From NCBI GenBank assembly GCA_019637585.1, contig JAHBVL010000002.1:62001-126000 (forward strand): 64,000 bases of DNA, in the 5' to 3' direction. The translations under genes were made by a program, and so were the position numbers. Below, piece by piece: positions 1 through 64,000 of the stretch; positions within the stretch are counted from its first letter, which is position 1; every line of letters starts with the position of its first letter. The notes beneath the pieces were generated by a model that worked only from the letters and a program-made list of their open reading frames with translations, did no database searches and had not been told where the DNA came from. This DNA is from Thermomicrobiales bacterium (lineage in GTDB: Bacteria; Chloroflexota; Chloroflexia; Thermomicrobiales; UBA6265).

Positions 1-892
1 GATGGACCATGCCAGCGCCGCCCATCTCCAGCCAGCCGCTCTGTTTGCAAACCCGGCAGCCCTTGCCGTTGCAGATCGCGCAGTCGACCGCGAAATCGAC
101 ACCCGGTTCGACGAAGGGGAAGAAGTCGCAGCGGAAGCGGATTCGTCGCGTCGGTCCAAACAGCTGGCGGGCGAGCTCCTGGAGCACGCCTTTCAGATCG
201 GACATGCGGATATTGGAATCGACGGCCAATCCTTCGAGCTGATGGAACATCCACTCGTGCGACGCGTCTTGCGCTTCGTAGCGATAGACACGGCCGGGGA
301 CGATGACGCGAACGGGCGGTTTCGACTCCTCCATGACCCGCGCCTGCATGGGGGAGGTGTGGGTACGAAGAACGATCTCCTCACTGAGCGTGTCCATGAT
401 GATCGTGTCCCAGACATCGCGGGCGGGGTGATCGGAAGGGATGTTGAGCAAATCGAAGTTGTACCGCCCCGTTTCCACCTCGGGACCGAACACCGTCTGG
501 AACCCCATCAGCGCGAAGATCTCGCTCAACTCGTCGATCATCAGTGAGACGGGATGGGCATTGCCGGTCTGCGGTTGGCGGCCGGGAAGGGTCACGTCGA
601 CCGCTTCGCTCACCAATCTGGCGGCGGTGGCGCCCGCTTTCAGCTCGGTTTCGCGGTTCTCGAAGGTGGCGGTCAGCGACTGCTTGACCTGATTCAGAAG
701 ACGGCCGGCTTCCGGACGGTCGGCGCTATCGAGACCGCCAAGAGCGCGGAACATCAGGGTCAGCGACCCCTTGCTGCCGATGTATTCCCGCTCCCAGGAC
801 TGGAGGTCTTCCAGACCAGAGACGCCGGTCAATGACCGCTCGGCGGCATCCTTCAGCTCGTTCAGCTGCGATTCGAATTCTGCTCGTTGCAT
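1..892 (-). CDS. pheS: Phenylalanine-tRNA ligase alpha subunit (5' part, runs off the window)
   Basis: The alpha subunit of the heterotetrameric PheRS charges tRNA-Phe in the cytoplasm. The minus strand reads open from ATG at 892 to the window edge, about 297 residues, so the C-terminus is missing. The N-terminal helical arm carries YIGSKGSLT and RPEAGRLLNQVK. The class II core follows: the motif 2 region includes HTSPMQARVMEE, RVIVPGRVYRYEA and HEWMFHQLEGL, then a cysteine-bearing insert (CAICNGKGCRVCKQTGW) before the cut. These match bacterial PheS, and the T-box leader upstream independently supports an aminoacyl-tRNA synthetase. pheT would be expected next, outside the window. The ATG lies 26 bases beyond the T-box terminator U-tract. 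Confidence 0.95.
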   Translation of the reverse strand, partial: MQRAEFESQLNELKDAAERSLTGVSGLEDLQSWEREYIGSKGSLTLMFRALGGLDSADRPEAGRLLNQVKQSLTATFENRETELKAGATAARLVSEAVDVTLPGRQPQTGNAHPVSLMIDELSEIFALMGFQTVFGPEVETGRYNFDLLNIPSDHPARDVWDTIIMDTLSEEIVLRTHTSPMQARVMEESKPPVRVIVPGRVYRYEAQDASHEWMFHQLEGLAVDSNIRMSDLKGVLQELARQLFGPTRRIRFRCDFFPFVEPGVDFAVDCAICNGKGCRVCKQSGWLEMGGAGMVH

Positions 893-914
893 AACCAGCT
901 TCCAGACAAAACAG

Positions 915-1180
915 GCAACAAAAAAGCCCCTCTCAGGGACGAGGGGCCTCCACGCGGTACCACCCTGATTCGTCACCGCAACGGGTGACGCACTTTGCTT
1001 CTGTCGCCCGGTAATGAGGGCCAATCATGATGGACTACGCAGCGTTTCGCTTTCACCCATCCACTCGGAAGAGAAATCCCGGTTCGCTCGTCCAGGTCGC
1101 TTTCAGTCGATGACGACCTTCCCTGTGAACTCGCGTTTCCGGCACATGCCTTCGTCGACGCGGTGCCATCTTCAGTTGTG
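915..1180 (-). ncRNA. T-box riboswitch leader of pheS
   Basis: A T-box leader senses uncharged tRNA and lets transcription read through into a synthetase gene. The minus strand carries the diagnostic T-box core AGGGTGGTACCGCG at 966-953, followed by a GC-rich terminator and U-tract (947-919), and then pheS. The UGGU inside the core can pair with the ACCA end of tRNA-Phe. A TTC at 1129-1127 is a candidate Phe specifier codon, but I did not fold Stem I, so that assignment is weak. The 5' end is placed about 7 bases after the -10 box at 1191-1186. Confidence 0.93.
919..947 (-). terminator. Intrinsic terminator of the pheS T-box
   Basis: On the minus strand GCCCCTC (947-941) pairs with GAGGGGC (932-926), followed by a run of six U. 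In T-boxes this hairpin competes with the antiterminator formed by the T-box core, which lies immediately upstream here. Confidence 0.9.
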
Positions 1181-1185
1181 GGCCG

Positions 1186-1194
1186 AGTATAGCA
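1186..1194 (-). promoter_or_regulatory. Extended -10 promoter of the pheS leader
   Basis: The minus strand reads TGC-TATACT, an extended -10 element. No convincing -35 is seen 17 bases upstream. It sits just before the T-box leader. Confidence 0.6.
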
Positions 1195-1221
1195 AACGGG
1201 TGCGGACCGGAAACTATACTC

Positions 1222-1249
1222 AGGCGGGAGGCGGGAGGCGGGAGGCGGA
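1222..1249. repeat. Heptamer tandem array, AGGCGGG x3 plus one variant
   Basis: Four 7-base units in register: AGGCGGG three times, then AGGCGGA. A TATACT box abuts it at 1215-1220. No inverted partner arm is visible nearby, unlike the arrays at 7433, 42608 and 56723. Confidence 0.85.
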
Positions 1250-1275
1250 GTTCCTTGCGGCCGTGCGCCTCGTTC

Positions 1276-1299
1276 GTAGATGCAGACCCCCGTGTCTGC
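1276..1299 (-). repeat. Inverted single copy of the 38-bp hairpin repeat
   Basis: GCAGACCCCCGTGTCTGC at 1282-1299, with GTAGAT before it, is the reverse complement of the hairpin plus following bases of the array at 1328-1496. It is an isolated copy in opposite orientation. Confidence 0.8.
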
Positions 1300-1327
1300 C
1301 AACCGTCATCTGCCGATCCCACCACGA

Positions 1328-2850
<1,523 letters not shown>

Positions 2851-2873
2851 TGCACAGCTGATTTGTCCAAGAA

Positions 2874-2991
2874 CCCTCTCCCGCGGTCGGGAGAGGGCAG
2901 GTGAGGGCCATCTGCGCGGGGTAGTTGTGGGGCTCTGAGGGGTCGGCGGAAATCCCTCACCCCCGGCCCCTCTCCCGACCGCGGGAGAGGG
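2874..2991. repeat. Inverted-repeat element between eno and gpmI
   Basis: Two arms of about 34-38 bases (2874-2907 and 2954-2991) are near reverse complements: each has a CCTCTCCCGCGGTCGGGAGAGG-type palindrome and a GTGAGGG/CCCTCAC side. A 46-base spacer separates them. The element fills the gap between two convergent genes and could act as a bidirectional terminator. It has no coding capacity and resembles a miniature (MITE-like) element. Confidence 0.8.
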
Positions 2992-3044
2992 GGGACACGG
3001 TGCGCCCCTACCGAATGTGCGCCGCGCGAAATGCGGTTGCATCT

Positions 3045-4607
3045 CTAGCCTTCGACCAACGACGACTGGGTCATCTGAGGTGGTTTGGGCAAGCCCAGCA
3101 GTTGCAGCAACGTTGGCGCGATGTCCGCCAGGATGCCGTTGTCTCGCAGTGTCGCGTGACGATACGGACTCGAATCCGGCGTGACCAGCACGCAGGGGAC
3201 TGGATTGAGGGTGTGTGCGGTCATCGGGCCGCCGGTGGCCAGGTCGATCATCTCCTCGCTGTTGCCGTGATCGGCGGTGACCAGCGCCGAGCCGCCGGCC
3301 TTCGCCAGCGCGGCGATGATCCGACCCAGGCAGGCATCGACCGTTTCCACGGCCCGGACCGCTGCCGCAAAGTCGCCGGTGTGACCGACCATGTCGCCAT
3401 TGGCGAAATTGACCACGATGAATGCGTATGTGCCCGACTCGATTGCCGCGACGACGCCATCGGTCACGCCGATAGCGCTCATTTCGGGCTGCAGATCGTA
3501 GGTCGCCACCTTGGGCGATGGAACCAGATTGCGGTCTTCGCCCGGGAAGGGTTCTTCGCGCCCGCCGTTCAGGAAAAAGGTCACGTGGGCGTATTTTTCC
3601 GTTTCGGCGGTGTGAAATTGCGACAGACCCGCCTCCGAGATCACCCGCGCCAGCGGCATCTCGACGTCGTGGGGCTCGAATGCCACCGCGACGGGCAATC
3701 CCTCCTGATAGCGGGTCATGGTGGTCACGTGAATGCTCGATGGGAGATCGCTCGTCCGCTGGAATCCGCTGAAGTCAGGCAGCGTCAGGGCTTGCACCAA
3801 CTGCCGGCAGCGGTCGGAGCGGAAGTTGAAGAGGATGACTTCGTCGCCAGGACCGATGGTGACTGGTTCGGTGCCGGGCGGCACGATCGAGCAGGGAATG
3901 ATGAACTCATCGGTCACTCCGGCCCGGTAGGATGCTTCGATGGCCGCGCCGGCCGAGGTGTAGGTCGGACCGTTGCCGAGGGTCATCGTGTTGTAGGCGA
4001 GTTGGGTGCGTTCCCAGCGCTTGTCCCTGTCCATGGCGTAGTAGCGACCGGAGACCGTCGCGATCCGGCCCAGACCGAGTCGCTGGCAGTGGTCCTGGAT
4101 GTCGCGAACGAACCCATTGCCCGATGTTGGCGAGGTGTCCCGGCCGTCGGTGATGGCATGGATGTAGACACGCCGCAATCCGTGTGCACCGGCTAGAGAC
4201 AGCAACGCCTCGAGGTGCCGGGAGTGACTGTGCACGCCTCCCTCGCCGGCCAGCCCGACCAGATGGAGCGCTGTGCCGTTGGCCAGAGCGCGCTCGATCG
4301 ACCCCACCAGCGCCCGATTCTCGAAGAATGAGCCATCCTCGATCGATTGATCGATCCGGGTGATCCACTGATAGACCACGAACCCGGCTCCGATGTTCAG
4401 ATGGCCAACTTCGGAGTTGCCCATCTGTCCCTCAGGCAACCCAACCGCCAGCCCGCTTGTTTTCAGTGCGGTGGTTGGATAGGTGGCCTTCAGCCGATCC
4501 ATGACCGGGGTATCAGCGGCTAGAACGGCATTGCCGGGATAGTCCTGCCCATTGCCCCAGCCATCGAGAATGACCAGCACGACAGGAGAAAGAGAAGGAG
4601 TCGTCAT
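3045..4607 (-). CDS. gpmI: 2,3-bisphosphoglycerate-independent phosphoglycerate mutase
   Basis: Interconverts 3- and 2-phosphoglycerate without a bisphosphoglycerate cofactor; alkaline-phosphatase fold with two Mn ions. Starting at ATG 4607 gives 520 residues, the usual length. The open frame extends upstream to 5045 but that part is antisense to icd and is not credible. Visible motifs: the N-terminal metal ligand in ILDGWGNG (D15), the phosphoserine nucleophile S65 in MGNSEVGH, GEGGVHSH, ITDGRDTSP, VNFANGDMVGHTGD, and the C-terminal TADHGNSEEM. A GGTGGA precedes the start. It is convergent with eno and divergent from the isocitrate dehydrogenase. Confidence 0.97.
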   Translation of the reverse strand: MTTPSLSPVVLVILDGWGNGQDYPGNAVLAADTPVMDRLKATYPTTALKTSGLAVGLPEGQMGNSEVGHLNIGAGFVVYQWITRIDQSIEDGSFFENRALVGSIERALANGTALHLVGLAGEGGVHSHSRHLEALLSLAGAHGLRRVYIHAITDGRDTSPTSGNGFVRDIQDHCQRLGLGRIATVSGRYYAMDRDKRWERTQLAYNTMTLGNGPTYTSAGAAIEASYRAGVTDEFIIPCSIVPPGTEPVTIGPGDEVILFNFRSDRCRQLVQALTLPDFSGFQRTSDLPSSIHVTTMTRYQEGLPVAVAFEPHDVEMPLARVISEAGLSQFHTAETEKYAHVTFFLNGGREEPFPGEDRNLVPSPKVATYDLQPEMSAIGVTDGVVAAIESGTYAFIVVNFANGDMVGHTGDFAAAVRAVETVDACLGRIIAALAKAGGSALVTADHGNSEEMIDLATGGPMTAHTLNPVPCVLVTPDSSPYRHATLRDNGILADIAPTLLQLLGLPKPPQMTQSSLVEG

Positions 4608-4631
4608 ACGTCGTCCACCAAATATTCGCTT

Positions 4632-4738
4632 CGTAGAACTCGGCCCCGTGCCGGCCGGCTCTCCACACGAAAGCGTAGAGCCCGGCCCTGTCCCGGCCGG
4701 TTGCGAAAAAGTGTAGAGCCTGGGGCCGGGCCCCGATA
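4632..4738. repeat. GTAGAGCCCGGCC-type repeat, three imperfect copies
   Basis: Copies begin near 4633, 4675 and 4713 (spacings 42 and 38), each starting GTAGARCYCGG or similar and containing self-complementary CCGGCCGG or GGCCGGGCC. They lie in the gap between divergent gpmI and icd, where promoters for both would be expected. I see no clear -35/-10 pair there. Confidence 0.6.
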
Positions 4739-4797
4739 TGCCACGGCGTGCGACAATGCCACGCTGTTTACGTTCGATGTGAGGACAGGATTCGAGA

Positions 4798-5877
4798 ATG
4801 GGTTCGTATCGCGTGACTTTGATTCCCGGCGACGGGATTGGCCCCGAAGTATCGGAGGCCACCAAGGCTGTGCTCGACGCCACCGGCGTGACCATCGAGT
4901 GGGACGAACAGCCCGCCGGGATGAATGCCATGGAGACGCATGGCGACGTCTTGCCGGAAGTAACCCTCGACTCGATCCGGGCCAACGGGATCGGATTGAA
5001 GGGGCCGCTGACCACGCCGATCGGCACCGGTTTCCGGAGCGTCAATGTGGCGCTGCGCCAGGCTCTTGGTCTCTATGCCAATCTGCGGCCGGGCAAAACG
5101 ATCAAAGGTGTGCAGGCGCCGTTCGAGGACATCGATCTGGTGGTGGTCCGCGAAAACCTGGAAGGGATGTATTCGGGCGTCGAGTTCGACGCCGGCACTT
5201 CCGAAGCCGCCACGGTGATCGGCGCGATCAATGCGAACAACAGCAAGAAGGTCGATCCATCGGCTGCAATCAGCATCAAGGTGATCACCCCCGAGGGCGT
5301 CAGCCGGATCGTGCGTTTCGCCTTCGAGTACGCCCGGGCCAACAAGCGCAAGAAGGTGACGATCGTCCACAAGGCGAACATCATGAAGTTCACCGACGGA
5401 CTCTTCCTGCGCATCGCTCAGGAGATCGCCGCGGAGTATCCCGACATCGAATCGAACGATCGCATCATCGACAACATGTGCATGCAGCTCATGCAGAAAC
5501 CCGAGGAATATGACGTCCTGGTGATGGCCAACCTCTATGGCGATATCGTCAGCGACCTCGTCGCCGGTATGGTCGGCGGGCTGGGCGTTGCGCCGAGCGG
5601 CAACATCGGGTTGAAGGCGTCGGTGTTCGAGCCGATTCATGGTTCGGCTCCGTCGCATGCCGGCAAGAACGAAGCAAATCCGACCGCGATGATCCTCTCG
5701 GGTGCCATGATGCTCCGCCATCTGGGCGAGATCGATGCCGGCGAGCGGGTGGAGAATGCGGTCGCTGGGGTGATTGCGGACGGCGATCGCGTGACCTATG
5801 ACCTGCGCGAGGATCGCGATCCATCAAAGGCCGCGACGACCACCGAGATGACCAAGGCGATCATCGATCGGTTGTAG
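4798..5877 (+). CDS. Isocitrate/isopropylmalate dehydrogenase family, most like NAD-dependent isocitrate dehydrogenase
   Basis: Oxidative decarboxylation of isocitrate to 2-oxoglutarate is the likely role (TCA cycle). The 359 residues carry the family N-terminus VTLIPGDGIGPEV, a substrate loop TTPIGTGFRSVNVALRQ, LGLYANLRPGK, VVVRENLEGMYSG, the signature ANLYGDIVSDLVAGMVGG, and HGSAPSHAGKNEANPTA near the cofactor site. The length and RSVNV loop favour the short NAD-isocitrate (or homoisocitrate) dehydrogenase over leuB, which has a different loop. GAGGACAGGA lies just upstream of ATG 4798. Substrate specificity cannot be proved by eye. Confidence 0.85.
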   Translation: MGSYRVTLIPGDGIGPEVSEATKAVLDATGVTIEWDEQPAGMNAMETHGDVLPEVTLDSIRANGIGLKGPLTTPIGTGFRSVNVALRQALGLYANLRPGKTIKGVQAPFEDIDLVVVRENLEGMYSGVEFDAGTSEAATVIGAINANNSKKVDPSAAISIKVITPEGVSRIVRFAFEYARANKRKKVTIVHKANIMKFTDGLFLRIAQEIAAEYPDIESNDRIIDNMCMQLMQKPEEYDVLVMANLYGDIVSDLVAGMVGGLGVAPSGNIGLKASVFEPIHGSAPSHAGKNEANPTAMILSGAMMLRHLGEIDAGERVENAVAGVIADGDRVTYDLREDRDPSKAATTTEMTKAIIDRL

Positions 5878-5903
5878 CTGGACCAAAGCAGGCGGGCGAC
5901 GAC

Positions 5904-6152
5904 GAAACCACCGGTTGAAACCGGTGGCTAAGACGCCTTGCCCGTAGCGAGCAAATCGCTGCCTCTGTTCATCACGTCGCCCGGGATGATTCGGCTATCC
6001 TGAGCGACGGCAGATTTTGACAACGAGCGAAACCACCGGTTGAAACCGGTGGCTAAGACGCCTTGCCCGTAGCGAGCAAATCGCTGCCTGTGTTCATCAC
6101 GTCGCTTGGGATAGCTTGGCTATCCTGAGCGACGGCAGATTCTTGCAACGAG
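5904..6152. repeat. 125-bp direct duplication, each copy headed by a hairpin
   Basis: Unit 1 is 5904-6028, unit 2 is 6029-6152. Each begins with the palindrome CCACCGGTTGAAACCGGTGG (5908-5927 and 6033-6052), then GCTAAGACGCCTTGCCC, and ends with GAGCGACGGCAGATT. The two differ at only a few positions. It lies between convergent genes. With the inverted copy at 6176-6200 it makes up almost all of the 330-base gap 5878-6208. Confidence 0.9.
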
Positions 6153-6175
6153 TCTCTCGGCGGCCAATGAGGAGT

Positions 6176-6200
6176 CTTAGCCGTTGGCTTCAGCCATCGG
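6176..6200 (-). repeat. Diverged inverted copy of the CCACCGGTT hairpin
   Basis: CTTAGCC-GTT-GG-C-TTCA-G-CC-ATC-GG aligns with the reverse complement of the hairpin and CTAAG tail of the 125-bp repeat. It closes the repeat region just outside the stop of the flavoprotein gene. Confidence 0.65.
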
Positions 6201-6208
6201 AACGGTTT

Positions 6209-7417
6209 TCAGAGCTTGTGCCCGAAGTCGCTGGAGAAAGTGTACTCGGTGTCGCTCCACGGCTTGTCCCAACCCGGTGATTCGAAGCGGTGAGGATCGA
6301 AGGGGGTCAGGTCGACGGGAGATTGATCGCCGGTGATCTCGGCGGCGAGACAGAGTCCGACGGCCGGGGCTTTCTTGAAACCGGCTCCACTGAATCCAGC
6401 AGCGACGTAAAGACCCTCGATCCGTGTCCGGCCGATGACCGGATGCGTGTCGGGGGTCATGTCGTACAAACCGGCGTGTCCGTGCAGATAGACACCGCGG
6501 CCCATGGCCGGAATGCGTCTGGCGATGGCGGAAAGGGCGGCAGTGGGGTAGGAGGGGTCGTTGCCGGGCGTGTAGTCGTCCGGATCGACTTCGTCGTGCT
6601 GGTCGCCCCCTCCGACGCCAACCAGACTGGTTCCCGGTCCCCAGGGACGAGTGAAAACTCCTGCTGCCGTGTCGATGAAGATGAAGTGGTCGCGAGAGAG
6701 CTCCAGCGGTCGTTGAATGATGGCGATCTGGACGCGGAGCGCGGTAATGGGCAAGTCGATGCCGAGCGGAGTGAGCTGATTCACGCACCATGGTCCGGTC
6801 GCCAGAACCACGACATCCGCCGCCATAGCGCCCTCGGCGGTTTCCAGCCCGACTACCCGACCCGATTCGACGACGAGTTTCGTGTCACCAGCCTGCTCGT
6901 GAATCTCCACACCCGAGCGCGCCGCCGCTTCCGCCATCGACCGGGTGGCCGCGATCGAATTGACATACCCGCTATCTGGCTCCCATGAAGCAAGAGGGAT
7001 GTCGTCAGTGGCCAGGAAGGGCTGCATTGCCTGCAGCCCGTCGCCGGTGACCACCTGCGAATTGATGCCGAGACGGTTCTGCATGGCCACATTGGCGCGC
7101 AGCAAATCGAGATTCCGTTCGTGTCCTGGTGAGGAATCGACGGTGACGACGACCCCCTCGGGCACAAACCCGCACTCGCCGCCGACATGGTCGGGCCAAT
7201 CGCGATAGATCGACTGTCCCAGCATGGCCAGGCGGGCTTCCGGTTCATTCGAGTAGTGCCGGCGAAGGAGCGCTCCCGTTCTACCACTCGCGCCGGCGGC
7301 GATCACCGACCGCTCGAAGAGCGCGACCGACCCCGCTTTGCGCTGCCCGAGCGCCCAAGCGGTCGACGCTCCGACAATGCCACCACCGATAACCGCGATA
7401 TCGTACGAGGCAGGCAT
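6209..7417 (-). CDS. FAD-dependent amino-acid-oxidase-family oxidoreductase (DAO/SoxB type)
   Basis: A single-chain flavoprotein of the D-amino acid oxidase/glycine oxidase/sarcosine oxidase family, oxidising an amine or imino acid. With ATG at 7417 it has 402 residues. The Rossmann FAD motif IAVIGGGIVGASTAW is at the N-terminus, the SVALFERS strand gives the ribose-binding acid, and AGASGRTGALLRRHY follows, as in the family. The C-terminus has LYVAAGFSGAGFKKAPAVG, the second FAD-contacting loop. AGGAG sits six bases before the ATG, which decides the start; the frame runs open a further 56 codons upstream. It is divergent from glcDEF. Substrate is unknown; a link to glyoxylate via glycine or sarcosine is only a guess from that neighbourhood. 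Confidence 0.85.
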   Translation of the reverse strand: MPASYDIAVIGGGIVGASTAWALGQRKAGSVALFERSVIAAGASGRTGALLRRHYSNEPEARLAMLGQSIYRDWPDHVGGECGFVPEGVVVTVDSSPGHERNLDLLRANVAMQNRLGINSQVVTGDGLQAMQPFLATDDIPLASWEPDSGYVNSIAATRSMAEAAARSGVEIHEQAGDTKLVVESGRVVGLETAEGAMAADVVVLATGPWCVNQLTPLGIDLPITALRVQIAIIQRPLELSRDHFIFIDTAAGVFTRPWGPGTSLVGVGGGDQHDEVDPDDYTPGNDPSYPTAALSAIARRIPAMGRGVYLHGHAGLYDMTPDTHPVIGRTRIEGLYVAAGFSGAGFKKAPAVGLCLAAEITGDQSPVDLTPFDPHRFESPGWDKPWSDTEYTFSSDFGHKL

Positions 7418-7432
7418 GGGGTGCTCCTGGGT

Positions 7433-7645
7433 AGAGTTCATAGTTAATAGTTCATGGTTGATAGTTGATGGTTCGAGGCGCGTTGTGCGGTGCTCTGAAA
7501 TCCGCTTGCCTGGGCGAGTGTCTGACTGCCGGATTCCAGCTTGCAATCCTCCAAGCACCCTTGGCGATGAACTATCAACCATCAACTATCAACCAAGAAC
7601 TATCAACCAAGAACTATGAACCATGCACTATGAACTATGCACCAA
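7433..7645. repeat. Inverted heptamer-array element (ATAGTTN / NAACTAT)
   Basis: The left arm (7433-7474) has six 7-base units A(G/T)(A/G)GTTN. The right arm (7569-7645) has eleven units NAAC(T/C)A(T/A), the reverse complement of the left. The 94-base spacer is unrelated GC-rich sequence. The whole sits in the divergent gap between the flavoprotein gene and glcD; 7646-7726 has no other feature apart from the glcD leader. It has no coding capacity. Confidence 0.9.
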
Positions 7646-7726
7646 CAGTTCCACCCCATTGCCCACTCTTCCCCATTCCGGCGATACTGCCGGTAACGAA
7701 CCGGCTCACCGGAAGGCCATGCCCCC

Positions 7727-9187
7727 ATGGGCGCGAATGCACTGATCGAGCAACTGCAGCGAATCCTCGGACCGGCGAACGTCGTCCATTCGGCGACCGA
7801 TCTGATGGTGTTCGAGTACGACGGTTCGGTCGACGCGGCAATCGAAACGGCGCGGCCGGTAGCGGTTGTGCTGCCCGAGACGGCTGAGCAGGTCGCGGCG
7901 ATCGTCCAGTTGGCCTCCCGGGAAGGGTTGCCGATCGTGCCGCGCGGGGCCGGTACTGGCCTGAGCGGCGGTTCGGTTGCCCAGCAGGGCGGCATCGTCA
8001 TCGCCACGACCCGGATGAACAGGATCCTGGAGGTCGACTTTGACAACCGGATCGCGCTCGTGGAACCGGGGGTGATCAATCTCGAGCTGAGCGACTATGT
8101 CGTTCCCGATGGCTACTTTTTCGCTCCCGATCCCTCCAGCCAGCGAGCCTGCACCATTGGCGGCAACATCGCCGAAAACTCGGGAGGACCTCATTGCCTC
8201 AAATATGGCGTGACGACGAACCATATTCTCGGTCTCGAAATCGTCACGCCCGACGGAAAACTCCACTGGATTGGCGGACGGGGCGAGGAATCGCTGGGAT
8301 ATGACCTGCATGGCGTGTGGGTCGGGTCGGAGGGGTTGATCGGCATCGTGACCAAAGCGATGGTCCGCCTGACGCCTTCACCCGAAACGGTTTCCGTGCA
8401 GCTGACCGATTTCATCGACGTCGATTCCGCGTCGAACGCGGTCACCGAGATCATTGCGGCCGGCATCGTTCCGGCGGCACTGGAGATGATGGACAACCTG
8501 ACCATCCAGGCTGTCGAACCAGCATTCCACGCCGGCTATCCGATGGACGCCGGCGCGGTCCTGCTCGTCGAGATCGACGGCGTCCGGGAAGATGTGGCCG
8601 ATACCGCCGAGGAAATCGCCGCGATCTGCCGTCTGGCCGGCGCGCGTAGCGTGCGGGCCGCGACCGAGAAGTCAGAGCGGGATCTGCTCTGGAAGGGGCG
8701 AAAGATGGCGATCGCGGCCATGGGTCGCCTGGCGCCGAGCTACTACCTGCACGACACTGTGGTGCCGAGAACTCGCTTGGCCAGCACCCTCGCCCAGGTG
8801 GGAGCGATTTCCAGGGATTTCGATCTGCCGATCGCCAACATGTTTCATGCCGGGGATGGCAACCTTCACCCGCTGATGCTTTTCGACCGGAAAAATCACG
8901 ATCAGGTGGAGCGGGTGCTTGGTGCCAGCAAAGAGCTGATCAAGTACTGCATCGACATTGGCGGCGCACTCACCGGCGAGCATGGGATCGGCACGGAAAA
9001 GCGGGATTACATGACGCTTGTCTATACGACCGACGATCTGGCCGCCATGGCCGGAATCAAACATGCCTTCGACCCGCAGGCGTCGTTCAATCCCGAAAAA
9101 CTCTTTCCGCGCGGCTACATGTGCGGGGAAGTCCGCGCATTGCGCAACGCGGCACTGGCCCAGAAGTACGGTATCTACCCGATGTGA
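7727..9187 (+). CDS. glcD: Glycolate oxidase subunit GlcD (FAD-linked oxidase)
   Basis: Catalytic FAD subunit of glycolate dehydrogenase, converting glycolate (possibly also D-lactate) to glyoxylate and passing electrons to GlcF. The 486 residues hold an N-terminal PCMH-type FAD-binding domain with VVLPETAEQVAAIV and PRGAGTGLSGGSV, and the family segment CTIGGNIAENSGGPHCLKYG. The C-terminal FAD-linked oxidase domain has NMFHAGDGNLHPLML and LTGEHGIGTEKR. First gene of glcDEF, coupled to glcE by a one-base TGATG overlap. Confidence 0.95.
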   Translation: MGANALIEQLQRILGPANVVHSATDLMVFEYDGSVDAAIETARPVAVVLPETAEQVAAIVQLASREGLPIVPRGAGTGLSGGSVAQQGGIVIATTRMNRILEVDFDNRIALVEPGVINLELSDYVVPDGYFFAPDPSSQRACTIGGNIAENSGGPHCLKYGVTTNHILGLEIVTPDGKLHWIGGRGEESLGYDLHGVWVGSEGLIGIVTKAMVRLTPSPETVSVQLTDFIDVDSASNAVTEIIAAGIVPAALEMMDNLTIQAVEPAFHAGYPMDAGAVLLVEIDGVREDVADTAEEIAAICRLAGARSVRAATEKSERDLLWKGRKMAIAAMGRLAPSYYLHDTVVPRTRLASTLAQVGAISRDFDLPIANMFHAGDGNLHPLMLFDRKNHDQVERVLGASKELIKYCIDIGGALTGEHGIGTEKRDYMTLVYTTDDLAAMAGIKHAFDPQASFNPEKLFPRGYMCGEVRALRNAALAQKYGIYPM

Positions 9188-10413
9188 TGATGCAGAACAG
9201 CAACGGCTACCGACCATCGTCACGAGTACGGTCGATCGCGGGTGTGGCGGCGGGAGAAGTCACCGAACCCTCTACACCGGCCGAAGTCGCCGAATCGCTG
9301 GCAACGGCGGTCGCGCAGGGTTCCGGCGTCGTTCCAGTCGGAGGCGGAACCCATCTTGGGATCGGGAATGCGCCGGCGCGAGCCGATGTCGTTCTCTCCA
9401 CGCGGAAGCTCGATCGCATTCTGGTCTACGAACCGGCCGATATGACCCTCTCCGTCGAAGCTGGTGCAACGCTCCAGCAGGTGCAGGGGACGCTGGCCGA
9501 ACGGGGCCAGGGCATGCCGATCGAGGTGGCCAACCCCGCCAGCGCAACGATCGGCGGCGTTCTAGCGACGGCGCTCTACGGCCCCAAGCGTCTGGGGTGG
9601 GGAACGTTGCGTGACTACCTGATCGGTATCGCGGTCGCCTATCCCGATGGAACGGTGGGCAAAGCCGGTGGTCTGGTGGTCAAGAACGTCTCCGGGTTCG
9701 ACCTGATGCGGATGCATCATGGCGCGCTTGGCACGTTGGGCGTGATCGTGTCGGCGAATTTCAAGGTGCTCCCGGCGCCGAGAAGCGAGCGGACGGTTCT
9801 CCTCGAGTCGGTCGAGATGTCCGCGCTGCCAGCGATTCGGGACGCCTGCCTGAACTGGCGAGGCAAGGTGGCGGCGTTCCAGATCGACAAGCAGAACGAA
9901 TCGGCCAGTGTCGCGATTCGGATCGATGGCCGCGTTCGAACCACCGAGCTTCTGGCAACCGAGCTGGCCGGCCGCGTCGCCCAGCCGTCGTCGATCCTTG
10001 ATCCCGACGCGAGCCGCTCGTTTTGGTCGTCCTATGTGGCCCGGTTCGATGCCGGAAACGATCCGGCCTTCTGGTGGCTGCGCTGTCACGTGCAGCCGTC
10101 GCAGAGTCTTGGGCTCTTCGCGCAGCTCTGCCAGCTGCCGGAGCTGGCCAGTGCGGCGATGTCCGCGGCTCCCGGACTTGGCTATGTCGATATTCGGGGG
10201 GATGATGGCAACGCAGACTCGCTCGATCGAGTGCTGAGACACGTTCGGGCACTCTGCCCGCGAACGAGAGTGGTGGCGATGCCGGAATCGATGCGGCGAG
10301 ATCATGATGTGTGGGGCGACTCGGTCGACTCGGTCGATTTGATGCGCCAGCTGAAGCAGGAATTCGACCCTGAGCGGATTCTCAATCCGGGCAGATTTGT
10401 GGGCGGACTGTGA
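9187..10413 (+). CDS. glcE: Glycolate oxidase subunit GlcE (FAD-binding)
   Basis: Second FAD-binding subunit of glycolate dehydrogenase. The chosen ATG at 9187 overlaps the glcD stop (TGATG) and gives 408 residues; GTG 9184 or ATG 9190 are also possible. It has a PCMH-type fold: STPAEVAESLATAV, VVPVGGGTHLGIGNAP, LSVEAGATLQQVQ, GGVLATALYGPKRLGWGTLRD and GGLVVKNVSGFDLMRMH. The C-terminal half is shorter than in GlcD, as normal for GlcE, and ends in FDPERILNPGRFVGGL. It overlaps glcF by four bases. Confidence 0.93.
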   Translation: MMQNSNGYRPSSRVRSIAGVAAGEVTEPSTPAEVAESLATAVAQGSGVVPVGGGTHLGIGNAPARADVVLSTRKLDRILVYEPADMTLSVEAGATLQQVQGTLAERGQGMPIEVANPASATIGGVLATALYGPKRLGWGTLRDYLIGIAVAYPDGTVGKAGGLVVKNVSGFDLMRMHHGALGTLGVIVSANFKVLPAPRSERTVLLESVEMSALPAIRDACLNWRGKVAAFQIDKQNESASVAIRIDGRVRTTELLATELAGRVAQPSSILDPDASRSFWSSYVARFDAGNDPAFWWLRCHVQPSQSLGLFAQLCQLPELASAAMSAAPGLGYVDIRGDDGNADSLDRVLRHVRALCPRTRVVAMPESMRRDHDVWGDSVDSVDLMRQLKQEFDPERILNPGRFVGGL

Positions 10414-11786
10414 AAACCGACGACGATATCCAGGAAAAGAGTCACGCAGAGACGGCTGCTGCCGTTTTGCGAGGATTCGAGGGGCCGGATGCTCCCGATC
10501 CCGAGCTGCTCAAAGCGTGCGTCCATTGCGGGATGTGTCTCTCATCCTGCCCAACCTATCGCATTACCGGACTGGAGATGTCCTCGCCGCGCGGCCGTCT
10601 CTGGTTGATGAGCGGTGTGTCCGAGGGCCGGATCAGCATCGACGATCCGACATTCCAGGAGCAGATGTATCAGTGTCTCAACTGCCGGGCGTGTGAAGCG
10701 GTTTGCCCGTCCGGAGTCCAGTACGGCCCGTTGCTGGAGGCGTCCCGCTACCAGATCGAAAAGCTCACCCCGCGGCCGGCGCCACAGCGGGCGGTGCGGC
10801 GGGTGATGCTGGACTGGGCGTTCAAGGATGTCGGGCGGATCGGCATGCTCGTCCGGGGCGCGAGGTTATACAAGGGAACCGGCGCGCAGAAAGTGTTGCG
10901 CAAGTCGGGCGTGCTGAAGCGGATCGGCGCCGCCGATGCCGACGCGATGACACCGGATGTCCGCGACTCGTTCATGAAGCCGGGCAAGGAAGCCTGGAAA
11001 GCGCATATCGCCAACCGGCGGGCCATGCTTTTCAGCGGCTGCATCATGGGAACGGTGTTTGCCGGCACCAATCGAGCCGCGGGGCGGGTGATGGCTCGCA
11101 ATGGCATCGACGTGTCGGTTCCGGTCGGACAGGGATGTTGCGGCGCCCTGATGGTGCACAGCGGCATGTTCGAAGAGGCGAGGGAGCTGGCTCGACGGAA
11201 CATCGACGCGTTCGAGTCGTCTGGCGCCGAAGCGATCGTGATCACTGCCGCGGGCTGTGGTTCGACCCTGAAGGAATACGGTCATCTCCTGCACGACGAC
11301 CCGGTGTATGCGGAGCGAGCCAAAGCGTTTGCCGACCGCGTGGTGGATGTGACGCAGATCCTGGCCGAGCAGCCGCTGCAACCGATGGGCCGCGTCGAAC
11401 GGACGGTCACCTATCAGGACGCCTGCCACCTCGCTCACGCACAGCGCATCGCCGCCGAGCCGCGCAAGCTCCTGAAGGCGATCCCCGGTCTGGAACTGGT
11501 GGAGATGAAGGAATCGTCGCTTTGCTGCGGCAGTGCCGGCATCTACAACCTGCTGCGACCGGAAATGGCCAAGAAGCTTGGTGACCGCAAAGCGATCAAC
11601 ACGATCGATACCCATGCCGTTGAAGTCGTCACGGCGAATCCCGGGTGCGCAATGCAGCTGAAAGCGTCGCTGGAGCGCAATGGCTCGACGATCAAGGTGA
11701 CCCACATCGTCGATCTGCTCGACGAAGCGTATGCGGCCGGCGAGAGTCAGGCTGGCGTCGTCGCCAGCGATGCCGCTGCCGATTGA
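10410..11786 (+). CDS. glcF: Glycolate oxidase iron-sulfur subunit GlcF
   Basis: Electron-transfer subunit carrying two [4Fe-4S] clusters, passing electrons from GlcD/GlcE to the quinone pool. The 458 residues begin at GTG inside the glcE stop (GTGA overlap). Cluster motifs are CVHCGMCLSSCPTY near residue 37 and CLNCRACEAVCPSG near 90. Two CCG (cysteine-rich) domains follow, with LFSGCIMG, GQGCCGALMVHSG, TYQDACHLAHAQR and SSLCCGSAGIYNL. The last 40 bases overlap the 3' end of the convergent histidine kinase gene. Confidence 0.95.
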   Translation: MKTDDDIQEKSHAETAAAVLRGFEGPDAPDPELLKACVHCGMCLSSCPTYRITGLEMSSPRGRLWLMSGVSEGRISIDDPTFQEQMYQCLNCRACEAVCPSGVQYGPLLEASRYQIEKLTPRPAPQRAVRRVMLDWAFKDVGRIGMLVRGARLYKGTGAQKVLRKSGVLKRIGAADADAMTPDVRDSFMKPGKEAWKAHIANRRAMLFSGCIMGTVFAGTNRAAGRVMARNGIDVSVPVGQGCCGALMVHSGMFEEARELARRNIDAFESSGAEAIVITAAGCGSTLKEYGHLLHDDPVYAERAKAFADRVVDVTQILAEQPLQPMGRVERTVTYQDACHLAHAQRIAAEPRKLLKAIPGLELVEMKESSLCCGSAGIYNLLRPEMAKKLGDRKAINTIDTHAVEVVTANPGCAMQLKASLERNGSTIKVTHIVDLLDEAYAAGESQAGVVASDAAAD

Positions 11787-13741
11787 TCCTGGCCCGCCAC
11801 CGCCGGGAATGTGATCTCGGCCACGGTTCCACCTGCTCCGGGACCGATGGTGAATGTGCCGCCCAGGTCTGACTGCGCCAATCGTTCGACGATGCGCAAT
11901 CCGAGACCTTTGCTGGTTGCTGTGGTGACCGAGTCGGGAATCTGGTGGCCGTCGTTGGTCACACTCAGCCAGTTCTTCGAGCCTCTTCGTCCCGATTCGA
12001 TCGAGATCGTCCCGGAGCTTCGCCCCCTGAATCCATGGGTGATGGCATTGGAGATCAGCTCATTGATCAGGAGCGCCAGTATCGTGGCTTGCCGGGAGGG
12101 GACCACGATCCTGCTCGGCGGAATGTGGAAGTCGACCGCAAGTTCCGGTGGTTTCTGGGTGACATTCGCCTGTTCGACTACGAGTCTGGCGATGGCGTCG
12201 ATCGATGCCTCACCAAGCCGCTGCTCGTCGCTGAGGAGATCGTGGACGGCGGCGATCGCCTGAATGCGTCCAGCCGCTTCACGCAACTGCTGAACGATCC
12301 GCGGGTCGTCCACCTGCCGCATTTGCAGCGAGAGGAGCGCGGCGAGCGTCTGGAGGTTGTTCCGGACCCGGTGATGCATCTCCTGGAGAAGCGCCGACGC
12401 TGTTTCGGCGCTGTTGCGGGCATTGCGATAGAGCTGGGCGTTCTCGATGGCGATCGACGCCGAATCGGTAAAGGCCTGAAGCAGGGCGAGCTCGTCTTCA
12501 TCCAGCTCACCGCCAGGTTTCAGGCGAATGCAGAGGGCGCCCCAGCGCTCGCGAGCGGAGCGGATCGGCAGGCAATAGAGTCTGCTGTACCCGTCGGTGA
12601 ACTCCAGATCGGTAACCTGGGCGACCCCCGATTCGATGACCTTCTGGACGAAGTCATCCCGGTCGGCCGCTTTGGCTACGTCGCGAGAGAGGCCGACCCG
12701 GTACTCGATCACCGGCACCTGACCCTGATCGTTGCCTGGAATGCGGGCAGGGAGCCGGAAGAGGGCGGCGGCTTCGGCGTTGCTCAGTTCAGCGGCGGCT
12801 TCGGCAATGAGCGGCAGTACATCGGCCAGCGACAGGGATGACGCAACCGTGCGGGAAACGCGCTGCAACGTTCCCAGCTCGGCGATCTTGCGCCGCAGGC
12901 GATTGTCGGCGAGGTTGCGCAGACGCGAGAACTCCACGCCGAGAGCCAGCTCGTTGGCAACGGTGCGGAGAAAGTCGATGTCTTCGTTCGTGGGGTCGCG
13001 TCGTTCGGTCGACAGGACGTTGAGGACACCGATCAATCTCGATGGCTCTTCGATCATCATCGGCACTGACGCCTGGGAGACATACATGCCGTCGCCGAAG
13101 TTGTGAGCCTCCACCCATGAGGGATGTCGCTGCGCATCGGCAGCGACGATGGGCGCGCGCTGCTCGCCCGCCAGTCCGGTGATGCCTTCGCCGAGGTAGA
13201 GCGAGAGAGCGCCAATAGAGCCAGGGTTCAGCCCAACTGCCGCCCAGAGACCGAGCGTATTCGTTGCTTCGTCGTAGAGGAAAACGGCGCAGGCATCGCT
13301 GTCGGTGGCGTCGGCGATGACCCGAACGGCGAAGTCGAGCAGGTCCACGGGGCGCTGGATCGTGGTGACCGCCCGGCTAATGCGATGCAACGCCCGCAGC
13401 TGATTGATCTGGGCGCTGCCGCTGTCATCCAGGGCCGACGAGCGAGCTTGCCCGGCGTCTGCTTTGCGGTATCCCTCTGAAACGGCGGTGAGCGCTGATC
13501 CCGCCGCCAGCGTTATCGGTCCGTCGCCGGTATCGCGGAAGTCGTCGAAGATCTGGCGAAGGGCGGTGATGGCGCCGGTCATCGTCTCGTCGAGCGACAG
13601 GCCGGCAACATGCGCGTCGTATCCGTACTGTTCGAACTCCCGCGCCAGGTGAAGTGACCGAAGGTCAGCGGCGTTCTCTTTGCCGATCATCAACCTGATT
13701 CGCACGAGCAGCTGGGAGACGACCCGTTCCAGTGTTGGCAT
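11747..13741 (-). CDS. GAF-domain sensor histidine kinase (HisKA_2/HWE-type)
   Basis: Soluble two-component sensor kinase. ATG 13741 with a perfect AAGGAGGG six bases ahead gives 664 residues and rejects the longer frame. Domains: an N-terminal helical region (1-110), a first GAF domain (about 125-270), a second GAF (about 300-440), then a HisKA_2 dimerisation/phosphoacceptor helix with EMHHRVRNNLQTL (phospho-His probably H457) and a C-terminal HATPase_c with NELISNAITHGF (N box) and GLGLRIVERLA (G box). No transmembrane segment, so the signal is cytoplasmic (GAF ligand, redox or light). No response regulator is adjacent; the NarL-type regulator at 32258 is a distant possibility. A TATATT lies at 13766-13761. 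Confidence 0.92.
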   Translation of the reverse strand: MPTLERVVSQLLVRIRLMIGKENAADLRSLHLAREFEQYGYDAHVAGLSLDETMTGAITALRQIFDDFRDTGDGPITLAAGSALTAVSEGYRKADAGQARSSALDDSGSAQINQLRALHRISRAVTTIQRPVDLLDFAVRVIADATDSDACAVFLYDEATNTLGLWAAVGLNPGSIGALSLYLGEGITGLAGEQRAPIVAADAQRHPSWVEAHNFGDGMYVSQASVPMMIEEPSRLIGVLNVLSTERRDPTNEDIDFLRTVANELALGVEFSRLRNLADNRLRRKIAELGTLQRVSRTVASSLSLADVLPLIAEAAAELSNAEAAALFRLPARIPGNDQGQVPVIEYRVGLSRDVAKAADRDDFVQKVIESGVAQVTDLEFTDGYSRLYCLPIRSARERWGALCIRLKPGGELDEDELALLQAFTDSASIAIENAQLYRNARNSAETASALLQEMHHRVRNNLQTLAALLSLQMRQVDDPRIVQQLREAAGRIQAIAAVHDLLSDEQRLGEASIDAIARLVVEQANVTQKPPELAVDFHIPPSRIVVPSRQATILALLINELISNAITHGFRGRSSGTISIESGRRGSKNWLSVTNDGHQIPDSVTTATSKGLGLRIVERLAQSDLGGTFTIGPGAGGTVAEITFPAVAGQDQSAAASLATTPA

Positions 13742-13808
13742 TTCGCCCTCCTTGCCGGGCAATATACTGTGCCCGGCGCTTCGGCCAGCTACGGGAACGA
13801 CGTGATCT

Positions 13809-15620
13809 TTGGGACGCAGCAACTGGAACACCCGCACAACCGAACCCCCTCCCGATGTTCAGGAGGCCACCGCCACTGAAGCCAGACGGCGGAGAAGGCG
13901 CGACGCCGAGTCAGGATTTCTGGCGAGACTTCTTGGCGCCAACCCCACCAGGAGCCGGAGTGAGCGAACGCCGGTGCGAGGGATCGTGATGCTCTCGCTG
14001 GGGCTCCTCCTGGCTCTGTCGTCGGCTGTTGCAGATGCCTACCTCCATCGCGGTATCGAAACCAGCGCATCGCCCCCATACGTGATTCAGGTGTCAGGAC
14101 GGGGTCTGGCGACGAATATCGATCTGCGCAGTTTTCCCGCGTCCCAGGTGGAGTCAGTTGCCGCCACAGTGCGAGCCAATGGATTCCAGTATGTCCGGCA
14201 CCCCTTTTACTGGTCGGAAATCGAACCAGAAGCGGGCGACTACAACTGGGAAACGTACGACGCGATCGTCCGCAGTTTCAGCGACGCCGGTCTGGAGATC
14301 GTCGCCGTGATCTCCAGCACCCCTGAATGGGCCCGAGCGCCGGAACATGCCGGGTTCGTCGACGCTCCGCCGATCAACCCCGATCTCTATGCGGAATTCG
14401 TCTCGGTGCTGGTCAGCAGATACAGCCAGTATGTTCGCTTCTACCAGATTGGCGACCAGCCCAACAGCCCCGAACGGTGGGGAGGGTTGGCCGCGACCGC
14501 CGCCGACTATCTGGAGGTTCTGGCGCCGGCGTTCAACGCGGCAAGGACGGCGAATCAGGAATCGAAAGTGATCCTGGCGGAGTTCTCGGCAACCGGGGCC
14601 GGAACGGTTCCCGGCGCCGATTTGCGGTTCCTGCGAGCGGTCTATGAGGCAGGAGGGCAGCCCTATTTCGACGTCGTCGCAGCCAGCGTCGATGGTGGAA
14701 CCGCGTCCCCGTTCGACAGGCGAATCAGCGCGCAAACGCCGAGCCTCTCCCGGGCGATTCTCTTCCGGGAAACCGTGCACGAGCATGGCGACGATGCCAA
14801 ACCGATCTGGTTCACCCACTACGGATGGGATGGCGTCAACAACGTGTCGATGGAAACGCAGGCTGACTACCTGGTGGCCGGGATCGAGCGAATCCGCGCC
14901 GAGTGGCCATGGACTGGTCTCGTGTTTCAATGGGCGTTGCGACCGGACACGGTACCCGAGGACGAGGTGGGGTTTGCCCTGCTCAACGGCAACGGCGAAG
15001 CACTGCCCGGGTTCGGGTCGGTGGTGCAGATGGCCAGCCAGGGCGTCGGCAACATTGCGGCGACGGGTTTCGTGCCAACCGACTCCGGACCGATCGACTA
15101 CACCGGATCGTGGGCGAGTCAGCATCTGCAGGGCCGGGTTTTCCAGACAACCAGCCAGACGGGAGCGGCGCTGACCATCACTTTCGAGGGCACGGGGCTT
15201 GTCGCGTACCTCAGGCGGGGACCGGAAGCGGGACTCATTCACGCCACGATCGACGGTCATCCACTGCCGGGTTGGCCGGAGGAGGATGGCAAGTCGGTCA
15301 TCGATCTGGAGTTCTTCACCGCGCAGGACATCGCCGTGCCGCTGGTGGCGGACCTCGACATCGGCGTCCACCAATTGGTGCTCGAACTGGCCAGTGAGGG
15401 AAGCATGACTGTCGGCGGTATGGTGGTGTCTCGCGATCCGCCGCTCCGCTGGCCGGTCGTGCTGGCGCTGGTTTCGGCGTTGACGCTGATCTTCCTCGCG
15501 GTCCGCGATCTGGTCCTCTATTTGGGCCGCTACTCCGGCACGATCAGACAGGTCGATGAGCAGGATCCGACGCCCCGGCTGCCCACGCTTCCTGACTGGC
15601 GACCATCGCTGCGAACCTGA
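13809..15620 (+). CDS. Membrane-anchored glycosidase-fold protein, catalytic glutamates replaced
   Basis: First gene of the polysaccharide operon; 603 residues from TTG 13809. No Shine-Dalgarno is visible and the first 57 residues are basic and low-complexity, so a later start such as GTG near codon 57 or ATG at codon 61 is possible. One TM segment at about 58-78 anchors it. The outside part is a (beta/alpha)8 fold like GH39/GH5: RHPFYWSEIEPEAGDYNWE and VAVISSTPEWA match clan GH-A. The acid/base NEP motif reads GDQPN (215-219) and the nucleophile motif reads THYGW (336-340), so both glutamates are missing. A beta-sandwich-like region (about 430-545) precedes a C-terminal TM helix near 550-575. 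Probably sugar-binding or scaffolding rather than hydrolytic. Confidence 0.75.
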   Translation: MGRSNWNTRTTEPPPDVQEATATEARRRRRRDAESGFLARLLGANPTRSRSERTPVRGIVMLSLGLLLALSSAVADAYLHRGIETSASPPYVIQVSGRGLATNIDLRSFPASQVESVAATVRANGFQYVRHPFYWSEIEPEAGDYNWETYDAIVRSFSDAGLEIVAVISSTPEWARAPEHAGFVDAPPINPDLYAEFVSVLVSRYSQYVRFYQIGDQPNSPERWGGLAATAADYLEVLAPAFNAARTANQESKVILAEFSATGAGTVPGADLRFLRAVYEAGGQPYFDVVAASVDGGTASPFDRRISAQTPSLSRAILFRETVHEHGDDAKPIWFTHYGWDGVNNVSMETQADYLVAGIERIRAEWPWTGLVFQWALRPDTVPEDEVGFALLNGNGEALPGFGSVVQMASQGVGNIAATGFVPTDSGPIDYTGSWASQHLQGRVFQTTSQTGAALTITFEGTGLVAYLRRGPEAGLIHATIDGHPLPGWPEEDGKSVIDLEFFTAQDIAVPLVADLDIGVHQLVLELASEGSMTVGGMVVSRDPPLRWPVVLALVSALTLIFLAVRDLVLYLGRYSGTIRQVDEQDPTPRLPTLPDWRPSLRT

Positions 15621-16993
15621 TGAGCAGCAGCGTCGGGTTTGACCAGTGGCGCCGTCGCCTGGCTCCATTCGATCGGGATGTCCTGGCGCTGGCGATACTG
15701 GTCGTGCTCGGGGCGCTGCTCAGCCTGACCAGCATTTCACCGCTTTCGGCCGGATTGCTGATTGCCGCCGCCGTGGTTGCCATCTGGCGTCCAACCGGCG
15801 CCGCGTGGGCGATAGGTGCGGCGCTTCCCACTGTCGCGCATCCGGTGTCGGTTGGCAACTCGGTGTTCACGCTGCTCGAACTGGCCATTCTGGTCGCATT
15901 CCTGGGGTTCTCATGGTCGAGCTTGGTGAGCCTCGTGCGAACCCGCCGCTTGCCCTGGTCTTCCGCGGACGGTGACTTCGTCGTACCCCTCTTCATGGGA
16001 GCATCACTGCTGACGGCCGGCGTACTATCCCTGGTCTTTCAGCTCGATCCGGGGCATCGTGCTGAAGCGCTGCGCGTTTTTCGCTGGACGATCGTCGAAC
16101 CGCTGATGCTCTTTTTCGTCATGCGCCGGGCAATCCTCGATCGCGGCGCGAGACCGCTCTTCTGGGTGGTGGTGGGTACAGGTGCTGTCACTGCGGCCCT
16201 GGCTCTGGTGATGCTTGCCGTCGACCCGGGCCGGTTCGAAGGGGATGGCGTGCCGCGCGCCCTGGCGCCCTATCTGCATCCGAACAATCTGGCGCTCTAT
16301 CTCGAGCGAGTCTTCGTGCTTCTGGCGGGCGCGGTCATCCTGGGCGGAGTCCGTCTTTCGCGCTGGACGCTCGTGCTCGGTTGTGTGATGGGGTGCGCAT
16401 TGCTGCTCACCTTTTCTCGTGGCATGGTCCCTGCAGTGGTTGCCGGTGTCGTGCTTGCGGCCTGGATGGCGCGCAATCGCCGGTTGGTGGCCGGAGCCGT
16501 TGTTGCCGCAGCCGGTGGTGGCGTTGTCCTGATGCTTGCCGTGGCGCAGCGCTCGCGTGGCGACTCGCTCGACGACTTCGTGGGCGAGCGGCGATATGTC
16601 TGGTCGGCAGCTGGTGAGATGATCCGCGACTACCCGGTTTCCGGCATCGGCATGGACCAGTTCCTCAGTCAGCATGCGCCCCGCTACATCGCGCCGGAGG
16701 CCTGGTCGGAGCGGTATCTTTCGCATCCGCACAACCTTTTCCTGGACGTCTGGCTGAGTCTTGGCGTGTCCGGGGTTCTCCTGCTGGTGGTTGCGATGAG
16801 TTTGCTTGTGCGGGTGGCTGTCCAGCAGCGCGAATCCGAACGCTGGATCGCCGGCGCGGCGACCGCCGCGCTGATAGCGGGGCTGGTGCACGGATTGGTG
16901 GACAATGGCTACTTTCTTCCTGATCTGGCCACGATGACCTGGATATTGATCGCCATGATTGCCACTCCTGATGCGATGGACGCCTTCGAATGA
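15620..16993 (+). CDS. O-antigen ligase/polymerase-family membrane protein (first of two)
   Basis: Polytopic membrane protein of 457 residues with about 10-12 hydrophobic segments. The Wzy_C/O-antigen ligase pattern is seen in PYLHPNNLALYLERV, LTFSRGMVPAVVAG, YPVSGIGMDQF and LSHPHNLFLDVWLSLG, the last being the conserved periplasmic/extracellular histidine loop. Such proteins polymerise or attach polysaccharide chains on the outer face of the cytoplasmic membrane. ATG overlaps the preceding stop by one base and the following gene by four. Whether it is a polymerase or a ligase cannot be told from sequence alone. Confidence 0.85.
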   Translation: MSSSVGFDQWRRRLAPFDRDVLALAILVVLGALLSLTSISPLSAGLLIAAAVVAIWRPTGAAWAIGAALPTVAHPVSVGNSVFTLLELAILVAFLGFSWSSLVSLVRTRRLPWSSADGDFVVPLFMGASLLTAGVLSLVFQLDPGHRAEALRVFRWTIVEPLMLFFVMRRAILDRGARPLFWVVVGTGAVTAALALVMLAVDPGRFEGDGVPRALAPYLHPNNLALYLERVFVLLAGAVILGGVRLSRWTLVLGCVMGCALLLTFSRGMVPAVVAGVVLAAWMARNRRLVAGAVVAAAGGGVVLMLAVAQRSRGDSLDDFVGERRYVWSAAGEMIRDYPVSGIGMDQFLSQHAPRYIAPEAWSERYLSHPHNLFLDVWLSLGVSGVLLLVVAMSLLVRVAVQQRESERWIAGAATAALIAGLVHGLVDNGYFLPDLATMTWILIAMIATPDAMDAFE

Positions 16994-18438
16994 TGGTCAG
17001 AAGCGCATCGCCGCCTGCTGGCGACCGGATTGAGGGCGAGTCACTCCGTATCGTGGCCGCGTTGCTGGCATCGGCCATCTGCGCGTTTCTCCTGGCGATA
17101 CTCCATATCGAAACGGTGCTGGCGATCAGTCTCTTTGTCGCTGGTCTCTACGCGGGGGTACGACGGCCGGACATCGGTTTGGCGCTGATGGCGCTCAGCG
17201 TGCCGGTGCAGCGGAGTCTCCTCGTTGGATTTGGCGAAACCGCGGTGACGACCACCAAAGTCCTGCTCTGGTCGACGCTCGCCGGCTGGGTCTGGTCGAT
17301 GATGGTGAGCCGCAGGTCGGTCATCTTCGACAAGGTCACCTTCGGCGCCGCCCTGGCGGCAGGTGGTGTGGCGTTGTCGGGCTGGAATGCCCGGGACGGC
17401 GGTCTCTGGATGGGGGAGTCCTATCGCTGGTTTGCCATGGTGCCCGTCGCCTGCATGGCAATCAATGTCTACCGGCGAGGGGCGTCGCCGATCCCGTTTC
17501 TCGTCGCGACGGCGGCCGGGGCGATCGCCAGCTTTGGTCTGGCGGTTTGGCAGGTGGCGCGGAGCATCGGCCCCGATTCGTTCGAGACGCGCGGACTCAT
17601 GCGCGCCACCGGTTCATTCGGCCATCCAAATCAGCTGGCGATCTACTTCGAGCTAACCACGCCGCTGATGGCGGCGCTGGTGGTTTTTCTCTGGAAACGA
17701 CAGCCTGATTCTCCCTTGGGGAGGCAGCTGCATCGATTGCGCGCGCTCTGGATCATCGCGGCTGGATGCGGATTCGCCGGGCTCTTCTTCACGCAGTCCC
17801 GCGGCGGAAGCATCGGGATGGTTGCCGGATTGATGACCATCCTGCTGCTGACCTGGCCGGTTCTGAAGGTGCGGTCGCATGTGCTGATGGCTGTCGCCGG
17901 TTCGGCCATGATTCTCGGATCGATCGTGCTCGTTCTCCTGCTCAGCGAAGGCGATTTCACCAACGACAAGCGTTCCGTACAGGTCACACCCGGCAACTTC
18001 GCGGTGGAGGAACGAGTCGCGCACTGGATCGCTGGTGTGGAGATGGTCAAGGACAACCCGTTTCTGGGCATTGGGGCGGGGAACTACGATCTCAATTTTC
18101 GTGATGAGACGACGACCTGGCGTTTCCGGATCGGGCGCGGACATGCGCACAACAGTTATATTCAGATGCTGGCGCAAAGCGGCGTGGTTGGATTCGCCGG
18201 GTATGCGCTGCTCATTGCGATGGTGGGGCTGACAATCGCCCAGGCGCTCGACCGGGCGCCGACACTGATGACGCGGTCGATCACGATCGGCGTGGCGGGG
18301 ATGTCAGCAGCATTGCTCGTGCATGCCGTGTTCGAGTATGTCCACGTGTTGAGTCTCAATCTCCACATGGCGATTGCCTGGGGATTGGTCTCGGCTATCG
18401 CTGCGGGTGGAGTCGATTCGCTCATTCGATCCCGGTGA
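16990..18438 (+). CDS. O-antigen ligase/polymerase-family membrane protein (second of two)
   Basis: 482 residues, about 11 hydrophobic segments, same family as the preceding gene but clearly diverged. Family marks: ATGSFGHPNQLAIYFEL, FFTQSRGGSIGMVAGL, NPFLGIGAGNYDL, and RGHAHNSYIQMLAQSGV (the histidine loop). Starts at ATG 16990 inside the previous stop (ATGA), so translation is coupled. Two such proteins in tandem suggest separate polymerase and ligase steps, or two polymer substrates. It is followed by a flippase-type protein four bases downstream. Confidence 0.85.
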   Translation: MMVRSASPPAGDRIEGESLRIVAALLASAICAFLLAILHIETVLAISLFVAGLYAGVRRPDIGLALMALSVPVQRSLLVGFGETAVTTTKVLLWSTLAGWVWSMMVSRRSVIFDKVTFGAALAAGGVALSGWNARDGGLWMGESYRWFAMVPVACMAINVYRRGASPIPFLVATAAGAIASFGLAVWQVARSIGPDSFETRGLMRATGSFGHPNQLAIYFELTTPLMAALVVFLWKRQPDSPLGRQLHRLRALWIIAAGCGFAGLFFTQSRGGSIGMVAGLMTILLLTWPVLKVRSHVLMAVAGSAMILGSIVLVLLLSEGDFTNDKRSVQVTPGNFAVEERVAHWIAGVEMVKDNPFLGIGAGNYDLNFRDETTTWRFRIGRGHAHNSYIQMLAQSGVVGFAGYALLIAMVGLTIAQALDRAPTLMTRSITIGVAGMSAALLVHAVFEYVHVLSLNLHMAIAWGLVSAIAAGGVDSLIRSR

Positions 18439-18442
18439 CTTG

Positions 18443-19561
18443 ATGCCCGAACTCGATAGTACCGAACAACCGAGACTTCCCGACGTCCCAGCCGGTCATT
18501 TGCCGCCGGACGACGATCGGCCCGACGTCGAGGGAAACACCGTCCGCAATCAGTTGTTCCGGCCGAGAACGGTGTTGTCGTTCGGGGTGGCGATCGCGAT
18601 TCTGGCCATTTTCGTGACCAGGGCCGATCTCGATCTGGACGAAATCTGGACCAACATCAAAGGCGCCAATCTGCTCCTGTTGGCAGCGGCATTCGCCATC
18701 TATTTCTTCACCCTCGCTTTGCGGGCGATGCGGTGGCGCTGGATGTTGGCGGAGAGCGGCGTCGGTTCGACGCAGGATGCCGCTCTACCGGGCACTGCCT
18801 ATCTGACCGGGGTCTACACGATCTCCTGGTTGATCAACTGCGTTGTTCCGGCCAAGCTCGGCGACGCTTATCGTGCCTACCGGGTGAAGCGGGATGACGG
18901 TATCCGGTATTCGATCGGATTCGGGACGATCATCGGTGAGCGGGTGTTCGATCTCGCAGTGCTGGTGGTGCTGCTGGCGACGTCCGGTTTGCTGGCGTTT
19001 CATGGATCGATGCCCGGGCAGTCGACCTCAGCCCTGATTCTCGGTGTGCTCATGGTCGTGGCGGTGGCGGCCGGGCTTCTGGGCATGCACTTCTTCCGCG
19101 ACAGAATCGAGTCGCTGGTTCCTGCCCGGTTTCGTCTCCACTACACAAGCTTCCAGGCTGCGCTCTTCCAGGCGATGAGCCGTCCCCTGGTGCCGGCTAC
19201 CTATGCCGTCGTCATCTGGCTCTGCGAGGGGTTGCGGGTCTATCTGGTCGCTGAATCGCTGGATGCACACATTGGGCTATCGATGGCCATTTTCGTCGCG
19301 CTGCTCAGCGCTCTGCTGACGACAATGCCCTTCACGCCAGCCGGTCTCGGGGTCGTGGAGGTGGCGATCGTCACCGCGTTGACTGTTGCCGGATACTCGA
19401 AGGGCATGGCCGGATCGGTCGCGATTCTCGACCGGCTGATCACCTACTGGAGCGTGATTCTGGTCGGGGCGATCGTGGCAGTGGTGATGATGAAGCTCAA
19501 CACGGCTGAATCGCACGCTGCGGCATCGCTCGAGGACAGATTGCAATCGACCTCTTCATAG
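18443..19561 (+). CDS. Lysylphosphatidylglycerol synthase/flippase-type membrane protein (UPF0104)
   Basis: 372 residues from ATG 18443, four bases after the previous stop. An acidic, proline-rich N-terminal tail (about 45 residues) precedes 7-8 transmembrane segments. The LPG-synthase TM-region family is recognised from FTLALRAMRWRWML, NCVVPAKLGDAYRAYRVKR, GTIIGERVFDLAVLV and TTMPFTPAGLGVVEVAIVTAL. Lacking a C-terminal synthase domain, it is the flippase-like part only, as often found in glycan gene clusters where it may move a lipid-linked precursor. No Wzx is present here, so it may fill that role (inference). Confidence 0.87.
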   Translation: MPELDSTEQPRLPDVPAGHLPPDDDRPDVEGNTVRNQLFRPRTVLSFGVAIAILAIFVTRADLDLDEIWTNIKGANLLLLAAAFAIYFFTLALRAMRWRWMLAESGVGSTQDAALPGTAYLTGVYTISWLINCVVPAKLGDAYRAYRVKRDDGIRYSIGFGTIIGERVFDLAVLVVLLATSGLLAFHGSMPGQSTSALILGVLMVVAVAAGLLGMHFFRDRIESLVPARFRLHYTSFQAALFQAMSRPLVPATYAVVIWLCEGLRVYLVAESLDAHIGLSMAIFVALLSALLTTMPFTPAGLGVVEVAIVTALTVAGYSKGMAGSVAILDRLITYWSVILVGAIVAVVMMKLNTAESHAAASLEDRLQSTSS

Positions 19562-19575
19562 ACATCAGCGCCGCC

Positions 19576-20664
19576 GTGAACCAGCGGGGCGGTATCGGCC
19601 GCTACGGCCGTGAGGTGACACGTCGCCTCCTCGCCGATTGCGCCGGGGAGGCGACTCCGAGCCTCTGGTATGCGCCCGGCTCGTCCGGAGCTGATGAGGC
19701 GGCGAAATCGATAGCAGACGGCCGGGCGTCGCTCCGCCGGGCGCCGCTCTCCCGGAGGAATGTCGACAGGTTGGCCATGCGCGCCAGATTGCCGATCTGG
19801 CCGGCGCTGAATCTCGGGCGTGCAGATGTCGCCTGGAGTCCGGATTTCACCGTTCCGCCGGTGCGCGGCGCGCGCCGCGCAATCACGATCCACGATCTGG
19901 CCTGGATCACGGCTCCTGGCTATGCCTCGGCCGGATTGCGGGCATTTCTGGACAGCGTGGTTCCGAGGCAGATTGGCGCAGCGGATGTCTTCTTCGTGGT
20001 TTCCGAATCGACGCGCGAAGCGGTGCTTGGCCACTTCAGCATCGGAGGGCAGGTGGTCGTGGCGCCGAATGGAGTCGATGAGCGGTTCCTTCTGGCCGGG
20101 AGCCAGCCGGATCGCCGCTCGATTCGCCACCTGAACTTGCCGGGGTCATATCTGTTGATGGTCGGCACGATCGAACCTCGGAAAAACCACCTGCGGGTGG
20201 TGGAAGCGATGCGCCGCCGCCGGCCAGACCTTCCACTGGTCATCGCCGGGGGACGAGGATGGGATGACGGCCCAGCCATGCAGGCAATGGAGCAGGCGGC
20301 GGGTGACGGGCTGGTTCACTATGCCGGGTATGTCGATGATGCGCTGCTCCCGCAGCTCTATGCCAACGCGAGTGGACTGATCGCGGCATCTGTCGAAGAA
20401 GGATTCGATTTGCCGGTTCTGGAGGGACTAGCTGCCGGACTGCCGACGCTGCTGAGCGATATTCCCGTTCACCGCGAAGTGGCGGGCGATGCGGCGTCAT
20501 ATTGCAACCCGGAAAGCGTCGAATCCATTGGGGATGGCATTATTGGTCTGGTTTCCAGGCGTGACGATGCGGGGCAAGCTGAACAGCGGCGAGCGATCGC
20601 CTCGCGGTATTCCTGGGACGCAACGGCTTCGACGATCTGGCAAACGCTGAAGGCGCTGGCATGA
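19576..20664 (+). CDS. GT4-family glycosyltransferase
   Basis: GT-B fold transferase of 362 residues from GTG 19576. The donor-binding C-terminal half shows LLMVGTIEPRKNHLRVVEAM, LVHYAGYVDDALLPQLYANA and the EX7E region ASVEEGFDLPVLEGLAAGLP. The N-terminal half has RGGIGRYGREVTRRLL and ITIHDLAWITAPGYAS. The frame is open upstream without ATG/GTG/TTG and encodes IAIDLFIDISAA, which looks like the missing first beta strand; GAGGA at 19532-19536 could serve a non-standard ATC or ATT start (19546 or 19540). The donor sugar is unknown. It overlaps the small downstream gene by four bases. Confidence 0.9.
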   Translation: MNQRGGIGRYGREVTRRLLADCAGEATPSLWYAPGSSGADEAAKSIADGRASLRRAPLSRRNVDRLAMRARLPIWPALNLGRADVAWSPDFTVPPVRGARRAITIHDLAWITAPGYASAGLRAFLDSVVPRQIGAADVFFVVSESTREAVLGHFSIGGQVVVAPNGVDERFLLAGSQPDRRSIRHLNLPGSYLLMVGTIEPRKNHLRVVEAMRRRRPDLPLVIAGGRGWDDGPAMQAMEQAAGDGLVHYAGYVDDALLPQLYANASGLIAASVEEGFDLPVLEGLAAGLPTLLSDIPVHREVAGDAASYCNPESVESIGDGIIGLVSRRDDAGQAEQRRAIASRYSWDATASTIWQTLKALA

Positions 20665-20864
20665 TGGAGCGGGATGACGACGACGCCAGAACACCCGACG
20701 ACCCATGGGACGACGATCCATGGAAGGATGAACCCTGGCCAGAACCCTCCAGGGCGCCGACGACGCGGGAAAAGATCAGCGTGCTCCTGCCGGCGTTGCT
20801 GGCGTTTGGCGGGATGATTCTGATGCTGTTGACCTTTCTGGCCGTTGCCCTCTGGCGCAACTAG
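20661..20864 (+). CDS. Small acidic-tailed single-pass membrane protein
   Basis: 67 residues, start ATG inside the preceding stop (ATGA). The first 30 residues are very acidic with repeated D/E-P-W units (DPWDDDPWKDEPWPEP), followed by a basic REK stretch and one strong hydrophobic helix near 42-63, ending WRN. This suggests N-in topology with a cytoplasmic acidic tail, but I do not recognise the family. Coupling to the glycosyltransferase suggests a small partner of the polysaccharide machinery. Confidence 0.7.
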   Translation: MMERDDDDARTPDDPWDDDPWKDEPWPEPSRAPTTREKISVLLPALLAFGGMILMLLTFLAVALWRN

Positions 20865-20895
20865 GGTCGCGAGTTTCCGCTGAGAGGAGCGAGGC

Positions 20896-21894
<999 letters not shown>

Positions 21895-21923
21895 GCGCAC
21901 CGCGACCCCAAGCGATGGGGGCG

Positions 21924-21944
21924 AAAAGGCGCATGCCATGCGCC
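21924..21944 (-). terminator. Likely intrinsic terminator of serS
   Basis: On the minus strand GGCGCAT (21944-21938) pairs with ATGCGCC (21934-21928) around a GGC loop, followed by UUUU. It lies 14 bases beyond the serS stop. The U-tract is short, so efficiency is uncertain. Confidence 0.6.
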
Positions 21945-21957
21945 CCTACGATTGCGG

Positions 21958-23256
21958 CTAGGCCCGCGCCGGGCCGATCGGCGGCTGGATGCCGATTTCC
22001 GTTTGACCGCCCAGATACGGCTGCAGCACCTGTGGAATGGCGAATGTGCCGTCTTCTCGCTGGTAGTTCTCCATAATGGCAATCATGGTGCGTGGCAACG
22101 CCATGCCAGAGCCATTCAGGGTGTGCAGATAGTGCGGACGTCCCCCTTCGGTGGGGCGGAACCGAATGTTCGCTCGCCGGGCCTGGAAATCGACGAAGTT
22201 GGAGCAGGAGGAGACTTCCAGCCATTCCTCCGTGCCGGGAGCCCAGACTTCGAGGTCGACCTTGTTCGCCGCGGTGAAGGAGAGATCACCCGTGCAGATC
22301 TGAAGGCGCCGGAAGGGGAGTTCCAAACCGATGAGGACATCTTCCGCTTCGCCGATCAGGCGCTGATGTTCCTCTTCGGATCGGTCGGGGTGGACGAATT
22401 TGACCATCTCCACCTTGTCGAACTGGTAGCCTCGCTTGATGCCCCGCACATCCTTGCCCGCCGAGATCTGCTCCCGCCGGAAGCAGGCCGTGTAAGCGGT
22501 GTGGTAGATGGGCAACATCGCCTCATCGAGGATTTCGTCCCGGTAGAGATTCGTCACCGGGACTTCGGCCGTCGGGATCAGCCATTTGTCCTCCTCGATG
22601 TCGCGGAAGAGCGTTTCCCCGAACTTCGGCAGATTGCCTGTGCCGTAGAGCGATTGCTCGAGCACCAGATACGGGGGATAGACCTCCTGGTAGCCGTGCT
22701 TCTGGGTATGCAGATCGAGCATCCAGGTGATCAACGCTCGCTGCAGCCGGGCTCCGTCGCCTCTCAGGACATAAAACCGGGAACCGGAGACTTTGACGCC
22801 TCGCTCGAAGTCGATGATGCCCAGGCGCTCGGCGATATCCCAGTGGGGGAGGAGCGGGAAGTCGGCGCTGCGCGGCTGACCGGTTGTTTGCGTGACCACA
22901 TTGCCCGATTCGTCCGGACCAACGGGGACGTGGGGTAAGGGCAGGTTGGGTACGGTCAGCATCAGCGCATTCAGCTCGGATTCGACATCGCGAACCTGCT
23001 CGTCGAGCGTGCTGATTTCGTCGCCCAGGGTGCGCATGTCGGCGATCAGCCGGTCCCGCTCCTCTTTGTCCGACGCTTTGCTCACCAGCTTCGAGCCTTC
23101 GTTGCGGCGCGCCTTCATCTGCTCGACCTGATTGACGAGCTCGCGGCGGCGTTCGTCGAGCGCGATGATCTCGTCGATCGGCGCGGTGGCGTTCAGCGCC
23201 ACCATCGCTTCGCGCACGCGCTCCGGCTCTTCACGAATCAGTCTGATGTCGAGCAT
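21958..23256 (-). CDS. serS: Serine-tRNA ligase
   Basis: Class II synthetase charging tRNA-Ser (and tRNA-Sec, relevant because selA is in this window). 432 residues: MLDIRLIREEPERVREAM, then a long coiled-coil arm (about 25-105), then the catalytic domain. TAEVPVTNLYRDEIL is the serine-site TAE motif, motif 2 is FRREQISAGKDVRGIKRGYQ, and motif 3 is NGSGMALPRTMIAIMENYQ. Motif 2 has QI where many bacterial enzymes have AGS, a modest lineage variation. Third of three minus-strand genes after uvrA and the HNH nuclease. Confidence 0.97.
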   Translation of the reverse strand: MLDIRLIREEPERVREAMVALNATAPIDEIIALDERRRELVNQVEQMKARRNEGSKLVSKASDKEERDRLIADMRTLGDEISTLDEQVRDVESELNALMLTVPNLPLPHVPVGPDESGNVVTQTTGQPRSADFPLLPHWDIAERLGIIDFERGVKVSGSRFYVLRGDGARLQRALITWMLDLHTQKHGYQEVYPPYLVLEQSLYGTGNLPKFGETLFRDIEEDKWLIPTAEVPVTNLYRDEILDEAMLPIYHTAYTACFRREQISAGKDVRGIKRGYQFDKVEMVKFVHPDRSEEEHQRLIGEAEDVLIGLELPFRRLQICTGDLSFTAANKVDLEVWAPGTEEWLEVSSCSNFVDFQARRANIRFRPTEGGRPHYLHTLNGSGMALPRTMIAIMENYQREDGTFAIPQVLQPYLGGQTEIGIQPPIGPARA

Positions 23257-23335
23257 TGTGATCTCCTGTAACCCGCACGTTGATAGAGGCGAGAGCTCAT
23301 CGAACTTCGCCAGTCTGGAGACTCGTCCGCGAGTC

Positions 23336-23896
23336 TCAGTCGGCGCTCATCTGGAAAAGACTATCTGATCTGTCGAATCGGTCGAGGTCGAGTCCCGGCA
23401 GGAACTTGAACCACGATTCGGCGATGCCGCCATCGAGGCGCCGCTGAATCGAGTAGTAGCGACCGGGTTTGGGTTCGAACGGCATCCTGCGCAAGGTCAT
23501 CCGGGCTTCGATGAGCGATTTGCCCCCTTTGCGATGGTTGCACGGTTTGCAGGCCGAGGTGAGATTCTCCCAGACATGCTGCCCGCCGCGGGAGCGGGGG
23601 ATGATGTGGTCGAGCGTCAGGTCGTGCGACGATCGGCCGCAATACTGGCAGGTGAAGTTGTCGCGAATGAAGACCTCGCGCCTGGTGAGCTTGACGCGGG
23701 TTCTCGGAGAGCGAATCAAATAGATCAAGCGGATCACCGACGGATAGGGAAACGACGCATCGGGCGTGAAGATGGGGTGCTGGTGCGTTTCCAGGATCTC
23801 GGCTTTGCCCCCGATGACCAGCACGACAGCTCGCCGGCCGCTGCAGATGTTCAACGGCTCGTAATTCTGATTGAGAACCAGGACCGATCGATTCAC
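23336..23896 (-). CDS. HNH endonuclease family protein
   Basis: 186 residues from GTG 23896, chosen because the family typically begins VNRSVLVLNQNYEPLN; the frame is open further upstream to a TTG. The HNH domain is clear: FTCQYCGRSS, LTLDHIIPRSRGG, WENLTSACKPCNHRKGGKS, giving a zinc-binding CxxC/CxxC pair around the catalytic His. The N-terminal part (VLVIGGKAEILE, PSVIRLIYLIRSP) matches the widespread chromosomal HNH proteins of unknown role found near housekeeping genes. Nothing suggests a phage or toxin context. An extended -10 TGC-TACCAT lies at 23998-23990. Confidence 0.9.
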   Translation of the reverse strand: MNRSVLVLNQNYEPLNICSGRRAVVLVIGGKAEILETHQHPIFTPDASFPYPSVIRLIYLIRSPRTRVKLTRREVFIRDNFTCQYCGRSSHDLTLDHIIPRSRGGQHVWENLTSACKPCNHRKGGKSLIEARMTLRRMPFEPKPGRYYSIQRRLDGGIAESWFKFLPGLDLDRFDRSDSLFQMSAD

Positions 23897-23989
23897 GGCG
23901 GCAACGATCCTTATCGTTCCCGGAAATCGGTGGTCACCCTCGCACAAGGCGCCGGAAAAGGGCCGTTTCCGAAGAAGCGGCCGGGTCAG

Positions 23990-23998
23990 ATGGTAGCA
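23990..23998 (-). promoter_or_regulatory. Extended -10 upstream of the HNH gene
   Basis: The minus strand reads TGC-TACCAT about 90 bases before the HNH start, inside the uvrA-HNH gap. It would let HNH-serS be transcribed independently of uvrA. Confidence 0.4.
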
Positions 23999-24034
23999 CG
24001 AGCGCGAATACGCCGGCAGTCGCGGACCGAAAGC

Positions 24035-26932
24035 TCAGTCCGCGGCCAGGCTGGCGACCGGGAGAATCTCGCTCAGGAAGTGACCGGTTGCCGAAGCGGG
24101 ATTCGCCGCAATCTCTTCCGGCGTGCCGGTGGCGATCACCTGACCACCCCCGTTGCCCCCTTCCGGTCCCATGTCGATAATCCAGTCGGCCGACTTGATG
24201 ACGTCGAGGTTGTGCTCGATAACGAGAATCGTGTTGCCCCCGTCGGCCAACCGCTGCAGCACCCCGAGCAACCGCTCGATATCGGCGAAATGGAGTCCGG
24301 TCGTCGGTTCGTCGAGGATGTACATCGTCCGGCCGGTTGCCCGTCGCGACAGCTCAGACGACAGCTTAACGCGCTGCGCCTCGCCGCCGGAGAGCTGCGT
24401 TGCCGGTTGGCCGAGATGGATATAGCCGAGCCCGACATCCTCGAGGGTCTGCAACTTGCCCCTGATGCCGGGGATGTTCTCGAAAAAGGCGAGTGCTTCG
24501 GTGACCGTCATTTCCAGCACATCGGCGATCGACTTCCCCTTGAAGAGAATCTCGAGCGCTTCCCGGTTGTACCGGCGCCCTTCACAGACCTCGCAGGGAA
24601 CGAAAACGTCCGGAAGGAAGTTCATCTCGATCTGGATGATCCCCTCGCCACTGCACGCTTCGCAGCGGCCGCCTTTGACATTGAAGGAAAAACGGCCGGC
24701 TTTGTAGCCGCGCGCTTTCGCCTCGGGAAGGGAGGCGAAGAGCTCCCGGATCGGTGTGAACAAGCCGGTGTAGGTGGCTGGGTTCGAGCGAGGCGTGCGG
24801 CCGATCGGGCTCTGGTCGATTTCGATCACCTTGTCCAGGTGTTCCATTCCCTCCAGTGCGTCGTGTGTGCCAGGGCGTGCCTTGGCCCGGTGGAACTCCT
24901 GCGCCAGGCGCGGATAGAGGGTGTCGGTGATCAACGAGCTCTTTCCCGATCCGGAAACGCCGGTGACCGCGATGAAGGTGCCAAGCGGAAAGTCGACCGT
25001 GACGTTTTTGAGGTTGTTCTCGCACGCACCAATCAGCTGCATCGTCTTGCCATTGCCGCTCCGCCGCTGGGATGGGGTGGCGATCTCGCGCTGATGGGTG
25101 AGGTACTGGCCGGTGAGCGATTCCGGAACCGCGCCGATATCCGGGATCAGTCCCTCGGCAACGACTTTGCCGCCATGCACGCCTGCGCCAGGACCGATAT
25201 CGACGATCCAGTCGGCGGCACGCATCATTTCTTCGTCATGCTCCACGACGATCAGTGTGTTGCCGAGGTCGCGCAGACGGAGCAACGTCTTGATCAGACG
25301 AGCATTGTCTCGCTGGTGCAAGCCGATGCTCGGTTCGTCGAGGATATAGAGCACGCCCATGAGACTGGAGCCAATCTGAGTGGCTAGCCGAATCCGTTGC
25401 GCTTCGCCGCCGGAGAGGGTGCCCGCCGAACGCTCGAGCGTCAGATAGTCGAGCCCGACATCGACCAGAAAGCCAAGCCGTTCCCGAATTTCCTTCAGGA
25501 TTTGCCGGGCGATCAGCTGTTCGCGCTGGGTGAGCGGCGAGGCGTCATCGGAGTCCGCCAGTCGCTCGTGCCAGACCTGTGCTTCGCGAATCGGCAACCG
25601 AGCGACGTCGATGATGTTCTGGCCGTCGATGAGAACGCTCAGGATCTCTGGTTTGAGCCGGCTCCCCTTGCAGGCGGGGCAGGGGCGGGCCGCCATGTAC
25701 TTGGTCAGCTCCTCCCGAACGTAGTCGGAGGTTGAGCTGTCGTACCGGCGACGGAGATTCGGAATCACGCCCTCGTACGGCACCTGATAGGACTTGGTCC
25801 GGCCATTCTTCGACTGGTACCGGACGGTCACCTGGAGTCCGCGCTGGCCATTCAGAATCAGATCGAGGTCGGATGGGTCGAGCGAGTTGATGGGTTGGTC
25901 GGTCGAGAATCCACGCGCGTTCGCCAGCGAATCGAGCAGGGCGGCATACCAGGAATATCCCTCGCCGGTGGCCTTGAGCCAGGGAGCGATGGCGCCCTGG
26001 TCGATTGACAACCGCTTGTTCGGAATGATCAGCTCCGGGTCGAACTCCATCCGCATCCCGAGCCCGGTGCACTCCGGGCAGGCGCCGTGCGGCGAGTTGA
26101 ACGAGAAATTGCGGGGCTCGATCTCCCCGACGCTGATGCCGCAGTGGGCGCAGGCGAACTGCTCGCTGAAGGTCATCTCCTCGCCGTCGATGATCTGGGC
26201 AAGCGCGATCCCCTTGGCGATCTTCAGGGCGATTTCGAGGGAGTCGATCAGACGGACACGATCCGCGTTGGCGCTCTCCGTATCGTCGTGTCGGATGACG
26301 ACCCGGTCGACCACAACGTCGATCGAGTGTTTTTTCGTTTTGGCCAGCTTGATCGGCTCGTCCAGATCGGAAACGACGCCGTCGACGCGCACCCGGACGA
26401 ATCCCTGCCGCTTGATCTCGTCAAAAACGCCCTGATGCTCCCCTTTCCGGTCTCGCACCACGGGCGCGAGAATCATCAACCGGGTGCCGTCGGGAAGAGC
26501 CTGCAACTGTTCCGCCATCTGCTGGACCGACTGCTGGGCGATCGGTCTGCCGCAATTCGGGCAATGGGGGCGACCCACTCGCGCGAAGAGGAGGCGCATG
26601 AAGTCGTAGATCTCGGTGACCGTTCCCACGGTTGAGCGCGGGTTGCGGCTCGTCCCCTTCTGATCGATGGAGATGGCCGGGGAGAGACCGTCGATATGAT
26701 CGATATCCGGTTTTTCCATCTGCCCCAGAAACTGGCGGGCGTAGGCGGAAAGGGACTCGACGTAGCGACGCTGGCCCTCGGCGAAGATCGTGTCGAAAGC
26801 GAGGGACGACTTGCCGGAACCGGACAATCCGGTCAGCACCACGAGCTTGTCTCTGGGGAGTTCGACGTCGATGTTTTTCAGGTTGTGCTCGCGCGCGCCG
26901 CGCACAATGATTTTGTCGAGAATGGGACTCAT
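24035..26932 (-). CDS. uvrA: Excinuclease ABC subunit A
   Basis: DNA-damage recognition ATPase of nucleotide excision repair. 965 residues with two ABC modules: Walker [21 protein letters not shown] at the N-terminus and [15 protein letters not shown] in the second half, signatures [14 protein letters not shown] and [14 protein letters not shown], and Walker [17 protein letters not shown] and [15 protein letters not shown]. Zinc-module cysteines are in CAHCG...[20 protein letters not shown] and CEACSGEG...[10 protein letters not shown]. Full length with no anomaly. The promoter candidate is the extended -10 at 26986-26978. Confidence 0.98.
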
Positions 26933-26977
26933 GCCGGGTTGCTCACAAGGGAAAACGAACAGATGATCGTATGGCCG

Positions 26978-26986
26978 AGTGTACCA
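26978..26986 (-). promoter_or_regulatory. Extended -10 promoter of uvrA
   Basis: The minus strand reads TGG-TACACT about 46 bases before the uvrA start. The rest of the divergent gap (26987-27157) holds a possible plus-strand CATAAT for valS near 27044. I recognise no LexA-type operator. Confidence 0.5.
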
Positions 26987-27157
26987 TGAGCGGATGGCTC
27001 GGCTGCCGTCTCGTACAGGTTCGCCGGAGGCGGCTGTGAGGCGTCATAATCTGGGGTCGGAGACGGGTACACGCTTGCGCGGAATCCCGCACCGGCTGCC
27101 GCCGCACAACAGTAACAGGGTTGGTTGCTGCACACCAAAAATGAAGGATTCCTCCCG

Positions 27158-29857
27158 TTGACGACCTCTGCTCATAGAACGACCTCCCCGGCCGATCGTC
27201 AGATCGATATGCCTGCGGCTTTCGACCCCATTGGCATCGAGCAACCGATGTACCAGCGGTGGAAAGATGCCGGGTATTTCGCGCCGGAGATCAATCCGGA
27301 TGGCGAGCCGTTCGTCATTGTCATGCCGCCGCCAAATGTGACCGGTGAGCTGCATGTGGGGCATGCCCTGTTCGTCTCCCTGCAGGATCTGATGATTCGC
27401 TGGCGACGGATGTCCGGCGATGCCGCGCTCTGGACACCGGGCGCCGACCACGCCGGTATCGCCGGGCAGTGGGTTGTGGAACGCTTGATTGCGCAGGAGG
27501 GGCTGACGCGTCACGATCTCGGCCGGGAAGCGTTTGTCGAGCGGGTCTGGGAGTACATGGACCGGCTCCGCTACCGGATCGAAGAGCAAACCAGCATTCT
27601 CGGCGCGTCATGCGACTGGAACCGCTACACGTTCACCATGGATGCGGGGCCGTCGAGAGCAGTTCGCACGGTCTTCAAGCACCTCTTCGACAAAGGGCTC
27701 ATCTATCGCGGATCGCGGCTCATCTCCTGGTGTCCACGGTGTATGACGGCGCTGTCCGACCTGGAAGTGGTGCACAAGGAAGTCGAAAGCCATCTCTGGA
27801 GCCTGGCGTACCCGGTCGACGGCGAGCCGGGGCGGTCGATCGTCGTGGCCACGACCCGGCCGGAAACGATGCTGGGCGACACCGCTGTGGCGGTTCATCC
27901 CGACGACGAGCGCTACCAGGATCTGATCGGAAAATCGCTGATCCTGCCGATTCTGGGCCGGCTGATTCCGGTGGTCGCGGACGAGGCGGTCGACCGGGAG
28001 TTCGGTTCAGGAGCGGTCAAGGTCACCCCGGCCCACGATCCGAACGACTTCGAAATCGGCAAACGGCATGACTTGCCGGCGATCGTGATTCTCAATCCGG
28101 ATGGGACGCTGAACGCCAGCGCCGGGCCGTTCGAAGGAATGCAGATCGGTCCGGCTCGTGCTGCCGTGGTCGAACGGTTGGAGGCGGATGGCGCGCTGGT
28201 GGGGATCGTGCCCCACAGCCACGCCGTTGGCCATTGCGATCGTTGCGGAACGGTCGTGCAGCCGACGATCAGCGAACAGTGGTTTGTGTCGATGGATTCG
28301 CTGGCCGCGCCGGCGATCGAAGCGGCCAGATCGGGCGAGCTGCAATTCGTCCCCGAGCGCTTCAAGGGGGTCTACCTGAACTGGATGGAGAACATCCACG
28401 ACTGGTGCATTTCCCGGCAGCTCTGGTGGGGGCATCGCATTCCCGTCTGGTATTGCCAATCGTGCGGCGAGATGATCGTCACGGTCGAGGAGCATCTGGA
28501 GAGCTGTCCGTCCTGCGGTGGGCTGGTGGAGCAGGATCCGGATGTGCTCGATACCTGGTTCAGCTCGGGGCTCTGGCCATTCTCGACGCTCGGATGGCCG
28601 GACGACACCGCCGACCTGCGCCGCTATTACCCGTCCGACGTGATGGAAACGGGATACGAGATTCTCTTTTTCTGGGTCGCCAGGATGGTCTTTTTCGGTC
28701 TCGAGATCATGGGCGAGCTGCCCTTCCACACGGTTTATCTGCACGGAACGGTGCGCGACACCGATGGTCTCAAGATGAGCAAGACGAAGGGCAATGTGCT
28801 CGACCCGACCGAGATTACTGCAACCTATGGAGCGGACGCCCTCCGGTTTGCGTTGGTGACGCAGGGTTCGCCGGGTCTCGACATGCGTCTCAGCATGACC
28901 CTCGTCGAGTCGAGCCGGAATTTCATTAACAAGATGTGGAACGCGACCCGCTTCGCCCTGCGCGCGATCGACGAAGTGGCGGTCGAGATGGCCGCGGATG
29001 GTCCGGCCCGGCCGACTGGTGATCTTGCCCTGGCCGACCGGTGGATCATCAGCCGCCTGGACAGCGTGACGCAGAATGTCGATCGCCTTTTCGGTTCCTA
29101 TCTCTTTGGCGAGGCGGGGCGCCAGCTGCGCGAGTTTGTCTGGTCGGAACTCTGCGACTGGTACATCGAAGCGGCCAAGGTGCGGATGCGGGGAACAGAC
29201 GCGGAGAAGCAGCAGGTGGCGCAAACGCTGGCTTACGTGCTCGAACGGTCGATGAGGCTGCTCCATCCGTTCATGCCGTTTGCCACCGAGGCGATGTGGT
29301 TGTCGCTGCCGCATCAGGGCGAGAGCGTCATGGTGGCGTCCTGGCCGGCCCCGGGAACGCCGGACAAAGAGGCTGAGACCGACTGGAACCGTCTGAGCGA
29401 TCTGGTCGTCAAGATTCGCAATGCGCGAGCCGAAACGGGGATCGAAGCCGGCAAATGGATACCGGCCTCTATTCATGCATCGACGAAACCAGTGGTTTTT
29501 GCCGATTCATCCCGCGAGCTGGTGGCGCTGGCTCGACTCGATGCCGAGGCGTTGGAGATCACCTGTGGAGCCGCTGCGCCAGCCGATGGCGACATCGTCG
29601 TGGTGGGTGAGGACGTGGTGGCGATTCTGCCGTTGTCGGGGTTGGTCGACGTCAACGAGGAACGCGAGCGGCTCCAGAAGGACCTCGAAGAAGCCAAACT
29701 GGAGAAGTCCCGGGCGGAGGCGCAGCTGGGCAATGCCAGCTTCGTCGAACGCGCTCCCGCCCAGGTGGTTCAGGTGCAGCGCGACCGTCTGGCCGGCGCC
29801 ATCGACAAGATCGCCGTTCTGAATGCCCGGTTGGATGAGCTTGCCCGACTCTCCTGA
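27158..29857 (+). CDS. valS: Valine-tRNA ligase
   Basis: Class Ia synthetase charging tRNA-Val with editing of mischarged threonine. Starting at TTG 27158 (AAGGA about nine bases upstream) gives 899 residues; ATG 27209 is an alternative. HIGH motif HVGHAL (66-71) within PPPNVTGELHVGHAL, then the family stretch WTPGADHAGIAGQWVVER; KMSKS motif KMSKTKGN at 539-546. Metal-binding pairs CDRCG and CQSCG...CPSCGG are inserted near the editing and connective regions. The C-terminal coiled-coil arm (VNEERERLQKDLEEAKLEKSRAEAQ) is typical of ValRS. Overlaps mpg by 35 bases or less. Confidence 0.97.
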   Translation: MTTSAHRTTSPADRQIDMPAAFDPIGIEQPMYQRWKDAGYFAPEINPDGEPFVIVMPPPNVTGELHVGHALFVSLQDLMIRWRRMSGDAALWTPGADHAGIAGQWVVERLIAQEGLTRHDLGREAFVERVWEYMDRLRYRIEEQTSILGASCDWNRYTFTMDAGPSRAVRTVFKHLFDKGLIYRGSRLISWCPRCMTALSDLEVVHKEVESHLWSLAYPVDGEPGRSIVVATTRPETMLGDTAVAVHPDDERYQDLIGKSLILPILGRLIPVVADEAVDREFGSGAVKVTPAHDPNDFEIGKRHDLPAIVILNPDGTLNASAGPFEGMQIGPARAAVVERLEADGALVGIVPHSHAVGHCDRCGTVVQPTISEQWFVSMDSLAAPAIEAARSGELQFVPERFKGVYLNWMENIHDWCISRQLWWGHRIPVWYCQSCGEMIVTVEEHLESCPSCGGLVEQDPDVLDTWFSSGLWPFSTLGWPDDTADLRRYYPSDVMETGYEILFFWVARMVFFGLEIMGELPFHTVYLHGTVRDTDGLKMSKTKGNVLDPTEITATYGADALRFALVTQGSPGLDMRLSMTLVESSRNFINKMWNATRFALRAIDEVAVEMAADGPARPTGDLALADRWIISRLDSVTQNVDRLFGSYLFGEAGRQLREFVWSELCDWYIEAAKVRMRGTDAEKQQVAQTLAYVLERSMRLLHPFMPFATEAMWLSLPHQGESVMVASWPAPGTPDKEAETDWNRLSDLVVKIRNARAETGIEAGKWIPASIHASTKPVVFADSSRELVALARLDAEALEITCGAAAPADGDIVVVGEDVVAILPLSGLVDVNEERERLQKDLEEAKLEKSRAEAQLGNASFVERAPAQVVQVQRDRLAGAIDKIAVLNARLDELARLS

Positions 29858-30488
29858 CGTCCGGCTGGGGCGTTCGTTTTACGCGCGCCCGACCGATCTG
29901 GTGGCGAAGGATCTCCTCGGTTGCACGCTAGTTTTGGTGGACAACGGGGTGACGCTGGCCGGGCGCATCGTGGAAACCGAAGCCTATCTCGGGAGCCACG
30001 ATCTGGCCTCACACGCCGCCATGTATGAACGGGGTCGCGAATCGCTGAGCCAGTCGCCAGGGTCGGTCTATATCTATCGCGCCTATGGTATCCACATGAT
30101 GTTCAACATCGTGGCCAAAGGAACCGACGCCCAGCATGGCGCTCTGCTGATCAGAGCGGTCGAGCCGGTCGAGGGTCTCGCCTTGATGGCCGAACGACGG
30201 GGCAGAGAGCGACCGCAGGAGTTCGCCTCCGGTCCTGGGAAGCTCTGCCAGGCGTTCGGGTTCACGCTGGCAGACCATATGCGCGATCTGGCAACCGACT
30301 CGACACTCTGGATCGAACCGGGTGAAGCGCCGGAGCAGGTGCTCGTCAGTCCACGCATTGGCATCAGCCGGTCGGCCGATCTGATGCTCCGTTTCTTCGA
30401 TCCAGCCAGCCGGGCTGTCTCCGGCAGCCGTCGCGGTTTAGACTGGCGTGACGTGGCCGGAGAGGCTACCGACCGACCTGTGCGCTAG
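29823..30488 (+). CDS. 3-methyladenine DNA glycosylase (AAG/MPG family)
   Basis: Excises alkylated and deaminated purines, starting base-excision repair. 221 residues from ATG 29823; ATG 29835 is equally possible, both overlapping the end of valS. Family motifs: LGRSFYARPTDLVAKDLLG at the start, the catalytic Glu in GRIVETEAYLGSHDLASHA, the DNA-intercalating tyrosine region VYIYRAYGIHMMFNIVA, and ASGPGKLCQAFG near the base-binding pocket. It sits 15 bases before mutL, so two repair genes are co-transcribed behind valS. Confidence 0.93.
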   Translation: MPGWMSLPDSPDVRLGRSFYARPTDLVAKDLLGCTLVLVDNGVTLAGRIVETEAYLGSHDLASHAAMYERGRESLSQSPGSVYIYRAYGIHMMFNIVAKGTDAQHGALLIRAVEPVEGLALMAERRGRERPQEFASGPGKLCQAFGFTLADHMRDLATDSTLWIEPGEAPEQVLVSPRIGISRSADLMLRFFDPASRAVSGSRRGLDWRDVAGEATDRPVR

Positions 30489-30503
30489 TCCCCGCGAGCG
30501 ATC

Positions 30504-32234
30504 ATGGCCATCCGCCAACTCGACTCTCTCACAATCGGAAAAATCGCTGCTGGAGAAGTCATCGAGCGTCCGGCATCGGCGGCCAAGGAGCTCGTCGAAA
30601 ACGCTCTCGATGCCGGCGCGACCCGTATTCGGGTGGCCATTGAAGGAGGCGGCACGACACGCATCGAGGTTGTGGACAATGGCTGCGGTATCGCCCCCGA
30701 ACAGCTGCCGCTGGCGCTTTCCCGCCACGCCACATCCAAACTGTCGGCGTTCGAGGATCTCGACAGTCTGCGGACCCTCGGGTTTCGCGGCGAGGCGCTG
30801 CCGAGTATCGGCGCCGTGTCGCACCTGGTGTTGCGTAGCCGTGCCGCCGGCGAAGAAACGGGATATCAAGCGGTCGTTTCGTTTGGCGATTCCCGGCAGA
30901 TCGCGCCAGTTGCCGCTCCGGAAGGGACGACGGTCGTGGTCGCCGACCTCTTCGAGAATGTGCCGGCCCGGCGAAAGTTCCTGAGAAAGCCATCGACGGA
31001 AACTGCGGCGATCCAGCGGGCGATCGAAGCCTATGCACTGGCCAACCCTGGCGTGGCGTTTCATCTGGAGATCGAGGGCCGTAAGGTCTTTTCCACGCAG
31101 GGAGACGGAGACCCGCTGTCGGCCGCGGTCACGGTGCTCGGCAGCGACGTGGGCAACGCGGCAATGCCATTGGCCGGATTGGACGAATCGGCGCGTGTCG
31201 AGGGTGTGCGAGCCACAGGATGGATCTGCGCGCCCTCAGTGAATCGGGCCACCAGGCGAAGCATCGTCCTGTTCGTCAATGGCCGCTGGATTCAGAATCG
31301 GACATTGACCTACGCACTGGAGGAGGCGTACCACACCCTCTTGATGGTGGGGCGCCATCCCGTGGCGATGATCTCGATCGAGGTCGATCCGTCGCAGGTC
31401 GATGTGAACGTCCATCCAACGAAAGCGGAAGTGAAATTCGTCGACGAGCGATCGGTGGCCCGGGCCGTGGCCAGAGCGGTGCATGCGACGTTGGCGACGA
31501 TGCCGCAACCTGGCGTGCCGCGCATCGCATTCGCCGATCAGGGTCTGGTGCGGTTCCTGCCGCAACCGCAGTCGTTGCCGCAGACCGGGTGGATTGCTCC
31601 CGCGCCGGTTGGACGGTTCGAGCCGTACTCGTCGGAACCCCCGCAGCAGATCATCAGGCGGGATCTGCCGGTTCTGCGCGTGCTCGGTCAGGCGGGAGCG
31701 ACCTACATCATCGCCGAGGGTCCTGAAGGGATCTATCTGATCGATCAGCATGCCGCGCACGAGCGAATTCTTTACGAGCGGTTTCAGACGAAGCTGGTGG
31801 CTGGTGAGGTGGAACGCCAGCCGATGCTCGACCCGGTAGTGATCGATCTGGCTCCGGAAGAGGTGGCGATCGTCGAAAAGTCGATCGATGAACTCCGGCA
31901 GCTCGGATTCGAGATCGAATCGTTCGGCGACCAGTCGATCGTTGTGCGGAGTGTGCCAACCTCGGTGATTGGGTCGGACATTCCCGAGCGCATCCGGCTC
32001 ATTCTGGGCGAGCTGGCCGAGGGAGGGGCCGGCAACTCCTGGCTCGATTCGGTGGCGATCAGCGTGGCCTGCCACACCTCGATCCGGGCGGGACAAACGC
32101 TCTCCCTCTCCGAGATGCGCGAGCTCGTCCAGCAGCTGGAACAGACCCAGCACCCCCGGGCCTGCGGTCACGGCCGCCCGACGATGCTGCAGCTGACGCA
32201 GGACGAGCTCGAAAAGCAGTTCGGCAGGAAGTAG
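30504..32234 (+). CDS. mutL: DNA mismatch repair protein MutL
   Basis: GHKL ATPase that couples mismatch recognition by MutS to strand incision. 576 residues. The N-terminal ATPase motifs are IAAGEVIERPASAAKELVENALDAG, VVDNGCGI, and LGFRGEALPSIGAVS; the transducer domain has VNVHPTKAEVKF. The C-terminal domain keeps the endonuclease motif DQHAAHERILYE and a CGHGRP zinc-site segment, so this MutL is predicted to nick DNA itself, as in bacteria lacking MutH. No mutS is in the window. It converges on the regulator gene with a 23-base gap. Confidence 0.97.
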   Translation: MAIRQLDSLTIGKIAAGEVIERPASAAKELVENALDAGATRIRVAIEGGGTTRIEVVDNGCGIAPEQLPLALSRHATSKLSAFEDLDSLRTLGFRGEALPSIGAVSHLVLRSRAAGEETGYQAVVSFGDSRQIAPVAAPEGTTVVVADLFENVPARRKFLRKPSTETAAIQRAIEAYALANPGVAFHLEIEGRKVFSTQGDGDPLSAAVTVLGSDVGNAAMPLAGLDESARVEGVRATGWICAPSVNRATRRSIVLFVNGRWIQNRTLTYALEEAYHTLLMVGRHPVAMISIEVDPSQVDVNVHPTKAEVKFVDERSVARAVARAVHATLATMPQPGVPRIAFADQGLVRFLPQPQSLPQTGWIAPAPVGRFEPYSSEPPQQIIRRDLPVLRVLGQAGATYIIAEGPEGIYLIDQHAAHERILYERFQTKLVAGEVERQPMLDPVVIDLAPEEVAIVEKSIDELRQLGFEIESFGDQSIVVRSVPTSVIGSDIPERIRLILGELAEGGAGNSWLDSVAISVACHTSIRAGQTLSLSEMRELVQQLEQTQHPRACGHGRPTMLQLTQDELEKQFGRK

Positions 32235-32257
32235 GAACAGGCGACGGATTTCCGGGG

Positions 32258-32971
32258 TCAGCGGATGGCGCGCAGGCGTTGCTCGGGTTCGGGATAGTCG
32301 TCCAGCTTGATCCAGCCATGTTTCAGAGCGTAGATCACGGCCTGGGTGCGGTCGTTGACAGCGAGTTTCCTGAGAATCGACGTAATGTGATTCTTAACGG
32401 TCTGATCGGAGATGCCGAGGCTGAAAGCGATCTCCTTGTTGCTGTTGCCTTGAGCGACGCAATCGAGAATCTCGATCTCACGCGGAGTGAGGGGCGAGAA
32501 GACGCCGTCGGCGGTCTCGTCGAGAACTGCCAGCTCGCGGAACTGATTCAGCACGCGAGAGGCCACATGCGGCCGGGAAAGAACGCTGTCGTTGATCAGA
32601 TAGTTGCCGGCCGCGACCGAACGGATCAGCTCGGCAAGCTCCGGTCCGCTGATCTGTTTCGGAGCGTAGGCGGCGGCGCCGGCTCGAATCGCCTGAAAGA
32701 GCTGCTCGTCGTCGGCGAATTCGGTCAGGATGAGCACGGCGGTCTGCGGGAAGCGGCGGCGCAGCTGGCGGGTGAGCTCGATACCCGATTCTGTGCCGAG
32801 ATCGGCGTCCACCAGGATCACATCGGGAGTGGCGGTGTCGATGGCGGCATATGCTTCAGCGCTGGTAGCCGCTTCGGCGACGATCAGGAGATCGGGTTCC
32901 GAGGAGAATCCGGCCACGATACCGCGTCGAAATAGAGGATGGTCGTCGACGATGACCAGCCGGACTCGCAT
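32258..32971 (-). CDS. NarL/LuxR-family response regulator
   Basis: Two-component transcription regulator of 237 residues. The receiver domain (1-120) has the acidic pair DD (9-10) in VIVDDHPLF, the phosphoacceptor D55 in ILVDADLG, T in LILTEF and K in AYAPKQ. The C-terminal LuxR HTH (about 160-225) reads LTPREIEILDCVAQGNSNKEIAFSLGISDQTVKNHITSILRKL. No sensor kinase is adjacent; the GAF kinase at 11747 is an unproven candidate partner. Confidence 0.95.
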   Translation of the reverse strand: MRVRLVIVDDHPLFRRGIVAGFSSEPDLLIVAEAATSAEAYAAIDTATPDVILVDADLGTESGIELTRQLRRRFPQTAVLILTEFADDEQLFQAIRAGAAAYAPKQISGPELAELIRSVAAGNYLINDSVLSRPHVASRVLNQFRELAVLDETADGVFSPLTPREIEILDCVAQGNSNKEIAFSLGISDQTVKNHITSILRKLAVNDRTQAVIYALKHGWIKLDDYPEPEQRLRAIR

Positions 32972-33105
32972 GGAGGCTCCTCACATTGGCAGCCAGAACG
33001 GCTCACGCAAAGTGTACGTACACACCAGCTCCGCTGCAATCTCAGCTGAGAGCTGACGTACCGGCGGTGGCTCCGGCCTGGCTCCGCCGTAGTCGCTTAT
33101 GCAGC

Positions 33106-33879
33106 CTAGTCGTAGAGACCCCGCAGGTCGTTCAATTTCACTTTGAGAACATCAGTCAGGTTCGTGACCGTGTCGTTCACCGGGCTGACCTTGCTGTTCT
33201 CGCCGAATGTCCACTTCACCGGAATGACTTTGATCGCATACCGGCGCCGCCGGGCGATGACCAGCAGTTCGACATCGAAGGCGGTGACGCGGGCGCCAGT
33301 CGTTTCTGCTTCGCCGGCGTAGAGGCGCGACGACCGGAAGAGGTCCCTGGCCGCCTGTTTCGTGAACATCTTGAAACCGCACTGTGTGTCCTGGATACCG
33401 GGCAGGAGAAGCACTCGCACGATGCCGTTGAACACACGACCCATGACGTGGCGGAGCTGTGGCTCACCGATCCGGTCGGCTCCGGCGCCTTCGCGGGAAC
33501 CGATGACGATGTCAAATCCCTCGGCGATCGCGGCCCGGAATGGTTCGAGAAAGGTGATCGGCGTCGCCAGATCGGCGTCAGTGAAGACGACCAGGTCGTT
33601 TCGAGCCGCGCCGACCCCTCGCCGCACCGCCGCTGCCTTGCCCGCGTGGGGGATATCGATCACCCGGATGCGTGAGGATCGCGTTTCCCAGGAATGGGCG
33701 CGGGAGGATGTATCGTCGGTGCTGCCGTCGTTGACGATAAGCAGTTCGGATTCGTACGGCTGGGCATCGAGGTAGGCGAGCACCGCTTCGATCGTGCCGT
33801 CGATTCGTGCCGATTCGTTATAGGTGGGAATGACGACGGAGAGAGACGGCTCCGATTGGACTGGTCCCTGGTTTTGCAC
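33106..33879 (-). CDS. GT2-family glycosyltransferase (dolichyl-phosphate glucosyltransferase/ALG5-like)
   Basis: GT-A fold transferase, probably adding a sugar to a polyprenyl phosphate at the membrane. GTG 33879 gives 257 residues; a longer frame reaches GTG 34002 but a good promoter lies between, which argues for the shorter one. Motifs: LSVVIPTYNESARI, LLIVNDGSTDDTSS, HAGKAAAVRRGVGAARNDLVVFTDADLATPI (DxD), DIVIGSREGAGADRI, and the acceptor-side DTQCGFKMFTKQAARDLF, typical of ALG5/YfdH-like enzymes. No C-terminal TM segments. It is separated from the main polysaccharide operon by 13 kb but could serve it. Confidence 0.9.
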   Translation of the reverse strand: MQNQGPVQSEPSLSVVIPTYNESARIDGTIEAVLAYLDAQPYESELLIVNDGSTDDTSSRAHSWETRSSRIRVIDIPHAGKAAAVRRGVGAARNDLVVFTDADLATPITFLEPFRAAIAEGFDIVIGSREGAGADRIGEPQLRHVMGRVFNGIVRVLLLPGIQDTQCGFKMFTKQAARDLFRSSRLYAGEAETTGARVTAFDVELLVIARRRRYAIKVIPVKWTFGENSKVSPVNDTVTNLTDVLKVKLNDLRGLYD

Positions 33880-33921
33880 GCGCCAGCCGCTCCCGGATGG
33901 AATCCGCCACAACAGGGCGCA

Positions 33922-33950
33922 ATCGTAGCATTGCCCGCGTGGGGCAACAA
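33922..33950 (-). promoter_or_regulatory. Promoter of the GT2 glycosyltransferase gene
   Basis: Minus strand TTGTTG (33950-33945), 17-base spacer, TACGAT (33927-33922) with TGC directly before it: an extended -10 with a recognisable -35. It lies about 43 bases before GTG 33879. Confidence 0.65.
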
Positions 33951-34052
33951 AAGTGCTTGGCGGCTCCTGTAGAATGGCCAGCGACGGCGTATTTTGCGAC
34001 ACACTCCCGCTTTGCGAAGCTCGGGTGTCTCGCTCCGGAAGAGGACGGACGC

Positions 34053-34904
34053 ATGCTCGAGCTTGGCTCGCATATTTCAGTTGCCGGCGGTGTGGACAAA
34101 GCCATCGATCGGGCTGAACCCCTCGAGATCACATCGATTCAGATCTTCACCAAGAACGCGAACCAGTGGGCGGCCAAACCGCTCGACCCGGCGGTCGTTG
34201 ACCGGTTCCAGGAGAAGGTCGCGGCGTCTCCGATCAAAACGGTCGTGGCTCACGACTCCTATTTGATCAATATCGCGTCACCGGACGAAGCGGCGTGGGA
34301 GAAGTCGCTCAATGCGCTGAAGATCGAGCTCGATCGTTGCGATATTCTCGGCGTTCACCATCTCGTTTCCCATCCGGGCGCGCATTCGGGGAGTGGTGTG
34401 GAGGCGGGGATCGACCGGGTCGCAGCCGCGGTGAATCGCATTCATGCCGAAATGCCGGACGGCAAGGCAACGCTGGCCATCGAAACAACGGCGGGGCAAG
34501 GCACGACCCTGGGGCGTTCGTTCGAGGAGATCGCCGAGATGATCGACAAGATCGAGGACAAAGCCCGCGTCACGGTCTGCCTCGATACCTGCCACATCTT
34601 CGCCGCGGGATATGATCTTCGCACGCCCGAGGAGTACGCCAGAACGATCAAGCATTTCGACGATGTGATCGGATTGGCCTTCCTGTCGGTCATCCACCTG
34701 AACGATTCGCTCAAGCCATTTGCCAGCCATCGCGACCGTCACGCCCACATCGGACAGGGGGAGCTCGGTCTCGAGTCGTTCCGGCATGTGATGAATGATC
34801 CGCTGCTCGACGGGCTCCCTGGCATTCTGGAAACGGAAAAAGGGGATGACATCACGCTGGACGCGATGAACCTGGCGACGCTGCGATCACTCGTCGCTGT
34901 GTGA
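34053..34904 (+). CDS. nfo: Endonuclease IV (AP endonuclease)
   Basis: Metal-dependent TIM-barrel enzyme that cuts 5' to abasic sites in base-excision repair. ATG 34053, preceded by GAGG, gives 283 residues, the normal size; the open frame upstream is non-coding. Motifs: LGSHISVAGGVDKA, IQIFTKNANQW, VVAHDSYLINIASPD, LVSHPGAHSGSG (zinc His), LAIETTAGQGTTLG (Glu), VCLDTCHIFAAGYDL, VIHLNDSLKPFASHRDRHAHIGQG, and ILETEKGD. All nine zinc-ligand positions appear occupied. A TAGAAT box at 33970-33975 is a weak promoter candidate. Confidence 0.97.
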   Translation: MLELGSHISVAGGVDKAIDRAEPLEITSIQIFTKNANQWAAKPLDPAVVDRFQEKVAASPIKTVVAHDSYLINIASPDEAAWEKSLNALKIELDRCDILGVHHLVSHPGAHSGSGVEAGIDRVAAAVNRIHAEMPDGKATLAIETTAGQGTTLGRSFEEIAEMIDKIEDKARVTVCLDTCHIFAAGYDLRTPEEYARTIKHFDDVIGLAFLSVIHLNDSLKPFASHRDRHAHIGQGELGLESFRHVMNDPLLDGLPGILETEKGDDITLDAMNLATLRSLVAV

Positions 34905-35197
34905 ATCACGTCCGACCACGTTTCCTGACATCGGACGGCGTGTGTGCGGGCGGCAATTGTGGCTCCGTTCCGCACCTTCGGCGCTCCACTCCGCCACCGG
35001 TGGGGACAAGCCACCACCGCTACGGCGTCATGTGAACGGGACAAACCGCCATCGCTACGGGACGCACGCCGCGTAGCGGCGATCCCTTGTGGTCGGTCCT
35101 GAGCGAAGTCGAAGGATGGCCCGGAGGGCCACATATTGGCCGCCACTACGACGGCACGAAGTCAACGGGCCGGGCCGCCACTACGCGTCGGTCGGGC
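34905..35197. repeat. Repeat-rich intergenic stretch without genes
   Basis: Between nfo and the aldehyde dehydrogenase gene. It holds a CGTCCGA/TCGGACG inverted pair just after nfo, a CGCTACG/CGTAGCG inverted pair (about 35054-35081), two copies of GGCCGCCACTACG (near 35139 and 35172), and TGAGCGAAGTCGAAGGATGG (35100-35119), a motif I recognise from intergenic regions of other environmental genomes. I see no coding signal. Confidence 0.55.
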
Positions 35198-36640
35198 TCA
35201 CATCACCCGCTGGCTCTCGAGGCGGTTCACGACCAACAGGCGCATTTCGGTCATGTCTTCGATAGCGTAGCGAAGACCCTCGCGACTGAGCCCCGAATCC
35301 TTGACGCCGCCATAGGGCATATGGTCGATCCGGTAGGTGGGGATGTCGTTGAGGACAACGCCGCCCGCTTCGACATGTTCGAAGGCGTAGAGCGCCCGCT
35401 CCAGATTGTTGGTGAAGATGCCGGCCTGGAGTCCATAAACCGAATCGTTGACCGATTCGATCCCTTCCTTGAACGATTTCACCGGGAAGAGGGTCACCAG
35501 CGGTGCGAATGCCTCTCGGGAGCAGACGAAGGCTTCTTTGGCCGCGTTCTCGATGATCGTCGGCTGCATGAACCGTCCTTCGGCAACACCACCCGTCAGC
35601 ACCGTCGCGCCCGCCTGGACAGCATCCCTGATCCAGCCTTCTGACCGGGCGGCCGCTTTGTCATCGATCATCGGTCCCAAGTCGGTGGCCCGGTCGAGAG
35701 GGTCTCCATAGACGATCTTCTTCGTCTCCGCGATCAGCCGCTCTTTGAAGGTGTCGTAGACATCCTCGTGGACGAAGACGCGCTGAACCGAGATGCAGAC
35801 CTGGCCAGCGTAGGCAAATGCACCCACCCGCACGCGCTGTGCGGCGAAATCGAGATCGGCGTCGTTGTCTACGACAACACCAGCGTTGCCACCGAGCTCG
35901 AGCACAACCTTCTTGCGTCCGGCCCGGGTTTTCATCGCCCAGCCCACATCGGGTGAGCCAGTGAAGGAGAGCAACTTGAAGCGATCATCCTCGACCAGGA
36001 TGTCGCCAACTTCCCGGTTCATCGGCAGAATGCTCACCGCTCCCTCAGGAAGCCCCAGCCCGTCGAGCATCTCGGCGATCATCAACATGACCAATGGATC
36101 GCGCGAGGCAGGTTTGAGCACAATCGGGCAGCCGGCGGCCAGCGCGGGAGCAAGTTTGTGCAGGGCGAGATTGAGAGGGAAGTTGAAAGGCGAGATACCG
36201 GAGACGGGTCCAACCGGAAAGCGGCGGGTGATGCCAAATCGCCCCTTGGAGGAGGGGAGAAGATCGAGCGGCATGACCTCGCCGCTGATTCGTTTGGCTT
36301 CTTCGGCCGCCGTTTCCACGGTGAAGACGCCGCGGTCAGCTTCGACCTCCGCATCGCGGATCGGTTTGCCAGCTTCCAGCGTGATCATTCGGGCGATGGC
36401 ATCCCGATGCTCGCGCATCTTGCGGGCCAGACCGTTCAGCACCGCGACGCGATCGTAAACGGGCGTTGACTTCATCACCTGAAACGCCGACTCGGCAGCT
36501 ACGATCGCCTCTTCGACCTGTGCCACGGACGCCAGATAGGTCGTGCCCACAATGTCGCCGGTATAGGGATTGGTGATATCGATCCTCTCATCAGAGGTGA
36601 CCCACGATCCGGCGAGATAGATTGGGTACTCTTTGGTCAT
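35198..36640 (-). CDS. NAD(P)-dependent aldehyde dehydrogenase
   Basis: 480-residue ALDH-superfamily enzyme oxidising an aldehyde to the acid. ATG 36640 is preceded by AAGGA at a good distance, deciding the start. Motifs: ISPFNFPLNLALHKLAPALAAG (cofactor and oxyanion Asn), VLKPASRDP, LSFTGSPDVGW, the general base Glu in VVLELGGNAGVVV, the nucleophilic Cys in FAYAGQVCISVQRVF, and the C-terminal MPYGGVKDSGLSREG. It resembles the lactaldehyde/GAPN/y4uC group rather than betaine-aldehyde enzymes, but the substrate is not certain. An intrinsic terminator hairpin ends only about 22 bases upstream of the ATG, so expression may depend on read-through. Confidence 0.92.
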   Translation of the reverse strand: MTKEYPIYLAGSWVTSDERIDITNPYTGDIVGTTYLASVAQVEEAIVAAESAFQVMKSTPVYDRVAVLNGLARKMREHRDAIARMITLEAGKPIRDAEVEADRGVFTVETAAEEAKRISGEVMPLDLLPSSKGRFGITRRFPVGPVSGISPFNFPLNLALHKLAPALAAGCPIVLKPASRDPLVMLMIAEMLDGLGLPEGAVSILPMNREVGDILVEDDRFKLLSFTGSPDVGWAMKTRAGRKKVVLELGGNAGVVVDNDADLDFAAQRVRVGAFAYAGQVCISVQRVFVHEDVYDTFKERLIAETKKIVYGDPLDRATDLGPMIDDKAAARSEGWIRDAVQAGATVLTGGVAEGRFMQPTIIENAAKEAFVCSREAFAPLVTLFPVKSFKEGIESVNDSVYGLQAGIFTNNLERALYAFEHVEAGGVVLNDIPTYRIDHMPYGGVKDSGLSREGLRYAIEDMTEMRLLVVNRLESQRVM

Positions 36641-36663
36641 TCCGGCGTCCTTTCGCTGAACAG

Positions 36664-36695
36664 AAAAACGGGACACCTACCGCGCAGGCGTCCCG
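36664..36695 (-). terminator. Intrinsic terminator after nuoI / possible attenuator before the aldehyde dehydrogenase
   Basis: Minus strand CGGGACGCC (36695-36687) pairs along nine positions with GGTGTCCCG (36677-36669, one G-U), loop of nine, then five U. A small ATCAG/CTGAT hairpin precedes it. It lies 31 bases after the nuoI stop and 23 before the aldehyde dehydrogenase ATG. Confidence 0.85.
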
Positions 36696-36725
36696 ATCAG
36701 TTGCTGATAATGGCGTCAGAGCAGA

Positions 36726-37181
36726 TCAGGAGCCGGCAGGTACATTCCTGCAGCCGCTGTCCCACCAGATCTCCGATTGAGAACCGATCTGCGCCAGCTC
36801 GATCTTGGTGTAGACCAGCCCGTCCCGTTCCATCACCGAGAGTTCGTATTCCGAGCTCATCGTGATCGCGTCGACCGGGCAGACCTGCGCGCAAAGTCCG
36901 CAGAACATGCACCTGCCCGAGCGGAGGATGAACTCGCCGAGCTCGCGGTCTCCCTCTTCCGAAGGTATGACGTGCATATCGAGGCAGGAGGTGGGGCAAA
37001 CGCGCGCGCAGAGCCCGCAGGCCACGCAGAGCGCTTCGCCGGTATCTGGATCGGAGCGAAGCGATGGCAGACCGCGGAAGCGCGGCGCCATGTCCCGCTT
37101 TTCCTCGGGATACTGAATCGTCATGTTGGGCATGAAGCCGCGCTTCAGCGTGACCGCAAAACCCTTGACCTCATCGAACAT
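36726..37181 (-). CDS. nuoI: NADH-quinone oxidoreductase subunit I
   Basis: Ferredoxin-like subunit of complex I carrying clusters N6a and N6b between NuoG and NuoB. 151 residues; cluster motifs are CVACGLCARVCPTSC and CMFCGLCAQVCPVDA, with the family segments FRGLPSLRSDPDTGEALC and VDAITMSSEYELS. The N-terminus (FAVTLKRGF, IQYPEEKR) is standard NuoI. It follows nuoG by 29 bases, but nuoH, which normally lies between them, is absent here. Confidence 0.93.
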   Translation of the reverse strand: MFDEVKGFAVTLKRGFMPNMTIQYPEEKRDMAPRFRGLPSLRSDPDTGEALCVACGLCARVCPTSCLDMHVIPSEEGDRELGEFILRSGRCMFCGLCAQVCPVDAITMSSEYELSVMERDGLVYTKIELAQIGSQSEIWWDSGCRNVPAGS

Positions 37182-37210
37182 CAGGTAACGTCCTGTCGTT
37201 GACGCTGCGG

Positions 37211-39541
37211 CTAGTCCGCAGCCAGATTCGCAAGTGATGGTGAAAGACTGGCCAGACCGTCCGGTCCAGGCACCAGAATAGCCGTTCCGTCGTCGGCGAA
37301 GGTCGCCACCGGGACGTTCAGTCCCTGCCGCTCGAGTCGCGCGTAGGTGACGCCGCCATACTCCGGAATCAGGCGACCGATTTCCTGCATCGCCGATACC
37401 GCGTCGGTGATCCCCAGATCGACACCCATCGCCTGAGCGATCTCCGGCAGGTATGTCACCGGCGGCCGCGACTCTCCCGCTGCCGGAACGGTCGCCCGGA
37501 CGCGCTGAACGGTGCGGTCGACATTGGTCATGGTGCCATCGACTTCGAGCGACATGGCCCGCGGCAGCACCACGTGGGCGACTTTGGTCAGCGGCGATTC
37601 GAACGCATCGGCCACGACCAGGAATTCGAGATGGGAAAGGGCTTCGAGAAGGTCGTCGCCGATCGAACCGGAATGAATGGCCATGTTTCCTTCGACATAC
37701 ATCGCCTTGATCTGACCGGAGCGAATCGCCGAAGGGAGCTCGTCTTCGCTCAGCCCCGGCGTTTCAGAGGCGATGCCACCCGGAAGGAACCGGGGTGACG
37801 CACCCATATCGGTGGAACCCTGGTAGTTGGCGGAGCCACGAGGTGTTGTGATGCCGCCGCCCGGCCGGCCAAGATTGCCGGTGAGCATGGCCAGGTGATT
37901 GCAGGCCAGCGTCATGGCGCCGGGATCGTCGAGCGTGTAGCGGGATGCGCCGCGGCCAATGTGGGCGGCGGTGTTGTAGAGAACGGACGGAGGATAGACG
38001 CCATCGACTGCCGCGCCCGTGCCCTTGCCGCCGGTAGCGTAGATTTCCGCGGCCTCGCGGATCTTCTCGGCTGGAATCCCGGAAACGTCCGCCACCTTGT
38101 CGATGTCGATCGATTCCACCTGCTTTTTCCAGAGCGGCAGGCCGGGGATTTCCGAATCGGATGCCGGCAGCAGTCCGGCGTCGACGATATGCCGGGCCAT
38201 GGCGGTCAGCACCTGTACGGTCGTTCCGGCATTCGGCTGGAGCCAGAGCTCGGCTCGCCAGCAGAGCGGGAACTCGTCCTCGGATATGACGACCGTTTTG
38301 CATTCCCGGTAGATTCGGGAGTGGTAGAGCCAGTAGGAGAGCACCGGGGCATTGGCGCCGATGTCCGGACCCACCACCAGGGCCGATCCGACGTCGGTGA
38401 ACATCTCCTGGATGCTGTTCGTGCCGGAGACATCCTTGCCGAGCGACAAGCGCGTCGCCGCTTCAACAGCCTCCTGAGCGACGGTCAGGTTCCGGTCGAT
38501 GTTGTTGGATTCCATCGCGGTGCGGGTGAACTTCTGAGCGGTGAAGGCATCCTCGTTAGTGCCGTCGGGACTGATCAGCGCCGCAAATTCGCCATTCCGA
38601 TAGTTGGCGAACGTTCCGGCGATCGACGCGACGGCGTCCTCCCAGGAGACCTCGTATGAGAAGCCCGACTCGGCGTTGACTCGTGGGTAGCGAAGCCGTT
38701 CCGGAGACTGCACTCGCTCGTGTCCCCACTTTCCTTCGTGGCACACATAACCATGGTTGACGCCACGTTCCCAGAGGTTGGTCGAGCGTCGCACGATACC
38801 GCGATCGGTTTCGATATTGATCGTGCAGCCGGCATCGCAACCGCCGCAGATCGTTTCCGTCGTTTCCAACTCCCACGGGTGATGGGCGAAGTGGCGGTCG
38901 GTCAGCGCTCCGACCGGGCAAACCGCGATGCACATGCCGCAATTGGTGCACATCGTATCGGCCAGCGTCTGGCCAAATGCCGGACTGATGGTTGCTTCGA
39001 TACTACGGTGGGTCGATTCGATCGCTGTGACGCCGATGACCTCGTCGCAAACGCGGGTACAGCGGTTGCACATGATGCAGCGATCGAGTTTGTAGTCGAT
39101 GAGATCGCTGAAGTGGACGTAGGGGCGAGCGAACTTCGGCCGGCGGTAGGGATTGGTGTTGACGTTGCTTAGATAGGTGTTGTCCTGCAGGTAGCACTCG
39201 CCCGATTTGTCGCAGGTCGGGCAGTCGAGCGCATGGTCGACCAGATACATCTGCAGGACGAACTGGCGCGCGTCCTCGACTGGCTCGGAGTGGGTCAGAA
39301 CCTCCATGCCCTCGCCAAGCGGCGTGGCGCAGGATTCGATCAATCCGCCCCGCTTGCCGAGGATCTCGACTGTGCAGATGCGGCAGGACCCCCAGGGTCG
39401 TAGCTTGGGTTGATAGCAGAGATTGGGGACCTCGACACCCGCCGAGCGGGCCGCCTCGAGAATTGTGGTTCCCGCGGGAACGGTCACATCCAGGCCGTTG
39501 ATCTTGCCGGTGACCATCTTGGTCTCAGCGCGCGTCACCAT
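37211..39541 (-). CDS. nuoG: NADH-quinone oxidoreductase subunit G
   Basis: Large iron-sulfur subunit of complex I. 776 residues. N-terminal 2Fe-2S ferredoxin domain with C42, C53, C56 and C71; the N5 cluster H103-C107-C110-C116; two [4Fe-4S] sets CIMCNRCTRVC and CTNCGMCIAVCP; then a molybdopterin-oxidoreductase-like domain opening with CGGCDAGC and a fourth Cys in GYVCHEGKWG (N7 cluster). It could be taken for an NAD-linked formate dehydrogenase alpha chain, but the adjacency to nuoI and the domain order favour NuoG. Only nuoG and nuoI of the complex are present here. AAGG lies eight bases before the ATG. Confidence 0.88.
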   Translation of the reverse strand: MVTRAETKMVTGKINGLDVTVPAGTTILEAARSAGVEVPNLCYQPKLRPWGSCRICTVEILGKRGGLIESCATPLGEGMEVLTHSEPVEDARQFVLQMYLVDHALDCPTCDKSGECYLQDNTYLSNVNTNPYRRPKFARPYVHFSDLIDYKLDRCIMCNRCTRVCDEVIGVTAIESTHRSIEATISPAFGQTLADTMCTNCGMCIAVCPVGALTDRHFAHHPWELETTETICGGCDAGCTINIETDRGIVRRSTNLWERGVNHGYVCHEGKWGHERVQSPERLRYPRVNAESGFSYEVSWEDAVASIAGTFANYRNGEFAALISPDGTNEDAFTAQKFTRTAMESNNIDRNLTVAQEAVEAATRLSLGKDVSGTNSIQEMFTDVGSALVVGPDIGANAPVLSYWLYHSRIYRECKTVVISEDEFPLCWRAELWLQPNAGTTVQVLTAMARHIVDAGLLPASDSEIPGLPLWKKQVESIDIDKVADVSGIPAEKIREAAEIYATGGKGTGAAVDGVYPPSVLYNTAAHIGRGASRYTLDDPGAMTLACNHLAMLTGNLGRPGGGITTPRGSANYQGSTDMGASPRFLPGGIASETPGLSEDELPSAIRSGQIKAMYVEGNMAIHSGSIGDDLLEALSHLEFLVVADAFESPLTKVAHVVLPRAMSLEVDGTMTNVDRTVQRVRATVPAAGESRPPVTYLPEIAQAMGVDLGITDAVSAMQEIGRLIPEYGGVTYARLERQGLNVPVATFADDGTAILVPGPDGLASLSPSLANLAAD

Positions 39542-39662
39542 GCTTGTGACCTTGCCTCCGTTGCGTCTGGAATTTCGACCGGACCATTGCCGGTCACGAC
39601 CGCGTCATTTGCCCCGAAGGGCGGGCATGCCAGAGGACGCGGAAAGCCCATTTCCGCAAGGG

Positions 39663-39671
39663 ATAATACCA
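39663..39671 (-). promoter_or_regulatory. Extended -10 promoter of nuoG
   Basis: The minus strand reads TGG-TATTAT about 120 bases before the nuoG start. It lies back to back with the gatB promoter at 39724-39732. Confidence 0.55.
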
Positions 39672-39723
39672 TGATGACCCTGTGCCAACCGGTCGATGGA
39701 AGCGGGGAGCGCCACCGTCATCA

Positions 39724-39732
39724 TGGTACAAT
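39724..39732 (+). promoter_or_regulatory. Extended -10 promoter of gatB
   Basis: TGG-TACAAT on the plus strand, 51 bases before the gatB start. No good -35 was found. Confidence 0.55.
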
Positions 39733-39782
39733 TCGCCATCTTCGCCCGGTCGCTGGAAACCGGCCGCGGAGTGGAGATTGAT

Positions 39783-41258
39783 GTGACGGAAACTATCGCA
39801 TCGACCCGATTCGAAACGGTCATCGGGCTCGAAGTCCACGCCCAGGTTCTCACGAAAAGCAAGATGTATTGCAGCTGTTCCGCTGAGTACGCCTCGGCGG
39901 AGCCGAACACGCATGTCTGCCATGTCTGCATGGGATTGCCGGGCGCGTTGCCGGTGATCAACCGGGAAGCGATCGAGCTTTGCGTGTTGACCGGACTGGC
40001 GCTCGACTGTACGATCGCCCCCTTCTCCAAACTCGACCGCAAAAACTACGTCTATCCCGATCTGCCGAAGGGCTATCAGGTTTCGCAATACGATCTGCCG
40101 CTCTGCCAGAACGGAACCTTGGTCTTCGAATCGAACGGCGAACCGGTCACTGCCGGAATCACCCGGGTCCATATCGAGGAAGATACCGGCCGGTTGTTGC
40201 ACCGCACTGCGTCTGACGGTTCGGACATCAGTCTGGTCGATCTGAACCGTTCCGGTGTGCCGCTGATGGAGATCGTCGGCGAGCCCGACCTGCGCAGTCC
40301 CGAACATGCCCGCGACTATCTCATCGCCCTCCGGCAGATTCTGCGCTACATCGGCGCGTCGACCGGCAACATGGAGGAGGGCGCATTCCGCTGCGACGCC
40401 AATGTCTCCCTTCGTGAAGCAGGCAGCACGGAGTTCGGCGCGAAAGTCGAAATCAAGAACATGAACTCGTTCCGTGCTGTCGAACGGGCGTTGCGGTATG
40501 AGGTGGAGCGCCAGCAGGGAGTCCTGGAAGCGGGCGGGACGATCGAGCAGGAGACCCGCGGTTGGGTCGATGCCAGAGGCGTCACCGTCGGGCAGCGCAC
40601 GAAGGAAGCGGCTCACGACTATCGCTACTTCCCGGAACCCGATCTGCCGCCGCTCGCGCTGGGGGCGGATATCGTCGAGCGCATTGCGGCCCGGCTCCCT
40701 GAGCTGCCCGCAGCACGCCGGGCTCGGTTTGTCGAGGCGTTCGGGCTAGGTGAGCCGGAAGCGGCGATTCTGACCGGCGAACGAGAAACTGCCGACTACT
40801 TTGAATCGGTCTGCGAATCCGCTCCTGCTGAAGGCAGATCGCGATTGGCCGCCAACTGGATTCTGAATGATCTTTTCGGTCTGCAGCGCGAGCGAGGACT
40901 GCCGCCCGACAGAATGCCGGTTTCGGCCGATCAGCTGGCCGGGTTGCTCGATATGCTGGAAGCCGACCAGATCAGCGCCCGGGCGGCCAAAGAGCTTCTC
41001 GCGCAGCTTGGTCCAGGCGAGACAGCGATCGACAAAGCGCGATCCCTGAATCTCCTGCCCCTCGACGACGACGACGCGATTCGCACTGCCGCTCTCGAGA
41101 CAATCGAGGCATTCCCGGCGGCAGCGGATGACTACCGCAACGGCAAGAAGGCGGCAATCGGCCGGCTGCTTGGCGAAACGATCAAGCGAACTGGCGGGCG
41201 AGCCCGGCCGGACGCTGCTCGGGCCATCCTCGAAGAACTGCTGAACTCCCCCAGCTAA
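39783..41258 (+). CDS. gatB: Asp/Glu-tRNA(Asn/Gln) amidotransferase subunit B
   Basis: tRNA-binding kinase subunit of GatCAB, which converts misacylated Glu-tRNA-Gln and Asp-tRNA-Asn. GTG 39783 with GGAG seven bases upstream gives 491 residues; the longer frame to 39696 runs through the promoter and is rejected. Motifs: ETVIGLEVHAQVLTKSKMYC, SCSAEYASAEPNTHVCHVCMG (zinc cysteines), LDRKNYVYPDLPKGYQVSQYDLPLC, LIDLNRSGVPLMEIV-like LVDLNRSGVPLMEIVGEPD, NMEEGAFRCDANVSLR, and KTEIKNMNSF-like KVEIKNMNSFRAVERAL. The C-terminal YqeY/GatB tail is present. gatA and gatC are not in the window. Confidence 0.97.
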   Translation: MTETIASTRFETVIGLEVHAQVLTKSKMYCSCSAEYASAEPNTHVCHVCMGLPGALPVINREAIELCVLTGLALDCTIAPFSKLDRKNYVYPDLPKGYQVSQYDLPLCQNGTLVFESNGEPVTAGITRVHIEEDTGRLLHRTASDGSDISLVDLNRSGVPLMEIVGEPDLRSPEHARDYLIALRQILRYIGASTGNMEEGAFRCDANVSLREAGSTEFGAKVEIKNMNSFRAVERALRYEVERQQGVLEAGGTIEQETRGWVDARGVTVGQRTKEAAHDYRYFPEPDLPPLALGADIVERIAARLPELPAARRARFVEAFGLGEPEAAILTGERETADYFESVCESAPAEGRSRLAANWILNDLFGLQRERGLPPDRMPVSADQLAGLLDMLEADQISARAAKELLAQLGPGETAIDKARSLNLLPLDDDDAIRTAALETIEAFPAAADDYRNGKKAAIGRLLGETIKRTGGRARPDAARAILEELLNSPS

Positions 41259-41308
41259 TTCGGACTCTGTCCCGGCAAGGGCGCCGGGTACGATGGAGGT
41301 ACGCGTCC

Positions 41309-42598
41309 ATGGTTTCCAGTCTTCAGTCCGCTCCCGCCCCAACCAGGCAGGCCGATCCGCCCGATCTCTTTCGGGTGGCCGTCGAGCAGTTCGAACTGGC
41401 TGCCGACATCCTGGGTCTGGAAGACAGCATGCGGCAGATTCTGACGCACTGCCAGCGCGAGATCACCGTGAATTTTCCGGTGGAGATGGACGACGGGTCG
41501 GTGCAGGTCTTCACCGGGCATCGAGTGCAGCACAACAACGGACCTGGACCGACCAAGGGCGGTATTCGCTATCACCAGAATGTGACCCTTTCCGAGGTCA
41601 AAGCGCTGGCGATGCTCATGACCTGGAAGTGCGCCGTCGTCGGGCTTCCATACGGGGGAGCCAAGGGTGGGGTGACGGTCAATCCGAAGATGCTCTCCCA
41701 GAACGAGCTCCAGAACTTGACGCGCCGCTACGTTTCCGATATCTCTCCCTTCATCGGTCCGAATCAGGACATTCCAGCCCCCGACATGAACACCAACGCC
41801 CAGACAATGGCCTGGATCATGGATACCTACTCCATGAATGCCGGCTATTCGGTGCCTGGCGTGGTGACTGGCAAACCCCTAACGCTCGGTGGTTCGGAAG
41901 GACGGGCGGAGGCAACTGGTTCCGGGGTCGTGTTCGCCATCGAAGAAGCGGCGCGAGCGATCGGTCTGAATCTGGAAGGCGCCACCGCTGCCGTGCAGGG
42001 ATTCGGCAATGTCGGCTCGGTGGCCGCGCTGGAGATGGCGAAACGGGGGTCGAAGGTTGTCGGCATCAGCGACTGGAAGGGCGGGGTGTACAACCCGGCC
42101 GGTCTCGACGTGGCCGCATTGAAGGAGCACACCGAGGCGACGGGTTCGGTTACGGACTTTCCGGGAACCGATGCGATTTCCAACGATGAGCTGCTGGAGC
42201 TCCCCTGCGACATTCTGATCCCGGCAGCGATTGAATGCCAGATCCACGCCGGCAATGCACCGCGCATCCAGGCCACGATCGTGGCCGAAGGAGCCAATGG
42301 GCCAACGATGCCGGAAGCGGATGAGATCCTCTTCGACCGGGGCATCCTGGTCTTGCCCGACATTTTCTGCAATGCCGGAGGCGTCACCGTTTCGTACTTC
42401 GAGTGGGTGCAGTCGCTGCAGTGGTTCCCCTGGTCGCTGGAAGAAGTCAATTCCCGGCTCCAGCAGATCATGCAGAAGTCGTTCGCCGCCATCTATGCCA
42501 CAGCAGGCGAGCATCAGATCAACATGCGGACTGCCGCGTTGGTCAAGGCGATCGACCGGGTGGCGGACTTTACGAGGTTGCGGGGGATATTTCCGTAG
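41309..42598 (+). CDS. gdhA: Glutamate dehydrogenase
   Basis: Hexameric dehydrogenase interconverting 2-oxoglutarate plus ammonia and glutamate. 429 residues, the size of the small (catabolic/thermophile-type) enzymes. Motifs: GGIRYHQNVTLSEVKALAMLMTWKCAVVGLPYGGAKGGV (containing the GLFV active-site lysine), IPAPDMNTNAQTMAWIMDTY, the Rossmann AAVQGFGNVGSVAALEM, and IVAEGANGPTMPEADEIL. GATGGAGG precedes ATG 41309. It lies 50 bases after gatB in the same direction. Cofactor preference is not clear by eye; a D in VVGISDWKGG after the glycine loop leans toward NAD. Confidence 0.96.
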   Translation: MVSSLQSAPAPTRQADPPDLFRVAVEQFELAADILGLEDSMRQILTHCQREITVNFPVEMDDGSVQVFTGHRVQHNNGPGPTKGGIRYHQNVTLSEVKALAMLMTWKCAVVGLPYGGAKGGVTVNPKMLSQNELQNLTRRYVSDISPFIGPNQDIPAPDMNTNAQTMAWIMDTYSMNAGYSVPGVVTGKPLTLGGSEGRAEATGSGVVFAIEEAARAIGLNLEGATAAVQGFGNVGSVAALEMAKRGSKVVGISDWKGGVYNPAGLDVAALKEHTEATGSVTDFPGTDAISNDELLELPCDILIPAAIECQIHAGNAPRIQATIVAEGANGPTMPEADEILFDRGILVLPDIFCNAGGVTVSYFEWVQSLQWFPWSLEEVNSRLQQIMQKSFAAIYATAGEHQINMRTAALVKAIDRVADFTRLRGIFP

Positions 42599-42607
42599 GG
42601 CGGGGGC

Positions 42608-42713
42608 GTGGTCCGGAGTCCGTAGTCCGAAGCGCGGCTGCTCCGAGGGGACGCGAATCCACATCGGGCGGGCCACAGGTGCCCGAACTACACTTTGCCG
42701 GACCCCGGACCTA
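42608..42713. repeat. Inverted heptamer-array element (GNAGTCC / GGACCNN)
   Basis: The left arm (42608-42628) has three 7-base units GTGGTCC, GGAGTCC, GTAGTCC. The right arm (42700-42713) has two units GGACCCC, GGACCTA, reverse-complementary in core. The 71-base spacer contains CCCGAACTACACTTTG at 42682-42697. It lies between convergent gdhA and the RCK gene, and the right arm overlaps the last three bases of the latter. Confidence 0.8.
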
Positions 42714-43367
42714 ACTGCCCAGTACCGCCTGCAGACTCGCCTCCGACCGCCGGTGCGAGAGGGCAATGACGTCGTCGCCGGGGAGGAGGACGGTGTCGGG
42801 TTTGGGGATCATCAGATCGGAACCGCGGATGACGGCAGCCAGGATGCAGTCCTCCGGCAAACCCAATGCCGATACCGGCTTGTTGGCGGCCCGCGATTCC
42901 GCGCCGATTTTGGCGTCGACGATCGTCATGGCCTCGTGCGACAGACTGAGCAGGTGGACGAACGACATGTTGGGGATCGACTGCTCGATCAGGTTGAAGA
43001 TGTAGTTCGTCTGGCTGACCGTCACGTCGATGCCGAGCATGCGGAAGAGGCGCTCGTTTTTCGGATTATTGACCCGTGCGATCGTCTTCGGGACGTTGAA
43101 TCTCTTCTTGGCCACTTGTGCGATTACGAGATTGTCCTCGTCCTCCCCGGTGACAGCGATCACGACGTCGGCCCGGGCGGCTCCAGCATTGCCCAGCGTG
43201 GCCGCTTCCGATCCATCGCCATCGACAACGACGGCGCCAAGCTGCTCGACGTAATTCTCCACCTTAATCGAATCGCGTTCGATCAACAGCACTTCATGCC
43301 CTTCCGAAAGCAGCGACTTCGTGAGATAGAATCCGACTTTCCCGCCCCCAACCACAATGATGTACAT
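42711..43367 (-). CDS. RCK/TrkA-type potassium-transport regulator (N and C domains)
   Basis: Cytoplasmic nucleotide-binding regulator of a K+ transporter. 218 residues: RCK_N Rossmann domain (MYIIVVGGGKVGFYLTKSLL, LIERDS, VIAVTGEDEDNLVIAQVAKK) and a TrkA_C domain (about 140-215) ending LLPGDDVIALSHRRSEASL. It forms a three-gene unit with a shorter RCK protein and a UspA protein. The membrane K+ subunit (TrkH/KtrB) is not in the window. Confidence 0.92.
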   Translation of the reverse strand: MYIIVVGGGKVGFYLTKSLLSEGHEVLLIERDSIKVENYVEQLGAVVVDGDGSEAATLGNAGAARADVVIAVTGEDEDNLVIAQVAKKRFNVPKTIARVNNPKNERLFRMLGIDVTVSQTNYIFNLIEQSIPNMSFVHLLSLSHEAMTIVDAKIGAESRAANKPVSALGLPEDCILAAVIRGSDLMIPKPDTVLLPGDDVIALSHRRSEASLQAVLGS

Positions 43368-43368
43368 C

Positions 43369-43797
43369 TCAGTCCTCCGCCCTGCCGGTGCCGTCGGCCG
43401 GAGAGAGCACCTGATCGAGTATCTGGGCGGAAATGAGCGTCGTCGGGCAGACCGTCGACAGACCGAGCCGCCGATAAGTTTCCTCCCGGACCGGATCGTA
43501 GATACGGCAGACGACGCGGGGCACCTTGAAGATCTTCAGGCAAACCTGCGAAGCCATGATGTTGCGGTTGTCGCCGTTTGTGGCTGCCACGAACGCGCCA
43601 GCTGATTCGATGCCGGCTGCTTTCAGGGTGTCTTCGTCGATGGCGGTTCCGATGATGGTCTGCCCCCCGAACTCGGGAGCGAGGCGGCGAAACGCCCGCG
43701 ACTGTGTATCGATGACGGAGACATCGTGGCCGTTGGCATCGAGCACCGAAGCGACTCTTGCCCCCAGACGACCGCAACCCATGACGACGACTTTCAC
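43369..43797 (-). CDS. RCK_N (TrkA-N) domain protein, short form
   Basis: 142 residues with only the NAD-binding RCK_N domain: MKVVVMGCGRLGARVASVLD, VSVIDTQSRAF, GTAIDEDTLKAAGI, FVAATNGDNRNIMASQVCLKIF, RIYDPVREETY. No TrkA_C domain. Together with the next gene it probably makes a hetero-oligomeric gating ring. ATG 43797 overlaps the uspA stop by four bases; the gap to the longer RCK gene is one base. Confidence 0.9.
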   Translation of the reverse strand: MKVVVMGCGRLGARVASVLDANGHDVSVIDTQSRAFRRLAPEFGGQTIIGTAIDEDTLKAAGIESAGAFVAATNGDNRNIMASQVCLKIFKVPRVVCRIYDPVREETYRRLGLSTVCPTTLISAQILDQVLSPADGTGRAED

Positions 43798-44264
43798 GCC
43801 GAGAATCCTTCCTGACCGACGTCACTTTGTTCTGCACGGAGAATCAGCACATCACACGGGGCGTTCTTGATGACATATGCGGCAGTGTCCCCTGAAGATG
43901 GTTTGCCGTGGATGACGCGAATGCGCGTCGCCATCAGAATTGCGTCCGCTCCTCGCTCGATCGACTCGTCGACAATGGCGGCTCCTGCCGATCGCGACTG
44001 CAGCAGGTCGGTCGTGACGGTCTGATGCTGAGAGGGAAGCAGGTTGGAGGCCAGTTGTGCGGCTCGGGCCAGCACGAGTTCGCCACGGTCGATCTCGGCG
44101 GGCAGGTCAGCGTCGAGCGGCAACGCCTGGGGAACTTCCACGACGTAGACGAGGGTGATCGCCACCTGGTTGTGGGAACTCAGCTCGTTCGCCAGTGCGA
44201 GAATCTTCTCGTCCTCGTCACCCCCCGTCACGGGGATGATCACTCGCCGATACCCAAGTGCCAT
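43794..44264 (-). CDS. UspA-family universal stress protein
   Basis: 156-residue alpha/beta nucleotide-binding-like protein. It begins MALGYRRVIIPVTGGDEDEKILALANEL and has the family ribbon GADAILMATRIR and the C-terminal IKNAPCDVLILRAE. The ATP-binding glycine loop is altered (RVIHGKPSSGD instead of GxxG...GS), so ATP binding is doubtful. Translationally coupled to the RCK pair, a pairing seen elsewhere where Usp proteins tune K+ uptake. Confidence 0.85.
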   Translation of the reverse strand: MALGYRRVIIPVTGGDEDEKILALANELSSHNQVAITLVYVVEVPQALPLDADLPAEIDRGELVLARAAQLASNLLPSQHQTVTTDLLQSRSAGAAIVDESIERGADAILMATRIRVIHGKPSSGDTAAYVIKNAPCDVLILRAEQSDVGQEGFSA

Positions 44265-44369
44265 GCCGTCCCAACTACTTCGCCGATGCGCGATCTACGC
44301 TCCGGTGCGGCGCATAGTATGTGCCCGAGGTGCCAGCTGTGCAACACCACCCCTGCGCAGGCGCCACGA

Positions 44370-45101
44370 TCATCGGCCAGGCGGCAGCCGGTCAGCCAGT
44401 TGCCGGGGCAGCCCCGCGGCGTGGATCGCCTGCTGCGTGAGTGCAACGTCGTACTCGACCCGGTGGAACGCGATCTGCTGCATGTCGGTGTCGTAGAGGG
44501 CATATGCCGCGCGTGGGTCGCCGTCGCGAGGTTGGCCGACGCTACCCGGATTGACGAGCGCTCTGGCCGGAGCAAGGTCAAACCCCTGTCCTGGCGTCGG
44601 AGCGAAAAGCGCTTCGGCGGGCATGGAGATCCCTTCGACTACGATCATCGGCCGGTGGGTATGTCCGACAAAACAGTGACGCGTCGGGAAGTAGCTGAAC
44701 ATCTGCGCAGCCTGAGGCGCCGTGGTGATGTACTCGAAGGCTGGAAAGCGTGGACTGCCGTGTGCGAGGGTGACATCCCCCTCCGTGCTGATCGATCCGA
44801 GCGACTTCAGCCAGGTGGCCGAGTCATCTGTCAGTTGCTGGCTGGTCCATTCCGCGGCGGCGGCCGCCATCGCGTTGAACGACTCGGTCGACGTTTGGCC
44901 GGTGGCGGCCAGATCGTGGTTTCCCGCCAGGTGGACGCTGTCAGGGTAGCTCCGGACGAGGTCGATGCACTCGTTCGGCCAGGGGCCATAGCCGACGGTG
45001 TCGCCCAGATTCCAGATCGTGTCCCAGGAAAGCCGCTGCTGGAGAATGCGTTCGAGAGCGGGAAGATTCGCGTGGATATCTGACAGGACGAGTATCCGCA
45101 T
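44370..45101 (-). CDS. Calcineurin-like metallophosphoesterase (YfcE type)
   Basis: 243 residues with the five metallophosphoesterase blocks: ILVLSDIHANLPAL (D, H), WNLGDTVGYGPWPNEC (D), LAGNHDLA (N, H), VTLAHGSPR (H), CFVGHTHRPM (GHxH). Matches the small bacterial YfcE/MJ0936-like phosphodiesterases of unsettled substrate. Seven bases after mnmG and probably the last gene of secA-mnmG. No signal peptide, so cytoplasmic. Confidence 0.92.
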   Translation of the reverse strand: MRILVLSDIHANLPALERILQQRLSWDTIWNLGDTVGYGPWPNECIDLVRSYPDSVHLAGNHDLAATGQTSTESFNAMAAAAAEWTSQQLTDDSATWLKSLGSISTEGDVTLAHGSPRFPAFEYITTAPQAAQMFSYFPTRHCFVGHTHRPMIVVEGISMPAEALFAPTPGQGFDLAPARALVNPGSVGQPRDGDPRAAYALYDTDMQQIAFHRVEYDVALTQQAIHAAGLPRQLADRLPPGR

Positions 45102-45108
45102 GGCCGTG

Positions 45109-47082
45109 TCAGGACGTCAGCGCGGTGGTGCGAGTCGTGTGGACGAGCAGCACGGCGATGTCCGCCGGTGTCACGCCCTGCAGGCGGCTGGCTTCGCCGA
45201 AGGTGCGGGGTCTGTGGTGCGCCAGCTTGGTGCGGGCTTCGAATCGCAACCCGGTCAGCTGATGAAAGTCGAGATCGTCGGGTATTGGTCGCCGCTCCAT
45301 CGCCGCCGTGCGCGACACCTCCCGCGCTTCTCTGGCCACGAACGCCGAATAGCGGAGTTCCTGACCAAGGCGTTGCCGGAGCCGGGGGGAGAGCCTGGCA
45401 ATCGAGCCGATGCCCAACTCGTTGGCGAGAATCGCAAGTGCATCGACGGTCGAATCGGGCCGGCGCATCAGTTCCGCGAGTGAGCTCTGCTTGGTCATTG
45501 CGCCGAATCCGGCTTCCTCCAGAATTTGGAGATTGCGCTGATTGGGCGCCAGGCGTGCTGACTCCAGATCTGCCATCGCATCGTCGAGGAGCCGTCGCTC
45601 TTCTGCGAGCGACGAATAGCGCTGGTCGTCGATCAGACCGTTCTCCCAGGCGACCGTGCCGAGCCGGTCGTGGGCGGTTTCGGGCCGGAGCAGCAGGCGA
45701 AACTCGGCGCGGGAGGTCAACATCCGGTAGGGCTCGTCGAAGGGTTTCACCGCCAGATCGTCGACCATGACGCCGATATAGGCCTGGTCTCTCCCCAGCG
45801 TCACCGCATGTCGCGCGCGGACGAAATTGGCGGCGTTCAGCCCAGCCAGCAATCCCTGGCCGGCGGCTTCCTCATAACCGGAGGTGCCGTTCACCTGTCC
45901 GGCCAGGAAAAGCCCTTCGACGCGGCGGGAGGCGAGGGTCGTGGTGATCTCGGAAGGATCGATGGCGTCGTACTCGACCGCATACCCATAGCGGGTGATG
46001 CGCGCTCGTTCGAGACCGCGAATGGTGCGGATCGCCGCGTCCTGCACATCGAACGGCAAGCTGGTGCTCATCCCCTGCACATAATATTCCGTCGTTCGCC
46101 AGCCCTCTGGTTCGAGGAAGATCGGATGCGCGTCCTTGCCGGCGAAGCGGGATACCTTGTCTTCGATCGACGGGCAATAGCGCGGACCCGTGCCGGCGAT
46201 CGAGCCATTGAACATCGGCGCCCTGTCCAGATTGGCGTGAATGAGCGCATGCGTGCGTTCGTTGGTGCTCGTCCGGAAACAGCTCAGCCTCAGGCTTCCG
46301 TCAGCCTCGATGGCCGGGTGAGGATGGATGGGCAGCGGGGGAAGGGAGACGCGCTCGACTTCGCCCATCTCGCCCGATCGGCTCAGCCAGTGATCTCCGC
46401 CATCGCTCGGTTGCGCTTCGCAGGCATCGAACTCGATGCTGAGCCCATCGATCCGGGGCGGCGTGCCGGTTTTCAGCCGTCGCAGCGTGAACCCGAGCGA
46501 AGCCAGTCCTTCGGCGAGGGAACTATCCGCCCTGTCTCCGGCTCTGCCGCCTGATTGGCGCGATTCTCCGGCGATCAGCGCGGCTCTGAGGAATGTTCCA
46601 GCCGTGACGACCGCCGCCCGGCACGGAATCTCGCCCCGCTGCCGGCAAATGACAGCGGCGATTCGGGGCGTTTCCCGGCCAGTGAGCCGCAATCCGGCCA
46701 CTTCATCCTGGAGGAGGGTGAGGCCGGGTTGCTGTTCGAGTGTCGCTTTCATGGTCATCGCGTAGAGCGATTTGTCCTGCTGCGATCTGATCGCCTGCAC
46801 CGCCGGCCCCTTGCTCGTGTTGAGCACCCGAACGTGCAGCGAGGTCGCATCGGCGATTTCCGCCATGGCGCCGCCCAGCGCGTCGACTTCGGCCACGATG
46901 TGCGACTTTCCTGGACCGCCGATCGATGGATTGCAGGGCATGTAGCCGGTCCGGTCGAGATTGGGATTGACGATCAGCACCCTGGCGCCGGTGCGCGCGG
47001 CGGCCAGACCGGCCTCGCAGCCGGCGTGGCCAGCGCCAATGACCACGACGTCGAACGCGTCGCTCATCCTGCTGTCGTTCAT
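45109..47082 (-). CDS. mnmG: tRNA uridine-5-carboxymethylaminomethyl modification enzyme MnmG (GidA)
   Basis: FAD enzyme that, with MnmE, modifies U34 of several tRNAs. 657 residues from ATG 47082 (four bases after the secA stop); ATG 47067 is possible. Motifs: [116 protein letters not shown], and a helical C-terminus [20 protein letters not shown]. mnmE is not in the window. Confidence 0.96.
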
Positions 47083-47086
47083 CGAC

Positions 47087-49681
<2,595 letters not shown>

Positions 49682-49819
49682 TGCTGTAAAGCCTTTGAAG
49701 GGAAACCGGTTGCGCGGCGTGCTGCTGGAGAGCACATATAACTTTCAGAGTATAGCGCCCGAGTCCACGAGTCTGGACGTATGGGACCATTCCTCAAGTG
49801 CTGAACGGGTGGCAGGGAG

Positions 49820-50173
49820 ATGACCGCAAAAGACGAAGTCTGCAGGATCATTGCCGCTATTCCCTACGGCCGCGTGACCACGTATGGCGCGATCGCGCTC
49901 GCCGCTGGTTTGGGTCGTGACGCCCGGCGCGTCGGCTGGATCATCTCCGGGCTGGAGGACGAGCACGGGCTGCCCTGCCATCGGGTGGTCAACGTGGCCG
50001 GGCACCTGAGTGGAGGGTGGTCGTTCGGTCACCCGGACCGGATGCGGCAGATGCTGGAAGAAGAAGGCGTCCGGTTCGTGGGGGAGTATGACGTCGATAT
50101 CCGCCGGCACTTCTGGGATCCGGATCTTTCAGCCGCCGCCGACGAAATGGACGACTTCCAGGACATCCCCTGA
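49820..50173 (+). CDS. MGMT/alkyltransferase-like protein with active-site Cys
   Basis: 117 residues, only the DNA-binding/active-site domain of O6-alkylguanine-DNA alkyltransferases: IAAIPYGRVTTYGAIALAAG, ARRVGWIISG, then LPCHRVVNVAGHLSGG. Alkyltransferase-like (Atl) proteins of this size usually have Trp in PWHR, but here the acceptor Cys of PCHR is retained. The N-terminal MGMT domain is absent. GGGAG directly precedes ATG 49820. The last 45 bases overlap the 3' end of thiS on the other strand. Confidence 0.9.
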   Translation: MTAKDEVCRIIAAIPYGRVTTYGAIALAAGLGRDARRVGWIISGLEDEHGLPCHRVVNVAGHLSGGWSFGHPDRMRQMLEEEGVRFVGEYDVDIRRHFWDPDLSAAADEMDDFQDIP

Positions 50174-50332
50174 CGCAAGGACGATCTCGTCGAACTGGGC
50201 GCGCTTCAGAATCGTGCCGTTGTATTCGACCACGACCATGCTTCGATGCAGTTTCTTCGAATCAAGGAAGCCCTGCACGGTCAACGGTTCGGACAACTCA
50301 ACCGGTTTTCCATTGATGGTGAGTTCGATCAT
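50129..50332 (-). CDS. thiS: Thiamine biosynthesis sulfur carrier ThiS
   Basis: Ubiquitin-like sulfur carrier for thiazole formation with ThiG. 67 residues from ATG 50332: MIELTINGKPVELSEPLTVQ at the start, a beta-grasp-sized body, and the C-terminal VVHFVGGG, whose terminal glycine is thiocarboxylated. Starts inside the tenI stop (four-base overlap) and ends the thi operon. Confidence 0.92.
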   Translation of the reverse strand: MIELTINGKPVELSEPLTVQGFLDSKKLHRSMVVVEYNGTILKRAQFDEIVLASGDVLEVVHFVGGG

Positions 50333-50970
50333 GGCTGTTCTGTTCCTGTTGTGTCGTTGGCCAAGAACTGGTCGATGGCTTCGCGATACCGGCGCGCCGT
50401 CCCGACTGGATCTGACGCGGCGCCAATACCGGTCATCACCGCGATGCCATGCGCGCCCGTGGCCAGCACGTCGGCGGTGTTCTCCGGTGTGATGCCGCCG
50501 ATGGCCAGTGCTGGACACGGTGCTTTCCGCACGATTCCAGCCAATCCATCCAGACCGAGGGGCCGCAACCCGGGCTTGCTGCCGGTGACGAAGACATGCC
50601 CGGCCACGACGTAGTCGAACGCTTCAGACGCCGCTGCAGACTCCGGTGAATGCACAGACCGGCCCAGCAGCGGGATGCCCGCAGGTTCGAGGCCGTCCAG
50701 CGGCGCTGATTCGGCCAGGTGCAGCCCGGCTCCACATTGTTGGGCTACCGCGACATCACCGTTGACGATCACCAGACAATTCCCTGCGACCGCCTGGATC
50801 GACTCCACCAGCGCTCTCAGCTCACTGCTGGAGAGATCCTTTTCCCGCACGTGGATGGCGTTGACACCGGCGTGGACCACACCGGCGGCGATGTCGATCG
50901 TCGGATGAGCCTGCCGGTGGCGGTCGGTCACCCACATCAACCGCGGAATCTGGGACGGACGATCGTTCAC
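50329..50970 (-). CDS. ThiE/TenI-family protein, more TenI-like
   Basis: 213-residue TIM-barrel paralogue of thiamine-phosphate synthase. It has VTDRHRQ, AGVNAIHVREKDLSSSELRAL, IVNGDVAVAQQCGAGLHL and LAIGGITPENTADVLATGAHGIAVMTGI, but the pyrophosphate/thiazole loop reads AGHVFVTGSKPGLRPLG, looser than in ThiE. This suggests thiazole tautomerase (TenI) activity, with the true ThiE being the next gene upstream. Overlaps that gene by four bases. Confidence 0.8.
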   Translation of the reverse strand: MNDRPSQIPRLMWVTDRHRQAHPTIDIAAGVVHAGVNAIHVREKDLSSSELRALVESIQAVAGNCLVIVNGDVAVAQQCGAGLHLAESAPLDGLEPAGIPLLGRSVHSPESAAASEAFDYVVAGHVFVTGSKPGLRPLGLDGLAGIVRKAPCPALAIGGITPENTADVLATGAHGIAVMTGIGAASDPVGTARRYREAIDQFLANDTTGTEQP

Positions 50971-51608
50971 AGGGATTCCTCATGCAGGGCAGAAGCCAGT
51001 TCCCTCGTCGCGGCGCCTGGGTCGGCGCTGCGCGTGATGGCGCTCATGACCGCGACGCCACATGCGCCAACCCGGACAACGGCCGCCGCGTTTCCCGCGG
51101 TGATGCCACCGATCCCTATGGTGGGAAGTCCGGAGAGCCGTTGCCTGGACGAAAGCCGCTGCAAACCGATGGCGGGGCCCGCGTCTGGTTTCGATGTTGT
51201 GCCGTAGATGGGACCAACACCGAGATAGCTGGCGCCCGATTCGCCAGCGGACAGCGCCTGCTCGTCGGTTTCAGGCGAGTAGCCGATGACGAAATCAGGT
51301 CCGGCCAGGGCGCGCGCCTTGGCTAGCGGCAGATCGTCGACACCGAGATGGACACCGCCGGCGCCACTGGCCATGGCGATGTCGAGGCGGTCGTTGACCA
51401 GGAAGAGGACGCCGGCGTCCGCTGAGATCTCCGCCAGCCGGATAGCCAGATCCAATGTTTCCCGATCGGTCGTGGTTTTGGCGCGCAACTGCAGCGCAGT
51501 CACCCCATTGCGCACGGCTGCCTCAGCCACGGCAAGAGGATCGAGCTCGCACATCGATGGATCGAGCACCAGGTAGAGTCGCAACCGGCGACAGAGGTCG
51601 TCAGGCAT
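50967..51608 (-). CDS. thiE: Thiamine-phosphate synthase
   Basis: Joins HMP-PP and thiazole phosphate to thiamine phosphate. 213 residues: [94 protein letters not shown] (substrate loop), and [29 protein letters not shown]. It lies nine bases after thiG. Better match to ThiE than its downstream paralogue. Confidence 0.9.
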
Positions 51609-51617
51609 GAGTCACCG

Positions 51618-52415
51618 TCAGGCTGTGGCGCCGACCACGCCTTCCAGCGGGCTGCTGGCGCTGGCGTATGCCTTGCGGGGAATGCGTCCGGCCAGATATG
51701 CCTTGCGGCCGGCTTCGACGCCGCCAGCAATCGCTCCCGCCATCAACGCCGGATTCGGCGACAGCGCCACGGCGCTATTGACCAGCACGGCATCGGCCCC
51801 AGCCTCCATCGCCTGGGCGGCGTCAGACGGCACACCGATGCCAGCGTCGACCACGACAGGCACGTTCGACTGCTCGACGATGATGCGAATCGAATCGATG
51901 CTGATCAGCCCCTGACCCGAACCAATCGGTGACCCGAGCGGCATGACGGTGGCGGTTCCCAGCTTTTCGAGCCGTTTGGCCAGAACCGGATCGGCGCCGA
52001 TGTAGGGAAGAACGGTGAACCCCTCTTCCACAAGAACGCGAGCCGCTTCGTAGGTGCCAATTGGGTCGGGCAGGAGGTATTTCGGGTCCGGAATGACTTC
52101 CAGTTTGACCCAGTCGGAGAGCTCCAGAGCCCGGGCCAGCCGGGCGATGCGAATCGCTTCCTCGGCGGTTTGGCATCCGGCCGTGTTGGGCAGGATCGTG
52201 TACTTCTTCCAGTCGACATCCTCGAGCACCGACCGGCTCTTCGGATCGTCGAAGTCGATGCGACGCAGGGCGACCGTCACGATCTCGGTGCCGGCGGTTT
52301 CGAACGCGGCGTTCATCTCTGACGAGTCGCGATACTTGCCGGTGCCGAGCATGAGACGGCTGGAAAATGTCTTGCCGCCGATGGTCAATGGTTTGGGATC
52401 GCTGTAGAGGGTCAT
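51618..52415 (-). CDS. thiG: Thiazole synthase
   Basis: Forms the thiamine thiazole from deoxyxylulose phosphate, dehydroglycine and ThiS thiocarboxylate. ATG 52415 with AAGGA six bases ahead gives 265 residues. Motifs: [63 protein letters not shown] (Schiff-base Lys), [59 protein letters not shown]. Overlaps thiD by four bases (ATGA). Confidence 0.97.
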
Positions 52416-53245
52416 CGGGATTCCTTTCGGAGCAATGCGTCGGCCATCGGGAAATGGTTGACGGGTGAATGACCGGAGCCGATTGCGTAGCTCTGCTCGA
52501 GCGCCAGCGAGATGTAGTCCTTGGCCCGGGCGATCGCATCGAGCGGCTCGTCGCCGAGCGCCAGGCCAGCGGCGATTGCCGCGGAAAAAGTGCATCCGGT
52601 GCCATGCGTGTTGCGGGTATTGATGCGTTTTCCGGGCAGGGTCGTGAAGTCCGAACCATCGAACACCAGATCGTCGGGATCGCCATCGGTGTGGCCACCC
52701 TTGATCACCACGATACGCGGACCAAATGCCGCGATCGCCTTGGCCGCGTCTCGCTTCGCCGACGGGGAGTCGATGGTGATACCGGAGAGGACCTGCGCTT
52801 CGGGAATGTTCGGCGTCACCACCATGGCCAGTGGCAGCAACGCGATGACGAGCGACTGAACGGCGTCCTCCTGCAGGAGAAAATCGCCGCTCTTGGCCAC
52901 CATGACCGGATCGACGACCAGACGGTCGACTTCCCACGCTTCCAACCGGTCGGCGACAACGCGAACAATCGGGGCGCCGGAGAGCATCCCCGTTTTGACC
53001 GCCTGAGCGCCGATATCCTGGAACACCACGTCGATCTGCGCCGCGACCACCTCTTCCGGCACTTCGGCAATGGCAAAAACGCCGGTGGTGTTCTGGGCGG
53101 TGACTGCGGTCAAACAGCTCGTTCCGTAGACGCCCAGCGCGGCGAAGGTTTTCAGGTCGGCCTGGATACCGGCACCCGCTCCTGAGTCGGAACCGGCGAT
53201 CGTCATGGCCTTGGCAACGGGAGTGTTTCGGGGAGTGTCGACCAC
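52412..53245 (-). CDS. thiD: Hydroxymethylpyrimidine/phosphomethylpyrimidine kinase
   Basis: Phosphorylates HMP and HMP-P for thiamine. GTG 53245, with GAGG six bases upstream, gives 277 residues; ATG 53206 would remove 13. Ribokinase-fold motifs: [78 protein letters not shown], and [20 protein letters not shown] (anion hole and catalytic Asp replaced-in-pattern GTGC). First gene of thiD-thiG-thiE-tenI-thiS under the TPP riboswitch. Confidence 0.95.
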
Positions 53246-53268
53246 GTGGCGCCTCGCATAAATGCCGT

Positions 53269-53290
53269 CGCCGATGCATATGCATCGGCG
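53269..53290. repeat. Perfect palindrome between TPP aptamer and thiD
   Basis: CGCCGATGCAT followed by its exact reverse complement ATGCATCGGCG; the whole is 22 bases. It lies between the TPP aptamer and the thiD start, where an expression platform is expected. There is no U-tract after it, so it is not an obvious terminator. Confidence 0.75.
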
Positions 53291-53313
53291 GTCACCAGAG
53301 CGATCGTTTGCTC

Positions 53314-53410
53314 GTTGCCGTCCCTTCGCCGGCATGACCCGGATCAGGTTCGGAGGGTTGGCGACATGTCTCTTTGTCGCTCTCTCAGCGCGTTCCGCAC
53401 CCCTGGCAAC
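53314..53410 (-). ncRNA. TPP riboswitch (THI element)
   Basis: Binds thiamine pyrophosphate and represses the thi operon. On the minus strand the hallmark strings are AGGGGTGC, GCTGAGA, ACCC, GAACCTGATC and ATGCCGGCGAAGGGA in the right order, closed by a P1 pair GTTGCC/GGCAAC (53410-53405 with 53319-53314). thiD begins about 70 bases downstream. The absence of a terminator suggests translational control. Confidence 0.96.
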
Positions 53411-53418
53411 CAGTTGAC

Positions 53419-53427
53419 ATTCTACCA
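53419..53427 (-). promoter_or_regulatory. Extended -10 promoter of the thi operon
   Basis: The minus strand reads TGG-TAGAAT immediately upstream of the TPP aptamer, which would place the start of transcription at the 5' edge of P1. Confidence 0.65.
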
Positions 53428-53466
53428 TGGCGATTGGCGTTTTCCGCCGGGGAGCCGCGGGGGCAG

Positions 53467-53475
53467 TGCTATACT
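53467..53475 (+). promoter_or_regulatory. Extended -10 promoter of the hypothetical gene at 53528
   Basis: TGC-TATACT on the plus strand, 52 bases before the ATG of the downstream gene and divergent from the thi promoter. Confidence 0.6.
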
Positions 53476-53527
53476 CCGGGCATTGCGATTCGCGTCCAGC
53501 GCGACGATCACCCACCGAGATTGCCCC

Positions 53528-53872
53528 ATGAATGTAGTCCAGGGCCTCCAGGCAATTCGCGACCGATTGGTCGTCAATGACGCTGATCCGGCAACGATTT
53601 CTACGGTCGACATCTTCCTCAAGCGGGCGGCATTGCCCGCCGCTCAGAGTGCCGCGGCCCAGTCGCAGCTTCAGCTTGTGCGCATGTTGATGCGGACGCC
53701 CGCATCGAACGCCAATGTGCGGATCTACAACGATCTGGCCCGGCTCGAGGAGGAACTCGAGTCTGCCGCGGTCACCGCGCAGGCGGTTCGAGCAGCGGAA
53801 GAAGCGAAACCGGTGCCGAAAACCAAGAAGTTCTACAAGCAGCAGAAGGAAAAGGACGACAAGCGAGCCTAG
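53528..53872 (+). CDS. Small hypothetical protein
   Basis: 114 residues from ATG 53528; the frame extends upstream across the TPP aptamer but that is not coding. It is mostly helical in appearance: MNVVQGLQAIRDRLVVND, ATISTVDIFLKRAALP, QLQLVRMLMRTPASNANVRIYNDLARLEEELESA, then a lysine-rich tail KTKKFYKQQKEKDDKRA. No signal peptide or TM helix. I do not recognise the family. It has its own promoter and precedes the aminotransferase by 67 bases, so the two may be co-transcribed. Confidence 0.75.
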   Translation: MNVVQGLQAIRDRLVVNDADPATISTVDIFLKRAALPAAQSAAAQSQLQLVRMLMRTPASNANVRIYNDLARLEEELESAAVTAQAVRAAEEAKPVPKTKKFYKQQKEKDDKRA

Positions 53873-53939
53873 AACCTCCCTGGCTGTGTGGCGGTTCCAG
53901 GCCAAGGTGCCGGAGCAACCGGCAGGAAGGCAGAGTTCC

Positions 53940-55220
53940 GTGGCCGAGCAGATCGCTCTCGATCCGCAGACCCTCGTTCCCCGAGTGATCGGACGATACA
54001 CGCCAGTCTTCGTCGACCGCGCGGCAGGTGTGCGCGTGTGGGACCGGGATGGCATCGAGTATCTCGATTTCACCTCGGGCATCGCTGTCGTCAATGCCGG
54101 GCATTGCCATCCGGCAGTCGTCGCGGCAATTCAGGAGCAGGCCGGGAAGATCATCCACGCCCAGCAGAACATCCTGATGCACGAACCCATGCTTCAGGCG
54201 GCCGCCGCGCTCAGTGAGACCTTTCCCGAAAGCCTGAACCAGGTCTTCTGGACGAATAGTGGCGCCGAGGCGATCGAAGGGGCGATCAAACTGGCAAAGG
54301 TCGCCACCCGGCGACCGGCGGTGATCGCGTTTCGGGGTGCGTTCCATGGCCGGACGCACGGGGCGATGTCGGTGACGTCGTCGCGGGTGAAAGTGCGCGG
54401 TCACTATGAGCCGCTGCTTTCCAGCGTGTTCTACGCTCCCTATCCCTACTATTTCCGCTCACCGGTTCCCGGTGGCGAGGATGGAGCGGACGACTTCTAC
54501 ATCGCCGAGCTGAAAAGCCTCTTCGACACCCTCGTCATGCCGGACGATGTCGCCGCGATTCTGGTGGAAACCATCGCCGGCGAGGGTGGCTATCTCGTTC
54601 CATCGGCGCGGTGGCTCCGTGAGCTGCGGTCGATCTGCGACGAGCACGGCATCCTGCTGATCATGGACGAGATCCAGACCGGCATGGGGCGCACGGGCAA
54701 GATGTGGGGATTCGACCATTTCGACGTCGTTCCGGACATCGTCACGGTGGCCAAGGGCATTGCGTCAGGTATGCCGGTCAGCGCGGTGGTGTCGAGCAAA
54801 GCGATCATGGACAACTGGGCGCCCGGTGCGCATGGCGGCACTTATGGCGGCAACGCGGTCGGGACGGCCGCGGCCGCGGCAACGCTGCGGGTCATGCGGG
54901 ACGACCATCTGCCGGAGAACGCCGCCGCGATGGGCGAACGACTCATGACCGGTCTGCGAGAGATTCAGCGGCGAACGTCCTCCATAGGCGACGTGCGCGG
55001 TTTGGGGCTGATGGTGGCCGTCGAGTTCGTCACCGATTCGGGCGATCCCAATCCAGCCGCGGTGAGCCAGGTGATTCAGCGCTGCTTCGATCAGCAGATT
55101 CTGCTGATCAACTGCGGCACCTACGACCAGGCGATCAGGATCATCCCGCCATTGGTCGTCAACGAAGCGGAGATCGACCGGTTCCTGGACGTCTTCGGCC
55201 AGGCAGTTGACGCGCTGTAA
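53940..55220 (+). CDS. Class III PLP-dependent aminotransferase (4-aminobutyrate aminotransferase-like)
   Basis: 426 residues from GTG 53940 (GGAAGG nine bases ahead). Motifs: VWDRDGIEYLDFTSGIAVVNAGHCHPAVV, FWTNSGAEAIEGAIKLAKVATRRP, FRGAFHGRTHGAMSVTSS, VETIAGEGGYLVPSARWLRELR, LLIMDEIQTGMGRTGKMWGFDHF (D243 to the PLP nitrogen) and the PLP lysine K272 in VTVAKGIASGMPVSAVVSS. Most like GABA/5-aminovalerate aminotransferases; acetylornithine aminotransferase is less likely because no arg genes are nearby. The amino donor remains unproven. Confidence 0.9.
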   Translation: MAEQIALDPQTLVPRVIGRYTPVFVDRAAGVRVWDRDGIEYLDFTSGIAVVNAGHCHPAVVAAIQEQAGKIIHAQQNILMHEPMLQAAAALSETFPESLNQVFWTNSGAEAIEGAIKLAKVATRRPAVIAFRGAFHGRTHGAMSVTSSRVKVRGHYEPLLSSVFYAPYPYYFRSPVPGGEDGADDFYIAELKSLFDTLVMPDDVAAILVETIAGEGGYLVPSARWLRELRSICDEHGILLIMDEIQTGMGRTGKMWGFDHFDVVPDIVTVAKGIASGMPVSAVVSSKAIMDNWAPGAHGGTYGGNAVGTAAAAATLRVMRDDHLPENAAAMGERLMTGLREIQRRTSSIGDVRGLGLMVAVEFVTDSGDPNPAAVSQVIQRCFDQQILLINCGTYDQAIRIIPPLVVNEAEIDRFLDVFGQAVDAL

Positions 55221-55234
55221 GCACTGTGCGCCGG

Positions 55235-56554
55235 TCAGGCGAAGATCTCTTCCTTGTCGCAGAAGTTGCCGCGCTGACCGGCGGCCAGCCGTTGATAGAC
55301 GTGGATCACCTGCGCAGCAACCGTCTGCCAGGAGAAGCGCTGGGCCGCTGCGTGGCCATTGCGGCCCATGCGATCAGCAAGGGCTGAATCGCGCAGGATC
55401 GACGCGATCGCCGCTGCATGAGCTTCAGGTCGATCCCATGGAGCCAGGAAGCCTGTTTCGCCCTCTTCGACGGTGAAGATCAACCCGCCGGCTTTCGACG
55501 CGACCACCGGAACGCCACAGGCCATCGCTTCGACGGCGACCAGTCCGAACGATTCGTACCGGGACGGAACGCTAACCACGTCGGCAGCCGCGTAGAACAC
55601 CGGCAGGCGGTCCTGGGGTTGCGAACCGTAGAAGCGGACCCGATCGATCAAGCCCGACTCGATGAGCCGGTCACGAACGACGGCCAGCGGACCGACGGGT
55701 TCCCCGGCATCGTCGAGATCTCCCCCAACGATCGCCAGTACCGCGTCGTCGACCTCTTCGGCCACCTGCGCGAACGCGCTCAGGAGCGTGTCGATTCCCT
55801 TGATGGGGTCGATGCGGCCCACAAAGAGAACGACTTTTGCGTTTTCGTCGATGCCGACCGCCTGACGGCACTGGGAGCGATTGCCCGGCCTGAAGAGATC
55901 GACATCGACGCCTGGTGGGATGGTACAGATTTTCGATGCGATGGCGTGCTGCCGCCAAATCAGATCGGCGCGTTCGTCGGGATTGGCGGCGATGATGCTG
56001 TCGGCCATGTCGACCAGCCGCTGTTCGCTCGCCGCCCGGAGGGGCGTTTCCTGCTCGCCGGCGGGCGACACCCGGTTCTTCATGTGCGCGGTGGTATGGA
56101 ACATCAGGGTGTACGGGATGTTCCAGTAGCGTTTCAGCAGCTCCGCTGTGAGGCCGGAGAGCCAGTAGTGGGCATGGATGACGTCGTAGCGGACGCCCGT
56201 GCGTAGCGCATAGAGCGCCATCTGCTCGGCGAAGGCCGGCAGGTATTTATGCAGTGTGTTCTTGTCGACTGGTTCTGGAGGACCTGCGGCAATCGAGATG
56301 AGATTGACGTTGTCGCAGATCGTTTGGACTTCTGGGGTGTCGGGAGAGGTGCGGCGTGTGAAGATATCAACAGGCAAACCCTGGCTGGCGACGTGGCACG
56401 ATAGTTCGCGCACGTAGACATTCATGCCGCCGGCGTCCTTGCCGCCCAGGCTCGCCAGCGGCGATGTGTGGACTGAGATGGAAGCCACGCGGCGGAGTCC
56501 ATCGGTTTCGTAGCCGAAGACCGATGGCCCGGGATAGGTGTAGGTATCAGTCAA
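55235..56554 (-). CDS. GT4-family glycosyltransferase (MshA/sucrose-phosphate-synthase-like)
   Basis: 439-residue GT-B glycosyltransferase. The N-terminus ISVHTSPLASLGGKDAGGMNVYVREL is very close to MshA and related enzymes. Donor-site motifs: LFVGRIDPIKGIDTLLSAF, VRFYGSQPQDRLPVFYAAADVVSVPSRYESFGLVAVEAMACGVPVVASKAGG (EX7E). Also YDVIHAHYWLSG and IPPGVDVDLFRP. Whether it makes mycothiol-like or sucrose-like products is not decidable here; mshB, mshC and mshD are absent from the window. It stands alone, convergent with the aminotransferase. Confidence 0.9.
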   Translation of the reverse strand: MTDTYTYPGPSVFGYETDGLRRVASISVHTSPLASLGGKDAGGMNVYVRELSCHVASQGLPVDIFTRRTSPDTPEVQTICDNVNLISIAAGPPEPVDKNTLHKYLPAFAEQMALYALRTGVRYDVIHAHYWLSGLTAELLKRYWNIPYTLMFHTTAHMKNRVSPAGEQETPLRAASEQRLVDMADSIIAANPDERADLIWRQHAIASKICTIPPGVDVDLFRPGNRSQCRQAVGIDENAKVVLFVGRIDPIKGIDTLLSAFAQVAEEVDDAVLAIVGGDLDDAGEPVGPLAVVRDRLIESGLIDRVRFYGSQPQDRLPVFYAAADVVSVPSRYESFGLVAVEAMACGVPVVASKAGGLIFTVEEGETGFLAPWDRPEAHAAAIASILRDSALADRMGRNGHAAAQRFSWQTVAAQVIHVYQRLAAGQRGNFCDKEEIFA

Positions 56555-56619
56555 GATCGAGATCCTGTTCGTTCCGGGAGCGGATCACGCCTCTCCGAGC
56601 GCTTGGATACCGGCAACTC

Positions 56620-56695
56620 TGGTGCCCGCGGAGGGACTCGAACCCCCGACGCCCGCCTTAGGACGGCGGCGCTCTATCCACTGAGCTACACGGGC
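56620..56695 (-). tRNA. tRNA-Arg (anticodon CCT)
   Basis: Minus-strand cloverleaf: acceptor GCCCGTG/CGCGGGC (one G-U), anticodon arm CCGCC-GTCCTAA-GGCGG giving anticodon CCT, T-loop GGTTCGAGTCC, discriminator A and encoded CCA. Reads AGG codons. Confidence 0.97.
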
Positions 56696-56716
56696 AGGGT
56701 GATGCCGACCTACCGA

Positions 56717-56722
56717 AGTATA
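56717..56722 (-). promoter_or_regulatory. -10 box of tRNA-Arg
   Basis: TATACT on the minus strand, 21 bases before the tRNA-Arg 5' end and at the outer edge of the heptamer element. No TGN before it. Confidence 0.5.
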
Positions 56723-56798
56723 GCGGGCAGTGGGCAGCTGGCAGCGGGCAGCAACGTCCCGAACTACATTTGCTGCCTGCTGCCTGCTGCCTGCTGCC
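56723..56798. repeat. Inverted heptamer-array element (GNNGGCA / TGCTGCC)
   Basis: The left arm (56723-56750) has four units GCGGGCA, GTGGGCA, GCTGGCA, GCGGGCA. The right arm (56771-56798) has four exact TGCTGCC. The 20-base spacer includes CCCGAACTACATTTG. Degenerate heptamers CGCCGTC and TGCTCCC continue the right-arm register to 56812, where the TGCTATACT promoter begins. It separates divergent tRNA-Arg and tRNA-Pro. Confidence 0.9.
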
Positions 56799-56812
56799 CG
56801 CCGTCTGCTCCC

Positions 56813-56821
56813 TGCTATACT
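56813..56821 (+). promoter_or_regulatory. Extended -10 promoter of tRNA-Pro
   Basis: TGC-TATACT ends 12 bases before the tRNA 5' end. Its first seven bases lie in the 7-base register of the repeat array. Confidence 0.65.
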
Positions 56822-56833
56822 CTCCCTGCCTTT

Positions 56834-56911
<78 letters not shown>

Positions 56912-56926
56912 GGTGTGGGAGCCAGC

Positions 56927-58366
56927 ATGGCTCCCCTTTCTGTTTCATCCCTCCCGGGCCATGCCATGGCGTCTCACCAATCTGCTTCGAACGACCGGAA
57001 CCGCGTCTTGCGCGACATTCCGTCCGTCTCGGCGATCGTCGAGCAGTGGCGGCGAATGTCGACACAACCAGTTGATGACCGGGTGCTGACGGCGACTGTC
57101 CAGCGTGTCATCGCAGCGGCTCGAGCGGAAGCAGAAGCGGGCCAGCCGATCGCCGCTGGAACGATTCTGGAGCAGCTCGAGGCGGAGCTTGCCGCACTCG
57201 AATCGTCGAGACTGCGACCCGCGATCAACGCCACCGGTGTCTTGCTGCATACGAATCTCGGCCGGGCGCCAGTCAGCGACGCCACGGCGCGGGCCATGGC
57301 CGAAACGGCCGCATCGACGGTTGCGCTCGAAATCGATCCCGATACTGGTCGCCGTGGCGGCCGTATGGATGAGATCTCGCGACTGATGCGGGCAATGACC
57401 GGCGCCGAGTCGACGCTGGTGGTGAACAACAATGCGGCGGCGGTGCTGCTCGTGTTGTCGGCGCTGGCCAGCGGGCGGGAGATCGTCGTTTCCCGTGGAC
57501 AGGCTGTGGAAATCGGGGGCGGATTCCGCATTCCCGATGTGCTGCGGCAGAGCGGCGCCGCGATGATCGAAGTGGGCACCGCCAATCGAACTTATGCCGC
57601 CGACTACGCCAGGGCGATCACAGCGAGCACCGCCGGGTTGCTCGTCGTTCATACGAGCAATTTTCGGGTCGAGGGGTTTGTCAACGCTCCGGACATCCGG
57701 GAGGTGGCGCAGGTGGCGAACGATGCCAGGTTGCCGCTGATCGAGGATCTGGGCAGTGGTTCGCTGCTCCGTCCACAGGATTTCGGCCTAGCGGCGGAGC
57801 GAACGATCGGTGAAAGCATCGCCGCGGGCGTGGCGGTGGTCACAGCCAGTGGCGACAAGTTGCTCGGCGGACCGCAGGCTGGGTTGATCTGCGGACGCGC
57901 CGCGCTGATTCGTCAGATCGAAGCGCATCCGCTGGCCCGGGCACTCCGGGCCAGCAAAATGGTTCTTGCCGGGGTGGCGGAAACGCTGCGCCACTACGCT
58001 CGGGGAGAAGCGGTCGCCGCGATTCCTGTTTGGCGGATGATCGCCGCGCGGCCGGACGATCTGGAGCAGCGGGCGAAATCGATTCGGCACCGCCTGCAGC
58101 TGGGCGAACCGATCGCCACCGTGGTGAAAACGGATGCCACGATCGGCGGAGGGTCGCTGCCTGGCGAAACGCTGCCGAGCTGGGGGATCGCGTTGCACCT
58201 CGCACATCCCGACGACTTCGCCCGGATGCTGCGTCTCGGCGACCCGGCGGTTTACGGGCGAATCAATGACGGCCGGCTGATTCTCGATCTGCGGAGCGTC
58301 GATCCCGAGGATGACGTTGCGCTGGGCCGGGTCATCGATACAGCATTGACGAGCCTGAAATCGTAG
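56927..58366 (+). CDS. selA: L-seryl-tRNA(Sec) selenium transferase
   Basis: PLP enzyme converting Ser-tRNA-Sec to selenocysteinyl-tRNA. ATG 56927 has GGGAG five bases ahead and gives 479 residues; ATG 56966 (466 residues) fits the family length better. Motifs: NRVLRDIPSVSAIVEQW, RLRPAINATGVLLHTNLGRAPVS, MRAMTGAESTLVVNNNAAAVLLVLSAL, HTSNFRVEGFV, LIEDLGSGSLL, and the PLP lysine K311 in TASGDKLLGGPQAGLICGR. It lies directly behind tRNA-Pro and may share its transcript. selB, selC and selD are not in the window, and no in-frame-UGA selenoprotein was seen. Confidence 0.95.
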   Translation: MAPLSVSSLPGHAMASHQSASNDRNRVLRDIPSVSAIVEQWRRMSTQPVDDRVLTATVQRVIAAARAEAEAGQPIAAGTILEQLEAELAALESSRLRPAINATGVLLHTNLGRAPVSDATARAMAETAASTVALEIDPDTGRRGGRMDEISRLMRAMTGAESTLVVNNNAAAVLLVLSALASGREIVVSRGQAVEIGGGFRIPDVLRQSGAAMIEVGTANRTYAADYARAITASTAGLLVVHTSNFRVEGFVNAPDIREVAQVANDARLPLIEDLGSGSLLRPQDFGLAAERTIGESIAAGVAVVTASGDKLLGGPQAGLICGRAALIRQIEAHPLARALRASKMVLAGVAETLRHYARGEAVAAIPVWRMIAARPDDLEQRAKSIRHRLQLGEPIATVVKTDATIGGGSLPGETLPSWGIALHLAHPDDFARMLRLGDPAVYGRINDGRLILDLRSVDPEDDVALGRVIDTALTSLKS

Positions 58367-58382
58367 AGAGATTCCGGGCCCC

Positions 58383-60263
58383 TCAGCTGCCTTTGCTCTG
58401 CCGTTCGCGCATGTCACGGAAATAGGTGCTGCGGCGAGGGTAGAGCTGCTGGTGGAGCTCGGGGAGTTGCTCCAGGTAGCGGCGCAGCTCGCTGAACGTT
58501 TCGTCGTCCTGTTCGGCCTGAGCCGTGGCGAGTTCGGCGCGCAGGTGTCCGGCGAAGACCTCGTATTGCTCCCGCTGCAATTTGACGACCGTCTGAAGCA
58601 GTTCTTCCCGAACATCCCCCGGGGTGGGAGGCGGCAGGGGGGGCAGACCAGCCAGAATCGATTCGCCGTGATCCCGGAGTGAGGAATCGACCTCCTCCAG
58701 AATGACGGATGGTTGCCATTCGGGTGGAATCTGCGTGCTTCGCAACGCACCCATCAACTCACGGTTGCGCGCATCAGTCAGCAAGGTGTCGGGCGCCTGC
58801 GGCGAGAGATCGACGACGACCGGGAGGTATTTCAGGAAGAGGGCAAGAAGGTGGTCCTCGGTGCGTGGATAGCCTTTTGCCGCTTCGTCCGATTTGGGGT
58901 CCAGCGAAATCGACACCGTTCTCGTGCGCGCCTGGGCGATTCTCGACTGGACCACCGGGAAGGGGATATCGAGCTCACGACTGAGCCTCTGCACATAATG
59001 ACTTCGTTCGACTGCATCGCCGATACGCTGCAGGAACGGGCCAAGCTGGTCGATCGCCCGGCGCCGGGCCGTCAGGTCGTTCCGATCGATGCTGTCCAAC
59101 ACGTGATCGATGACGAAGTCCATGTAGGGTCGCGCCGATTCGACCTGTCTGTCCCATGAATCGGGATCGGACCGGATCAACGAGTCGGGATCGTCGCCCG
59201 CGGCAAGCTCGACGATATGGACCTCGGCATCGAGCCGCTGGGCGATCCTGAAGACCGTGCGCGGATCGGCGACGATGTCGGGGACATGGTCGAGACCAAC
59301 CTGCAACGATTCGATCGCCCGAACCGAGGCCATTCGGCCGGCGGCGTCGGCGTCGAGCGCCAGCACCACGCGCTTGGTCAGTCGTTTGACCAGGTCGACC
59401 TGTGTTTCGGTGAGTGCCGTGCCCATGGCGCCGACGACGTTGCGGAAGCCATGCTGATGCGCCGCGATGACGTCCATGTAGCCTTCGACGATGACGACCC
59501 TGTTCTCCTCCCGGATAGCGTCGCGGGCGTGGGTGAGACCGTAGAGGAGAGAGCTCTTGTCGAAAATGGGGGACTGGGGGGAGTTGAGGTACTTGGGTTG
59601 TTCGTCGCCGAACGCTCTTCCCCCGAATCCGACCACCTGACCACTCGAATTGAGTATGGGGAAGATGATCCGGTCGCGGAACCGGTCGTAGTAGCCACCC
59701 GCGTCGCGGCGTTGCAGGAGACCAGCGTCGGTGGCCGCTTCCGGGTCGGCGCCTCGAGCGCTCAGCTGTTTGAGGAGATAGTCCCAGCCATCCGGCGCCA
59801 GGCCCAACCGGAACTCCTCGATCATCTCCTGCGAGATACCCCGCTCCTGCAGATAGCGGCGTCCCTTTTCGCCGGCCGCTGAGCTATTCAACACGGTGGC
59901 GAAGTAGCTGGCGGCAACCTCGTGGAGATCGTAGAAGGATGCTTCGCGGGGATCGGCCTGCTTCTGCTGACGGGGGAGCTCGTCGAGCGAGACACCGGCC
60001 CGTTCGGCCAGTTCCTTCAACGCCTCCCGGAAATCGACCCCTTCCCGCTCCATATAGAAGGTAAAGAGATCGCCTCCCTTCCCGCAGCCGAAGCAATGGA
60101 ACCCTTGCGTTTCCGGAAAGACGACGAAGGAGGGCGTTTTTTCCTGGTGGAAGGGGCAGAGCCCCTTCATGTTGCGGCCGGCTTTTTTCAGCACGACCTT
60201 TTCGCCGATGATGTCGACGATGTCCAGCTTTTCTCGGATTTCGGAAACTGCGTCGCGGGCCAT
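58383..60263 (-). CDS. dnaG: DNA primase DnaG
   Basis: Makes RNA primers for DNA replication. 626 residues. N-terminal zinc domain: C36-H39 in GLCPFHQEKTPSF and C57-C60 in FHCFGCGKGGD. Catalytic core: IIFPILNSSGQVVGFGGRAF; Toprim acidic motifs VIVEGYMDVIAAHQHG and VVLALDADAAG. The C-terminal helicase-binding part is present and ends in a glutamate-rich helix. Nine bases after dgt; rpoD, the common partner, is absent because selA faces it. Confidence 0.97.
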   Translation of the reverse strand: MARDAVSEIREKLDIVDIIGEKVVLKKAGRNMKGLCPFHQEKTPSFVVFPETQGFHCFGCGKGGDLFTFYMEREGVDFREALKELAERAGVSLDELPRQQKQADPREASFYDLHEVAASYFATVLNSSAAGEKGRRYLQERGISQEMIEEFRLGLAPDGWDYLLKQLSARGADPEAATDAGLLQRRDAGGYYDRFRDRIIFPILNSSGQVVGFGGRAFGDEQPKYLNSPQSPIFDKSSLLYGLTHARDAIREENRVVIVEGYMDVIAAHQHGFRNVVGAMGTALTETQVDLVKRLTKRVVLALDADAAGRMASVRAIESLQVGLDHVPDIVADPRTVFRIAQRLDAEVHIVELAAGDDPDSLIRSDPDSWDRQVESARPYMDFVIDHVLDSIDRNDLTARRRAIDQLGPFLQRIGDAVERSHYVQRLSRELDIPFPVVQSRIAQARTRTVSISLDPKSDEAAKGYPRTEDHLLALFLKYLPVVVDLSPQAPDTLLTDARNRELMGALRSTQIPPEWQPSVILEEVDSSLRDHGESILAGLPPLPPPTPGDVREELLQTVVKLQREQYEVFAGHLRAELATAQAEQDDETFSELRRYLEQLPELHQQLYPRRSTYFRDMRERQSKGS

Positions 60264-60272
60264 AATGCGGGA

Positions 60273-61376
60273 TCAGCTTGCTGGGAGCGACCAATACTGC
60301 GGCACATAGAGCCGCTCGAATGCTTCGACGGCGAAACGGTCGGTCATGCTCGCCACATAGTCGGCAACGACGCGTGACGGCGGATCGTTCCCGGCCAGAG
60401 ACCGGTATTCCTCCGGCAACGCATCGAAGTGTCGATCATAGTGCGTGCACAGCATTTCGACGACCTGCTGCGCCTTGTGAGTGTTGTCGGTCGCGTTAAG
60501 TGGCCGGTAGACGGCCTCGAACAGAAAGCCGCGCAGTGCATTCGCCGCGTCGCGGATCTCGGAATCCATCCGGATATCGCCGGGAGGGGTCGTCACATCT
60601 GATGCGTCGATGATGGTGGTCACCAGTTTGTCGATCCTCCTGGCGTGAGAGTCGCCAAGGACTCCCGTGACCTGAACGGGAATCTGTTCAGTGCTGATGA
60701 TCCCCGCCCGAATAGCGTCGTCCAGATCGTGATTGATGTAGGCGACCGCATCGGAAATGCGCATCACCTCCCCCTCGAGCGAGAGCGGCCGGCGGGAGAC
60801 TGCGCCGGTCATGTCGTCGTCCGGTTTGGAGTGATGCAGAATGCCGTCGCGGACATCATCGGTCAGGTTGAGGCCGGCGCCGTTCTTTTCCAGATAGTCC
60901 ACGACCCGCAGACTCTGTTCATTGTGCCTGAAGCCGGGCAGGTATCCCTGCAACGCCGTTTCCCCGGCATGCCCGAAGGGTGTATGACCGAGATCGTGGC
61001 CCATCGTGATCGCTTCGATCAGGTCTTCATTGAGTGCAAGGGCCCTGCCGACCGTCCGGGCGATTTGAGAGACTTCGAGGGTGTGGGTGAGGCGGGTCCG
61101 GTAGTGATCGCCGGCGGGAGCGATGAACACCTGCGTTTTGTGCATCAACCGCCGGAAGCTCTTGGAGTGGACGATGCGGTCGCGGTCGCGCTGGAAGTCG
61201 GTTCGCACATCTGAGCGATCGTCGGGGCGCTGGCGTGTGGCATTCCTGCTCAGGCGGGCCAGCGGAGCGAGCTCTCGCTCTTCCTGCAGTTCGCGGCGCA
61301 CTCTCGCCGGCGCCGCAGAAGTCGTCAGCTCCTCGGATGCCGGTTGCGGCTGGCGGGTACGGGTGCCTTCACTCAT
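60273..61376 (-). CDS. dgt: Deoxyguanosinetriphosphate triphosphohydrolase-like protein
   Basis: HD-domain dNTP triphosphohydrolase. 367 residues: RTDFQRDRDRIVHSKSFRRLMHKTQVFIAP, the HD motif in TRLTHTLEVSQIARTVGRAL, AITMGHDLGHTPFGHAGE, GFRHNEQSLRVVDYLE, DGILHHS, and VMRISDAVAYINHDLDDAIRAG. The spaced H...HD...D metal site is intact. Position between pcrA and dnaG links dNTP control to replication. Confidence 0.94.
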   Translation of the reverse strand: MSEGTRTRQPQPASEELTTSAAPARVRRELQEERELAPLARLSRNATRQRPDDRSDVRTDFQRDRDRIVHSKSFRRLMHKTQVFIAPAGDHYRTRLTHTLEVSQIARTVGRALALNEDLIEAITMGHDLGHTPFGHAGETALQGYLPGFRHNEQSLRVVDYLEKNGAGLNLTDDVRDGILHHSKPDDDMTGAVSRRPLSLEGEVMRISDAVAYINHDLDDAIRAGIISTEQIPVQVTGVLGDSHARRIDKLVTTIIDASDVTTPPGDIRMDSEIRDAANALRGFLFEAVYRPLNATDNTHKAQQVVEMLCTHYDRHFDALPEEYRSLAGNDPPSRVVADYVASMTDRFAVEAFERLYVPQYWSLPAS

Positions 61377-61393
61377 CTCCGGGGCTCGTGAGG

Positions 61394-63655
61394 CTAATCG
61401 GTGATCACATCGAGCGGCGCCAGACTGGCCATGAATCGCTTGCGGCCGTGCCGGGCGAACTCGATTGCCAGCTCCTGGTCGTCTCGCCGGTCGACGACTT
61501 CGATGATACGCCCTTCGCCGAATTTCGAGTGAAAGACGCGCTCGCCCGATGTGTAGGAACGAACCGGGGGAGCGTATCCGGCTGGCCGGGTGGGCGCTTG
61601 TCCGGAGGAGGTGAATCCCTGCTGGGTTCGCGCCGTCAGGCTGGACATGCCTCGCGGGCTGAGCGCGGCTCGCCGCCCGACTTCACGGACATGCTGGTGG
61701 GGAAGATTGTCCAGAAAGCGGGATTGCACGCCCATCTGGAACCGGCCATAAGCGATGCGCGATCCGGCGCGGGTCAGATAGAGCAGCTTCTGGGCGCGGG
61801 TGATGCCCACATAGAAGAGCCGCCGTTCCTCCTCGATCGCCTGTGGATCGTCGAATTCCGCTTCCACCGCCCGGCTGACCGGCAGCAACCCTTCTTCCAG
61901 CCCGGTGATGAAAACGGCAGGGAATTCGAGCCCCTTCGCCGAGTGGAGCGTGATCAGCGTGACCCGGCCCCGCTGGTCGTCTTCGAGGGTATCGACATCG
62001 GCAATGAGCGCGACCTGTTCGAGATAGGCCGCCAGTCCTTCGCCCGGAGGGAGTGAGTCGTATTTCTCCATATCGGCGCGGACTTCCAACACGTTGGCCC
62101 AGCGCTCGAGCTCTTCCTCGTTTTCCTCGCCGAATGCTTCCTTGTATCCGGTGGCGGCGACGACATCGTCGAAGAGCTCCGACATCGTTTTCGATGTGGC
62201 CGCTGCGGTGAGACGATCGAACGCTTCCGCGATCCGCGTCGCGGCCTGGCGGGCGGAACCGGTGAATGCCGGCCCCCCGATCGTTTCGTTGGCGGCGCGC
62301 ATCCCGGCCAGAACCGATTGCTGGTGATCGGCCGACCACTGCAGCAAGGTTTCCAGCGCTTTCGGCCCGAATCCCCGGCCGATCGGCATGTTTTCGAGCA
62401 CGCGTTCCAGACCGGCCTGGTCATATGGGTTATGCAGAAGGCGAAGCACGGCCATGACGTCCTTCACTTCCTTGCGGTCGTAGAAGCGAACGCCTCCCAC
62501 GATCTGATACGGAATGCCGCTCAGCCGGAAGGCTTCCTCGATGACGCGGCTCTGGGCGCCGGTGCGGTACATCACGGCGAACGCGTCGCCGGGCCAGTCG
62601 GTCTGGTGCATGACCCGGCGAATCTCGTCGGCGACGAACTGCGCTTCGTGCTGCTGGTCGGTGAGCTCCCGAACGGTGATGATCTCGCCGTCCTCGTTGT
62701 CGGTGCGGAGCTGGCGGTCGATGCGTTCCTGGTTCTGACGAATGACATTGTCGGCCAGCGCCACGATGCGGGCGGTCGAGCGGTAGTTCGTTTCGAGCAC
62801 GATGCGGCGGGCGTCGGGGAAGTCCTGCTCGAAGTCGAGGATGTTCCGGATATCCGCCTGCCGCCACCGATAGATCGACTGGTCGGGATCGCCGACGACG
62901 AAGAGATTCCGGTGCAGTTCGCTCAGGGCCGAGACGAGCACGTACTGGACGCGGTTGGTGTCCTGGTACTCATCGACAAGGACATACTGATAGCGGGTCT
63001 GGTAGCGAAAGAGAATGTCCGGGACGGCGTCGAAGAGACGAATTGGCAGCACGAGGAGGTCGTCGAAATCAACGGCGTTCGCCTCGCGGAGGAGTTTCTG
63101 ATACTCGCGGAAAACGCGAGAGACGACCTCTTCATCGTAGCTCTCCGCCTGCGCGGCCACGTCGTCGGGCGACAACATCATCGATTTTGCGGCACTGATG
63201 CGAGCCAGCATACGGCGTGGCGGCACCTGTTTGGGATCGAGATTGACCGCCACCACCGCGGCTTTGGCGGTTTGCATCTGATCGGCGTCGTCGTAGATGG
63301 TGAAGTTGCGCAGTACGCCGAGTTTGTCGGCGACATACCCGGCATTCTCCCGGAGCAAACGGACCCCGAACGAATGGAAAGTGCCCATCGTCAAGCCTGT
63401 GGCGTCACGATCGACCAGCAACCGGTCGACCCGCTCCCTCATTTCCCGGGCGGCTTTGTTGGTGAATGTGACAGCCAGGATGGCGCCGGGCGGGACGTCT
63501 CGCTCGCTGATCAACCAGGCGATACGATGAGTCAGGACGCGTGTTTTGCCCGAGCCCGGACCCGCCACGACGAGCGTGGGACCGTCTGGCGCGGTGACAG
63601 CGGATTGTTGCTCCACGTTGAGTCCGTGGAGAAGGGGGGAGAGCGTCGAGCTCAC
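61394..63655 (-). CDS. UvrD/PcrA-type superfamily 1 DNA helicase
   Basis: 3'-5' helicase for repair and plasmid/chromosome replication. GTG 63655 gives 753 residues; the frame continues upstream but there it is antisense to tRNA-Gln and is rejected. Motifs: LNVEQQSAV (Q), VVAGPGSGKTRVLTHR (Walker A, K37), FTNKAAREMRERV (Ia), YVLVDEYQDTNRVQY (II), LFVVGDPDQSIYRWRQAD (III), LETNYRST (IV), LHSAKGLEFPAVFITGLEEG (V), and RRLFYVGITRAQKLLYL (VI). The PcrA-like C-terminal tail ends GERVFHSKFGEGRIIEV, an RNA-polymerase-binding Tudor-like segment. Leads pcrA-dgt-dnaG. Confidence 0.96.
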   Translation of the reverse strand: MSSTLSPLLHGLNVEQQSAVTAPDGPTLVVAGPGSGKTRVLTHRIAWLISERDVPPGAILAVTFTNKAAREMRERVDRLLVDRDATGLTMGTFHSFGVRLLRENAGYVADKLGVLRNFTIYDDADQMQTAKAAVVAVNLDPKQVPPRRMLARISAAKSMMLSPDDVAAQAESYDEEVVSRVFREYQKLLREANAVDFDDLLVLPIRLFDAVPDILFRYQTRYQYVLVDEYQDTNRVQYVLVSALSELHRNLFVVGDPDQSIYRWRQADIRNILDFEQDFPDARRIVLETNYRSTARIVALADNVIRQNQERIDRQLRTDNEDGEIITVRELTDQQHEAQFVADEIRRVMHQTDWPGDAFAVMYRTGAQSRVIEEAFRLSGIPYQIVGGVRFYDRKEVKDVMAVLRLLHNPYDQAGLERVLENMPIGRGFGPKALETLLQWSADHQQSVLAGMRAANETIGGPAFTGSARQAATRIAEAFDRLTAAATSKTMSELFDDVVAATGYKEAFGEENEEELERWANVLEVRADMEKYDSLPPGEGLAAYLEQVALIADVDTLEDDQRGRVTLITLHSAKGLEFPAVFITGLEEGLLPVSRAVEAEFDDPQAIEEERRLFYVGITRAQKLLYLTRAGSRIAYGRFQMGVQSRFLDNLPHQHVREVGRRAALSPRGMSSLTARTQQGFTSSGQAPTRPAGYAPPVRSYTSGERVFHSKFGEGRIIEVVDRRDDQELAIEFARHGRKRFMASLAPLDVITD

Positions 63656-63685
63656 GTTGCGGGGACTCCAAAATTGCGGGAGACG

Positions 63686-63694
63686 TGGTAAAAT
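63686..63694 (+). promoter_or_regulatory. Extended -10 promoter of tRNA-Gln
   Basis: TGG-TAAAAT ends 12 bases before the tRNA 5' end, the same spacing as at tRNA-Pro. Confidence 0.65.
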
Positions 63695-63706
63695 CCACGG
63701 TCGTAA

Positions 63707-63780
63707 TGGGGAATAGTATAACGGTAGTACGCCTGACTCTGGATCAGGTAGTTGGGGTTCGAATCCCTGTTCCCCAGCCA
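63707..63780 (+). tRNA. tRNA-Gln (anticodon CTG)
   Basis: Acceptor TGGGGAA/TTCCCCA (T1-A72, typical of tRNA-Gln), anticodon arm CCTGA-CTCTGGA-TCAGG giving anticodon CTG, T-loop GGTTCGAATCC, discriminator G and encoded CCA. Confidence 0.97.
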
Positions 63781-63943
63781 CCCGAACTCCCCGATCCCTC
63801 GATCTGCATCCCTCAGCCGTTCATGATTCTCTTCTAGATGCCGTCGTTGCGGCACTCGATCCCCCGGCTGCCAAACAAATCCGTAGCGTCGCCATTTATG
63901 GCGTTCCACCGACCGCGTGCGTGCCCTGAGCGGAGCACGTCTG

Positions 63944-63972
63944 TTGACAACATTCACGGCGAGTGATAACGT
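63944..63972 (+). promoter_or_regulatory. Strong sigma70-type promoter reading out of the window
   Basis: Perfect -35 TTGACA (63944-63949), 17-base spacer, -10 TAACGT (63967-63972) preceded by TGA. The gene it serves lies beyond 64000. The rest of 63781-64000 shows nothing I can identify. Confidence 0.75.
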
Positions 63973-64000
63973 TACCGCAGTCAATTTGCACGAACTTCAG

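Follow-up and report, generated by a model that had tools for sequence, protein, structure and literature searches.

The heptamer element at positions 7433 to 7645 of the window (the whole 64,000-nucleotide stretch of Thermomicrobiales DNA analyzed here) belongs to a genome-wide class of short tandem arrays whose invariant is strand polarity, not sequence. Genes that touch these arrays have shifted their silent positions in the same direction, a pattern suggestive of a strand-directed rule at the borders of genes, part of which was known before. Heptamer arrays fill the intergenic DNA of many Chloroflexota and cyanobacteria, and Rehm et al. (PMC4692102) describe the functional role of such repeats as still to be elucidated. 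The codon shift makes this descriptive repeat story testable.

An inverted heptamer array between two oxidoreductase genes

The element lies between two divergent genes, one for a DAO-type oxidoreductase and one for a GlcD-type FAD oxidase, and consists of two arms around a core:

6209..7417, minus strand: gene for a FAD-dependent oxidoreductase (DAO, PF01266), with 17 nt between its start codon and the left array
7401..7432, plus strand: outer left flank, G over C (G-C of +5 and +3 per 20 nt)
7433..7474, plus strand: left arm, six degenerate units, G-rich and C-poor on the plus strand, from reading the sequence, TRF, and shuffles
7475..7568, no strand: spacer (core), separating the arms by about 93-94 bp
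7569..7645, minus strand: right arm, 11 degenerate units, C-rich and G-poor on the plus strand
7646..7680, minus strand: outer right flank, C over G (G-C of -8 and -9 per 20 nt)
7727..9187, plus strand: gene for a GlcD-like FAD-linked oxidase (PF01565 and PF02913)

Within the outer left flank lie the start codon of the minus-strand gene and its Shine-Dalgarno region. The left-arm units read, in order, AGAGTTC, ATAGTTA, ATAGTTC, ATGGTTG, ATAGTTG, and ATGGTTC, and the right arm is built from units of the types NAACTAT, NAACCAT, NAACCAA, and GCACTAT. The initial annotation had counted six units on the left and eleven on the right, in opposite orientation and in an unbroken 7-base register, and we confirmed this count. 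The unit sequences that it gave, ATAGTTN and NAACTAT, are exact in three of the six left and five of the eleven right units, the remainder being degenerate. TRF calls the arms at 7435-7474 and 7567-7639, and period 14 outscores period 7 in the right arm. The period-7 scores of the arms, 17 and 21.5, exceed the maximum of 9.5 obtained from 2,000 shuffles of the same 310 bases. A long imperfect hairpin had also been proposed, and the predicted fold of the whole element as single-stranded DNA agrees with it (-45.6 kcal/mol, z = -5.8). The core has no significant fold of its own (7474-7566, z = +1.3), and the BLAST search of the genome found no second copy of 7475-7568. In a relative, the orthologous spacer between the same two genes measures 129 bp and carries no array.

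Other arrays in the window are as follows:

1222..1248, plus strand: unpaired array of AGGCGGG, its partner absent from the window
42607..42630, plus strand: weak third element, GTCCGGA/GTAGTCC, score 10, its right arm barely detectable
56722..56752, plus strand: left arm of a second element, AGCGGGC, between two tRNA genes, called by TRF
56771..56801, minus strand: right arm of the second element, TGCTGCC, with the TRF end extending to 56816

The layout of the element had been equated with those at 42608 and 56723; the likeness holds for 56722-56801, which converges in the same way, whereas the element at 42608 is weak. The TAG stop codon of the left gene (42598) precedes the 42607-42630 array by about 9 nt, and the genes around it (stops at 42598 and 42711) are both G-skewed at their ends. 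A REP-like dispersed palindrome, GTAGTTCGGGCACCTGTGGCCCGA (GTAG plus a hairpin), occurs in the window at 42668-42691 and 56755-56765 and is found at many other loci (e.g., L143:92-116 and L086:11186-11212), often directly on the core side of 7- or 8-mer arrays.

Polarity and placement of the arrays across the genome

The genome comprises 3.94 Mb in 33 contigs, in which BLAST with the element returned 93 matches. Arrays of 7 or 8 bp from at least six families occupy 94 of the 740 intergenic regions in the 1.26 Mb that we scanned. The first 20 stretches were picked partly at BLAST hits and the later 40 by place, and genes were called with a simple coding-potential script made for the analysis. 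Period 7 (also 14 and 21) dominates both the scan of 464 kb and the later scan of 1.26 Mb, and a second class of arrays is octameric. Twenty stretches chosen by place (400 kb) contain 16 period-7 segments, compared with zero in 400 kb of a second-order Markov null. The arrays in 94 intergenic regions and the margin over the shuffles contradict the case that the initial annotation had named as its refutation, namely, a chance microsatellite at a sole locus. Its view that period and symmetry, not sequence, define the family is borne out by a genome-wide class with many different heptamers and needs widening to periods of 7 or 8 and to a fixed direction, with the G-rich arm first.

The families include the heptamers AGTKNAT, AGTCCGN, AGTCRGC, AGCRGGC, GGSCAAA/GGGAAAT, and TAACTGG and the octamers AGGCGGAG/AGACGGCA. 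Octamer arrays of AGGCGGAG followed by AGACGGSA (L145, L097:3999-4126, L098:1134-1257, and L143:5479-5733) converge like the heptamers, and both lengths sometimes share one element. A sample of 864 kb holds 109 arrays, six of them genic and the remainder intergenic. We rejected a universal AGTNNNN frame across families because the reversed control TGANNNN is equally common in several genomes and family F breaks the frame.

Neighboring arrays of opposite skew are always convergent, G-rich and then C-rich on the plus strand (40:0), and this holds between convergent genes (10:0), divergent genes (5:0), and tandem genes (14:0 and 11:0). Over the four gene contexts, the closer gene is the one 5' of the G-rich strand for 122 arrays and the other gene for 28; between convergent genes, the ratio is 31:1. 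The distance from the gene to the 5' edge of the G-rich strand has a median of 3 nt at stop codons and 86 nt at start codons. Polarity or skew of the array type is absent from spacers that lack arrays. An excess of G and a shortage of C extend over about 40 nt of the gene-side flank of arrays, with G exceeding C at 43:3 and 43:8 loci, and the core-side flank is weakly skewed; the composition bias runs outward from the array into the gene and hardly inward into the core. A search for lag-7 periodicity in the G-rich gene-side leader found none, and we therefore rejected the idea that the leader is a decayed array.

The two arms of one element come from different families in 19 of 42 elements, which means that the invariant cannot be a perfect hairpin. 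Matching families are found in 23 of the 42, compared with 8.7 expected, and the order of families from gene to core is mostly consistent (A before B, 6:0; E1 before E2, 7:2). Partner arms are predicted to pair at -30.9 kcal/mol, compared with -21.2 kcal/mol for swapped arms (0 of 3,000 permutations). Within the commonest family, an arm's own partner gives no stronger pairing than other partners do; the pairing signal therefore stems from the matching of families, for which shared origin is another possible source. Single arms have predicted folds of -6.4 and -2.4, compared with -8.9 for control DNA, and are thus less folded. Cores are no more structured than control DNA (z of -0.68 versus -0.58), on which ground stalling at a hairpin core was rejected. 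The element in the window also lacks the features of an intrinsic terminator: its core shows no compact G+C-rich hairpin (z = +1.3), and no T run follows the arms.

Silent codon shift in adjoining genes and arrays in distant genomes

Neither the gene-edge placement nor a codon shift in the neighboring genes had been described in the initial annotation. In 43 array-ended genes, four-fold sites within the last 12 codons carry G at a frequency of 0.66, compared with 0.31 in the bodies of the same genes, and C at 0.18, compared with 0.51 (p about 1e-26 for the shift). At the same codons, NNR codons end in G at 0.83 versus 0.58, NNY codons move toward T, and leucine moves toward TTG. The other gene end shows the mirror image: in 16 genes whose start codon has an upstream array within 30 nt, the four-fold G frequency over the first ten codons is 0.13 versus 0.43. 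The shift weakens with distance from the array and was replicated at both gene ends in four other Chloroflexota genomes (f15).

Comparison of array-ended genes with their array-free orthologues in a relative shows that the protein ends are kept and the codons differ. One gene end, RAEELGHFEFHI, has 4 C in 36 nt, compared with 13 C in RAEDLGHFEFHI, its array-free orthologue in the relative. The codon difference is absent from ten control genes compared with the relative. Overwriting of gene ends by the array was rejected, since, wherever an array-ended gene has an orthologue, homology extends to its final residue or close to it and the position of the stop codon is kept. The silent sites of conserved genes independently record a directional force that is linked with the arrays and can be measured in any genome pair. 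Codon usage near gene ends can reflect neighboring DNA instead of translation.

The AGTTNAT family itself was not found in 40 relatives, and relatives carry other heptamers. A generic pattern of AGT every 7 nt was matched in 49 of 201 Chloroflexota genomes, and period 7 is dominant in every genome sampled. Arrays in Symploca cyanobacteria lie nearer the 5'-side gene at 53:13, form convergent pairs at 11:0, and sit a median of 1 nt from the stop codon. The Symploca codon shift is weaker: four-fold C near stops is 0.09, compared with 0.27 in gene bodies (p = 3e-4), and the comparison with control genes is not significant (p = 0.27). Two Symploca genomes (L064:3895-3925 and L066:5613-5648) share the same gene and stop codon, with (GAATTGG)n in one genome and (GAATTAA)n in the other; the gene is about 90% identical, and homology breaks off right after the array. 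A 1.77-Mb genome from another family (G146, genus g64) does not follow the placement and polarity rule, which is therefore not universal, and we set this genome aside as a strain comparison because it is too divergent. Its heptamer arrays, CAGTNNN and AGCTGAT, lie within larger dispersed repeats (e.g., L243 and L245).

We tentatively propose, at somewhat less than even odds, that distant bacteria share a sequence-independent, strand-directed border rule. Under such a rule, the outward strand would be G-rich and C-poor over about 40 coding nt and the spacer in any gene orientation, the arrays would be its visible peaks, and silent positions would be reshaped at both gene ends. If true, this border rule would represent either a boundary signal or a directional process, general in nature and so far undescribed.

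Known repeats and competing explanations

Part of this arrangement is familiar from the heptameric repeats GGGAATC and GGGGA(C/T)T of Xanthomonas and Nostoc. Rehm et al. 2015 (PMC4692102) report that the G-rich strand in both lies closer to the 5'-side ORF whatever the ORF orientation, that Xanthomonas has 70-75 convergent repeat pairs, and that pairs are few in Nostoc. They state that 83% of repeats retain their gene context between two Xanthomonas species, that gene order around repeats is more conserved than around control spacers, and that heptamers are over-represented among bacterial SSRs. They further describe G4 formation in vitro by GGGAATC-type repeats and propose a G-quadruplex role, leaving the function open. 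Compared with those repeats, the arrays described here share the 7-bp unit, the intergenic location, the convergent pairs, the ORF-side placement, and the overlap with stop codons. They differ in comprising at least six unrelated families plus octamers, mostly incapable of forming G4, and, unlike in Nostoc, pairs are common. Placement and convergent pairs are thus already known from Xanthomonas, and placement is already known from Nostoc (PMC4692102). As far as the open-access literature shows, the following is new: Chloroflexota carry many non-G4 families as well as octamers, the 40:0 polarity is strict and spans families, arrays keep differing offsets to stop and start codons, and adjoining genes of independent lineages show the synonymous codon shift.

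The arrays also resemble the STRR heptanucleotide repeats of heterocystous cyanobacteria, which are degenerate tandem 7-mers between genes; STRR are not known to have polarity or inverted pairing. TAACTGA repeats of Beggiatoaceae are heptamers that likewise lie between genes and favor one orientation relative to the following ORF, but they have a single unit sequence and occur nearly always in direct sets, with one inverted case, unlike the inverted pairs and many units found here (MacGregor 2015, PMC4679880). REP/BIME elements and REPINs with RAYT transposases are similar as extragenic inverted repeats that often lie at gene ends, but they are copies of one palindrome, and the element described here has no such core: a search of 7475-7568 for the GTAG and conserved palindrome of REP/BIME found no GTAGTTCGGG, and this core is unique in the genome.

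The reading that we prefer, although its probability falls short of one-half, is that the arrays are boundary DNA built by slippage and selected for strand composition, such that RNA crossing it would fold and RNA starting or ending inside it would stay open. Replication slippage with a 7- or 8-nt step would supply and homogenize the repeats, and selection would preserve the composition of the strand and not its sequence, keeping the strand that runs 5' to 3' from either flanking gene into the spacer G-rich and C-poor. Because the outward strand is G-rich from both genes, any RNA crossing the whole spacer, from either side, would carry a G-rich half followed by a C-rich half and could form a long hairpin. 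RNA that starts or ends within the spacer would hold one half, unpaired and open. The likely effect would be a bidirectional transcript boundary that separates neighboring genes. We infer that selection rather than mutation caused the polarity and the codon shift and that the benefit lies in termination, insulation, or RNA stability. The turn of silent sites to G from C as well as from A, together with the 83% conservation reported for Xanthomonas (PMC4692102), favors selection. At the window element, the array-free orthologous spacer of the relative makes the boundary dispensable, and the left arm, 17 nt from a start codon, may lie within the leader of that gene, which would be an odd site for a boundary.

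The main rival of such a transcript boundary is a strand-directed synthesis that adds repeats, which we regard as only slightly less probable; neither explains every point. Here, 3' DNA ends pointing into the spacer at gaps or breaks would be extended by an error- or slippage-prone polymerase, each end gaining G-rich repeats 5' to 3' and two facing ends yielding convergent arms, and purifying selection would merely exclude the product from essential coding and promoter DNA. Since the composition bias runs outward into the gene and hardly inward, directional synthesis would explain it more simply than a boundary does. It would also account for a polarity that disregards gene direction, a leader that is G-rich on one side (43:3 and 43:8 outside, weak inside), the abutted stops yet distant starts, the mixed-family arms and the order of families, and the Symploca gene end where (GAATTGG)n is exchanged for (GAATTAA)n and homology ends at the array. 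It fits less well with the replacement of both C and A by G at silent sites, which corresponds to no known damage spectrum, with a leader that lacks 7-nt periodicity, and with the more conserved gene order around repeats (PMC4692102), which argues against break hotspots. No dedicated enzyme was identified either: reverse transcriptase and Ku were rejected as necessary enzymes because PF00078 has no match in this genome and Ku has none in the array-rich f15 genomes. Neutral heptanucleotide microsatellites, produced by replication slippage without any directional process, would suit the dominance of period 7 in all sampled genomes, the homogenization of units, and the over-representation of heptamers among bacterial SSRs (PMC4692102). 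They predict neither the 40:0 polarity nor the gene-edge placement nor the codon shift, and this already disfavored explanation is improbable.

A bidirectional Rho-dependent terminator, in which crossing RNA would end C-rich and G-poor and load Rho, matches a rut site in composition and polarity; Rho is encoded in this genome, and a silent preference for G on the sense strand means C in antisense RNA. We nevertheless consider it very unlikely, as arrays have the same placement in Symploca, where the Rho RNA-binding domain had no match in two genomes (9.0 and 8.7 Mb; completeness not stated), and in Nostoc, as reported by Rehm 2015 (PMC4692102). The Symploca result speaks against Rho as a general cause. 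Slightly less probable still is the insertion, between genes, of a mobile element of the foldback, MITE, or REP/BIME-like kind. The REP-like GTAGTTCGGGCACCTGTGGCCCGA stands beside arrays in some cores, and Y1 transposase genes number six in this genome and are commoner in array-rich genomes (25 of 34 versus 54 of 167); reverse transcriptase genes are in similar excess in array-rich genomes, so lineage or genome size may explain both excesses. Several array-rich genomes (G074 and G105) have no Y1 match, the core of the window element is unique in the genome, and a signal of target-site duplication is absent (own 4.03 versus 4.02 for non-partners, 40 pairs). Least credible of all is a G-quadruplex element of the kind proposed for GGGAATC repeats. 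Family E and a few others are G-rich, and Rehm 2015 (PMC4692102) showed G4 formation of GGGAATC-type repeats in vitro, but four GGG runs are present in 14 of 153 arrays, and the window units AGTTNAT and ATGGTTN have no G-tracts (no GGG), leaving AGTTNAT incapable of forming G4.

A second dispersed palindrome, CCCTCACCCC-N-GGCCCCTCTCCCG-CGGGAGAGGGG, recurs in spacers (L089:5017-5053, L150:5944-5985, and L090:4500-4540), and its polarity, C-rich first, is opposite to that of the arrays. The window also contains a 38-bp palindromic tandem repeat (GCGGACACGGGGGTCCGCATCTACGGTGATTCTGAACG) in 4.5 copies at 1328-1496 and, between genes at 5899-6152, a 125-bp repeat in two tandem copies that are 93% alike. 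A TPP riboswitch on the minus strand at 53303-53414 scores above the Rfam gathering threshold.

Follow-up and report, generated by a model that had tools for sequence, protein, structure and literature searches.

Facing heptamer arrays between two divergent tRNA genes in a Thermomicrobiales bacterium, and the period-7 arrays of its genome

The locus between tRNA-Arg and tRNA-Pro

The window, a stretch of 64,000 nucleotides of contig JAHBVL010000002.1 from a Thermomicrobiales bacterium (assembly GCA_019637585.1), contains a divergent pair of tRNA genes found with ARAGORN, tRNA-Arg with the anticodon CCT on the minus strand (56620-56695) and tRNA-Pro with the anticodon CGG on the plus strand (56834-56911). 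Between them lie two arms of heptamers. The left arm (56723-56750) consists of four GNNGGCA units, in the order GCGGGCA, GTGGGCA, GCTGGCA and GCGGGCA, with the G-rich strand on the plus strand, and the right arm (56771-56798) of four exact TGCTGCC units, none of them containing GGG, with the G-rich GGCAGCA on the minus strand; both G-rich strands are directed into a 20-base spacer to which no strand is assigned (56751-56770). The right arm is continued in the same 7-base register by a degenerate minus-strand tail (56799-56819) of CGCCGTC (56799-56805), TGCTCCC (56806-56812) and TGCTATA (56813-56819), the last of which is overlapped by a putative extended -10 box of tRNA-Pro, TGCTATACT (56813-56821, plus strand). 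A putative -10 box of tRNA-Arg, TATACT, lies on the minus strand and borders the left arm on its outer side (56717-56722, read from 56722 to 56717). This is the layout described in an earlier sequence-only reading, whose four units against four over a 20-base spacer proved exact to the base; the register does run through the three tail units into the tRNA-Pro box, and the mirror arrangement, with the tRNA-Arg box at the opposite outer edge, was confirmed, each arm running up to one of the -10 boxes.

Each arm was called by TRF as a period-7 array. Three consecutive TGCTGCC units were found in the genome at 8 overlapping places belonging to 6 loci and the reversed control was found at none, so the facing heptamers are not a product of chance. 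Folded as single-stranded DNA, the region 56717-56821 reached -41.1 kcal/mol (z = -8.56) and none of 200 shuffled sequences folded equally well. On the minus strand the spacer and its flanking bases read CAAATGTAGTTCGGGACGTTG. This sequence is much like a shorter version of the palindrome GTAGTTCGGGCACCTGTGGCCCGACGT present elsewhere in the genome, from which it may derive.

A search for the tRNA pair returned 30 loci, of which 20 had both tRNAs in divergent orientation, 19 of them besides this genome; nine loci with one tRNA and one that was rearranged were dropped. No array was found at the divergent pair in any of the 19 relatives, all of them more distant since the genomes searched came from outside the genus, and their period-7 score did not exceed 5.8 as against 23.6 here. 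The motif TGNTANNNT was present upstream of tRNA-Pro in 16/19 and upstream of tRNA-Arg in 13/19 of these relatives, and the tRNA-Arg box of the present genome is without the TG of this motif. Because the extended -10 box of tRNA-Pro is kept in 16 relatives that are all free of arrays at this place, it is not derived from the array, and the array is ruled out as the source of the promoter. The suggestion of a replicating element that uses or supplies promoters thus falls as far as supply is concerned and survives only in the form of arrays grown locally.

Period-7 arrays, their polarity and the edges of genes

Array density was taken from a sample of 464 kb, comprising the window and 20 stretches chosen by position. 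A period scan of this sample gave 29 arrays at period 7, 24 at 14, 18 at 21 and 9 at 28, with 0 to 9 arrays at each of the other periods from 2 to 30 that are not multiples of 7; the same 464 kb after local shuffling gave no period-7 array, and no other short tandem period is as common in the sample. With the addition of 19 stretches picked for pattern matches the set was enlarged to 94 arrays in 600 kb, in which density is biased upward. The 94 arrays were of the GGCAAAG type (37), GTCCG type (17), GCAGTC type (11), AGTNNAT type (11), GCAGGCA type (9) and GTAACT type (5), with two of GGCACTG and two others, and it was shown that period 7 holds across at least seven unit classes regardless of unit sequence. 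Of the 94, 75 were not mostly within a called ORF and 19 were, with the caveat that gene calls came from a simple ORF script without annotation and that some of the array-containing ORFs are probably false.

The window itself holds further elements of the same kind. A second facing pair has a left arm of AGTTCAT-type units on the plus strand (7435-7473) opposite a right arm on the minus strand (7567-7642), the whole (7435-7642) having a hairpin z of -7.9, and a single plus-strand array of 3.9 copies of AGGCGGG (1222-1248) was found by both TRF and the period scan. Longer tandem repeats were also seen in the window, namely a 38-base repeat of 4.5 copies at 1328-1496, just downstream of the array at 1222, and a 125-base duplication in two copies with 93% identity at 5899-6152.

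When arrays were oriented by unit class it became apparent that neighbours face one another. Of 26 pairs lying within 250 bp, 22 were facing, three ran in the same direction, one had an ambiguous member and none was back to back; the chance of 22 or more facing pairs in 25 under random orientation is 6e-11. In facing arrays the G-rich strand is directed inward. Orienting four ambiguous arrays by G versus C content then brought the facing pairs to 23. Both arms were of the same unit class in 16 of these 23, against 5.2 expected, and of differing class in the other 7, which rules out a simple palindrome or foldback copy. Hairpin z was above -4 in 10/23 facing pairs and cruciform potential, although strong at the tRNA locus, is therefore not their common feature.

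Arrays are also anchored to genes. For unpaired arrays the outer gene was the nearer in 21/25, with median distances of 12 and 116 bases. An outer gene was called for 79 arrays, which were divided almost evenly between its 5' side (40) and its 3' side (39), and in 32 of the latter 39 the array started no more than 14 bases from the stop or 3' end of that gene, often overlapping the stop, whereas the 3' ends of inner genes were never closer than 11 bases to an array. Stop codons within 12 bases of arrays were TAG in 18 cases, TGA in 8 and TAA in 3, compared with 170, 256 and 41 overall. TAG marked the outer edge in 25 of the 94 arrays, while each of four flank windows had it in 1 or 2 of 94, a comparison to be read with the caveat that this motif was first noticed and then tested on the same 94 arrays. 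Facing pairs were found in convergent, tandem and divergent gene contexts, and polarity follows the gene edge and not the direction of transcription. What the outer edge of an array abuts was shown to be a functional boundary, a stop codon or, at the tRNA locus, the two -10 boxes. One array-adjacent gene, for which 13 matches in relatives were compared, is full length, its C-terminus lying within a few residues of that of nine relatives (57-70% identity), with no truncation. In one of these 13 matches (L159), from a genome of another family, a different short heptamer run, of TAGCCAG units, follows this stop codon.

The search suggested by the sequence-only reading thus showed that phased facing heptamers recur throughout this genome and also in others, and no preference for promoters emerged, there being 40 arrays at the 5' sides of genes to 39 at the 3' sides. 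Among 11 tRNAs in the window and the position-chosen stretches two were near an array, both of them at the present locus, and an element specific to tRNAs or to promoters is rejected on these two counts. The same counts, together with the array-free state of all 19 relatives, speak against the proposal that the element co-regulates both tRNAs. For these tRNAs they also counsel caution, in that repeats which touch promoters need not regulate them.

Distribution and relation to known heptamer repeats

The distribution of the arrays is patchy. In 32 genomes of the family the degenerate unit pattern was matched 351 times in this genome, 154 times in a second (G002) and 0-7 times in each of the other 30. 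Across the phylum it was found in 86/350 genomes, a rough figure since the reversed control was also frequent in some of them. Seven neighbouring gene pairs were common to the samples of this genome and G002 and none of these carried an array. A further sample, made up of stretches (mostly picked for their matches) of 13 other genomes and of one Saprospiraceae locus, contained 19 neighbouring array pairs: 10 were facing, 6 ran in the same direction, 2 had an ambiguous member and 1 was back to back, which we would call facing too if it were judged by unit class. The 13 genomes held 111 arrays, of which 42 were set aside (12 ambiguous, 27 inside ORFs and 3 without two neighbours), and the outer gene was the nearer in 49 of the 69 that could be tested. 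A scan of named genomes for the facing GGCAGCA/TGCTGCC pattern gave a single match, in a Saprospiraceae MAG, and a scan of viral contigs for a facing GGCAAAG-unit pattern gave none.

The closest known system is that described by Rehm et al. (2015; PMC4692102), who reported GGGAATC heptamers in Xanthomonas and GGGGA(C/T)T heptamers in Nostoc and found no function for them. There the G-rich strand is directed away from the nearest gene, repeats overlap stop codons, convergent pairs number 70 in Xcc and 75 in Xac, and positions are 83% conserved between two Xanthomonas species. The arrays of the present genome agree with the published account in several respects: the tandem unit is of 7 bases, lies mostly outside genes and overlaps stops, and paired arrays converge, their G-rich strands leading away from the nearest gene. 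They differ in having at least seven unit classes, many without GGG, in arms of differing class and in the array between two tRNA promoters, whereas the units of Rehm et al. are tied to G-quadruplex formation. Since the units here are GGCAGCA and GNNGGCA and not GGGAATC, the arrays are of the same kind as the Xanthomonas repeats and not of the same family.

Other heptamer repeats are less similar. The TAACTGA repeats of marine Beggiatoaceae (PMC4679880) are likewise intergenic, near gene edges and patchy across phyla, but they are of one unit and almost always direct, with one inverted case, and a translational role has been proposed for them. Cyanobacterial STRR heptanucleotides are also tandem and scattered in the genome, although few facing pairs are reported for Nostoc in PMC4692102. 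The heptad parS bound by omega in pSM19035 (PMC4498918) resembles the present locus in its contiguous 7-bp repeats overlapping promoters; as described there, it is one defined operator with a plasmid partition protein. Satellites derived from a heptamer are listed for Chloroflexus aurantiacus (PMC6749651). A literature search on heptamer repeats, which covered few subscription journals, yielded no description of facing arrays from Chloroflexota. Facing heptamers are thus known from Xanthomonas, and those found here form a variant whose units fall into several other classes and which occurs elsewhere in the phylum as well. The over-representation of heptamers in bacteria has been noted before, without an accepted cause. 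Three features seen in one genome and in some others that were sampled restrict the range of mechanisms, namely that arrays face each other, that they are anchored to gene edges and that neither depends on unit sequence.

Possible origins of the arrays

The element between the tRNAs is probably one member of a class of polar heptamer arrays that is spread over the whole genome and fills dispensable DNA, and not a tRNA-specific regulator. The most likely origin is local growth of a slippage type with edges set by selection. Arrays would grow by repeated 7-base synthesis of this type away from a gene edge, the G-rich strand being presumably the growing 3' strand, and would survive only in dispensable DNA, their edges being fixed by selection on the neighbouring functional sequence. 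At the present locus both -10 boxes would already have been parts of the tRNA promoters and the arms would occupy the dispensable interval that separates the two; an influence on tRNA transcription, by way of the hairpin for instance, would be a by-product. A number of observations count against slippage. The strict facing polarity is not explained by plain polymerase slippage, nor is the restriction of hundreds of matches to 2 of 32 family genomes with 0-7 in the other 30; a unit class shared by both arms in 16/23 pairs, with 5.2 expected, is not predicted by independent local slippage; and 6 of the 19 pairs from other genomes run in the same direction. A gradient of unit divergence from outer to inner end, as a mark of growth, was not found in 61 arrays (p = 0.99). 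The positional conservation reported for Xanthomonas (PMC4692102) leaves room for function.

The facing polarity and the outer anchoring, in pairs and single arrays alike, would be accounted for if facing arrays were scars of repaired breaks, both 3' ends having been tailed with heptamers by an enzyme other than a reverse transcriptase and then joined. Facing arms would follow directly from such tailing and their edges would lie where end erosion met essential sequence; the usual sharing of one class by the arms of a pair and the two Ku matches in this genome are also in its favour. However, Ku was not matched in G002 and was matched in an array-poor genome (G022), so its presence does not track array number and it is rejected as the cause. 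RVT_1 had no match in this genome or G002, the two array-rich genomes of the family, which bars the reverse transcriptase version and counts against a telomerase-like origin. Moreover, many of the spacers between arms on the 5' side of a gene presumably contain a promoter, and erosion should have removed it. Break repair is on balance rather unlikely.

Two further readings are unlikely. In one, bacteria of several phyla would possess an unrecognised activity, independent of reverse transcriptase, by which heptamers whose 3' strand is G-rich are put onto exposed DNA ends or gene edges like a telomeric tail; facing arrays would be its scars, with the 7-base step and the polarity fixed as the unit sequence drifts. 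In the other, the arrays would be selected boundary elements, their G-rich repeats halting RNA polymerase, or some other machine, on its way out of a gene in either direction. Polarity follows the gene edge whether facing pairs lie in a convergent, a tandem or a divergent context, which is consistent with a boundary, as is the conserved position in Xanthomonas (PMC4692102), but most relatives have few arrays or none, an array is present in only 20 of 237 intergenic regions longer than 40 bases and unit sequence is free to drift.

It is very unlikely that the element co-regulates both tRNAs, whether as contiguous heptads bound by a protein in the manner of omega and parS or as a cruciform, with supercoiling extruding a hairpin between the promoters. 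The strong hairpin does cover both -10 boxes, and omega binds contiguous 7-bp repeats overlapping promoters in pSM19035 (PMC4498918). Omega_Repress had no match in this genome, and the control genomes were likewise without a match. At least seven unit classes, with arms that differ in 7/23 pairs, are hard to fit with one protein, weak hairpins in 10/23 facing pairs do not suit a cruciform, and arrays lie near just 2 of 11 tRNAs and are lacking at this place in 19 relatives.

A similarly low probability attaches to growth of the arrays from nicks made by Y1 (RAYT-like) transposases at REP palindromes in the spacers. REP-like palindromes do occur in several spacers, with a possible remnant at the tRNA locus, and Y1_Tnp (PF01797) was matched six times in this genome, as a REP/REPIN system with RAYT would have it, and three times in G002. 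In contrast to such a system the repeat is not itself a REP, the arms being 7-base tandem arrays and only the spacer resembling a REP remnant; most clusters of the REP pattern lie away from arrays (6/15 within 300 bases); and Y1_Tnp was matched in 16/32 family genomes, 14 of them array-poor, which rejects the transposase as a sufficient cause. Loss of mismatch repair is rejected because MutS1 was matched in 32/32 family genomes, four of these under the curated cut-off. None of RVT_1, Ku, MutS1 and Y1_Tnp accounts for the patchy distribution of the arrays.

Some minor observations were made in the same genome. Two adjacent Ku matches (G000:C12:431239-432541) may mark an end-joining locus. The palindrome CCCTCTCCCGCGGTCGGGAGAGGG is repeated in intergenic DNA (window 2876 and 2970, L009 8875, L028 7454 and others), where several copies adjoin heptamer arrays, and a second repeated palindrome, GTAGTTCGGGCACCTGTGGCCCGAC, is REP-like and starts with GTAG (L018 8419, L016 11259, window 42677 and others).
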